From Aequorivita sp. (GTDB taxonomy: Bacteria > Bacteroidota > Bacteroidia > Flavobacteriales > Flavobacteriaceae), in NCBI GenBank assembly GCA_002715485.1, contig PAZL01000022.1, forward strand, positions 1-40,506: a stretch of 40,506 nucleotides of DNA, in the 5' to 3' direction. Numbering within the stretch: the first letter of the stretch is position 1; each line of letters starts with the position of its first letter. Shown piece by piece: positions 1-40,506 of the stretch. The notes under the pieces were generated by a model. The model did not search any database. It saw nothing but the letters and a program-made list of their open reading frames with translations, and was not told the origin of the DNA. Position numbers and translations under genes: made by a program.

Positions 1-16
1 TGTTCATAATTTCTAT

Positions 17-3000
17 TTATCGTTTTAGGGTAAAGTGTCCTTTGAATTCTTTTCGGCTTCCGTCCTCGGTGTACTCCACGCGGAACCAGTAGTCGCTCGA
101 CGGCATGGGGCTTCCCCCGTAGGTGCCGTCCCATCCCTGGCCCAGCGGGCTGAGCTGCTTGAGCAGCTTCCCGAAGCGGTCAAAGATATAGATTTTGGCC
201 GTAGGGTCGCCGCTGGCGATGCCTATGATGTTCCAGGTGTCATGGTAGCCGTCGCCGTTGGGCGTAAAGTACGGCGGGTAGTCGATCACCCCCACCTCGA
301 AGGTCACGCTGCCGCAGCCATAGACGTCCCGGATGGTCACCGTGTGGTCGCCGGGGGCCACGCCCTCGAAGATGTTGCTCTCCTGGAAGGGGCCGTTGTC
401 CAGCTGGTACTCGTAGGTGCCCTCGCCCGTGGCCACCACCTCGATCACATGGTTGCCCGCAAAGGCCCCGTTGAGCAGGTTGGCCCCATAGGTCAGCGGC
501 GGCGAGGACACGGTCACCGTGGCACTGGCCGTGCTGTCGCAGCCCGAGGCCAGCTCGGTGATGGTCACCGTATAGGTCCCGCCCTGCAGCGCGATGATGG
601 ATGGGCCGGTCTCCCCGACGATGATCACCCCGTCCAGGTCCCACTGGAAGGTGTACAGCGACGGGTCGAGCCCCGTATCGATCACCGGCGGCGAGGGACT
701 GCCCTCCTCCTGGGCGATCGGGTTCCCGTTCTCGTCCACGCAGAGGCGGTACCCACCGCCAAGGACCACGTCCGGCAGCTGCTCCACCTTCAGCACCATC
801 TCCGCCACGGCATAGCACTTGGGCTCAAAGATGTTCACCTCGTTGGTCACGCGCACATAGATGCGCTGCGGGTTGATGATGTTCACGTACGGAAAGCTGA
901 TCGCCCCGGTGCCCGACTCGGCACCCTCGAGGGTCTCGTAAAAACTGAGGCTGAAGTCCGCAGGGTCCTGGCCCGCGAGTATCCCCGCGCGCAGGTCGGA
1001 GACCTGCTGGTTGGTCACGTCCTCAAGGTCGAACTCCGCAAAGCCGTCGCTCGGCGGAAGGTTGTCGCAGATAACGAAGGGCTCCGCAGGGGCCACCGCT
1101 ATGGCGCCCGGCTGCACGATGAGCTCGAAGCTCTGCACACCGCCTATGTAGCAGCCCGTCTCGGCGTTCACGATGCCCGTATAGATGGTCTGCGGGTTTA
1201 TCGGGTTGTTGTTGGCGTCCCGGTTGCGGTGCGCCGTGGTGTTCACGATGGCATTGGTATTGTTCTCCGCATCGAGCGCCGTCAGGTAAAAGCTCACCTC
1301 GAACGGCGGGGACGGCTGGCCCCCCAGGATCTCGGGGATCTTGGTGGTCAGGTCAAAGATGCCCACCTCCCCGCCATCCGGCGAACAGTAAACGTAGGGA
1401 GATACCTCCGCGCTGTCGTCCGGAACGGGCTCCACGATAAGCTCAAGCTCCACGATCTCAAAGCAGCCCGAGGTGGGGCTGGTGGCCCGCACATAGATGG
1501 TCTGGGGGTTGCTGGTATTCTGGTACACGGTGGCCTCCAGGGCGGGGATCTCGTTGGCCTGGCCAACGGCATCCGCATAGCTCTCATAGTAGCCCAGGGA
1601 CCAGCTGTTCCCGTTGAGTATCTGGGCGCTGCGCCCGGTAAGGTCGAAAAGCTCCACCCCGTCATAGGGGCCCGGAGGCACGATCACGTTGTAGTCGCAC
1701 AGCACGATGGGGTCCGGAGACACGGGCCTTGGGTTGCTGATCACCCGAAGGGTCAGGGTGGTAAAGGAGATGCAGCTACTGTTGCTGTCCTCCACCCGCA
1801 CATAGAGCACCTGTGGGTTGATCGGGGCCCCGTTCGCGTCCACGTTCACGTAGGCGGTATCGGGGTCGATACGGTCGGTATTGTCGCGCGCGTCCTGCTC
1901 GGTAAGGAAATAGCTCACCCCCTGGGTCAGCACCCCGTTGGTTATCTCGGAGTTCTTCTGGGTAAGGTCAAAGGTGGCGATCCCATCGTTCTCCTGGCCC
2001 AGGTCATCGCACTGCTCCAAGGGGGCGGGATCGGTTATCGGAAGGCCGCTGTTCACGATAAGGTCAAACTGGCCCACCGCAAAGCATTCCGTCAGGTCAC
2101 TGTCCAGGCGCACCCAGATGGTCTGTGGGTTCGCGGCGTTGGTGTAGGCCTCCGGCGTTACGATAAAGTTTATGCCCGCGATGGCATCGGCCTGGCTCAG
2201 GTGGTAGGTAACGGTAACGTCCGTCTGCGGCGGGTTGCCCAGTATCAGGTCCTCCTGTACCGTAAGGTCGAACTCCGCAAAACCGGAATCGTCACAGGCG
2301 ATAAGGTCAGGAAGGTCCTGGGGCACCACAGGGGAGGGCTCCACGATCAGCTCCAGCTCCACGATGGCATAGCAGCCAGTCCCGGCAGGCGGACCGCCAT
2401 AGGCCGCGCGCACGTACAGGGTCTGGGAAAAGGCAACGATGTTCTCGTAGGGACTGGCCAACGGAAAATTGCCCGTATTGGCATCCAGCAGGTTCTCGTG
2501 GTAGGTAATGGCCAATGTAGGGTCACCGCCACGTATCTCGGCGCTCTTGCTCTCCAGGTCAAAGGAGGCAAACCCGTTGTTGTCAACGTCACAAGCTACC
2601 AGCGGGGTCGGCTCCACCGGCTCCGGGTTCGGGTTGACGATGATAAAGAAGCTAAGAAGCCCACGGCAGGTGTTCTGCCCCACCACGGTCACGAAGATCT
2701 CCTGTAGGGGGCTGGTGGTATTCTGGTACGCGGAAGGGTCCGCAATGCGGATATCGTTGTTCTGGTCATCCTGCGATGCGTAATAGTAGACCGCCAAAGT
2801 GGGGTCGCCATTGGTGATCACGGGCGTGTTCAGGGTCAGGTCGAAAGTGGAGATGCCATCGTCATCGGTACTGCCGTTGACCTCGTCGTCACAGAGCGCC
2901 AGGTCGTTGGCGGTGCCGGAACCGGGATAGAGCCCCATCTCGATCTCGAACGGCGTCACCCGCGCACAGCCGGTGGCAAGGCTCTCCAGGCGCACCCAGA

Positions 3001-6000
3001 TGGTCTGGCCCGAGCTCGGGAAGGCATCCGCCGGATCGATGGCGTTGATACCGGCCTCGGCCTCGGCCTGGCTCTCATAATAGGTCACCGGCGCAAAGTC
3101 ATCGGGGTCCTGTACGCCATACACCGAACCGTCCTGTACGGTAAGGTCGAAAACGGCGGTGCCGTCACCGTCCTCATCGCACGCGAAGAGCGGGTCCTGG
3201 AGCGTGGCGTCCGGCGCATCGGGCAGCGGGACCACGATAAGCTCCAGCTCCACGATGGTATAGCACGGAAGCTGCTCGGGCGGCACCTGGTTGGTCACGC
3301 GCGCAAACACCGTCTGGCTGTAGGGCACAATATTGGTATAGGGGCTTACGATCTGGGTCCCGGGAAAGGCGTTCTCCGCCTCCTGCAGGGTCTCGTAGTA
3401 GAGAATGGTCACATCGGTCTCCCCATTGAGTATCTCTGCATCGCGCTGGGCAAGGTCGAACGTGCTCACGATCCCGTCATCGTCATCGTCACAGATGGTG
3501 ATCGGCTCCGGGTCCGGGTTCGCATTGGGGTTCGGAAGTACCGTAAGGGTCACCGTGATCAGGTTCGAGCACCCGAACGACGAGGTCACGCGCCCTATCA
3601 CGGTCTGGGGGGTGGCTATGTTCTGGTACATCGTCGGGTCCGCAATGGGGATGCCCGCAGCCTCATCGGCGGGGGTCTCGAACCAAAGTACGCTCAAGGT
3701 AAGGTCGCCACCGGTGACCAGAATGTCCTGGGCGGTCAGGTCGAAGGTCGAGACCTCATCGGTCGGGGTACTGCCCTGGAGCTCGTCATCGCACAATACC
3801 ATCTCGAAGGGACCGAGGTCCAGCGGGATCGGGTCCACTATCAGGGTCAATGTCACAATATCATAACAGCCCTCCGCACCATTGGGGTTCGGGGGAATGC
3901 TGCTGTTGGCGTTGCCCACCACCAGCACATAGATGTCCTGCGGGTTACCGGTATTGGTGTACGCGCCCGGGTTCCCGATGGCGGCGGAATAGTCCGGCGC
4001 GGTCAGCGCAAGGTCACCGGCCAGTTGGGCATCGGCAAGGTCCTCGTAATAGTATAGGTCGAAACCGTTGGGGTCCAGCGTTCCCAATATCTCCGCTTCC
4101 GCCTCGGTAAGGTCGAAAAGGGTAAAGCCATCGGCCACGGCATCGTCACATTTCCTCAGGGGCCCGGGCTCGGTGGCCACGGGGGAGGTGTGCACCTCCA
4201 GCGCAAAGGATATGCTGCGGTGGCAGCTGTTGGCCGTGGTCTCCACACGGGCCCATACACCGCCCGTACCGTAGGCCGGATCCAGGGGATCGGTCACCGG
4301 CGCGTCCAGGTATATCTGGTCGTTCGTGTAAAGGTTCGGCAGCGGAAGACGGTTGTTCTCCGCGTCGAGCAGCGTCCCATGGTAGGTGACGGTCAGGGCG
4401 GGGTCGCCCCCCGTTATGATGGCCGTCTGCGTACTGAGGTCGAACTGCGCGAAACCGTCGTTGTTGGAGTCACAGGCTATAAAGGTGCCCGGCGAAAAGG
4501 CCAGGGGGGTCGGCTCCACGATGATAAAGAAGGTGTTGATCGCCCTGCAGCCGTTCTCGCTGTAGGCGGTCACGAAGATCTCCTGTTGGGGGCTGATGAT
4601 ATTCTGGTAGGCCGAGGGGTCGGCGATCGGGTTGTTGTTCACCTGGTCGATGGCCGTGGCGTAGTAGAACACCTCCAGGGTAGGGTCCCCCAGGGTGATC
4701 AGCGGCGTGTTCACCGTAAGGTCGAACGTGGAAAGGCCATCGTCCGCCGTACTGCCGTTCACAAGGTCGTCGCACTTGGTCAGGTCGTTCCCGACGCCTA
4801 TGGTCGGGAAGAGCTCAAGCTCAAGATCAAAGGGCGTGACCCGCGCGCAGCCGGTGATACGGCTCTCAAGGCGCACCCAGATGGTCTGCCCGCCCATGCT
4901 TATATAGGTCCCGGGGTTGGGGATCGCATTGGTGCCGCCGGCGGCGTCCAGCGGATCCTCATAATAGGTGATGGGAAGCACAAAGTCCGCAGGGTCCTGG
5001 ATCCCCAGCACGCCCTCGTCCTGCAGGGTAAGGTCAAAGATCGCCGTACCGCTGCCGCTCTCGTCGCAACCGATAAAGGGGTCGGCGAACGGAGGGGAGA
5101 CGGGCATATCGGGAAGGTCGATCACCCGGAGCTCGAGCTCCACAACGGTAAAGCAGCCCACCGAGGCCGGCGGAACGTCCTTCACCACCCTGGCGTACAC
5201 GATCTGGCTAAAGGGCACGATATTGGTATAGGGCATCGTGATCTCCGTCCCGGGGACCCCGGCAACGGCATCTGCAAAATCCTCATAGTACAGTACGGAA
5301 ACGTCCGGCTCGCCCGCCGTGATGTCACGATCGGCAAGGGCAAGGTCCCAGCCGCCAACGATGCCGTCGTCGTCATCGTCGCAGAGCTCCAAGGGGTCCG
5401 GGGCGGTATTCGGGTTCGGGTTGGGAAGTACCGTCAGGGTAAGGGTAACCAGGGTACGGCACCCAAACTCGGAGGTCGCGCGGCCTATGACCGTCTGCGG
5501 GGTGGCCGTGTTCTGGAAGGTCGCGGGGTTGGGGATCGGGATGTCCGCAGCCTCATTGGCCGCGTTCAGGAACCACTCTACCGTGATGGTGGGATCCCCT
5601 CCGGTGACCAGCACGTCCTGGCTGGTAAGGTCAAAGGTCGAGATCTCATCGTCGGGGGTACTGCCCTGGAGCTCGTCGTCGCAGAGCATCATCTCGAAGG
5701 GGCCCAGGTCCGCGGGACGCGGGTCCACGATAAGGGTCAGGGTAACGATGTCGTAGCAGCCCTCGCTGATGTTCGGGTTCGGAGGGATGGTACCCGTGCC
5801 GTTGCCAACCACAAGGATATAGATGTCCTGCGGGTTGGTGCTGTTCAGAAAGTTCGTGGGGTCCGGGATCGCCTGGGAAAAGTCCGGGGCGGTCAGCGCA
5901 AGGTCGCCCGCGAGGGTCGCCTCGGCAAGGTCCTCGTAATAGTAAAGGTCAAAGCCCGTAGGGTCCAGGGTGCCCAGCACCTCAGAGGCAACGACCGTCA

Positions 6001-8320
6001 GGTCGAAGAACGTGAAGCCGTCGGCCACCGCATCGTCGCACTGGCGGAGCGGCCCCGAGGGAACCGTGCCCACGGGCGCGGAGCGGACCTCGAGCGCAAA
6101 GGGAACGACCACCGTACAGCTGCTGATGCTGCTGGAGACGCGCGCCCAAACGCCACCCGTGCCATAGTCGGGATCCAAGGGGTCCGTCACCGGCACGTCC
6201 AGGTAGATCTGGTCGTTCACGTACGGGTTGGGAAGGGGGAGCACCCCGTTCTGGGCATCCAGAAGGGTACCGTGGTAGGTAACCGAAAGAACGGGGTCAC
6301 CAAGGGTGATCACCGCGTCCTGCTGCGTAAGGTCAAAGGCCGCGAAGCCGTCGTTGTTAACGTCGCACTCGATCAGGTTGGGCGGCGACATGTTGACCGC
6401 CGGAAGGGCGTCGATGATAAGGTCGATGCTGCGCGTGGTATCCACGCACGTGGCGTCGTCACGGTTCTCAAGGCGTATGTAGACCGTCTCCCCGGGCGCC
6501 GCAACGAAATAGGGGTTGGGGTGGGCATTGACGCCATTGTCGGCATCGGCCTGGCTGCCATGGTAGGTGATGTTGTAGCTCGAGGAAGGCTCGCCGTCCA
6601 GCACCAGGGAGTTGAACTCCGTGGCAAGGTCAACGAACTCGCCGCCATCCCCGTCGGCATCGCAGTAGCTCGCGTTGACCGGAACGATGCCCGCGATCGC
6701 ACGGCTGAAAAAGATACGGAAGTCCGTAAGGTCGAAACAGCTACCGCTGTTGTCCTCGATGCGCGCATAGATCGTCTGCGGGGACGGGGGGACGATGATG
6801 TGAACACCACCCAGAATCTCGTTGGTGTCGTCAAAACTGTCCTGGTAGCTCTGGTAGTACTTTATCGTGAAGAGCGCAGGGTCCTGACCGCCCAAAATGT
6901 TCGCGTCGTTGTCCGTCAGATTGAACACGCCCGCCGTAGTGCCGTAGTCGCACTGGTAAAGATCCACAGCAGCGTTCGCAATGGGCTGGGGCCCCAATAT
7001 TAAATTAAACTGTGTGGTCGCAAAACAACCAGGAGTAATATTGTTTTGTACTCTGGCAAAAATAAAAATTGAACCAGTAACTATATAAGGCTGTGGCAGT
7101 GCATTAATACCAGCAATAGCATCAGCGGGATTATCGTGATAAGTTACAGTATATTCCAAGGGGTTTTGCCCATTTAAAATTATAGTGTCAAATGTGGTAT
7201 TAAGATTAATGGATTCTTGACCATTCCCGCCTATATCACATAATCTATGAGGGCTTGGAGGAGCTGTTGCTGTTGCTGACGAGAAAGTAATTTCAAAAGA
7301 GTCAATAGCGTAACAGGTAGCGTTTGACTCTTCTATTCTAACCCAAATAGTTTCAGAGGAACCAACTATTGGATAAGCGTTGGCAGGAACAATAGGATTT
7401 GTTCCATCCATAGCCTCTAATTGATTATGGTGATACGTAATATTAAATGAAGGATCTTGAGCACCCCGAACGTCATCATCATTTTCGGTCAAATCGAAAA
7501 TACCAGGATTTGTACCATCATCGCATATATAAAGGTCTTGAGGGGGACTTGCAATTACCGGCTGAGGATAAAAAATTACATCAAAAAATTCTGAGTCGGT
7601 AACACCTAAAGGCAAGTAAATCTCTGCTTTGTAATTTCCAGTTGTTGTAACAGCTAATGTTGGAGACGTTTCAGCCGGTACAAAAGGAGAAAAAGTTCCA
7701 GAACCTATTGGGTTTTCAAAAAACCACTCATACCCAAGTGCATTTGGATTAGTAGCATCCAATATTTCAATATCCCCATCACAGGCAACAGTTTGAACAA
7801 TAGAGCAATCAAAAGCATCAGGATCTCCAAAAGTTAAATTGAAAATATCTGCCGTAGAACTAAACCTATCTACAACAATAATAACTTCATCACCAGGAAC
7901 TAAGCTTAAGAATTGAACCTGCCCATCACCTGCAGCAGTTTCACAAAAGTCTGTTGCAGTTAGATTTAACCCCGTATCATATTCACCTGCAGAGGGAGCA
8001 TCATAACTTGCCCTATCCGCTGTACCAAGATTATTACAATCGGCATTTACCCAAACCGCAAAATCGTAATCTACATTCCCTGTAGGTTCAATTTGAAATG
8101 TAAAATTAGTAGCTTGAATGATAGCTAACCGAAACCAAATAGTACGCGTACCTTGCAGTGTTTGGCAGCCTGTATTAATGGTTATTGGGGAGGGGTCTAT
8201 AGCATTGTTCTGCAAGCCATCTTGACTGTCACAAATAGGAATCAAGATATCACAAACCTGGGCGTGTGCAGTAGTCAATGTAATTAAGGAGAATACAAGT
8301 AATAGTAATGTCTTTTTCAT
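17..8320 (-). CDS. Giant secreted repeat protein with T9SS type B (gliding-motility-associated) C-terminal domain
   Basis: A 2767-residue protein, probably a surface adhesin or matrix protein exported by Sec and then the type IX secretion system. Residues 1-21 are a signal peptide ending in AHAQ. Residues ~22-240 hold non-repeated beta-rich sequence. About 22 units of ~105 residues follow, each with a CD...FDLT core, then a D/GDP, an aromatic pair (TYH or YYE), a PQTIYVR-like strand and a late Cys. A PKD-like or Ig-like segment lies at ~2510-2680. The final ~85 residues (YFTPNGDGYHDTWNI to FTLKR) match the CHU_C/TIGR04131 sorting domain known to be processed by T9SS. The many Asp residues in the CD...DGD loops could bind calcium; this is inference. 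Codons are AT-rich for the first ~440 residues and very GC-rich after that. The ligand cannot be told from sequence. The ATG start is well placed for the signal peptide. Confidence 0.9.
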   Translation of the reverse strand: MKKTLLLLVFSLITLTTAHAQVCDILIPICDSQDGLQNNAIDPSPITINTGCQTLQGTRTIWFRLAIIQATNFTFQIEPTGNVDYDFAVWVNADCNNLGTADRASYDAPSAGEYDTGLNLTATDFCETAAGDGQVQFLSLVPGDEVIIVVDRFSSTADIFNLTFGDPDAFDCSIVQTVACDGDIEILDATNPNALGYEWFFENPIGSGTFSPFVPAETSPTLAVTTTGNYKAEIYLPLGVTDSEFFDVIFYPQPVIASPPQDLYICDDGTNPGIFDLTENDDDVRGAQDPSFNITYHHNQLEAMDGTNPIVPANAYPIVGSSETIWVRIEESNATCYAIDSFEITFSSATATAPPSPHRLCDIGGNGQESINLNTTFDTIILNGQNPLEYTVTYHDNPADAIAGINALPQPYIVTGSIFIFARVQNNITPGCFATTQFNLILGPQPIANAAVDLYQCDYGTTAGVFNLTDNDANILGGQDPALFTIKYYQSYQDSFDDTNEILGGVHIIVPPSPQTIYARIEDNSGSCFDLTDFRIFFSRAIAGIVPVNASYCDADGDGGEFVDLATEFNSLVLDGEPSSSYNITYHGSQADADNGVNAHPNPYFVAAPGETVYIRLENRDDATCVDTTRSIDLIIDALPAVNMSPPNLIECDVNNDGFAAFDLTQQDAVITLGDPVLSVTYHGTLLDAQNGVLPLPNPYVNDQIYLDVPVTDPLDPDYGTGGVWARVSSSISSCTVVVPFALEVRSAPVGTVPSGPLRQCDDAVADGFTFFDLTVVASEVLGTLDPTGFDLYYYEDLAEATLAGDLALTAPDFSQAIPDPTNFLNSTNPQDIYILVVGNGTGTIPPNPNISEGCYDIVTLTLIVDPRPADLGPFEMMLCDDELQGSTPDDEISTFDLTSQDVLVTGGDPTITVEWFLNAANEAADIPIPNPATFQNTATPQTVIGRATSEFGCRTLVTLTLTVLPNPNPNTAPDPLELCDDDDDGIVGGWDLALADRDITAGEPDVSVLYYEDFADAVAGVPGTEITMPYTNIVPFSQIVYARVVKDVPPASVGCFTVVELELRVIDLPDMPVSPPFADPFIGCDESGSGTAIFDLTLQDEGVLGIQDPADFVLPITYYEDPLDAAGGTNAIPNPGTYISMGGQTIWVRLESRITGCARVTPFDLELELFPTIGVGNDLTKCDDLVNGSTADDGLSTFDLTVNTPLITLGDPTLEVFYYATAIDQVNNNPIADPSAYQNIISPQQEIFVTAYSENGCRAINTFFIIVEPTPLAFSPGTFIACDSNNDGFAQFDLSTQTAIITGGDPALTVTYHGTLLDAENNRLPLPNLYTNDQIYLDAPVTDPLDPAYGTGGVWARVETTANSCHRSISFALEVHTSPVATEPGPLRKCDDAVADGFTLFDLTEAEAEILGTLDPNGFDLYYYEDLADAQLAGDLALTAPDYSAAIGNPGAYTNTGNPQDIYVLVVGNANSSIPPNPNGAEGCYDIVTLTLIVDPIPLDLGPFEMVLCDDELQGSTPTDEVSTFDLTAQDILVTGGDLTLSVLWFETPADEAAGIPIADPTMYQNIATPQTVIGRVTSSFGCSNLITVTLTVLPNPNANPDPEPITICDDDDDGIVSTFDLAQRDAEILNGETDVTILYYETLQEAENAFPGTQIVSPYTNIVPYSQTVFARVTNQVPPEQLPCYTIVELELIVVPLPDAPDATLQDPLFACDEDGDGTAVFDLTVQDGSVYGVQDPDDFAPVTYYESQAEAEAGINAIDPADAFPSSGQTIWVRLESLATGCARVTPFEIEMGLYPGSGTANDLALCDDEVNGSTDDDGISTFDLTLNTPVITNGDPTLAVYYYASQDDQNNDIRIADPSAYQNTTSPLQEIFVTVVGQNTCRGLLSFFIIVNPNPEPVEPTPLVACDVDNNGFASFDLESKSAEIRGGDPTLAITYHENLLDANTGNFPLASPYENIVAFSQTLYVRAAYGGPPAGTGCYAIVELELIVEPSPVVPQDLPDLIACDDSGFAEFDLTVQEDLILGNPPQTDVTVTYHLSQADAIAGINFIVTPEAYTNAANPQTIWVRLDSDLTECFAVGQFDLIVNSGLPITDPAPLEQCDDLGQENDGIATFDLTQKNSEITNGVLTQGVSYFLTEQDARDNTDRIDPDTAYVNVDANGAPINPQVLYVRVEDSNSSCISFTTLTLRVISNPRPVSPDPIVLCDYNVIVPPGPYDGVELFDLTGRSAQILNGNSWSLGYYESYADAVGQANEIPALEATVYQNTSNPQTIYVRATSPTSGCFEIVELELIVEPVPDDSAEVSPYVYCSPDGGEVGIFDLTTKIPEILGGQPSPPFEVSFYLTALDAENNTNAIVNTTAHRNRDANNNPINPQTIYTGIVNAETGCYIGGVQSFELIVQPGAIAVAPAEPFVICDNLPPSDGFAEFDLEDVTNQQVSDLRAGILAGQDPADFSLSFYETLEGAESGTGAISFPYVNIINPQRIYVRVTNEVNIFEPKCYAVAEMVLKVEQLPDVVLGGGYRLCVDENGNPIAQEEGSPSPPVIDTGLDPSLYTFQWDLDGVIIVGETGPSIIALQGGTYTVTITELASGCDSTASATVTVSSPPLTYGANLLNGAFAGNHVIEVVATGEGTYEYQLDNGPFQESNIFEGVAPGDHTVTIRDVYGCGSVTFEVGVIDYPPYFTPNGDGYHDTWNIIGIASGDPTAKIYIFDRFGKLLKQLSPLGQGWDGTYGGSPMPSSDYWFRVEYTEDGSRKEFKGHFTLKR
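2594..4474 (-). repeat. Higher-order repeat copy B (units 11-16) in the giant secreted protein
   Basis: This is the second copy of the six-unit block, from the unit 11 Cys codon (4472-4474) to the unit 17 Cys codon (2591-2593), a period of 1881 bases or 627 codons. Unit 12 closely matches unit 6, including the LGTLDP.GFDLYYYEDLA and DLALTAPD stretches. Unit 17 (CDVDNNGFASFDL) begins a third, incomplete copy. Confidence 0.8.
4475..6367 (-). repeat. Higher-order repeat copy A (units 5-10) in the giant secreted protein
   Basis: Units 5 to 10 reappear in the same order as units 11 to 16. Each pair shares diagnostic sequence: CDVNNDGF/CDSNNDGF, CDDAVADGFT, CDDELQGSTP, CDDDDDGIV, CDE.G.GTA and CDD.VNGST. 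Coordinates run from the anchor Cys codon of unit 5 (6365-6367) to just before that of unit 11 (4472-4474), a period of 1893 bases or 631 codons. Confidence 0.8.
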
Positions 8321-8355
8321 TGAGGGAATGTTAATTCAAAATTGTAGGTTTTAAT

Positions 8356-8685
8356 CTATATTTTACGGAAAGCAATTTTTTTCACTTCCACTTCATCGAT
8401 AAAAAATCGTATTTCATAGGTTCCATTTTCCAAGAAAGAAAAATCAGTTTTAACCATTTGGAGCCCTTCATTTTTGATTATTTCTTTTGTCGATATATCA
8501 ATATCGTTACGACTAATTATATATTTAATCGTCTTAGCATTTGAAAATTCAAAATTTAAAAGTGCGCTAGAAGAAACCTCAGAAGGTTCCATTGAAATTG
8601 TTGATCTATATTCAATATTATTGTTTTCCTGTGCATAAACAAAGGAAACGAGCAGGAAGGCAAATAAAGTGAGGAGCTTTTTCAT
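8356..8685 (-). CDS. Small secreted protein of unknown function
   Basis: A 109-residue protein with a clear signal peptide (residues 1-19, ending FVYAQ) and about 90 mature residues. The mature part has alternating beta-type sequence and ends in GTYEIRFFIDEVEVKKIAFRKI. That ending resembles the closing strands of T9SS type A sorting domains (GTY...V.....KI), but the match is too short to call. It lies 35 bases upstream of the giant T9SS cargo gene on the same strand, so the two may be co-transcribed. I do not recognise a family. Confidence 0.6.
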   Translation of the reverse strand: MKKLLTLFAFLLVSFVYAQENNNIEYRSTISMEPSEVSSSALLNFEFSNAKTIKYIISRNDIDISTKEIIKNEGLQMVKTDFSFLENGTYEIRFFIDEVEVKKIAFRKI

Positions 8686-8769
8686 AATGTTTTTAAAAAT
8701 TTTTTTGCGAAAATTAAGAAAATTTTATGAAAATAGCGGGTTTAAGGCCTTAAAAATAAGAACTTCGAA

Positions 8770-8802
8770 TTTTCACTGCCAAAATGCTATTGCTTATCTT
8801 TG
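8770..8802 (+). promoter_or_regulatory. Probable folE promoter (Bacteroidota type)
   Basis: TATCTTTG at 8795-8802 matches the Bacteroidota -7 consensus TAnnTTTG, with TTTT at 8770-8773 at a 21-base spacing as a weak -33 element. The folE ATG follows 24 bases after the -7 box. Confidence 0.55.
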
Positions 8803-8826
8803 CAAGCTTATTACATAATTAATTAG

Positions 8827-9504
8827 ATGGATTTAGAAAAACAACTAAAAGAGATTGAAGCAATGGGAAATGACCACATAGGCAGTTCTACCGAAACCCC
8901 TATGCGTACCGATGCTTTTGAGTTAAGTGATATTGAAAAAATTGCGAGTATCAAAAAGGATGTACAAAACATCATGCATACGTTAGGACTCGATCTTAGT
9001 GATGATAGCTTAAAAGGAACACCTACCCGTGTGGCAAAAATGTTTGTCCAGGAAATTTTTGGTGGGCTTCATCCAGACAGAAGACCCAAAGCCTCTACTT
9101 TTGAAAATAAATACAAGTACCAGGAAATGCTGGTAGAAAAAAATATTACCCTCTACTCTACCTGTGAACACCACTTGTTACCCATTGTCGGAAAAGCCCA
9201 TATTGCTTACATCTCTAATGGCACTGTAGTGGGACTTTCAAAAATGAACCGGATTGTAGATTATTATGCCAAAAGACCTCAAGTGCAGGAACGTCTTACA
9301 ATGCAAATAGTAAAAGAATTACAGCAGGTTTTGGGCACTGAAGACGTAGCCTGTGTTATTGACGCCAAGCACCTTTGCGTCAATTCGCGTGGTATTCGCG
9401 ATATTGACAGCAGTACCGTAACCAGCGAATTTGGCGGTGCTTTTAAAAACGTTGAAACACGTAGAGAGTTTTTGGACTACATAAAACTTGACACCGAGTT
9501 TTAA
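8827..9504 (+). CDS. folE: GTP cyclohydrolase I
   Basis: Converts GTP to 7,8-dihydroneopterin triphosphate, the first step toward tetrahydrofolate and, in queuosine makers, 7-deazaguanine. The 225-residue length fits the family. The zinc and catalytic region STCEHHLLP is at 111-119 with C113 and H116, and the third ligand C184 lies in [34 protein letters not shown] (137-156) is also typical of FolE. The N-terminal ~35 residues are a variable extension. It is transcribed from its own promoter and followed 44 bases later by cysS. queE at 27086-27715 acts downstream of the same product in queuosine synthesis, and folD at 33035 belongs to the folate branch. Confidence 0.97.
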
Positions 9505-9548
9505 AAACCAATTCCAAAGGAAAAATCTCTAACCTGAAATCCGAAAAA

Positions 9549-11024
9549 TTGAAACAGCACGAACTTTTTATTTACAATTCCCTTTCAAAAAAGAAAGAAA
9601 AATTCACCCCAATCCACAAAGACGCAGTAGGCATGTACGTTTGCGGCCCTACTGTTTATAGTAATGTACATTTGGGTAACTGTCGTACCTTCCTTTCGTT
9701 TGATTTGGTTTTTCGGTATTTAAAACATTTGGGCTACAAAGTACGCTACGTGCGCAATATTACAGATGCTGGCCATCTTGAAAACGATGGAGAAAGTGGT
9801 GATGACCCAATTCTTAAAAAAGCACGAATTGAGCAATTGGAACCTATGGAAGTGGTTCAAAAATATACAGTGGATTTTCATACCATTATGGCAAAGTTCA
9901 ATGCCTTGCCCCCAAGTATTGAACCCACTGCTACAGGCCATATTTATGAGCAAATACATATAGTTGAAAAAATAATTGAAGAAGGTTTTGCTTATGAAAA
10001 AAATGGCTCCGTTTATTTTGACGTTTTAAAATTCAATGAAACAAACAATTACGGGAAATTGAGCGGAAGGCAACTGGAAGATATGATTTCCAACACCCGT
10101 GAGCTTGCTGCGCAGTCCGACAAGAAAAACCCTCAGGATTTCGCACTTTGGAAGAAAGCTGAACCTCAGCACATTATGCGCTGGCCATCACCTTGGAGCG
10201 AAGGTTTTCCAGGCTGGCACTTGGAATGTACCGCAATGAGTACTAAATACTTAGGCAACCAGTTTGATATTCACGGTGGGGGGATGGACTTAAAATTTCC
10301 GCACCACGAGTGCGAAATTGCACAAGCAGAAGCATGCAACCACACTTCGCCTGTAAATTATTGGATGCACGCAAACATGCTTACGCTCAACGGTAAAAAA
10401 ATGTCAAAATCTACCGGAAACTATATTCTTCCGAATGAAATGTTTACGGGCGAAAACGATATTTTGAGCAAGCCGTTTTCACCAACAGTCACAAAATTCT
10501 TTATGTACCAAGCCCATTACCGAAGCATCCTCGATTTTAGTAGCGAGGCTTTGGAAGCTTCGGAAAAAGGTTTTAATAAATTAATGGACGCATACCGCAT
10601 GCTTCCAGAATTAAATACTTCAGAAAAAAGCAGCATTGCTGTTGAAAATTGGCGAAATGCTTGCTATGATGCAATGAACGACGATTTCAACAGTCCTATT
10701 CTCATTGCAAATCTTTTTGAGATTGTAAAATTTGTCAATTTACTGAAGGATGGAAAGGAAACAATTTCCAAAGAAGATCTGGTTTTATTGAAGCAGACTA
10801 CACATGATTTTCTCTTTGACGTGTTGGGATTGGAAGACAACGTTTCAGAAAGTTCACAGGATGAAGAAAAACTTTCGGCAGCTATTGAGCTTCTTATTCA
10901 ATTGCGCAATACGGCCCGTGCCAATAAGGATTTCGCAATGAGCGATAAAATTCGCGATGAGCTTTCGGCTAAAGGGATTCAGTTGAAAGATGGAAAGGAC
11001 GGGACCACTTTTTCATTAAATTAA
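9549..11024 (+). CDS. cysS: Cysteinyl-tRNA synthetase
   Basis: A cytoplasmic class I aminoacyl-tRNA synthetase that charges tRNA-Cys. At 491 residues it is full length. The signature HLGN (HIGH motif) is at 41-44 and KMSKS at 284-288. Zinc-site residues are C32 in CGPTVY, C227 in WHLECTAMS and the PHHECE segment at 251-256. The C-terminal helical region ends with [20 protein letters not shown], typical of CysRS. The start is a TTG: the frame is open only back to a TGA at 9489, no ATG or GTG lies in between, and the encoded N-terminus [11 protein letters not shown] fits the usual CysRS beginning. It follows folE by 44 bases, probably in the same transcript. Confidence 0.97.
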
Positions 11025-11032
11025 AAATTTAC

Positions 11033-11266
11033 GTGAAAAATATACTTACATATCCTTTTGTTTTATTGATAAAAGGATACCAGAATTTTATTTCACCCCT
11101 GCTGCCCTCAAGCTGTCGCTATACCCCAACCTGTTCGCATTATGCCGTAGAAGCCTTACAGAAACACGGTTTGCTGAAAGGCAGTTGGCTTGCCGCAAAG
11201 CGGATAGCTAGCTGCAACCCTTGGGGCGGCTCTGGTTATGACCCTGTTCCACCGAAAAAGAATTAA
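11033..11266 (+). CDS. yidD: Membrane protein insertion efficiency factor YidD
   Basis: A small (77-residue) membrane-associated protein that assists YidC-dependent membrane protein insertion. It has the family hallmarks: an amphipathic N-terminus ([19 protein letters not shown]), the Cys-containing core [13 protein letters not shown], then [15 protein letters not shown] and [13 protein letters not shown]. The start codon is GTG, 8 bases after cysS, indicating co-transcription. In many bacteria yidD sits beside rnpA and yidC; here it is in a cysS-lgt context. Confidence 0.95.
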
Positions 11267-11329
11267 TAAGATGGTACTTTATACTTTTTCGCTTTTAGTA
11301 TCTTTACGCTGCTTAATAAATCTCCCGCT

Positions 11330-12259
11330 ATGCACTATTTAAGTTTTACCTGGAACCCTTCCGAAGGGATTGATCTTGGTTTTTTTATGATCCGTTACTA
11401 TAGTTTAATGTTCGTTGTGGCATTTACACTGGGTTGGATACTCACCAAAAAGATTTACGAACGCGAAGAACTGGCGCAGGAAAAACTAGACAGTCTTTTT
11501 ATTTATATGGTGGTGGCCGTACTCGTGGGTGCGCGTTTAGGCCATGTTATTTTTTACCAGCCAGAACTTTTTGTGGAAGACCCGCTTTCAGTATTTCTTC
11601 CTATAAGCACCGTGCCAGAGTTTGAATTTACAGGCTTTCAGGGCTTGGCTAGCCACGGTGCCGCAATCGCTATTTTGATTGCTATGTATTATTACACAAA
11701 AAACGTTATCAAAAAACCGTTCTTGTGGATTATGGACCGTATTGTTATAGCTGTGGCAGCAGGCGGTATTTTTGTACGCATCGGTAATTTTATGAATTCT
11801 GAAATCATCGGGAAACCATCGGGCGACTTTCCGTTGGGTGTTCGCTTTGTTCACGAAGGTATCCGTAAACAAGAAGCAGTGCAAGCCACAGGTATTCAAG
11901 ATCCCTCAAAGGCTTATGACGCAATAGTGCATAACCCACAATTTGCAGACTTGCTCAAAAGTGTACCCTTTCGGCATCCGGCGCAGCTTTATGAGGCAGC
12001 GGGTTATATAATTGTATTTTTGGTGTGCTGGTATCTGTATTGGAAAACCGAGCGCAGAAAGCAAGTGGGCTATATTTTTGGGGTATTCCTTATCCTGCTA
12101 TTTATGGTTCGCTTTATCGTGGAATTTGTAAAGGAAAGCCAAGGTGGTTTTGAGTCTGCTTTGGGATTACTTTCTACGGGACAATGGCTGAGCGTTCCTT
12201 TTATTATTGCCGGTATCTACATTATGTGGAAAGCTTCAAAAAAACCAATTATTGAATAA
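11330..12259 (+). CDS. lgt: Prolipoprotein diacylglyceryl transferase
   Basis: An inner-membrane enzyme that moves diacylglycerol from phosphatidylglycerol to the lipobox Cys of prelipoproteins, the first step of lipoprotein maturation. Its 309 residues contain about seven hydrophobic segments. Diagnostic residues are H109-G110 in GLASHGA, the Lgt signature RIGNFMNSE at 150-158, and HPAQLYE at 216-222. Between ~176 and 214 lies a polar stretch (HEGIRKQEAVQATGIQDP...) longer than in the E. coli enzyme. A candidate -7 box (TATCTTTA, 11299-11306) precedes the ATG. Substrates in this window probably include the lipoproteins at 12328, 16833 and 29430. Confidence 0.96.
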   Translation: MHYLSFTWNPSEGIDLGFFMIRYYSLMFVVAFTLGWILTKKIYEREELAQEKLDSLFIYMVVAVLVGARLGHVIFYQPELFVEDPLSVFLPISTVPEFEFTGFQGLASHGAAIAILIAMYYYTKNVIKKPFLWIMDRIVIAVAAGGIFVRIGNFMNSEIIGKPSGDFPLGVRFVHEGIRKQEAVQATGIQDPSKAYDAIVHNPQFADLLKSVPFRHPAQLYEAAGYIIVFLVCWYLYWKTERRKQVGYIFGVFLILLFMVRFIVEFVKESQGGFESALGLLSTGQWLSVPFIIAGIYIMWKASKKPIIE

Positions 12260-12327
12260 GTAAATTATTAAATAGGCTTTCAGAAAATAATGTTCGTGAA
12301 TTTATGATCTATTAAATATTTCTTTCA

Positions 12328-12825
12328 ATGAAAAAAATAATTCTTTCAGCAGTAATTGCCGCATACATTCTTTCATTTTATAATTGCAAAGACACTACTT
12401 CTTCTGAAGAAAAAAGCTTAACCAAAGAAATCATTTTTAAAAAAGAAGGCGAGCTTACGTTAATGAAAGCGGAAACCGATTCCATAATTGCCCAGCTTGA
12501 CATTGAAATTGCCGATGACGATTACCAAACCCAGACGGGGTTGATGTACCGCCATTCCATGCCAGCAAACCAAGCGATGCTTTTTGTTTTTCCAGATGAG
12601 CAACGGCGTTCCTTTTATATGAAGAACACCGAAATTCCGTTGGACATTATTTATATTGATTCGGAAAAAAAAGTGGTAAGCATACAAAAAAACGCAAAGC
12701 CAATGGATGAAACATCCTTACCTTCGGAAGCAGCATCGCAGTACGTACTTGAAGTTAATGCAGGCCTTTCGGATGCATGGACACTGGAGAAAGGCGATCG
12801 CATTCGTTTTTCAATTTCCAAATAA
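12328..12825 (+). CDS. DUF192 family envelope protein
   Basis: A 165-residue exported protein. The N-terminus (KKIILSAVIAAYILSFYNC) is a signal sequence ending at C20; the position before Cys is Asn, so lipid attachment is likely but not certain. Residues ~60-163 form the DUF192 domain, seen in QTGLMYRHSMP, MLFVFPDEQRRSFYMKNTEI, PLDIIYID and QYVLEVNAG. DUF192 proteins are small periplasmic beta proteins with no settled biochemical role. The gene follows lgt by 68 bases and ends just before a strong terminator, so it closes the folE-to-lgt block. Confidence 0.88.
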   Translation: MKKIILSAVIAAYILSFYNCKDTTSSEEKSLTKEIIFKKEGELTLMKAETDSIIAQLDIEIADDDYQTQTGLMYRHSMPANQAMLFVFPDEQRRSFYMKNTEIPLDIIYIDSEKKVVSIQKNAKPMDETSLPSEAASQYVLEVNAGLSDAWTLEKGDRIRFSISK

Positions 12826-12876
12826 AAAACAATTATTACACAAAAGCAGGACTTTTTGAGAAGGCTGTTTTTTAAT

Positions 12877-12912
12877 AAAAAAGACCTTTCCGGAAATGGA
12901 AAGGTCTTTTTT
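12877..12912. terminator. Bidirectional intrinsic terminator
   Basis: A perfect 15-bp stem (12877-12891 with 12898-12912) closes on a 6-base loop. A-runs on the left arm and T-runs on the right arm make it work both ways. It sits between the convergent DUF192 gene (+) and secDF (-). Confidence 0.92.
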
Positions 12913-12933
12913 CAACTTCTAAAGACGGGAAGG

Positions 12934-15900
12934 CTATGCTTCCAAAGCAGGATCTGCTTCTTCCTTTTTATCGATCAAATCTTCTACTTTTTTACGTTTT
13001 ATCGAATCATACATCACTGGGGTGGCGATGAATAAAGACGAGTACGTACCTACCACAATACCAACGATGATGGCAAACAAAAGTCCGCGAATAGATTCTG
13101 CACCTAAAAAGAACATACTCAACAACACGATAAGTGTGGTAAATGAGGTATTAAGTGTTCTACTTAAGGTGCTGCTTAATGCAACATCTATAATGCGGTT
13201 CATCTTCCAGCTTGGGTGTTCGCCAAAATATTCACGAATACGGTCAAATACAATTACCGTATCGTTTAGCGAGTAACCAATTACAGTAAGTATTGCCGCA
13301 ATAAAGGCTTGGTCTATCTCCATGCTAAACGGCATAAACTTATAGGTTAACGAGAACACACCCAGCACAATAAGTACATCGTGGAATACTGCCACAACAG
13401 CACCAAGACTGAATTGCCATCTTCTAAAACGTAGCAAGATATATAGAAACACTACAACTAACGAACCGAATACGGCCCAGAAAGAGTCTTTCTTAATATC
13501 ATCTGCAATGGTTGGACTCACTTTGTAATATTCCATTCTACCTATGGTTTTACCTTCGCGGTCGCCCACAAAATCTTCATAAGTCATATCTGCAGGCATA
13601 TCCTTTTTAACGGTTTCAAAAACCATGCGCTCTATTTCCTCATCTACCTCCGTTCCGGTTTCGTCAACTTTATATTTGGTTGTAATTTTCAACTGGTTGT
13701 CGCCACCATAGGTTTTTGCCTCAGCACTTCCGAAAGTTTCTATTAGGTTATTTTGAATTTCCTGTGAATTAACATCTTTCGCAAAGCGAACTGTATAAGT
13801 TCTTCCTCCCACAAAATCAACCCCTTGGTTAAGACCATTGAAGAACAATGACGAAACACTTATAAGAATTAAAACAGTAGAGATAACGTAAGCTATCTTA
13901 CGCTTTTTAAGGAAAGAAACGTGAACGTTTGTGAAAAGGTTTTTAGTAATTGAAGTAGAGCAAGGCAATGGTTTACCGTTCTTGGTATAACTATCAATAA
14001 ACAATCTGGTAACAAAAATAGCCGTAAACAATGCAGTGGCAATACCAATCAATAAGGTAGTTGCGAAACCTTGAATAGGCCCTGTTCCAAATACCAATAG
14101 AATTAAACCGGTAAGACCAGTTGTAATGTTGGCATCAAGAATGGAAGACAATGCATTGTTAAAACCATCCTTAATGGCATCCTTCTGCGCTTTGCCTTTT
14201 GCAAGTTCTTCTTTAATTCTTTCAAAGATAAGTACGTTAGCATCTACCGACATACCAATGGTCAACACAATACCCGCAATACCAGGAAGTGTAAGCACTG
14301 CACCTAGGCCAGCTAAAATCCCAAAGATGAAAAGAATGTTTACCAACAATGCTACATCAGCAAAAAGACCAGCTTTTCCGTAGTACCCAATCATCCATAA
14401 CAAGACAATGAAAAGTGCAATTATGAAAGACATAACCCCACTGTTAATTGCTTCATGACCCAAAGTAGGACCTACAACTTCACCCTGAATAATCTCAGCA
14501 GAAGCAGGAAGCTTACCAGCGCGGAGTACGTTTGCTAAATCTTGACCTTGGTTTACAGTAAAATCTCCTGAAATCTGGCTACGTCCTCCAGCAATTGGCC
14601 CAGAGGTTACACCGGGGGCTGAATACACAATATTATCAAGAACAATCGCTATTTGGCTTTGGTTCTCATAAGCCTTGCCAGTCATTTGTTCCCAAATTTT
14701 GGCGCCTTGCCCGTTCATTTGCATAGAAACTACCACACGGCTCAAGTTGTCGTACTCCTGCCTTGCATCTACAACTACACTTCCTCCAAGGGGTGGAACA
14801 TTGTCGCGGTTGCTCTTTAACGCATAAAGTGCGGTTATTTCTTCATTTGACTGTGGTTCAACTTCGGGCAAGCCCCAAACAAATTTTGCAAAACGCAATT
14901 CGTTTGGTAATAATGATTTTATTTGAGGATTACGTAAATAACCATTGATGGCAGCAGTATCCTTTAATCTAAAAGTAGCTATTACAGGGCTGCCTTGGTT
15001 ACCCAAAGAAACCATTTTTGAAAGTATTGGATTAGCCTTGTTATCATCCACCAAAGAATCATTTACATCTTGTCCACCTAAAAGCTTGCTTACATCGTCT
15101 TCTTCCGTTTTTGAAGTATCGGCAACAGTGCTTGTAGTATCGGTAATCTTTTCGGTTTCTGAAGCATCTTTTGCCATTGCTATCTCACCAGCTTTAGCAT
15201 CGGCAGCTTGAAGAAAACCGGCTATTTCCTCAAATTTATAAACATCCCAGAACTCTAATTGGGCAGTACTTTGAAGCAGTTTTTTAACCCTATCAACATC
15301 TTTTGCACCTGGAAGCTCTACAAGTATTCTTGCTGATTGTCCCAAACGTTGAATGTTTGGTTGGGTTACCCCAAATTTATCAATACGTTTTCTCAATACT
15401 TCGAAAGCGGAAGTAATGGATTCGTCTATTTTCTTAGAAATGATTGGCTTTACTTGATCGTTGGTCATTCCCACATTGATCACGTCCTCCAAATTCTTAT
15501 TGAAGAAAATATCTGGCGAAGCAAGCTCATTCTCGCCCGGAAGCGCTTCAAAAGCTTTGAAGAAAGACTCCAAATATGTATCCTGACTATTCTTCTGTAG
15601 CTCTTTGGCATTCTCTAGAGCTTGATTAAATGCAGGATCCTTAGTGTTGTTCGCAAGTCCTTTCAAGATATCTTTTACAGAAACTTCAAGAATTACGTTA
15701 ATTCCCCCTTTAAGGTCAAGCCCTTTGTTAAGCTCCTTCTCTTTGGCGGTTTTGTAGTCAATTCCTAAAAATACTGGATTGTTTGCCACAGAGTCTAGAT
15801 AACGCGTTTCAGCATTGTCACGTTCGTGCGGTTCATTTTCCGAAAATTTGCTATTGGCAAATTCCTTGGCGCTGTCTTCTACTTTGTTTGCAACAAACGT

Positions 15901-15972
15901 AAAAGAAAGCTGGTAAATACTCACCAATCCAAAAAGGATGGCGAATATGGTAATTAGTCCTTTGTTTTGCAT
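12934..15972 (-). CDS. secDF: Fused protein translocase subunit SecDF
   Basis: An inner-membrane SecD-SecF fusion that uses the proton gradient to help pull preproteins through SecYEG. At 1012 residues it has the full two-part architecture: a first transmembrane segment, GLDLKGG at 84-90, a large periplasmic P1 domain (including RKRIDKFGVTQPNIQRLG near 195-212), the SecD membrane block (GIAGIVLTIGMSVDANVLIFER), then the SecF half with a second periplasmic domain and GYSLNDTVIVFDRIRE. Fused SecDF is usual in Bacteroidota. An Asp/Ser/Thr/Lys-rich insertion (around ADTSKTEEDDVSKLLGGQDV) lies in P1. The ATG is 36 bases from a good -7 box. The gene is monocistronic or expressed after the 16150 gene. 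Confidence 0.97.
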   Translation of the reverse strand: MQNKGLITIFAILFGLVSIYQLSFTFVANKVEDSAKEFANSKFSENEPHERDNAETRYLDSVANNPVFLGIDYKTAKEKELNKGLDLKGGINVILEVSVKDILKGLANNTKDPAFNQALENAKELQKNSQDTYLESFFKAFEALPGENELASPDIFFNKNLEDVINVGMTNDQVKPIISKKIDESITSAFEVLRKRIDKFGVTQPNIQRLGQSARILVELPGAKDVDRVKKLLQSTAQLEFWDVYKFEEIAGFLQAADAKAGEIAMAKDASETEKITDTTSTVADTSKTEEDDVSKLLGGQDVNDSLVDDNKANPILSKMVSLGNQGSPVIATFRLKDTAAINGYLRNPQIKSLLPNELRFAKFVWGLPEVEPQSNEEITALYALKSNRDNVPPLGGSVVVDARQEYDNLSRVVVSMQMNGQGAKIWEQMTGKAYENQSQIAIVLDNIVYSAPGVTSGPIAGGRSQISGDFTVNQGQDLANVLRAGKLPASAEIIQGEVVGPTLGHEAINSGVMSFIIALFIVLLWMIGYYGKAGLFADVALLVNILFIFGILAGLGAVLTLPGIAGIVLTIGMSVDANVLIFERIKEELAKGKAQKDAIKDGFNNALSSILDANITTGLTGLILLVFGTGPIQGFATTLLIGIATALFTAIFVTRLFIDSYTKNGKPLPCSTSITKNLFTNVHVSFLKKRKIAYVISTVLILISVSSLFFNGLNQGVDFVGGRTYTVRFAKDVNSQEIQNNLIETFGSAEAKTYGGDNQLKITTKYKVDETGTEVDEEIERMVFETVKKDMPADMTYEDFVGDREGKTIGRMEYYKVSPTIADDIKKDSFWAVFGSLVVVFLYILLRFRRWQFSLGAVVAVFHDVLIVLGVFSLTYKFMPFSMEIDQAFIAAILTVIGYSLNDTVIVFDRIREYFGEHPSWKMNRIIDVALSSTLSRTLNTSFTTLIVLLSMFFLGAESIRGLLFAIIVGIVVGTYSSLFIATPVMYDSIKRKKVEDLIDKKEEADPALEA

Positions 15973-16008
15973 CTTTATATTTTTTGGTCAGATTTTTTTA
16001 AAATCGGG

Positions 16009-16039
16009 CAAATATATGATTTGCTGTTATATCTGACAA
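16009..16039 (-). promoter_or_regulatory. Probable secDF promoter
   Basis: On the minus strand, TATATTTG (complement of 16009-16016) matches the Bacteroidota -7 box TAnnTTTG. TTG (complement of 16037-16039) lies at a 20-base spacing as the -33 element. The secDF ATG begins 36 bases downstream. Confidence 0.65.
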
Positions 16040-16149
16040 TTATCGTGGTTATTTTAAAATTGGTTTTGTAGCTTCGGAAATATTAACACCAAAGCCATTT
16101 TTTTAAAGCGTAAACTTTTCACCTTAAAAATTGATCGTGAAGATTTGTC

Positions 16150-16764
16150 TTAGGCTAAAGGGCCAGCCCTTACCTCTGGAATTTTGTGGGAAGTAGTATC
16201 TATTAAAAGCGAAACGCTTCGATAGTTCTTAAATGCAACCTGTTCCTTCTGCTGTTTTAATATGAATTCGGTTTCTGAAACGCAAAGCGATATTATAGGC
16301 TTTAAATAAGTATCCTTAGCAGATTTTAATATTATGGGCAATCCTTGCAAACCGCTATTTGCACTATAATCTTTTTGGAGCTTGACTACATCTAACTTAT
16401 ATATGCTCGTGTTTTTGCTAAAAGGAATTTCAGAAGAAGTCTGCTTTTCATTAAAAGCTGTATCATCAAGCTGTAGCTTACCTTCTTCCTTAAACAAGTT
16501 TTTTATAGTAACTACATCTGTTGTGCTGTAGTATGTTACTTTTAACCTGCTGCCGTGAATTTTGGAAACTACAACATTCTGTACACCCACAGATTTTAAT
16601 TGCGAAGTAATGCGGGCAATAGCCTGTTGGGCTTCTGAATCACTTACCTTTTCGGCATTAAACTGAACAACTATCTCCTGATTGGGCAGAGCAGATTGTT
16701 CCAAGCTTCCTCCAAAAAATGTAAGCGCTATTAATAATATGGGTATGTACCATCTCCAGTTCAC
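16150..16764 (-). CDS. Membrane-anchored protein with a SecD P1-like domain, function unknown
   Basis: A 204-residue protein read from a GTG at 16764. It begins NWRWYIPILLIALTFFGG, a single N-terminal membrane anchor, followed by an extracytoplasmic domain. A longer reading from a TTG at 16827 would translate through a terminator-like hairpin, so I prefer the GTG. Residues ~48-100 (RITSQLKSVGVQNVVVSKI, then HGSRLKV and IKNLFKEEGKLQL) resemble the SecD P1 segment of the neighbouring SecDF (RKRIDKFGVTQPNIQRLG, ILVELPG, VKKLLQSTAQLEF). The order of helix, strand, GV..., strand, helix and final TAQLEF-like strand is the same. This is inference from visual alignment. It lies 177 bases upstream of secDF and just after the copper-type lipoprotein. 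Confidence 0.6.
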   Translation of the reverse strand: MNWRWYIPILLIALTFFGGSLEQSALPNQEIVVQFNAEKVSDSEAQQAIARITSQLKSVGVQNVVVSKIHGSRLKVTYYSTTDVVTIKNLFKEEGKLQLDDTAFNEKQTSSEIPFSKNTSIYKLDVVKLQKDYSANSGLQGLPIILKSAKDTYLKPIISLCVSETEFILKQQKEQVAFKNYRSVSLLIDTTSHKIPEVRAGPLA

Positions 16765-16783
16765 GCGCCAAATATAAAAAAAT

Positions 16784-16807
16784 AAAGACTGTATCGCTAC
16801 AGTCTTT
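16784..16807 (-). terminator. Intrinsic terminator after the copper-group lipoprotein gene
   Basis: A perfect 10-bp stem (AAAGACTGTA / TACAGTCTTT) with a TCGC loop. On the minus strand it is followed by a T-rich tail (complement of 16771-16783). It lies 25 bases after the stop of the 16833-17687 gene and only ~20 bases before the GTG of the next gene. Confidence 0.85.
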
Positions 16808-16832
16808 AAACAATATAAAACAAACAATAGAA

Positions 16833-17687
16833 TTAAAATTCCAACTCAAAATAAAGGCTGCTCTCTGGATTCGCCTCTGTAACGTCTTCACCCTTTAATG
16901 TTTCGCCGTTGCTGTTCATTAATTTCAAATTGATTTTCCAATAGCCGGTCATCGTCAATGACAGCTTACCATCATACATTTTTGTTGCTGAAGTATAGGT
17001 CATGTCTTCATTATTTGGAGAGCTGTGGTTGCCCATTCCCGGCATTCTAGGATCTACAGTTATTTTATAATTTTCAACCATTGGAAAACTCATCATAGAT
17101 TCCATTTTATAAAGAACTGCCTGTAGATCGTTTATGGCAACCTTTGGGTCTTTCGGGTTTACATACGCCAAAATGTAACGTGTGTCATCGGCGCCCATAA
17201 AAACCTGTGTTTTTTTCAATCCATCAACCGGTTGGGACACAGATATACGGAGTGTTTCTTCTTTTTGCTGCCCATTTATTGAATAATTAAGCATCATTTC
17301 CCAATATTCGGTGTCGTTACTGGGCATCTGGAAAACAATGTGTCCTTTGTAAACGGTACTTTCTTCAGTATTGGTCAACATACTATGTGGTGCGGAATGC
17401 TCCATCATCTCCATATGCATCATTGGCATCCAACTTGGTGCGGCATTGGTAACGTACTTATCACTAGCCAGGTCTTTAATTCTAATAGAAATTTCGTTGT
17501 AACCTACTTCAAGATTTTGTTTTTCCGAATAAATCTGCACGGTATGGTCTGTGGCCGGAATTTCGTAAATCATATTTAAGCCTTCAACGGGGCTAACCTC
17601 TACCGGCGTGTTTTCATCATCACCCGAACAACTAATGAATGAGGCTGAAAGAAAAAGAATTGCGAATATATATTTTAGTGTTTTCAT
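16833..17687 (-). CDS. Met/His-rich lipoprotein with two FixH/YtkA-like repeats, probable copper-binding
   Basis: A 284-residue exported lipoprotein with the lipobox Cys at C20 (SASFISC). The mature part appears to hold two related beta domains. The first (~residues 60-155) carries a dense metal-type motif at 86-103 (WMPMMHMEMMEHSAPHSM). The second (~190-284) carries PRMPGMGNHSSPNNEDM. Each is followed by a tyrosine, Y.G and a W-containing strand (YWEMML; YWKINLKL), the pattern of FixH/YtkA-like domains. Met and His clusters of this kind bind Cu(I)/Cu(II) in other proteins; here that is inferred. It starts 13 bases after the TonB receptor and shares its transcript, consistent with handling the same metal. 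Confidence 0.7.
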   Translation of the reverse strand: MKTLKYIFAILFLSASFISCSGDDENTPVEVSPVEGLNMIYEIPATDHTVQIYSEKQNLEVGYNEISIRIKDLASDKYVTNAAPSWMPMMHMEMMEHSAPHSMLTNTEESTVYKGHIVFQMPSNDTEYWEMMLNYSINGQQKEETLRISVSQPVDGLKKTQVFMGADDTRYILAYVNPKDPKVAINDLQAVLYKMESMMSFPMVENYKITVDPRMPGMGNHSSPNNEDMTYTSATKMYDGKLSLTMTGYWKINLKLMNSNGETLKGEDVTEANPESSLYFELEF

Positions 17688-17700
17688 AATTTTATTTTTA

Positions 17701-19740
17701 TTAATTAATTGAATAAGAAACTGTAAAGTAAAAGTTTCTACCCATCCGCGGGATGTTGTTCCAATCGGTATAAGTAGAATAATTAGTATCTAAAATGTTT
17801 TCGACCCCAGCTTTTAGAAAAAGATCGTTTTCCTTTAGAAAGAAGCGTTTTCCAAAACTAGCCGAAAGCGTAGCATAAGCGGCGCTTTTGTTTTCTCCAT
17901 AATCAGGATTAAAATTAGTTTGTTCCCCAGCACCATCAATTGATAGCGATGCGGAAAATTGATTTTTATAAAAATCGAGTGCACTTCGGTATGAAAGTGG
18001 GCTGATGAGCGGTAAATTTTCACCAGTATCATCAACTCCTCGGTGGTATGAAACGCTTCCCGTTAATTTAAATGCGTTTGAAATACTATACCTGCCCGAA
18101 AGCGAAGCATTAAAAAGTTGTGCATAGTCAAGATTGGTATAAATTTTTACACCTTGGGCACCAATAGTCATTGTACTAAGTGTTGGATCAACTACCCCTA
18201 TTATGTAATTAAAAACATGGAAGTAATTTGCACCTGCGGTTATTTCAAAAATTGGTTTCTTGTAGGTCACCGAAAGATTCGCATCTGCAGAACTTTCAGT
18301 GTTCAAATCTGGGTCTCCAATATAATCGTGATTATCAAAACTGTTGAAAAGATAAAACCCATATCCTTCCGAAACCGATGGTGCCCGCTCGCCATAGGAA
18401 AGCCCACCATGAATGTGAAAGTTATTCAGCATTTGGTGATACTGAGCCGAAAAACTCTTCAAAAAGCGGGTGTTTGTCTTGTCCATTTCGGGATAAAAAA
18501 TCTTCAAGCTATTCAATCCAAAATCATCAGCCACCGTATTGGAATGGTACGCTAAACGAGCGGAAAGTTTCAGGGAAGCTTTTTCTAAAGAAAGATGGTC
18601 TTCAGCATAGAAACCAACATCCTTGGTACGCACATCGGGCCAAGTAAGCATGAACATTAAAGGCTCGTTGCTGTTGGTGGGATACATTGTCATTTCAGCA
18701 TAACTTTTGTTGTAAAACCCATCCCACTTAAAAAAGAAGTGATGTTTTTCTTTGTTGAGATTGGCCTGCGTATAAAACCCAGCAGTCTCGCTCCAGCCCG
18801 GCATATCCATATGTATCGGCACATTGGGGCGCTTGGTGTCGTCCATTACGTGCTTAATAGTATTGAAATACACCTTAGATTCCCAATTGCTGAAATTGCC
18901 AAACAAGGTATCCTTATTAAAACTAACCGAACCAATCACCGCACGGGCCAATGAAACGTCCATAGTTAATGCAGGATAGCCCACATCATTCGCTTCATCA
19001 TAAATTAAGGTAGCAGAAATAGACTTGTCCTCGGCAAGCTTATAACCAGAATTCATTGAGAAGTTATATTTTTCAAACTGCGAAAAATTCACTTCTTCAT
19101 CGCCTCCAGCCTTGTAGTTATCTGCTTTGCGGTAAATTCCATCCAAATTGAAATAAAACTTTTCATCAGAGTAATTGAGCTCGCCCCCAAAGACACGCAT
19201 TGCATTATTGGTTTCAAAGGCACTTTCCAAAGCACCTGTCCAACCAGTTGGCTTAAAATTACTTTTGTCCAGTTTCAAATTAATTCCCCCGCCAATGGTG
19301 TTTCCATAGGCAGCGCCCTGCTGGCCTGAACCAATTTCTGCCTCAGAAAGGTTTGAGACGTCTACATAAGAGGTTATCGGGTCCATTTTATCGGTACACG
19401 CACCAAATATCTGCATGCCGTCAATGGTTATTGCCAACCGTTCGGAAGCCATATCGTTCATGGTTGGCTCCCAAGCATACGCGCCACGTTTTACCATTTT
19501 TATACTTCGGGAGGATTCCAAAAACTCATCCAATGTAGATAAAGGCTTGCGCTGTTTTTGATGATCCAATTGTTGGCCAGCCGAAATTATAACCACTTCA
19601 TTTAGATGAATTAGCTTTAGGCTATCCACCGGGGTTTCCTGCGCGTACAATTGCGCCATAAAGCTGCCGCAAAACATTGTACACAAAAGGCTACCCATAA
19701 GCATTCCCTTTAAGGGAAATACACTTATAAATGCTTTCAT
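17701..19740 (-). CDS. TonB-dependent copper receptor, OprC/NosA-like
   Basis: A 679-residue outer-membrane TonB-dependent receptor: signal peptide to ~34 (LYAQ), plug domain ~60-160, then a beta-barrel ending in FYFTVSYSIN. The plug has ITIDGMQIFGACTDKMDPIT, with C115 and M119 spaced as CxxxM. The barrel has KHVMDD with H297 and M299, an HxM. CxxxM-HxM is the copper site described for Pseudomonas OprC, and MDP.TSY is typical of the OprC/NosA family. This makes copper import the best call. It sits between a small Cys-rich protein and a Met/His-rich lipoprotein on the same strand, supporting a metal role. Confidence 0.85.
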   Translation of the reverse strand: MKAFISVFPLKGMLMGSLLCTMFCGSFMAQLYAQETPVDSLKLIHLNEVVIISAGQQLDHQKQRKPLSTLDEFLESSRSIKMVKRGAYAWEPTMNDMASERLAITIDGMQIFGACTDKMDPITSYVDVSNLSEAEIGSGQQGAAYGNTIGGGINLKLDKSNFKPTGWTGALESAFETNNAMRVFGGELNYSDEKFYFNLDGIYRKADNYKAGGDEEVNFSQFEKYNFSMNSGYKLAEDKSISATLIYDEANDVGYPALTMDVSLARAVIGSVSFNKDTLFGNFSNWESKVYFNTIKHVMDDTKRPNVPIHMDMPGWSETAGFYTQANLNKEKHHFFFKWDGFYNKSYAEMTMYPTNSNEPLMFMLTWPDVRTKDVGFYAEDHLSLEKASLKLSARLAYHSNTVADDFGLNSLKIFYPEMDKTNTRFLKSFSAQYHQMLNNFHIHGGLSYGERAPSVSEGYGFYLFNSFDNHDYIGDPDLNTESSADANLSVTYKKPIFEITAGANYFHVFNYIIGVVDPTLSTMTIGAQGVKIYTNLDYAQLFNASLSGRYSISNAFKLTGSVSYHRGVDDTGENLPLISPLSYRSALDFYKNQFSASLSIDGAGEQTNFNPDYGENKSAAYATLSASFGKRFFLKENDLFLKAGVENILDTNYSTYTDWNNIPRMGRNFYFTVSYSIN

Positions 19741-19820
19741 TTAATAATAGTTTTGATAATTAAAAGAATAACCTATCTGAGTATTCATATGAAATCTTCA
19801 GAAAGAATTTATACAAAAAA

Positions 19821-20216
19821 TTATCCCAACTGGGGCGGATGAAGAATTTTTGATGTAATAAGAGAAGGGTTTAAATTTGATCTGTAACCAATATTTTCTT
19901 CAGAAATAAGGCTACCTGTAGAACTGAATATATATTCAATTATATTTTCAGAAATGATGAATTGCGGAATCTCAGTTTTTGCAGTTTTGCCATTAAACGG
20001 ATTCTTGTCTTCTGCCCCAGCTTCCTTTGCCAGCTCTTTAGACAGATGGCATTTTCCGTTACACTTCATTTTTGGCTTGTCTTTGTTTTCGCAAAGCACG
20101 TTAACTATATAGTCATAATTCACTACATACTCTACTACTGGCCACAAAGGTTTTGTGAGTATTATTAGGGAAGCTGCTATAAGAATTATGTTTTTCACAC
20201 CACAAATATACCACAC
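19821..20216 (-). CDS. Small Cys-rich envelope protein in the copper group
   Basis: A 131-residue protein with one hydrophobic N-terminal segment (NIILIAASLIILTKPLWP) and a conserved-looking motif with C42, M50, C52, C56 and H57 (KMKCNGKCHLSKEL). The C-terminal half is polar and ends HPPQLG. I recall similar short proteins beside TonB receptors in Bacteroidota but cannot name a function; thiol and Met ligands suggest metal binding. No ATG is available. The frame opens with GTG at 20216, and a second GTG at 20198 directly precedes the hydrophobic segment and is the better start. It is the first gene of the group that leads into the copper receptor. Confidence 0.65.
   Translation of the reverse strand: MWYICGVKNIILIAASLIILTKPLWPVVEYVVNYDYIVNVLCENKDKPKMKCNGKCHLSKELAKEAGAEDKNPFNGKTAKTEIPQFIISENIIEYIFSSTGSLISEENIGYRSNLNPSLITSKILHPPQLG
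20203..20210 (-). promoter_or_regulatory. Candidate -7 box for the copper-group operon
   Basis: TATATTTG on the minus strand matches TAnnTTTG. It lies between the two possible GTG starts (20216 and 20198) of the first gene, which favours the inner start and implies a very short or absent 5' leader. Confidence 0.4.
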
Positions 20217-20490
20217 ATAATCACTGTTTTAAAATGACATTTATCACATTATTCTAAATATATTTAAGACAAAGACATCTGTAATAATCAAAAATAATTA
20301 TAATCGATATTAATTTTCAAAATTTGTCAACTTTTTACTGTTGATAAAATTTTAAAATATTGATTGTTAGAATATTAACAATACATTCTTGACAACTTTA
20401 ATTTATTAAAATATAAAGCGGTTGCTATTTTACTATATTTACATACTTTAAAAATTCTATTAAAATTAACCAAAAAATCTTTTCAAAAAT
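20217..20490. other. AT-rich divergent intergenic region between the copper group and nrdJ
   Basis: 274 bases of AT-rich sequence separate two divergent genes. It contains a TTGACA-N17-TATAAA arrangement on the plus strand (20389-20417) and a weak TATATTTA (20434-20441). I looked for a cobalamin riboswitch B12 box (GCCACTG) ahead of the B12-dependent nrdJ and saw none. No small gene is evident. Confidence 0.5.
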
Positions 20491-23043
20491 ATGCAAGTAA
20501 AAACCGCCATCCCCACCCCCAAAACCTACACACAGGATGAAGCCTTTAAGGCTTCGGTTGAATATTTTAAAGGAGATGATCTTGCTGCCCGTGTTTGGGT
20601 AAACAAGTATGCACTTAAAGATTCTGAAGGCAATATTTATGAAAAAACGCCTAACGATATGCACCGTCGTATCGCCAAAGAAATTGCAAGAATTGAACAA
20701 CGCTACGCCAACCCAATGACGGAAGATGAAGTTTTTGAAGCCATCAAAGACTTTAAATATATTGTTCCCCAAGGTAGCCCTATGGCCGGAATTGGCAACC
20801 CATACCAGATTGCCTCACTTTCCAATTGTTTTGTAATTGGCAACAATGGCGATTCTGATTCTTACGGGGGAATTATGAAAATAGACCAAGAGCAGGTACA
20901 ATTGATGAAACGTCGCGGCGGTGTAGGCCATGATCTTTCGCACATCCGCCCAAAAGGATCTCCAGTAAAAAATTCAGCGTTGACCTCAACGGGTATTGTT
21001 CCATTTATGGAGCGCTATTCAAACTCAACCCGCGAAGTGGCTCAGGACGGTCGTCGCGGCGCGTTGATGCTTTCTGTATCCATAAACCACCCAGATTCCG
21101 AAGATTTTATTGATGCGAAAATGGAGCAAGGGAAAGTTACCGGCGCAAATGTTTCGGTACGCATGGACGATGCTTTTATGCAGGCGGTAAAAGATGGAAA
21201 AAACTATACGCAGAAATATCCAATCTTCAGTGAAAATCCTAAAAACACCAAGGAAATTGAAGCCGGAAAACTTTGGAAAAAAATAGTACACAATGCGTGG
21301 AAATCTGCCGAGCCGGGTATTCTTTTTTGGGATACCATTATTAAAGAAAGTGTTCCGGATTGTTATGCCGATTTGGGATATAAAACGGTTTCAACAAATC
21401 CGTGTGGCGAAATTCCGCTTTGCCCTTACGACTCGTGCCGTTTGCTGGCTATTAACTTGTTTTCATATGTTGAAGAACCTTTTACCAAAAATGCTTCTTT
21501 CAATTTTGAACTTTTCAAAAAACACATCGGCATCGCCCAACGCATTATGGACGATATTATCGATCTTGAACTTGAAAAGGTGGATGCCATTATCGCAAAA
21601 ATTGATGCCGATCCGCAGAGCGATGAAGTAAAAGCCGTAGAGAGAAATCTTTGGAAAAACATTCAAACAAAAGCAGAGGAAGGCCGAAGAACCGGTATTG
21701 GTATTACCGCCGAAGGCGATATGCTCGCCGCTTTGGGAATAAAATACGGCAGCAAGGAAGGCATTGATTTTTCTGTAGAAATCCATAAAACCTTGGCGAT
21801 TGAAGCATATCGTGCTTCAGTTTATACTGCAAAGGAAAGAGGCGCTTTCAAAATATTTGATAGCGAAAGAGAAAAAAACAACCCTTTCATTCTTCGCCTT
21901 AAAGATGCAGATGAAAAACTATATTACGATATGCTGGAATATGGTCGAAGAAATATTGCGCTATTAACCATTGCACCAACGGGAACAACTAGTTTAATGA
22001 CCCAAACTACTTCAGGCATCGAACCCGTTTTTCTCCCTGTTTACAAAAGAAGAAGAAAAGTAAACCCGAACGATAAAAACGTACGTGTTGATTTTGTTGA
22101 CGAAGTGGGCGACAGTTGGGAAGAATACGTAGTTTTCCACCACCGTTTTAAGCAGTGGATGGAAACAAATGGCATTGCAACCGACAAAAACTACAGTCAG
22201 GAAGAACTGAACAAAATCGTAAAGAAATCGCCTTATTACAAAGCTACTTCAAACGATGTGGACTGGATGAGCAAAGTAAGGATGCAGGGAGCTGTACAAA
22301 AATGGGTTGACCATTCAATTTCCGTGACCATCAATTTGCCGAATGATGCTACTGAAGAATTGGTTGGAAAATTGTATTTGGAAGCTTGGCAAGCAGGCTG
22401 CAAAGGTGTAACCGTTTATCGTGATGGTTCACGTTCCGGGGTTTTGATTTCGAATGAGGAAAAGAAAGAGGAAAATAATGAAACACTAACTACTTTCCCT
22501 ACCAAACGTCCCGAAATTCTTGAAGCAGATGTTGTTCGTTTTCAAAACAGTAAAGACAAATGGATTGCCTTTATTGGCTTGATTGACGGAAAACCATATG
22601 AAATTTTCACAGGTTTTGCAGATGATGAGGATGGAATTTTGATTCCACGTTGGGTAAATGAAGGTGTTATTATAAAGAATAGAAACGAGGACGGAACATC
22701 GCGTTATGATTTTCAATATAAAAACAAAAGAGGTTACAAAACCACTATTGAAGGACTTTCGCATAAATTCAACCCAGAATTTTGGAACTACGCTAAATTG
22801 ATTTCCAGCACACTGCGCCACGGGATGCCGATTGAAAAAGTGGTGGATTTGATCAATAGCTTACAACTGGATAGTGAAAGCATCAATACGTGGAAAAATG
22901 GTGTTGCACGCGCACTAAAGCGCTACGTTGCAGACGGTACCGAGGCCCGCAAGCAGAAATGTGAAAATTGCAACAGTACTTCACTTATTTACCAAGAAGG
23001 CTGTTTGACTTGTAAGGATTGCGGTTCTTCCAAGTGCGGGTAA
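20491..23043 (+). CDS. nrdJ: Adenosylcobalamin-dependent (class II) ribonucleotide reductase
   Basis: Reduces ribonucleotides to deoxyribonucleotides using adenosylcobalamin to make the thiyl radical, so it needs no oxygen or separate radical subunit. The 850-residue protein has the class II pattern: SNCFVIG with C113 in the redox pair, a substrate-site segment MKRRGGVGHDLSHIRPKGSP, TNPCGEIPL with the active-site Cys, and APTGTTSLM. The C-terminus after ~residue 815 carries six cysteines (CENC, CLTCKDC, KCG), a redox or zinc-ribbon tail usual in this subfamily. A linker rich in Glu/Lys/Asn lies near 650. It is flanked by its own terminator. No nrdA/B, nrdR or cobalamin gene is in the window. 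Confidence 0.94.
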   Translation: MQVKTAIPTPKTYTQDEAFKASVEYFKGDDLAARVWVNKYALKDSEGNIYEKTPNDMHRRIAKEIARIEQRYANPMTEDEVFEAIKDFKYIVPQGSPMAGIGNPYQIASLSNCFVIGNNGDSDSYGGIMKIDQEQVQLMKRRGGVGHDLSHIRPKGSPVKNSALTSTGIVPFMERYSNSTREVAQDGRRGALMLSVSINHPDSEDFIDAKMEQGKVTGANVSVRMDDAFMQAVKDGKNYTQKYPIFSENPKNTKEIEAGKLWKKIVHNAWKSAEPGILFWDTIIKESVPDCYADLGYKTVSTNPCGEIPLCPYDSCRLLAINLFSYVEEPFTKNASFNFELFKKHIGIAQRIMDDIIDLELEKVDAIIAKIDADPQSDEVKAVERNLWKNIQTKAEEGRRTGIGITAEGDMLAALGIKYGSKEGIDFSVEIHKTLAIEAYRASVYTAKERGAFKIFDSEREKNNPFILRLKDADEKLYYDMLEYGRRNIALLTIAPTGTTSLMTQTTSGIEPVFLPVYKRRRKVNPNDKNVRVDFVDEVGDSWEEYVVFHHRFKQWMETNGIATDKNYSQEELNKIVKKSPYYKATSNDVDWMSKVRMQGAVQKWVDHSISVTINLPNDATEELVGKLYLEAWQAGCKGVTVYRDGSRSGVLISNEEKKEENNETLTTFPTKRPEILEADVVRFQNSKDKWIAFIGLIDGKPYEIFTGFADDEDGILIPRWVNEGVIIKNRNEDGTSRYDFQYKNKRGYKTTIEGLSHKFNPEFWNYAKLISSTLRHGMPIEKVVDLINSLQLDSESINTWKNGVARALKRYVADGTEARKQKCENCNSTSLIYQEGCLTCKDCGSSKCG

Positions 23044-23084
23044 AAAAAGGACGTAAGACTTAAGACCGCTTTGCTGAAAGATGT

Positions 23085-23119
23085 AAACCCCAAAGGTTTT
23101 AAAAACCTTTGGGGTTTTT
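23085..23119 (+). terminator. nrdJ terminator
   Basis: A near-perfect hairpin of 16-base arms (AAACCCCAAAGGTTTT at 23085-23100 and its complement at 23102-23117) followed by Ts, 41 bases after the nrdJ stop. Confidence 0.88.
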
Positions 23120-23127
23120 AAATGAAA

Positions 23128-23160
23128 AAACCTCACAAATCTTTGAGATTTGTGAGGTTT
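23128..23160 (-). terminator. mdh terminator (possibly bidirectional)
   Basis: A perfect 15-bp stem (23128-23142 with 23146-23160) around a 3-base loop. On the minus strand it is followed by TTT from the A-run at 23125-23127. It lies just past the mdh stop and back to back with the nrdJ terminator. Confidence 0.88.
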
Positions 23161-23182
23161 AATGTTATTATTCTTTTAGGAA

Positions 23183-24109
23183 TTAAAGTTCCAACAAATC
23201 ATTTGTTTTACGAACACCTTCAGCACTTTCTTTCATGTGTGCTTTTTCAGCATCGTTCAATTCAAGTTCTACAATTTTTTCGATACCATTTCGGCCCAAA
23301 ATAACTGGAGCACCTATGCAGATATCCTTCATTCCGTATTCGCCATCAAGCATTACGGAGCAAGGGAACATTTTCTTTTGATCGCAGGCAATAGCCTGTA
23401 CCAAAGCAGAAACTGCCGCACCGGGAGCGTACCAAGCGGAAGTTCCCAAAAGTTTTGTAAGCGTTGCACCACCAACTTTGGTGTCTTCCATCACTTGATT
23501 CAATCTTTCTTCAGAAATAAATTTTGTTACAGGAACGCTGTTTCTAGTAGCCAAACGAGTTAAAGGAACCATTCCGGTATCGCTATGACCACCGATTACC
23601 ATTCCGTCCACATCACTGATTGGCGCGCCCAAGGCTTCTGCCAAACGGTATTTGAAACGTGCGCTGTCCAAAGCTCCACCCATTCCGATGACACGATTTT
23701 TGGGAAGACCTGCAGTTTTATGAACCAAATAGGCCATAGTATCCATTGGATTACTTACTACTATGATAATGGTGTTTGGAGAATGTTTTACGAGATTTGA
23801 AGAAACGTCTTTTACAATTCCTGCATTTATTCCTATCAATTCTTCACGGGTCATTCCAGGCTTACGCGGAATTCCACTTGTAATTACACAAATGTCGCTA
23901 TATGCTGTTTTTGAATAATCGTTTGTTATGCCTGTAATCTTGGTGTCAAAACCGTTTAAAGAAGCGGTTTGCATCAAATCCATCGCCTTTCCTTCGGCAA
24001 ATCCTTCTTTGATGTCCAACAAAACTACTTCGCTTGCAAAATTCTTGATAGCAATGTACTCTGCGCAACTTGCGCCTACTGCACCTGCACCTACAACTGT
24101 TACTTTCAT
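23183..24109 (-). CDS. mdh: Malate dehydrogenase (LDH-like type)
   Basis: NAD-dependent oxidation of malate to oxaloacetate in the TCA cycle. The 308-residue length fits the LDH-like MDH group. The Rossmann motif GAGAVGAS is at 7-14 and D32 ends the second strand (VVLLDI), which favours NAD over NADP. Substrate-binding R82 and R88 lie in GIPRKPGMTREE, with R151 in GGALDSARF. The catalytic H175 lies in IGGHSD. An Arg at the specificity position 82 fits malate rather than lactate. It is monocistronic, with a -7 box at 24202-24209 giving a ~90-base leader and a terminator downstream. Confidence 0.95.
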   Translation of the reverse strand: MKVTVVGAGAVGASCAEYIAIKNFASEVVLLDIKEGFAEGKAMDLMQTASLNGFDTKITGITNDYSKTAYSDICVITSGIPRKPGMTREELIGINAGIVKDVSSNLVKHSPNTIIIVVSNPMDTMAYLVHKTAGLPKNRVIGMGGALDSARFKYRLAEALGAPISDVDGMVIGGHSDTGMVPLTRLATRNSVPVTKFISEERLNQVMEDTKVGGATLTKLLGTSAWYAPGAAVSALVQAIACDQKKMFPCSVMLDGEYGMKDICIGAPVILGRNGIEKIVELELNDAEKAHMKESAEGVRKTNDLLEL

Positions 24110-24201
24110 ATTAAATGTTTATGGTTATTGTTTGTTATATATTTTTCCGAAGAAAATCGGAGTGACTTTTCAATCTTTCAGTATATTTCTAAAAGGCAGC
24201 A

Positions 24202-24209
24202 CAAAAGTA
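24202..24209 (-). promoter_or_regulatory. Candidate -7 box for mdh
   Basis: TACTTTTG on the minus strand fits TAnnTTTG. No clear TTTG is seen at the -33 position, so only the -7 part is supported. The mdh start is 92 bases downstream. Confidence 0.4.
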
Positions 24210-24252
24210 CCAATATCTACTTAAAATAATGATAATAAAGGGTTAAAAACTA

Positions 24253-24288
24253 AAAAGCCCATTTCTAATTTTTCAGAAACGGGCTTTT
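24253..24288 (-). terminator. gyrB terminator
   Basis: A 14-bp stem (24253-24266 with 24275-24288) contains one G-U pair on the minus-strand RNA and ends in TTTT. It is ~20 bases past the gyrB stop. Confidence 0.85.
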
Positions 24289-24307
24289 GAGAATTATTTA
24301 TATTTCG

Positions 24308-26344
<2,037 letters not shown>

Positions 26345-26537
26345 TTATTAACAAATTACTGTGAAAAAAAGACAAGTTTTGCGGCTGGGAAAAGATATTT
26401 GGAATTTGGCGCAATAGTTGCACACTAAAATTGACCGAATAAACGTTTTTATCATTCGGATTTATGACTTTGATGAAACTTTACAGTTAAAAAAACGTCT
26501 AAATTTTTAAATTTTAGAAATTCCAAAATATTTTCCA

Positions 26538-27080
26538 ATGAACAAAATATTTCTAATTGCTCTTTTTCTCATTACTTCATTAATCACTGAAAGTATGCAA
26601 GCGCAAAGCTTTCCGCAGATGGATGCCTCTCCAATGGATTTGGTAATGGCTCGGCCAGATAAAAACAGTCCGCCCTTGGCAAGGGTTATTTACAGTCGCC
26701 CACAAAAGAAAGGGCGAGACATTTTTGGCGATTTGGTGCCGTATGGTGAAGTGTGGAGAACTGGCGCCAATGAAGCAACGGAACTCACAATTTACACGCC
26801 ATTAAAATTTGGAAAGACTATTTTGAACCCGGGAACTTATACTTTGTACACCATTCCAAACGAAGATAACTGGACCGTCATTATAAATAGCGATACCAAT
26901 GTTTGGGGCGCTTACAGCTATAAAAAAGAAAAAGATATAGCTAGAATGGTTGTTCCCGTTAAAGACGCTGCTGCACCTATAGAATCACTTTCAATGATTT
27001 TTAGACCAGAAAGCAATGGAACTACACTTTTAATAGGCTGGGACAATGAGTTTGTTGAAATACCCTTTAAAAAAGCCTAA
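26538..27080 (+). CDS. DUF2911 family exported protein
   Basis: A 180-residue protein with a signal peptide (residues 1-23, ending SMQAQ) and one DUF2911 domain. Typical segments are DLVMARPDKNSPPLARVIYS, YGEVWRTGANEATELTIYTP, LNPGTYTLYTIPNEDNWTVI and the late LLIGWDNEFVEIPF. DUF2911 proteins are common in Bacteroidota and are predicted periplasmic beta proteins; no reaction is established. It stands alone, divergent from gyrB and convergent with queE, whose stop is only 5 bases from its own with no obvious terminator between. Confidence 0.9.
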   Translation: MNKIFLIALFLITSLITESMQAQSFPQMDASPMDLVMARPDKNSPPLARVIYSRPQKKGRDIFGDLVPYGEVWRTGANEATELTIYTPLKFGKTILNPGTYTLYTIPNEDNWTVIINSDTNVWGAYSYKKEKDIARMVVPVKDAAAPIESLSMIFRPESNGTTLLIGWDNEFVEIPFKKA

Positions 27081-27085
27081 GTTAT

Positions 27086-27715
27086 TTAAGGGATATTTAA
27101 ATATTTATGGGTTTGTAGCGAAACTTTCCATTTTGGGTTTTGCATTACATAATCCACGATTAGCGGGCTCATCTTTTCGCGTTTGCTCCATTCGGGCTGC
27201 AGATAAAGAATGCAGCCTGGACCTACTTTAGCAGCTTGTTCTTCCGCAAAACGGAAATCGTCTTTATTGAAAATAATTACTTTCAATTCATTTGCAGCTT
27301 TATAAACCTCCTCGGTGGGGAGTTTCATTTTTTTGGGAGAAAGGCAAATCCAATCCCAAATTCCTGTAAGTTCATAAGCCCCAGATGTTTCAATGTGGGT
27401 CTGCATTCCCTTTCCTTTCAACATTTCAGTCAAGGGGCCCATATCCCAAGTAAGTGGTTCGCCTCCAGTAATCACAATAGTTTTTGAATATTTTGCAGCG
27501 TTTTCAACAATTGCTTCAATCGCAGTAGGAGGATGTAATTCTGCATTCCAACTTTCCTTTACATCACACCAATGGCAACCCACATCGCAACCGCCAACCC
27601 TAATAAAATAGGCTGCCGTTCCTTTATGAAATCCCTCTCCTTGAATCGTATAAAACTCTTCCATCAATGGAAGCATCACTCCTTTATCTACTAATTGCTG
27701 TACTTCTTTTTTCAT
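27086..27715 (-). CDS. queE: 7-carboxy-7-deazaguanine synthase
   Basis: A radical SAM enzyme that rearranges 6-carboxytetrahydropterin to 7-carboxy-7-deazaguanine on the way to queuosine. At 209 residues it is the normal size. The cluster-binding motif CDVGCHWC gives C43, C47 and C50 (CxxxCxxC). The N-terminal EEFYTIQGEGFHKGTAA is the QueE substrate and SAM region, and TGGEPL follows at ~91. Other expected segments include HIETSGAYEL and YLQPEW. folE upstream in the window makes the GTP-derived precursor, but other que genes are not here. Confidence 0.94.
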   Translation of the reverse strand: MKKEVQQLVDKGVMLPLMEEFYTIQGEGFHKGTAAYFIRVGGCDVGCHWCDVKESWNAELHPPTAIEAIVENAAKYSKTIVITGGEPLTWDMGPLTEMLKGKGMQTHIETSGAYELTGIWDWICLSPKKMKLPTEEVYKAANELKVIIFNKDDFRFAEEQAAKVGPGCILYLQPEWSKREKMSPLIVDYVMQNPKWKVSLQTHKYLNIP

Positions 27716-27836
27716 CGGTGTAAAATTACTCGAATTGTAGTTTAAAACTATAGTATTTCGGAAGCAAATTCCAAATAAAAATGTTTAGCCTTGTGGGAAT
27801 TTGCTGCTTTAAAAATCTTGGTGGATTATAATTTAT

Positions 27837-27844
27837 TACTTTTG
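27837..27844 (+). promoter_or_regulatory. Candidate -7 box for the HerA-like ATPase gene
   Basis: TACTTTTG fits TAnnTTTG and ends 16 bases before the ATG at 27861. The -33 element is not clear. Confidence 0.4.
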
Positions 27845-27860
27845 AGCAAAATTTAATGCC

Positions 27861-29390
27861 ATGGGAGACAAACAGGCTTTTTTTGACTATATCAATAATG
27901 GGTACACAACAAAGGGAGAGTTTATAAATCTTGGCGCGGCGATGCTTGATGGAGAAACCGTGAAAGACGCTTATGTGAAAGTTCCCTTAAAAACATTGAA
28001 CCGTCACGGATTGATTGCGGGTGCCACTGGGACCGGAAAAACCAAAACGCTTCAAATTATTGCTGAAAACCTTTCTGAAAAAGGTATTCCTGTACTTTTG
28101 ATGGACATTAAAGGTGACCTCAGCGGAATAGCCGAGCCCGGTACAACTAATGCCAAAATTGATGAACGCCACGCTGCTATCGGTTTTCCATATGAGGCAA
28201 AAAAGTTTCCAGCAGAAATACTTTCTCTTTCAGATCAGGAAGGCGTTCGTCTTCGAGCCACAGTTAGTGAATTTGGCCCTGTACTGCTATCTCGAATCCT
28301 TGATTTGAGCGATGTGCAGGCAGGCATCGTTTCGGTGATCTTTAAATATTGCGACGACAACAAAATGCCGCTGCTGGATTTAAAGGATTTCAAAAAAATA
28401 TTGCAATACACTACCGACGAAGGTAAAGACGAATTTGCGGAAGAATATGGTAGAATTTCTTCATCATCTACGGGAGCAATCCTTCGGAAAGTTGTGGAAT
28501 TGGAACAACAGGGAGCCGATTTGTTTTTTGGCGAAAAATCCTTTGATACTGACGATTTGCTTCGCATTGATGAAAACGGAAGAGGTTACATCAACATTAT
28601 CCGTTTAACGGATATCCAAGACAGACCCAAGCTCTTTTCAACTTTTATGCTAAGCCTTTTGGCAGAAATTTACGCAACCTTCCCCGAACAGGGCGATAGC
28701 GGCAGACCTGAGTTGGTAATTTTTATAGATGAGGCACATTTAATTTTTAATGAAGCCAGTAGCGCTTTGCTCAATCAGATTGAAAGCATTGTAAAATTGA
28801 TACGTTCCAAAGGGGTGGGTCTTTATTTCGTAACCCAAAACCCAACCGACGTACCGGATGCAGTTTTAAGCCAATTGGGATTGAAAATACAACATGCCCT
28901 TCGAGCCTTTACAGCAAAAGATAGAAAGGCTATCAAATTGACTGCCGAGAACTATCCCCTTTCAGAATATTATAAAACCGATGAAGTCTTGACAGCTTTG
29001 GGAATTGGCGAAGCATTGGTAAGTGCTTTAAACGAAAAGGGAATTCCCACACCACTGGCCCGCACTATGCTGCGTGCGCCAATGAGCCGTATGGATGTAT
29101 TGACGGATGTAGAACTAAAGGATTTATTGAAAACTTCAAAGTTAATACCAAAATACAATGAAGTGATAGACCGTGAAAGCGCTTATGAAATGTTGACGGA
29201 AAAAATTGAAATCGCCAATAAGGAAGAAGCAAAGGAAAAAGCCCAAAAAGAAAAAGAAGCAGCGCGAAAAACCACCTCGAGCAGAAGTTCCTCCCGTCGA
29301 AGAAGCACTTCTAACCCTTGGATAAAAACACTTTCCAGCCCGACTGTAATACGCAGTGTTTTGGGTATTTTGGGAAAATTGATGAAGTAA
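27861..29390 (+). CDS. HerA-like (DUF853/YjgR) P-loop ATPase
   Basis: A 509-residue cytoplasmic ATPase of the HerA/FtsK superfamily, DUF853 branch (E. coli YjgR type). Walker A is GATGTGKT at 54-61, a Walker B-like LVIFIDEAHLIFNEA lies near 280-295, and KGVGLYFVTQNPTDVPDAVL follows at ~310, matching the family sensor region. The last ~70 residues are a charged helix (KEEAKEKAQKEKEAARK) followed by a Ser/Arg-rich linker and a hydrophobic end. Members are annotated as putative helicases, but no activity is proved for this branch. No nurA or defence partner lies nearby, so I do not read it as an antiphage system. It is followed 39 bases later by a lipoprotein gene. Confidence 0.88.
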   Translation: MGDKQAFFDYINNGYTTKGEFINLGAAMLDGETVKDAYVKVPLKTLNRHGLIAGATGTGKTKTLQIIAENLSEKGIPVLLMDIKGDLSGIAEPGTTNAKIDERHAAIGFPYEAKKFPAEILSLSDQEGVRLRATVSEFGPVLLSRILDLSDVQAGIVSVIFKYCDDNKMPLLDLKDFKKILQYTTDEGKDEFAEEYGRISSSSTGAILRKVVELEQQGADLFFGEKSFDTDDLLRIDENGRGYINIIRLTDIQDRPKLFSTFMLSLLAEIYATFPEQGDSGRPELVIFIDEAHLIFNEASSALLNQIESIVKLIRSKGVGLYFVTQNPTDVPDAVLSQLGLKIQHALRAFTAKDRKAIKLTAENYPLSEYYKTDEVLTALGIGEALVSALNEKGIPTPLARTMLRAPMSRMDVLTDVELKDLLKTSKLIPKYNEVIDRESAYEMLTEKIEIANKEEAKEKAQKEKEAARKTTSSRSSSRRRSTSNPWIKTLSSPTVIRSVLGILGKLMK

Positions 29391-29429
29391 TTCAGAAAAA
29401 ATTATAATTTAAAATAACTAAAAAAATAA

Positions 29430-29996
29430 ATGAAAAAGACACTTTTAATAATTGGAATAGTTTCACTTGCTTTTGTTCAATGCGGAAAGGATAGCGATCC
29501 TTTTTTGATTAAAAATGGTTCCATTGGGAACTTAAACAAGGAGATAAAAATAAAGCAAATAGATTCCATTTTTGCGGAAGATTCTATTGTAAAAATAAAT
29601 TCATCGCCCAACGCTTTGGAAACCCAGGGAGAAGTTGAAATTTATGAAAAAGGCGGCAAGAAACTTTTATTGCTGTCGCCCGATAGTGAAAACGATCCAA
29701 ATTCAACCATAACCAATGTACAGGTTTTCGATTCACGCTATAAAACTGAAAAAGGACTTACAACTGCCAGCACTTTTAAAGATGTAAAGGCCAATTACAC
29801 TATTGATAATATTGAAACCACCATTAATGCGGTAGTCGTTTTTCTTAAGGAAACAGACGTATATTTAACAATCGATAAAAAGAGTCTGCCCGAAGAACTG
29901 CGTTATAATATGGACCTTGAGGTTGAAGCCAGCCAGATTCCAGATAATGCCCCTATTAAATATTTTATGATAGGTTGGGAGCCTATTTCAGAATAA
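29430..29996 (+). CDS. Putative lipoprotein of unknown function
   Basis: A 188-residue exported protein with a signal sequence and candidate lipobox Cys at C18 (LAFVQC). Two ~70-residue halves look weakly similar in secondary structure: IDSIFAEDSIVKI...GEVEIYEKGGKKLLLLSP, then TITNVQVFDSRYKTEKGL...VYLTIDKKSLPEEL. The second half (FDSRYKTEKGLTTASTFKDVKANY) recalls proteins that measure a conserved 'running-start' fold, but I cannot name a family. The gene begins 39 bases after the HerA-like ATPase. Confidence 0.7.
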   Translation: MKKTLLIIGIVSLAFVQCGKDSDPFLIKNGSIGNLNKEIKIKQIDSIFAEDSIVKINSSPNALETQGEVEIYEKGGKKLLLLSPDSENDPNSTITNVQVFDSRYKTEKGLTTASTFKDVKANYTIDNIETTINAVVVFLKETDVYLTIDKKSLPEELRYNMDLEVEASQIPDNAPIKYFMIGWEPISE

Positions 29997-30087
29997 AATA
30001 TTACCTGCAAAGGTTTTGTTAAGGTTCATACGGAAATGAATGAAATCTTTTAATTTTAATCGAATTAACCATCAAATTCAATAATTC

Positions 30088-30273
30088 ATGATTAAGATTT
30101 TAGGTTTTATTTTAACCATTGTCGGCGGAATAGGCCTCGTAATGGGAATATTAGGAGTATTCGGGAGCGTGGAAATAGGCATTAGCCCGTGGGCCATCGG
30201 AATACTGGGAATCGTATTCTTTTTCGCAGGCATCGGTTTGCTCAAAAACAGAAAAGATACTGATCAAAATTAA
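30088..30273 (+). CDS. Small two-helix membrane protein
   Basis: 61 residues with two hydrophobic segments (KILGFILTIVGGIGLVMGILGV and WAIGILGIVFFFAGIGLL) joined by a Gly-rich turn, ending in a charged tail (KNRKDTDQN). This is typical of tiny inner-membrane proteins in Bacteroidota that have no known function. It is 91 bases after the lipoprotein and ends just before a terminator-like hairpin. Confidence 0.6.
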   Translation: MIKILGFILTIVGGIGLVMGILGVFGSVEIGISPWAIGILGIVFFFAGIGLLKNRKDTDQN

Positions 30274-30284
30274 ATAATAATTGC

Positions 30285-30313
30285 AAAAGCCCTTTGTTTT
30301 ACAGAGGGCTTTT
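30285..30313 (+). terminator. Terminator-like hairpin
   Basis: A 9-bp stem (AAAAGCCCT / AGGGCTTTT) ends in TTTT, 12 bases after the stop of the small membrane protein. It is only 18 bases upstream of the next ATG, so it may act as a partial terminator or leader structure. Confidence 0.7.
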
Positions 30314-30331
30314 CATTTAAAACAAAATGTT

Positions 30332-30571
30332 ATGCCAAATCCTAGAATTAAAAACGAAGATCAATACGAAGCCCTTCGAGATAAAGGTTATAGCAAAGAA
30401 AAATCTGCGCGAATTGCAAATACACCAGATTCCGGAAAAAAGGGCGGAAAAGCCAAACCTTATGAGGAATGGACCAAAAAAGATCTTTATGAACAAGCAA
30501 AAAATGTGGGAATTGATGGCCGTTCAAAAATGAGTAAAAAAGAATTGATCCATGCCCTAAGAAATAATTAA
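30332..30571 (+). CDS. Small basic protein with a Rho N-terminal-like (SAP-type) domain
   Basis: A 79-residue basic protein. The N-terminal part (PRIKNEDQYEALRDKGYSKE, then KSARIANT and KKGGKA) and the C-terminal helix pair (KKDLYEQAKNVGIDGRSKMS, KKELIHALRNN) match a widespread family annotated as Rho-N-domain or DUF7218 proteins. The Rho-N/SAP-like helix pair usually binds nucleic acid, but no role is established for the short form. I place the start at the ATG at 30332; an upstream TTG (30281) would run through the hairpin. Its TAA overlaps the next ATG by one base (TAATG), showing translational coupling to the VOC gene. Confidence 0.8.
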   Translation: MPNPRIKNEDQYEALRDKGYSKEKSARIANTPDSGKKGGKAKPYEEWTKKDLYEQAKNVGIDGRSKMSKKELIHALRNN

Positions 30572-30999
30572 TGAACAATCATTTAAAACCTTTTCACCTT
30601 GCCATTCCTGTGGACAATCTGGAACGTTGCAGGCTTTTTTACAGAGAGATACTAGAACTTGCCGAAGGGCGCAGTAGTGACCATTGGGTAGATTTTGACT
30701 TTTTTGGGCACCAGCTTGTAATTCATTTAAAAGAAACCAATTCTAAAGAAAATGAAAGTAGCAACCCAGTAGATGGCAAAGTCGTACCCATACCCCATTT
30801 TGGAGTAGTGCTGGATATGAAAACCTTTAATGATTTTTCTGAAAAACTAATCCAAAAAAACGTTACCATCATCATTGAACCCTACATCCGCTTTAAAGGA
30901 CAAGTGGGAGAACAAGCAACCATGTTTTTTAAAGATCCTGCCGGAAACGCGCTGGAATTCAAAGCCTTTGCTGATATGAAACAACTATTCGCCAAATGA
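30571..30999 (+). CDS. VOC (glyoxalase/bleomycin-resistance fold) family protein
   Basis: 142 residues forming one vicinal-oxygen-chelate domain with two beta-alpha-beta-beta halves. It opens with KPFHLAIPVDNLERCRLFYR, has FGHQLVIHL in the middle, and closes with MFFKDPAGNALEFKAF. Likely metal ligands are H6 or H in PFHLAI, a His in FGHQL and the Glu in LEFKAF. VOC proteins include dioxygenases, lyases and resistance proteins; the substrate is not evident. It overlaps both neighbours (one base upstream, four bases ATGA downstream), so it is in the middle of a tight operon. Confidence 0.85.
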   Translation: MNNHLKPFHLAIPVDNLERCRLFYREILELAEGRSSDHWVDFDFFGHQLVIHLKETNSKENESSNPVDGKVVPIPHFGVVLDMKTFNDFSEKLIQKNVTIIIEPYIRFKGQVGEQATMFFKDPAGNALEFKAFADMKQLFAK

Positions 31000-32036
31000 C
31001 CAAACACATTCCTGCACAAATAATTCGACAAATATTCGTCATCTTGCTCATTTTATTAATGGGCAGCCTTATTTTTAGAGAGCTTCTCCCCTATTTAACC
31101 GGAGTTTTGGGAGCTGTGACCATTTACGTTTTAATGCGTAAGTGGATGGCCAAATTAGTAAATCAAAAAAAATGGAACCCTTCGCTTGCGGCTGCATTAT
31201 TAATGCTCCTTTCGTTTGTTGGAATTCTTATTCCCATTGCTGGAACTATCTTAATGCTTACCAACAAAATTGGGGATGCCGTTCAGAATTCTGCAGCGGT
31301 TTTAAAAGCCCTTAAAGAGCAACTTGCAAAAATTGAAGACACTGTTGGCTACGATCTCAGTTCGCAGATAGACCCTTCAGCTATTACTGGCTGGCTTTCA
31401 GACAACCTTCAGAATTTGGCAGGAGGTACTTTCAATGCATTTATTGCTATTGGGTTGATGTATTTTATGCTTTATTATATGTTTATAAATAGAGCAGATT
31501 TAAGAGATTCATTAAAAGAATATATCCCGATGCACCGTGGAAATTTAAAGGAGATTGGTGTTGAGGTTCAAGCCATGGTTCGCTCAAATGCACTGGGTAT
31601 TCCTTTAGTGGCGGTTGCTCAAGGAATTGTAGCATTGATTGGTTTTTTAATTTTTGGAATTGAAGACCCCTTCTTTTGGTTTGTTATTGTCACCATTGGC
31701 AGTATGATCCCTTTCGTCGGAACACTCGTGGGCATTCTTCCCGTATTTGTACTCACACTTTCTACCGGGCACAGTTTTCAGGCTTGGGGAATCCTTATTT
31801 ACGGTTTTGTTGTTGTGGGCTCAACGGATAATATAATTCGGCTATATGTGCTTAAAAAATTGGACAATGTGCACCCTCTTGTAACGCTTATTGGAGTAAT
31901 TGTAGGCGTACCGTTGTTTGGTTTCATCGGGCTAATTTTTGGCCCATTGCTTATCAGCCTTTTTATGGTTATAGTACGTATTTATAGGAAAGAGTATGGA
32001 AAAGAAGATACTACCCTTGATGAAGAAAGGTTGTAA
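30996..32036 (+). CDS. AI-2E family transporter (PF01594)
   Basis: A 346-residue polytopic membrane protein with about seven or eight hydrophobic segments. It has the family arrangement: two N-terminal helices, a soluble stretch (AVLKALKEQLAKIEDTVGYD), then a C-terminal block with FVIVTIGSMIPFVGTLVGILP, followed by HPLVTLIGVIVGVPLFGFIG. Relatives export small molecules or exchange sodium for protons; the name AI-2E reflects one member and does not prove autoinducer transport here. The ATG overlaps the VOC gene stop (ATGA). Confidence 0.88.
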   Translation: MTKHIPAQIIRQIFVILLILLMGSLIFRELLPYLTGVLGAVTIYVLMRKWMAKLVNQKKWNPSLAAALLMLLSFVGILIPIAGTILMLTNKIGDAVQNSAAVLKALKEQLAKIEDTVGYDLSSQIDPSAITGWLSDNLQNLAGGTFNAFIAIGLMYFMLYYMFINRADLRDSLKEYIPMHRGNLKEIGVEVQAMVRSNALGIPLVAVAQGIVALIGFLIFGIEDPFFWFVIVTIGSMIPFVGTLVGILPVFVLTLSTGHSFQAWGILIYGFVVVGSTDNIIRLYVLKKLDNVHPLVTLIGVIVGVPLFGFIGLIFGPLLISLFMVIVRIYRKEYGKEDTTLDEERL

Positions 32037-32049
32037 AACTTCATAATGA

Positions 32050-32535
32050 ATGTTTTCCAAAATTGAAAAAACCGCCTTCCCTCCTTTAGAAAAACCTGTG
32101 ATGGTCTGGGATGGCAACTGTGGCTTTTGCAACTATTGGATTATACGATGGAAATCTAAAACTGGAGATCGTATTCATTATAAAACATTTCAGGAAGTCT
32201 CAAAAAACTATCCTGATATTCCTTTAAAAGAATTTAAAAAAGCATCGCGACTTATTGAAATGGACGGCCAAATTTATAGCGGCCCCAATTCGGCCTACCG
32301 AAGCTTTTTATATTTTAATAAACCCAATGAAAAATGGCACCGGTGGTATTCAGAATCTGGCTGGTTTACTTACCTCAGCGATCATACATATAATTTTATA
32401 GCCAAACACCGAAGCATTATGTTTACACTTACCAACATTCTCTTCGGGAAAAACCCCAATGTCCTAAAACCGTATTGGTTTTTCATAATTCTTTCTATTG
32501 TGCTGGTCATATATTTGCTAAGTAAATTTTTATAA
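32050..32535 (+). CDS. DCC family thiol-disulfide oxidoreductase-like protein
   Basis: A 161-residue protein of PF04134. The DGNCGFC motif at 21-27 gives a CxxC pair (C24, C27) of the DxxCxxC type after which the family is named. A late hydrophobic segment (PYWFFIILSIVLVIYLLSKFL) suggests a C-terminal membrane anchor. The middle contains YSGPNSAYRSFLYF and the WYSESGW region. DCC proteins are thought to be thioredoxin-like; a substrate is unknown. It is 13 bases after the AI-2E gene. Confidence 0.87.
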   Translation: MFSKIEKTAFPPLEKPVMVWDGNCGFCNYWIIRWKSKTGDRIHYKTFQEVSKNYPDIPLKEFKKASRLIEMDGQIYSGPNSAYRSFLYFNKPNEKWHRWYSESGWFTYLSDHTYNFIAKHRSIMFTLTNILFGKNPNVLKPYWFFIILSIVLVIYLLSKFL

Positions 32536-32597
32536 CAAAATTTTAAACTTATTCATGAATCGATTGCTTATTTTTAGGTTACAAAAACAAACAAGCT

Positions 32598-33038
32598 ATG
32601 TTATTCAGAAAAAAGAAAGATAAAAAACCTTCAACCATTGCCATGATGGATTCTAAAATCAACGAAGAATACATTGAAGATAAAGTCACTAAAATAAAAG
32701 ACGAAGATGTTGAATTAGTGATGGAAAATGAAGAAGCCATTTCCAAGAAACTGAGCAATGCCAGTCCTTTACGGAAATACGCCGAGCTCGGAAAAATTAT
32801 GTTCGCAATGCTGAAGGATGTTAAAAAGGGCAATTACCCCAACGTACCTTGGTTTACAATTGCCTCAATTGTTGTTGCCCTATTATATATCTTCAATCCC
32901 TTGGACTTAGTTCCGGATTTTATTCCGGGCGTAGGATATATTGATGATTTAGCCGTACTTTCCATTGGGATGGGATGGATAGAGACCGATCTGCATAAAT
33001 ATTTGGATTGGCGATTGGCAAATGGTGAAAACGCCTAA
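32598..33038 (+). CDS. DUF1232 (YkvA-like) membrane protein
   Basis: A 146-residue protein. The N-terminal ~85 residues are charged and helical. The C-terminal DUF1232 domain has the core YIFNPLDLVPDFIPGVGYIDDLAVL, with PLDLVPDF and DD as the family signature, between two hydrophobic segments. The function of DUF1232 is unknown. It closes the 30332-33038 operon, and its stop codon overlaps the folD stop on the other strand (CTAA, 33035-33038). Confidence 0.88.
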   Translation: MLFRKKKDKKPSTIAMMDSKINEEYIEDKVTKIKDEDVELVMENEEAISKKLSNASPLRKYAELGKIMFAMLKDVKKGNYPNVPWFTIASIVVALLYIFNPLDLVPDFIPGVGYIDDLAVLSIGMGWIETDLHKYLDWRLANGENA

Positions 33039-33913
33039 CCTCTGCGTTGTTCCCGTGCCAAAAGGGTATTTTTAAGGAGCATGGCGATGGTCATTGGCCC
33101 TACACCGCCGGGAACGGGCGTTATGAATGAAGCTTTTTTACTAACGTTTTCAAAATCAACATCGCCTGTAATTACGTAGCCTTTGGGGCTATTTGCATCT
33201 TCTACCCTTGTTATTCCCACATCTATAATTACAGCATCATCCTTTACCATTTCGGCCTTTAAAAAATTGGGAACTCCCAATGCCGAAATAATGATATCTG
33301 CCTGTGTGGTTATCTGGGCAATGTTTTTTGTATTGCTATGGGTAAGTGTAACGGTACTATTTCCCGGCCAACCTTTACGGCTCATCAAAATACTCATTGG
33401 GCGACCTACAATATGGCTTCTCCCAATAACCACAGTATGTTTTCCTTTAGTATCAACATCATAACGCTGAAGTAACTCAAGAATTCCAAAAGGAGTAGCA
33501 GGAATAAATGTACTCATATCCAAAGCCATTTTTCCGAAGTTTTCAGGGTGGAAACCATCCACATCTTTAGAAGGATCTACGGTGAGCAGTACTTTTTGGG
33601 TATCAATCTGCGGTGGTAATGGAAGTTGAACTATGAAGCCGTCAATATTATCATCTTCATTTAATTCTTTAATTTTTTTCAGCAATTCCAACTCACTGGT
33701 AGTGTGCGGCATTTTTACCAAAGTAGATTCAAAACCTACCCGCTCGCAAGCTTTCACTTTGCTGCCAACATAAGTTAGGCTTGCTCCGTCATCACCCACA
33801 ATAATTGCGGCAAGGTGTGGAACTTTTTCACCATTCGCCTTCATCTTATCAACTTCGGCAGCGATTTCGTTTTTGATATCGTTTGATACTTTTTTACCGT
33901 CTAGTATTGTCAT
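33035..33913 (-). CDS. folD: Bifunctional methylenetetrahydrofolate dehydrogenase/cyclohydrolase
   Basis: Interconverts 5,10-methylene-, methenyl- and 10-formyl-tetrahydrofolate in cytoplasmic one-carbon metabolism. The 292-residue protein has the expected motifs: YVGSKVKACERVG with the catalytic Lys, VQLPLPP, DVDGFHPENFGKM, PATPFGI, the NADP-binding GRSHIVGRPMS, and PVPGGVGPMTIAML at the C-terminus. The ATG lies only ~12 bases from a heptamer array that fills the whole gap to the upstream four-helix-bundle gene, so its leader and ribosome-binding region border repeats. Confidence 0.97.
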   Translation of the reverse strand: MTILDGKKVSNDIKNEIAAEVDKMKANGEKVPHLAAIIVGDDGASLTYVGSKVKACERVGFESTLVKMPHTTSELELLKKIKELNEDDNIDGFIVQLPLPPQIDTQKVLLTVDPSKDVDGFHPENFGKMALDMSTFIPATPFGILELLQRYDVDTKGKHTVVIGRSHIVGRPMSILMSRKGWPGNSTVTLTHSNTKNIAQITTQADIIISALGVPNFLKAEMVKDDAVIIDVGITRVEDANSPKGYVITGDVDFENVSKKASFITPVPGGVGPMTIAMLLKNTLLAREQRRG

Positions 33914-33917
33914 ATTT

Positions 33918-33931
33918 ATTAGTTTTCAGTG
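33918..33931. repeat. Left copy of a 14-bp inverted repeat bracketing the four-helix-bundle cassette
   Basis: Read on the minus strand it is CACTGAAAACTAAT. It matches the right copy at 34425-34438 (CACTGAACACTAAT) at 13 of 14 positions, in inverted orientation, so the two face outward around the 33993-34373 gene. Confidence 0.7.
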
Positions 33932-33993
33932 GTCAGTGGTCAGTGGTCAGTGGTCAGTGGTCAGTGGTCAGTGGTCAGTGGTCAGTGGTCAGT
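33926..33993 (+). repeat. Tandem heptamer array TCAGTGG, 9 full copies plus a partial
   Basis: Nine perfect TCAGTGG units run from 33926 to 33988, followed by TCAGT to 33993. The array reaches the TAA stop of the four-helix-bundle gene and ends just before the folD start. On the minus strand the unit reads as ACTGACC, sharing the ACTG core of the right-hand array. Confidence 0.97.
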
Positions 33994-34373
33994 TAAAAAA
34001 TATTATTCTTTTTGACACCAAATTTTTCTGGATGTAAAACCATATAATTTATTAGTTTTCCTATCTCTTCTGAATCTTGTATTAATTTGTTGTAAAGTTC
34101 GTCAGATAAATATTTACATCTCCACGCATATTCTAACCAAACCTGTGTTTCGGAATTTTCCGCATCGCTATCCGTCAGTTTGCTGGTATAAAGTTTCGGG
34201 TAAATTCTCTTCCTAAAAGATTCTGCAATATTTGCCGAAACACTTCGGAAAGACCTTCTGATTCGGTCGGTTAAAGAATATATTTCTTCTTTGGGAAATG
34301 CTTTTGATATTTCAAAAATGTTCATTGCAGCATCAACTGATTTTTTATATGCCAATAAATCCTGAAATTCCAT
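33993..34373 (-). CDS. Four-helix-bundle protein (23S rRNA intervening-sequence/Avd-like)
   Basis: A 126-residue all-helical protein of the S23/bvIVP family (TIGR02436). The family pattern is clear: FQDLLAYKKSVDAAMNIFEI, KAFPKEEIYSLTDRIRRSFR, SVSANIAESF, then SETQVWLEYAWRCKYLSDE. Members occur inside 23S rRNA intervening sequences, as stand-alone genes, and as the accessory protein Avd of diversity-generating retroelements; the stand-alone function is unknown. No 23S rRNA, reverse transcriptase or template/variable repeat is in this window. The gene lies between ffh and folD on the same strand, with heptamer arrays against both ends and an outer inverted repeat, so it looks like an inserted cassette. 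Confidence 0.9.
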   Translation of the reverse strand: MEFQDLLAYKKSVDAAMNIFEISKAFPKEEIYSLTDRIRRSFRSVSANIAESFRKRIYPKLYTSKLTDSDAENSETQVWLEYAWRCKYLSDELYNKLIQDSEEIGKLINYMVLHPEKFGVKKNNIF

Positions 34374-34404
34374 TATTATATTTTCTGATCATTAATGTCT
34401 AAAC

Positions 34405-34435
34405 ACTGAAAACTGAAAACTGGACACTGAACACT
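34405..34435 (+). repeat. Right degenerate heptamer array, core ACTG
   Basis: Four consecutive 7-base units, ACTGAAA, ACTGAAA, ACTGGAC, ACTGAAC, then ACT. They share the ACTG core and period of the left array, read in the opposite orientation, and stop 3 bases before the ffh stop codon. Confidence 0.85.
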
Positions 34436-34438
34436 AAT
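34425..34438. repeat. Right copy of the 14-bp inverted repeat
   Basis: CACTGAACACTAAT, 13 of 14 matched to the complement of 33918-33931. It ends directly against the ffh TAA (34439-34441 on the minus strand). Confidence 0.7.
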
Positions 34439-35767
34439 TTACCGCATCCGCCCCATTGCCTGCATCATCTTTCTTCCGCCGCCACCTTGCATCATCTTCA
34501 TCATTTTGCTCATTTGATCAAACTGTTTTAAAAGCTGATTTACTTGCTGAACGCTTGTTCCGCTTCCTTTGGCAATTCGTTTCTTTCGGCTTCCGTTTAT
34601 AATTGCTGGTTCTGTTCTTTCTTTTGGAGTCATTGAATGGATAATAGCCTCAATTCCTTTAAAAGCATCATCGTCAATATCAACATCTTTCAATGCTTTT
34701 CCAGCGCCTGGAATCATTCCTACCAAATCTTTCATACTTCCCATCTTTTTGACCTGCTGTATTTGGTTAAGGAAATCATCAAAACCGAATTGGTTTTTAG
34801 CAATTTTCTTTTGGAGTTTTCTGGCTTCCTCTTCATCAAATTGTTCCTGTGCTCTTTCCACAAGTGAAACAACGTCTCCCATCCCCAAAATACGGTCTGC
34901 CATACGGGCCGGGTGGAATACATCAATGGCGTCCATTTTTTCACCGGTACCGATGAATTTAATAGGCTTATCCACAACACTCTTAATGGAAATTGCAGCA
35001 CCCCCGCGGGTATCACCATCCAGTTTTGTAAGCACTACGCCGTCAAAATTCAATCTCTCATTAAAAGTTTTTGCAGTATTCACGGCATCCTGCCCGGTCA
35101 TAGCATCCACCACAAAAAGTGTTTCTTGCGGATTGATTGCCTTGTGCACATTTGCGATCTCCGTCATCATCGCCTCATCTATCGCAAGGCGACCAGCCGT
35201 ATCCACAATCACGACATTAAAACCATTCTGTTTGGCGTGTGCAATTGCATTTTGCGCAATCTGTACCGGATTTTTGTTTTCGGGTTCACTATAAACCTCA
35301 ACGCCTATTTGATCACCCACCACGTGCAGTTGATTAATTGCCGCAGGACGATATATATCACAGGCAACTAAAAGTGGTTTTTTTGTTTTTTTGTTTTTAA
35401 GATAATTTGCAAGTTTACCCGAAAATGTAGTTTTACCACTACCTTGCAAACCAGACATTAAAATAACAGTTGGCGCACCACTTAAATTAATACCAGCAGT
35501 TTCCCCACCCATCAATTCGGTAAGTTCGTCTTTTACTAACTTTACCATCAACTGACCCGGCTGAAGTGTAGTAAGTACGTTTTGGCCCAATGCCTTTTCT
35601 TTTACAGTGTTGGTAAACTCTTTTGCAGTTTTAAAGTTAACATCGGCATCCAAGAGCGCGCGGCGCACTTCTTTTAAAGTTTCGGCTACGTTTACTTCGG
35701 TGATGCTGCCGTGACCTTTCAGTACGTGCAGTGCTTTGTCCAGCTTATCGCTTAAATTATCGAACAT
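34439..35767 (-). CDS. ffh: Signal recognition particle protein Ffh
   Basis: The SRP54-type GTPase that binds signal sequences and 4.5S RNA and delivers ribosomes to the membrane through FtsY. The 442 residues show the N domain (1-~90), the G domain with GLQGSGKTT (106-114), DTAGR (189-193) and TKLDGD (247-252), and the Met-rich M domain (~300-442) with GSGTSVQQVNQLLKQFDQMS and KMMKMMQ, which binds RNA and signal peptides. It is the first gene of the minus-strand group leading through the four-helix-bundle cassette to folD. The SRP RNA gene is not visible in the window. Confidence 0.97.
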   Translation of the reverse strand: MFDNLSDKLDKALHVLKGHGSITEVNVAETLKEVRRALLDADVNFKTAKEFTNTVKEKALGQNVLTTLQPGQLMVKLVKDELTELMGGETAGINLSGAPTVILMSGLQGSGKTTFSGKLANYLKNKKTKKPLLVACDIYRPAAINQLHVVGDQIGVEVYSEPENKNPVQIAQNAIAHAKQNGFNVVIVDTAGRLAIDEAMMTEIANVHKAINPQETLFVVDAMTGQDAVNTAKTFNERLNFDGVVLTKLDGDTRGGAAISIKSVVDKPIKFIGTGEKMDAIDVFHPARMADRILGMGDVVSLVERAQEQFDEEEARKLQKKIAKNQFGFDDFLNQIQQVKKMGSMKDLVGMIPGAGKALKDVDIDDDAFKGIEAIIHSMTPKERTEPAIINGSRKKRIAKGSGTSVQQVNQLLKQFDQMSKMMKMMQGGGGRKMMQAMGRMR

Positions 35768-35911
35768 ATTCTTGCTTTCTTTTAAAGAGTTGCAAAGGTA
35801 AAAAAAAGTTGGCAGTATGCAGTTGCTATGGGCAGTGTTTCTTGAGATTCAAAATAGGGAAACTGTATAAAATTATTGTGAGTTTCGTATATTGCCAATT
35901 TGAAAAAGCAT

Positions 35912-37228
35912 ATGATAAAACGAAAACTACTCTCTCCTTTTCAAAAGTTCGTCAACCTTCAAAGTTCCAGTGGAATCCTGCTGTTGGCAACCACAATTAT
36001 TGCTTTAGTCTGGGCAAATTCCGCTTTTTCCGAAAGCTATCTATCTTTTTGGAATTATGAAATAGGAGTTGTTACAGACAGTTTTGAACTCAAAAAACCT
36101 TTGATACTTTGGGTTAATGACGGATTGATGGCTATTTTTTTCTTTTTGATAGGCTTGGAAATAAAAAGAGAGTTTTTAATTGGCGAACTCAATTCCACCA
36201 AAAAAGTAATGTTTCCGTTATTTGGCGCAATTGGCGGAATAGCGCTTCCGGTAATTTTATATATTGTCCTCAACCAAAATCCCGATACGTTAAAGGGTTG
36301 GGGAATACCAATGGCTACTGATATTGCTTTTGCATTGGCCATCATAAAAGTACTTGGCAACAGAGTACCGCTTAGCTTAAAAATTTTTCTCACAGCCTTC
36401 GCAATTGTTGATGACTTGGCAGCGGTTTTAGTGATAGCCATTTTTTATAGCAGCAGCTTAAATTTAGTGTTGCTCGGCTATGCATTGGGCATATTGGCAG
36501 TTGTATATTTTTTAAGCTACAGAGGGTTTTATTTTGAATTTTTTACCATTGTAGTGGGCTTCATAGTTTGGTTATTGTTTTTAAAAGCTGGGCTGCATCC
36601 TACTTTGGCTGGAATACTTATAGCATTTGCCATTCCGGTGCGTCAAAAAATTAGCACCCATGAGTTTACAGATCAATTGGACAATGTAGTGAAAAAGATA
36701 AAAAAGAGTACCATTTTACAAAAACCGGTTCTATCTGTAGAACAGCTTCATCTGATAGAGAATCTTGAAGGCTGGTCTGACAAATACCGTTCGCCCTTGC
36801 AGCATTTAGAACACAAACTTCACAACTGGGTTGCCTATTTAGTAATCCCTATTTTCGCACTTGCCAATGCCGGAGTTGCTATAAGTGGAGGTGAGGAACT
36901 GGAAACAGTTTTGATTGTGAATATTGTGATTTGTCTGGTAATAGGAAAGAGTATTGGCATTTCTGTAGTTATCTTTTTGGCTCGAAAACTCAAAATAATT
37001 GAAGTGCCGGCAGATATTTCGAACAAGCAAATAATAGGCGTTTCTTTTTTGGCTGGAATAGGCTTCACGATGGCCATATTCATAGCCGGTCTAGCATTTA
37101 GCAATAGTCCAGAATATGTTGATTCTGCAAAAATTGGAATTTTAATAGGCTCCTTTATTTCAGCTATTATTGGCTATGGAATTCTTCGTTTTAAAACTGT
37201 AAAGGGGAAGTTTGAACATCCTAAATAA
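35912..37228 (+). CDS. nhaA: Na+/H+ antiporter NhaA
   Basis: Exports sodium in exchange for protons across the inner membrane. It has 438 residues from the ATG at 35912; a TTG four codons upstream is possible but less likely. The transport-site Asp residues are D137 (ATDIAFAL) and D167-D168 (VDDLAA), with the same 30-residue spacing as D133/D163/D164 of E. coli NhaA. FFLIGLEIKREF and LHPTLAGILIAF are typical. Residues ~235-300 form the cytoplasmic linker (FTDQLDNVVKKIKKSTILQK). The gene is divergent from ffh and suits a marine or salt-exposed bacterium. Confidence 0.96.
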   Translation: MIKRKLLSPFQKFVNLQSSSGILLLATTIIALVWANSAFSESYLSFWNYEIGVVTDSFELKKPLILWVNDGLMAIFFFLIGLEIKREFLIGELNSTKKVMFPLFGAIGGIALPVILYIVLNQNPDTLKGWGIPMATDIAFALAIIKVLGNRVPLSLKIFLTAFAIVDDLAAVLVIAIFYSSSLNLVLLGYALGILAVVYFLSYRGFYFEFFTIVVGFIVWLLFLKAGLHPTLAGILIAFAIPVRQKISTHEFTDQLDNVVKKIKKSTILQKPVLSVEQLHLIENLEGWSDKYRSPLQHLEHKLHNWVAYLVIPIFALANAGVAISGGEELETVLIVNIVICLVIGKSIGISVVIFLARKLKIIEVPADISNKQIIGVSFLAGIGFTMAIFIAGLAFSNSPEYVDSAKIGILIGSFISAIIGYGILRFKTVKGKFEHPK

Positions 37229-37403
37229 TTAATTTCAAGAGCTTCATTAGTTTTTAATATTGCTTGACGCTGGAAATAATCTAACCTAAAAAAATAATCA
37301 TTAAATAAAAACCAAGTATTGGTTTGTAAGCGAACGTATCAGATTTCCATTATGGAAATTCAGCACGTTTTTGGTATCTTCACTTCCCTAAAAACCAAAA
37401 TAG

Positions 37404-37856
37404 ATGAAAATTGTACGCACAGATTCCACAAACAAGGATTTTATAGAACTGGTAAAACAACTCGATGCCGACCTTGCCATCCGCGATGGAGCCGACCATC
37501 CATTTTATGATCAGTTCAATAAAATAGATTCCATAAAATATGCTGTTGTTGCCTACGATGAAAAAAATACTGCAGTGGGCTGCGGCGCTATCAAACAATT
37601 TCAACCCAATGAAATGGAGGTAAAACGCATGTTTGTTCCTGCTGAACAACGCGGGAAGGGAATTGCCGTTGAGATTTTAAAAGAACTGGAATTGTGGGCA
37701 ATGGAATTAGGCAATTCAAGATGTATTTTGGAAACTGGCATCAAACAGCCTGAGGCTATTTCCCTATATAAAAAAAGTGGCTATAGATTTATTGACAACT
37801 ATGGGCAGTATGCAGGGGTTGAAAATAGCGTTTGTTTTGAAAAACTATTAAATTAA
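37404..37856 (+). CDS. GNAT family N-acetyltransferase
   Basis: A 150-residue acetyl-CoA-dependent transferase. The acetyl-CoA loop is QRGKGIA in MFVPAEQRGKGIAVEILKEL (~75-95), followed by a Leu-rich helix, then CILETGIKQPEAISLYKKSG and YRFIDNYGQYAG, the usual GNAT C-terminal half. The acceptor substrate cannot be told from sequence. The ATG lies within a 175-base gap after nhaA that holds no other visible gene. The APC permease begins 7 bases after its stop, so the two are co-transcribed. Confidence 0.9.
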   Translation: MKIVRTDSTNKDFIELVKQLDADLAIRDGADHPFYDQFNKIDSIKYAVVAYDEKNTAVGCGAIKQFQPNEMEVKRMFVPAEQRGKGIAVEILKELELWAMELGNSRCILETGIKQPEAISLYKKSGYRFIDNYGQYAGVENSVCFEKLLN

Positions 37857-37863
37857 TAAAGCT

Positions 37864-39147
37864 TTGAAAGAATCCAACGACTCCATAAAATTAAAAGACG
37901 CCATAGCCATTGGAATTGGCGGCATGGTTGGCGGGGGAATTTTTGCAGTGTTGGGCTTGGCCGTTTCCCTGGCTAAAGGCGGAACGCCCGTGGCTTTTCT
38001 TTTTGCGGGAATTATAGCCCTATTTACTGCCTATAGCTATTCTAAGTTATCGTTGTCGTATCCAGACAGAGGCGGAACGGTACGATTTGTAAATGAAGGA
38101 TTTGGCAGAGGCATTTTTAGTGGAGGAATCAATAATGTGCTGTGGATAAGCTACATTATTATGCTTTCGCTTTATGCCAGTGCCTTTGGATCTTACGCAC
38201 CAAATCTAATCTCTGTAACTGGCTCCACTGAAATAGACACCCACATTTTTGTAAGTGGAGTTATTTTAGTGGCTACTGTAATAAATTATTACAGTTTAAA
38301 GGTTGTTGGCAAAATTGAAAGTCTTGCTGTTTTTATTAAACTCTTCATTTTATTGGCTTTTGCAGGCATTGGTATTTATGGATTATTTGGAAATGCCAAT
38401 CTTTCACAGCTTAATCCAACAAACTGGGAAAGTCCCTTTTTATTACTTACTGGCGGAATGGTGATTTTTGTAGCTTATGAAGGTTTTGAGCTTATTGCCA
38501 ATGCCGTTCCGGACTTGGAAAATCCAAAAAAAAATGTTTCCCGAGCCTATTTTCTTTCTGTTGGTTTTGTGGTTTTGCTGTATATAATTATTGCTATGGT
38601 TACCGTAGGTTCTTTAAGTTTTGATAAAATAGCAACTGCCAAAGATTATGTTTTGGCGGCAGCTGCCAAGCCGATGATTGGTCAGATTGGTTTTACGATT
38701 ATGACAATTGCCGCATTGATTTCTACCTTTTCCGCAATAAACGCAACGCTTTATGGGGGAAGCAGGGTAAGTTATGAACTCGCCGAAGATGACGAATTAC
38801 CGCACTCGTTTACAGACCAATTTTGGAATAAGCCAATCGGTCTGTTAATTACAGTTATATTTACTTTGCTCACAGCAAATTTTCTAAATCTCGAGAGCAT
38901 TTCAACCTCGGGCAGCGCTGGCTTCTTGCTTATTTTTGCGGTTGTAAATTATGTGAGCTTTCGCAAATCGGAAGCCATAAAATCAAGTAAAACCATTAGT
39001 TTAATAGGCGCTATTCTATCATTTACCGCCTTTGTGGTCCTAATTGTCCAACAATCCTCTTCAAACTTATTGGGAGCATCCATTTCCCTGGGGATTATCT
39101 GCATTTGTTTTATAGTGGAATGGGCCTATAAAAAGAAAGTTTCTTAA
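37864..39147 (+). CDS. APC family amino acid permease
   Basis: A 427-residue inner-membrane transporter with about 12 hydrophobic segments. The first helix carries the APC substrate motif GIGGMVGGGIFAVLG (~17-31). Other family features are SYSKLSLSYPDRGGTVRFVN and FVAYEGFELIANAVPDLENP, where the charged pair sits in the middle helix. It ends FIVEWAYKKKVS. The substrate is unknown; an amino acid is likely. The start codon is TTG, chosen because the frame gives a short polar start (KESNDSIKLKDAIAIG) 7 bases after the GNAT stop. Confidence 0.9.
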   Translation: MKESNDSIKLKDAIAIGIGGMVGGGIFAVLGLAVSLAKGGTPVAFLFAGIIALFTAYSYSKLSLSYPDRGGTVRFVNEGFGRGIFSGGINNVLWISYIIMLSLYASAFGSYAPNLISVTGSTEIDTHIFVSGVILVATVINYYSLKVVGKIESLAVFIKLFILLAFAGIGIYGLFGNANLSQLNPTNWESPFLLLTGGMVIFVAYEGFELIANAVPDLENPKKNVSRAYFLSVGFVVLLYIIIAMVTVGSLSFDKIATAKDYVLAAAAKPMIGQIGFTIMTIAALISTFSAINATLYGGSRVSYELAEDDELPHSFTDQFWNKPIGLLITVIFTLLTANFLNLESISTSGSAGFLLIFAVVNYVSFRKSEAIKSSKTISLIGAILSFTAFVVLIVQQSSSNLLGASISLGIICICFIVEWAYKKKVS

Positions 39148-39237
39148 ACCCAGCAATGCAAAAACCATTATTCTTTAAAAATTCTATTCCATTTTAATTA
39201 TTTAATCGTAATATTGCAATGAATAAATATAACGACT

Positions 39238-39567
39238 ATGGGAATTACTAAAACTGAAATATTTACCGACCAACAAAACCAGGTTGCAACGTTTGCAAAA
39301 GCCTTTGGGCATCCTGCCAGAGTAGCTATTCTTCAGCACTTGTTCAAAATAAACGCTTGTATCTGTGGTGATTTGGTAGAAGAAATTGGTCTTGCACAAC
39401 CTACAATTTCACAGCATTTAAAGGAGTTGAAAAATTTGGGATTGATAAAAGGAAATATTGAAGGAACGAGTATTTGCTATTGCATTGATAAAAGATCTTG
39501 GACTAAAATGAAAGCTGTAATGCTACAGTTTTTGGATCAAGATATTACAAACGAAAATTGTTGTTAA
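39238..39567 (+). CDS. arsR: ArsR-family metalloregulator
   Basis: A 109-residue winged-helix repressor of the ArsR/SmtB family. KAFGHPARVAILQHL opens the DNA-binding domain, AQPTISQHLKELKNLGLIKG is the recognition helix and turn, and GTSICYCID forms the wing. C41 and C43 (ACICGD) are in the position of metal-sensing cysteines. More cysteines are C80, C82 and the C-terminal C108-C109. Arsenite sensing is the best reading because arsM follows by 32 bases. A weak promoter-like TAATATTG (39209-39216) lies upstream, where such regulators usually bind. Confidence 0.9.
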   Translation: MGITKTEIFTDQQNQVATFAKAFGHPARVAILQHLFKINACICGDLVEEIGLAQPTISQHLKELKNLGLIKGNIEGTSICYCIDKRSWTKMKAVMLQFLDQDITNENCC

Positions 39568-39599
39568 AACATTTTATACTAATTGTAAAAATATTCAAA

Positions 39600-40487
39600 A
39601 TGAAAAACGAACAAGAATTAAAAGAAATCGTAAAAAACCGATACGCTAAAATAGCTGAACAAGGCAAAGTTGAAAACGCTTCCTCTTGCTGCGGTGCAAC
39701 TACGCCTTCAAATAAGGTTTACAACATAATGATGGATGACTATTCCGAAACAAGCGGCTATGTGGAAGATGCAGATTTAGGGTTGGGCTGTGGTCTTCCA
39801 ACACAATTCGCAAAAATTAAAAAAGGAGATACCGTAATCGATTTGGGCTCCGGTGCTGGCAACGATTGTTTTGTTGCAAGACACGAAACCGGAAGCGAAG
39901 GAAAGGTTATAGGGATTGATTTTACACCAATTATGATTCAAAAAGCAAGAACAAATGCAGAAAAATTGGGATATAATAATGTAGAATTCAGGGAAGGTGA
40001 TATTGATGCAATGCCCGTGAATAATGATGTTGCAGATGTAATTGTAAGCAACTGTGTTTTAAACCTTGTGCCAAGTAAGCAAAAAGTAATTGGTGAGATT
40101 TTCAGGGTTTTAAAGCCGGGCGGCCATTTTAGTATTTCTGATATTGTCTTGGTTGGAAACCTTCCTGACGCTCTAAAAGAAGACGCCGAAATGTATGCAG
40201 GATGCGTGGCTGGAGCCATTCAAAAAACGGAGTATTTACAATTTATAAAAGACGCAGGTTTTCAAAATATTCAAATCCAAAAGGAAAAACCTATCTTAAT
40301 TCCGAATGATATTCTTGAAAAGTATCTTTCCCCCGAAGAAGTAAAAACATTCAACACTTCCAACACAGGCATTTTCAGTGTTACAGTTTATGCTGGAAAA
40401 CCAGGAACAAAGCCTGAAAAACCGAAAAGACAATTAGCCGAAATAAATGATGAACCCTGCTGCTCACCAGATGGAAACTGCTGTTAA
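39600..40487 (+). CDS. arsM: Arsenite S-adenosylmethionine methyltransferase
   Basis: Methylates As(III) to methyl- and dimethyl-arsenicals in the cytoplasm. The 295 residues run from the ATG at 39600; the frame extends upstream into arsR but the ATG is preferred. SAM is bound by DLGSGAGNDCF at 81-91. The conserved arsenic-site cysteines are all present: C30/C31 (SSCCG), C64 (GLGCGLP), C152 (SNCVLNL) and C202 (GCVAGA). The C-terminus carries an extra CCSPDGNCC tail. It is the second gene after arsR and likely controlled by it; the operon may continue past the window end. Confidence 0.95.
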   Translation: MKNEQELKEIVKNRYAKIAEQGKVENASSCCGATTPSNKVYNIMMDDYSETSGYVEDADLGLGCGLPTQFAKIKKGDTVIDLGSGAGNDCFVARHETGSEGKVIGIDFTPIMIQKARTNAEKLGYNNVEFREGDIDAMPVNNDVADVIVSNCVLNLVPSKQKVIGEIFRVLKPGGHFSISDIVLVGNLPDALKEDAEMYAGCVAGAIQKTEYLQFIKDAGFQNIQIQKEKPILIPNDILEKYLSPEEVKTFNTSNTGIFSVTVYAGKPGTKPEKPKRQLAEINDEPCCSPDGNCC

Positions 40488-40506
40488 GGTGGAACTATTA
40501 AAACCA

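Follow-up and report, generated by a model that had tools for sequence, protein, structure and literature searches.

The 521-bp unit lying between ffh and folD in Aequorivita sp. is probably an S23 cassette of the IVS kind, that is, an element placed at operon junctions, bounded by inverted heptamer arms that are private to it, and spreading mainly from allele to allele. The S23 family, its kinship with Avd, its rRNA insertions and the intergenic direct repeats of heptamers are all already known. A unit with lineage-specific arms joins three loose ends, namely the unexplained origin of the 23S rRNA IVS, the 'four helix bundle protein' genes that occur in multiple copies, and the intergenic heptamer arrays that have lacked an explanation.

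The ffh-folD cassette and its S23 protein

In the window (the whole 40,506-nucleotide stretch of DNA that was analysed), the S23 gene, the upstream host gene ffh (34439..35767) and the downstream host gene folD (33035..33913) all lie on the minus strand. The two host genes are ORFs that keep the names given to them in the initial annotation, and folD has one orthologue per genome in all 28 genomes of the genus. The cassette spans 33918..34438 on the minus strand. As first annotated, it adjoins the ffh stop codon (34439) at one end and leaves four bases, ATTT, before the folD start (33913) at the other, and the location of its S23 gene between inverted period-7 arrays was confirmed by TRF and by profile matches. 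The 5' arm, which precedes the S23 start codon (34405..34435, unstranded), is an ACTGAAA array on the plus strand (4.4 copies, 87%), which reads as TTCAGTG/TTTTCAG-type heptamers in gene sense. The 3' arm, which follows the S23 stop codon (33926..33993, unstranded), is a TCAGTGG array on the plus strand (9.7 copies, 100% matches), or ACTGACC × 9.7 in gene sense. Recomputation of the terminal 14-mers returned the inverted match at 13 of 14 positions reported earlier, between the outer bases of the 3' arm, ATTAGTTTTCAGTG (33918..33931, unstranded), and those of the 5' arm (34425..34438, unstranded, reverse complement ATTAGTGTTCAGTG), which adjoin the ffh stop codon. The arms form an inverted repeat (33921-33957/34385-34421) that is the longest in the list for the 40.5-kb window with a spacing of up to 700 bases. 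RNA folding of the cassette gave -115.6 kcal/mol with the arms paired (z -4.0), and 1 of 100 shuffles did as well. An Rfam scan of 33000-35900 returned no rRNA around the cassette, and no nuclease, transposase or reverse transcriptase lies within the unit.

The S23 gene (33993..34373, minus strand) encodes a four-helix-bundle, Avd-like protein of 126 residues, with matches to PF05635 (7.9e-27), TIGR02436 (7.3e-25) and bAvd (2.2e-7). Its PF05635 score of 94 bits, against a curated cut-off of 33.8, places it in the S23 family, relatives of which have solved structures (2rld, 2gsc). S23 genes have been described as lacking a known function (PMC4990558), and PADLOC returned no defence-system match for two S23 proteins. 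The family was found in all 28 genus genomes, with 5 to 21 matches each, in 235 of 296 Bacteroidota genomes and also in many other phyla; twenty viral contigs (L291-L310) encode S23 relatives as well. One genus genome, G003, matches a record of Aequorivita aurantiaca without a difference over 3318 bp, in line with a genus Aequorivita. The S23 protein is under purifying selection, with divergence at the three codon positions of 6.4, 3.1 and 24.9% over 16 intact pairs. Across seven genus genomes, stop codons nevertheless interrupt 23 of the 107 S23 domain matches.

The kinship of S23 with Avd has been noted before (PMC10053308), and the protein of the window also matches PHROG 3206, 'Avd protein of DGR' (5.8e-12), with scores under the curated cut-offs for Avd (29.4 bits vs 80) and bAvd (31.8 vs 40). 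This relationship would suit a retroelement satellite, in which S23 works with a reverse transcriptase located elsewhere in the genome. Such a satellite is nevertheless highly improbable: RVT_1 had no match in 19 of the 28 genus genomes, a few of which are incomplete, and these 19 include both the host of the window and the complete genome G007, while all 28 have S23. A reverse transcriptase was rejected as a standing partner on the strength of this count, and its partnership in maintaining the cassette is largely refuted; a transient reverse transcriptase may have moved it in the past.

Inverted arms at S23 loci and in control sequence

The host genome carries nine S23 genes. The ACTG heptamer and 14-bp ends, whose sharing among S23 genes the initial annotation proposed as a check, are absent from the other eight loci, and the heptamer is lineage-specific. 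By eye, nearly all of the host loci lie between inverted period-7 arrays of their own, with heptamers at the other loci that include TTTAGTA or TTGAGTA, GATTTTT, AAAGTTA, CGAACGA and more. The arms of the nine loci are unlike one another, except in the related pair L001/L002. One of the nine, L004, has direct repeats beside the gene and a weaker inverted partner farther out. When the flanks of the nine loci were re-paired, 0 of 100000 permutations reached the true sum, indicating that the arms are locus-specific. A single fixed heptamer or end for all cassettes was rejected, because the arms differ by lineage. A first genus-wide permutation, covering 29 loci, gave a weak result: 2815 of 100000 shuffles attained the true sum, since orthologues lying in opposite orientations score high against each other.

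Control sequence was scored in the same terms, with flanks of 150, 160 or 200 bases depending on the analysis, so that arm scores are comparable only within one analysis. Over 2155 positions with S23-like spacing in the window and in the fetched stretches of its own genome, the top score of 35 fell on the ffh-folD cassette; the next places scored at most 30 (99th percentile 25, 99.9th 30), in a control that still contained other S23 loci. In G007, a complete relative, all 16 S23 loci score 24-46, one of them split over two matches, and the best lag is 7 or 8 in 15 of the 16. Evenly spaced S23-free stretches of the same genome (400 kb) held 318 of 9640 positions at 24 or above, 17 at 30 or above and none at 35 or above. 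With about 3% of S23-free positions at 24 or above, the faintest arms cannot be told individually from background; 21 of 129 genus loci fall short of 24, and 20 of 78 named loci fall short of 25. Exact 9-base seeds in the same 400 kb gave 37 inverted pairs scoring at least 30 at spacings of up to 800, only one of which has a best lag of 7 with at least half of its bases matching. This lone S23-less pair (L185:16327-16372) is a mini-hairpin with GACGTAGGAC-type arms 45 bases apart, and its arms resemble those of some S23 cassettes.

At the gene level, 108 of 129 S23 loci of the genus reach 24 and 77 of 129 reach 30; the corresponding counts for 310 ordinary G007 genes are 23 and 2. The 129 unique loci, merged from 146 genus records, cover some of the S23 genes in the 28 genomes, for the most part those with the better scores, and include lineage-mates that are not independent; G007 alone gives 10 of 15 vs 2 of 310 at 30 or above. 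A best lag of 7 was obtained for 80 of the 108 arm-bearing S23 loci vs 2 of 20 ordinary genes that score at least 24 and have arms long enough to judge. Of small ordinary genes (≤220 aa, n = 121), three score at least 24 and none at least 30. The link between heptamers and S23 genes drawn at the outset was upheld for the arms, which are strongly tied to S23 genes, but not for the ACTG motif as such, arrays of which also occur on S23-less contigs of the host.

CAGT-type arrays on these S23-less contigs lie at G000:C57:14116-14224, C57:8783-8836, C47:8875-8906 and C56:4323-4340, with one mini inverted pair among them. Scars of lost cassettes are a possible source of such arrays.

Arms were also found across phyla. 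Of 80 named loci, 78 were used (L223 and L288 were dropped, their flank being too short), and 58 of the 78 score at least 25, divided between 21 of 27 in Bacteroidota and 37 of 51 in other phyla. A planctomycete locus is among the clearest, with GACGGTG/GACAGTG heptamers over about 160 bases on both sides; other clear arms are found in Clostridia (AGTGGTT), Poribacteria, Acidobacteria, Omnitrophica and Campylobacteraceae. Over 104 arm-bearing loci, the gene-ward strand of both arms is poor in C (10%) and not poor in G (29%). Telomere-like arm heptamers were seen in L233 (TTAGGGA) and L152 (TTAGGGG).

The likeness of arms was also set against that of the proteins within the genus, for the 62 of 78 genus loci with arms of at least 24. 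Pairs at different sites with 60-80% amino-acid identity had a mean arm score of 33.7 (49 pairs, which come from few lineages), as against about 14-16 below 60% identity. Pairs sharing flanks but less than 60% identical scored about 15, with unrelated arms; the flank-sharing groups are chained and may include neighbouring junctions. Arm likeness therefore goes with protein identity and not with shared flanks: it is the S23 protein that the arms follow, not the junction.

Both arms change together, staying complementary as S23 diverges. In related pairs from different genomes with 60-70% amino-acid identity, the complementarity of own arms was about 33 and that of cross-paired arms 23.5, and own arms paired better in 100 of 119 pairs and worse in 14. 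With disjoint related pairs (n = 48), own pairing exceeded cross pairing in 31 and fell below it in 15 (p = 1.3e-4). For close relatives the cross pairing was as good or better, own exceeding cross in 27 pairs and falling below it in 45 at 80-90% identity, and in 13 vs 27 at over 90%. The joint change of arms is directly visible at one junction, upstream of a gene starting MKTAYIV (putative thiolase-like). The S23 genes at this site are related, but the species differ in their arms, which are TTGAGTA or of the TAGATTTTAGAC type, alike on both sides of each cassette. A discrete cassette, composed of the S23 gene and both arms, is supported.

Occupancy and orientation at operon junctions

Empty sites in relatives, on which the initial idea of a mobile unit turned, were observed: hisA-hisF lacks the insert in sister genomes, and ffh-folD shows presence and absence. 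HisF was identified at 1e-60 in 17 of 28 genomes, of which G003 was not resolved and 16 were used. The hisA-hisF site is empty in 7 of the 16, the two genes overlapping by 8-11 bases, and in the remaining 9 the cassette lies exactly there. The sisters G023 (empty) and G026 (occupied) agree in all of the final 47 hisA bases leading up to the junction, and their hisF identity, taken in 60-base steps, is 85-98%. Four of the first eight hisF bases differ in this pair, as they do in G020 (empty)/G001 (occupied) and in G018 (empty)/G021 (occupied). In G014, the site holds a different S23 gene with other arms. A target-site duplication, also raised at the outset, was not evident in the comparison of the nine hisA-hisF carriers with the seven empty sites, where the ends are hard to place within the arrays.

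In most carriers (L311-L326), the last residues of HisA and its stop codon are read from the array (...YILNDD, ...YILSDERRTMNDE), and at empty sites HisA ends like ...YILNAL, inside hisF. Annotators should be cautious at such junctions, since arrays can encode gene tails, as they do for HisA.

At ffh-folD, an S23 gene is present in 15 of the 28 genomes, broken in some. The other 13 comprise three remnants (read by eye, with no tblastn match), three GTTAAT mini-hairpins, two solo arrays and five with neither. The S23 genes at this junction are of three types that are mutually nearest among 108 loci (62-64% amino-acid identity; next best ≤46%), and array copy numbers vary among genomes. The states are scattered over the ffh/folD tree, requiring eight presence/absence changes by parsimony with remnants counted as present, on a tree with many weak branches. 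G018 (empty) and G021 (occupied) are sisters there at 100/100, and G023 and G026, which have different S23 types at ffh-folD, at 99/98. Whole-allele exchange by recombination would equally give scattered occupancy at this junction.

The S23-less ffh-folD junctions of G011, G020, G001, G018 and G017 (L090, L093, L095, L102 and L103) contain a short palindrome of the CCTCGAGCGCAGTCGAGAGG type, perhaps another repeat family of the genus. That of G006 (L104), a junction that is occupied by S23 cassettes in relatives, has a long TTATCAG-type direct-repeat array alone.

The fetched loci include no near-identical copies at different sites. The best within-genome pair has 75% amino-acid identity, which gives no sign of recent copying to new sites in this set. 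A conventional small non-autonomous transposon, whose arms would be terminal repeats of one family served by a transposase in trans, could explain the inverted ends, the presence and absence at hisA-hisF and ffh-folD, the mini-hairpin and solo arrays without S23, and the related S23 genes that occupy two sites with similar arms (e.g. L001/L002, 71% amino-acid identity). We consider this origin quite unlikely, given ends that are wholly different between lineages within one genome, no clear target-site duplication at hisA-hisF and within-genome paralogues of 75% identity at best. Y1 transposase (PF01797), the one family searched, also had no match in the own genome, where it was accordingly rejected as a standing partner of the REP/RAYT type. 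Private heptamers, no evident duplication and no near-identical copies together argue against a unit cut via one fixed end. Of the mobile-cassette idea, the discrete unit and its presence and absence hold, but the single enzyme with one fixed end is not supported. The cassette looks like an IVS-type element with ends that co-diverge with its own protein.

Orientation was classified for 167 of 188 S23 loci, the 21 unclassified loci being left out. In 152 of the 167, the S23 gene lies in sense between two same-strand genes, compared with 131 of 269 ordinary genes, a placement in operons that fits an element relying on, and not disturbing, the host transcript. Five S23 genes lie at junctions of a paa (phenylacetate) operon in L383:829-10500 (G008:C14), in the order paaA-S23-paaB-S23-paaC-S23-paaD ... 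paaH-S23-paaI ... S23-pcaF; the paa names are those of the best NCBIfam match, with paaG, paaH and paaI below their own cut-offs. Six S23 genes occur in L382 (G006:C20), in a run similar to this operon.

The cassette might instead be a control module useful to the host, in which S23 would bind its own stem and tune the processing or stability of the operon message, and only ordinary recombination would be at work. The sense orientation in operons, the purifying selection on S23 and the several cassettes along one paa operon are in keeping with such a role, as is the translational regulation that MacGregor proposed for TAACTGA repeats (PMC4679880). We regard it as unlikely, however, for an element that is missing in sister species and scattered in its occupancy, that has internal stop codons in 23 of the 107 domain matches from seven genomes of the genus, and that sits at junctions with unrelated host functions (ffh-folD, hisA-hisF, paa).

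Possible mechanism and comparison with known systems

For an IVS-kind cassette, which is the reading we favour, the operon transcript would carry the S23 message, and the arms would pair into a long stem around it. RNase III would cut this stem, as in IVS, and the cut would free the S23 message from the host messages, leaving the insertion harmless. An S23 oligomer may act on its own arms, either as an RNA stem or as DNA, which would explain the co-divergence of arms and protein. Spread would occur chiefly between alleles of one site, through homologous exchange via the flanking genes or through homing, and jumps to new gene boundaries would be rare.

RNA-level tests were carried out on 153 non-redundant loci out of 185, and the 104 of these scoring at least 24 were used for a wobble test. 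Mismatches of the G-U type were not enriched (79 vs 101 of the A-C type, p = 0.12, an opposite lean). Sense and antisense duplexes did not differ significantly over the 153 loci (-72.3 vs -70.0 kcal/mol, p = 0.10), nor in clear-arm loci only (p = 0.23 or more). Neither test thus supported selection on pairing of the sense RNA. Own arms nonetheless paired far better, at -72 kcal/mol vs -54 kcal/mol for mismatched arms. With no G-U excess and no sense advantage, arm complementarity may be held at the DNA level, and its upkeep there may be due to template switching or to a protein acting on both ends.

This lack of wobble asymmetry is also what DNA-level copying would produce if the arms were mere by-products, with slippage growing the heptamers, hairpin template switching copying one arm to the other and S23 a bystander; the variation in copy number at one site would likewise be expected. 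An origin of this sort is very unlikely in view of arms that are nearly confined to S23 genes in many phyla, with a single clear pair in the 400 kb that lack S23 and, among 121 ordinary genes of ≤220 aa, three at 24 or above and none at 30, and that track the S23 protein and not the site. Template switching may nonetheless be how the arms of a cassette stay alike.

A wider proposal is that of a minimal, bacteria-wide class of mobile element, in which an S23 protein of about 120 residues would recognise its private arms, help to maintain them and drive a homing-like spread into operon junctions. We put this forward tentatively, as a conceivable but doubtful extension. If it were true, the 23S rRNA IVS and part of the intergenic heptamer arrays would be special cases or scars. 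IVS have long been suspected of mobility (Ralph and McClelland 1993, as cited in PMC4990558), and operon cassettes would allow the old idea that the IVS ORF serves it to be tested in harmless bacteria. The co-diverging protein and repeat pairs form a natural set suited to finding the binding target of S23.

In rRNA IVS, the S23 ORF lies in sense orientation. The S23 gene of the cassette is likewise in host-transcript sense, on the same strand as ffh and folD, and further likenesses to IVS are an S23 ORF within the element and complementary ends able to form a stem. The IVS of Coxiella 23S rRNA has an S23 ORF and a 28-bp stem formed by its inverted ends in 428 bp, and two or three tandem GACAGAT heptamers precede the ORF, at the first of which RNase III cuts (PMC4990558). 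As this plan, in 428 bp there and 521 bp here, is that of the cassette, operon cassettes are taken as the same kind of element outside rRNA; the tandem heptamers beside the ORF are a feature reported for Coxiella and not known to define the IVS family. Unlike IVS, the cassette lies between protein genes (ffh, folD) and not in a helix of an rRNA gene. Unlike the Coxiella IVS, it has arrays on both sides of the gene that differ between lineages and an S23 gene under purifying selection, whereas the Coxiella ORF is reported to be decaying (PMC4990558). Excision by RNase III is published for the Coxiella IVS, and by analogy may apply to operon cassettes. S23 has also been reported in 16S and 23S rRNA gene insertions of CPR bacteria (PMC11270868). 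No rRNA was found near S23 in the 40 of 80 named loci that were scanned (27 of the remaining 40 being Bacteroidota by title), and in the scanned loci Rfam returned nothing over the gathering score except one FMN riboswitch; the link to IVS is therefore drawn from the family of the protein, the shared architecture and a single published case.

Direct repeats of TAACTGA between genes, often near start codons, were described by MacGregor in 2015, with arrays also in Aequorivita sublithincola and Gramella forsetii and some relatives without them (PMC4679880). The arrays of the cassette are similarly period-7 and intergenic. Unlike the TAACTGA repeats, which consist of one heptamer in direct orientation, they are paired, inverted and tied to S23, and neither 'S23' nor 'helix bundle' occurs in the main text of PMC4679880. 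A table for Flavobacterium columnare places a 'four helix bundle protein' gene between guanylate kinase and mononucleotide adenylyltransferase genes (PMC5524665). Literature on S23, heptamers and inverted repeats, in a search covering few subscription journals and no preprints, yielded no S23 cassettes with lineage-specific inverted arms at operon junctions.

The cassette shares with the DGR system a four-helix-bundle protein related to Avd, and differs from it in an S23 protein that falls below the Avd and bAvd cut-offs and in belonging to one of the 19 of 28 genus genomes without an RVT_1 match. It is unlike a MITE or insertion sequence in that terminal repeats are not common to the nine S23 loci of its own genome, bar L001/L002, and unlike REP/RAYT in that this genome has no match to Y1 transposase (PF01797). 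Homing introns and inteins stay at one site across species, are scattered in their presence and rarely reach new sites. S23 cassettes differ from them in that no endonuclease gene is seen in the unit, but resemble them in persisting at their sites, in being scattered among genomes and in the rarity of new sites.
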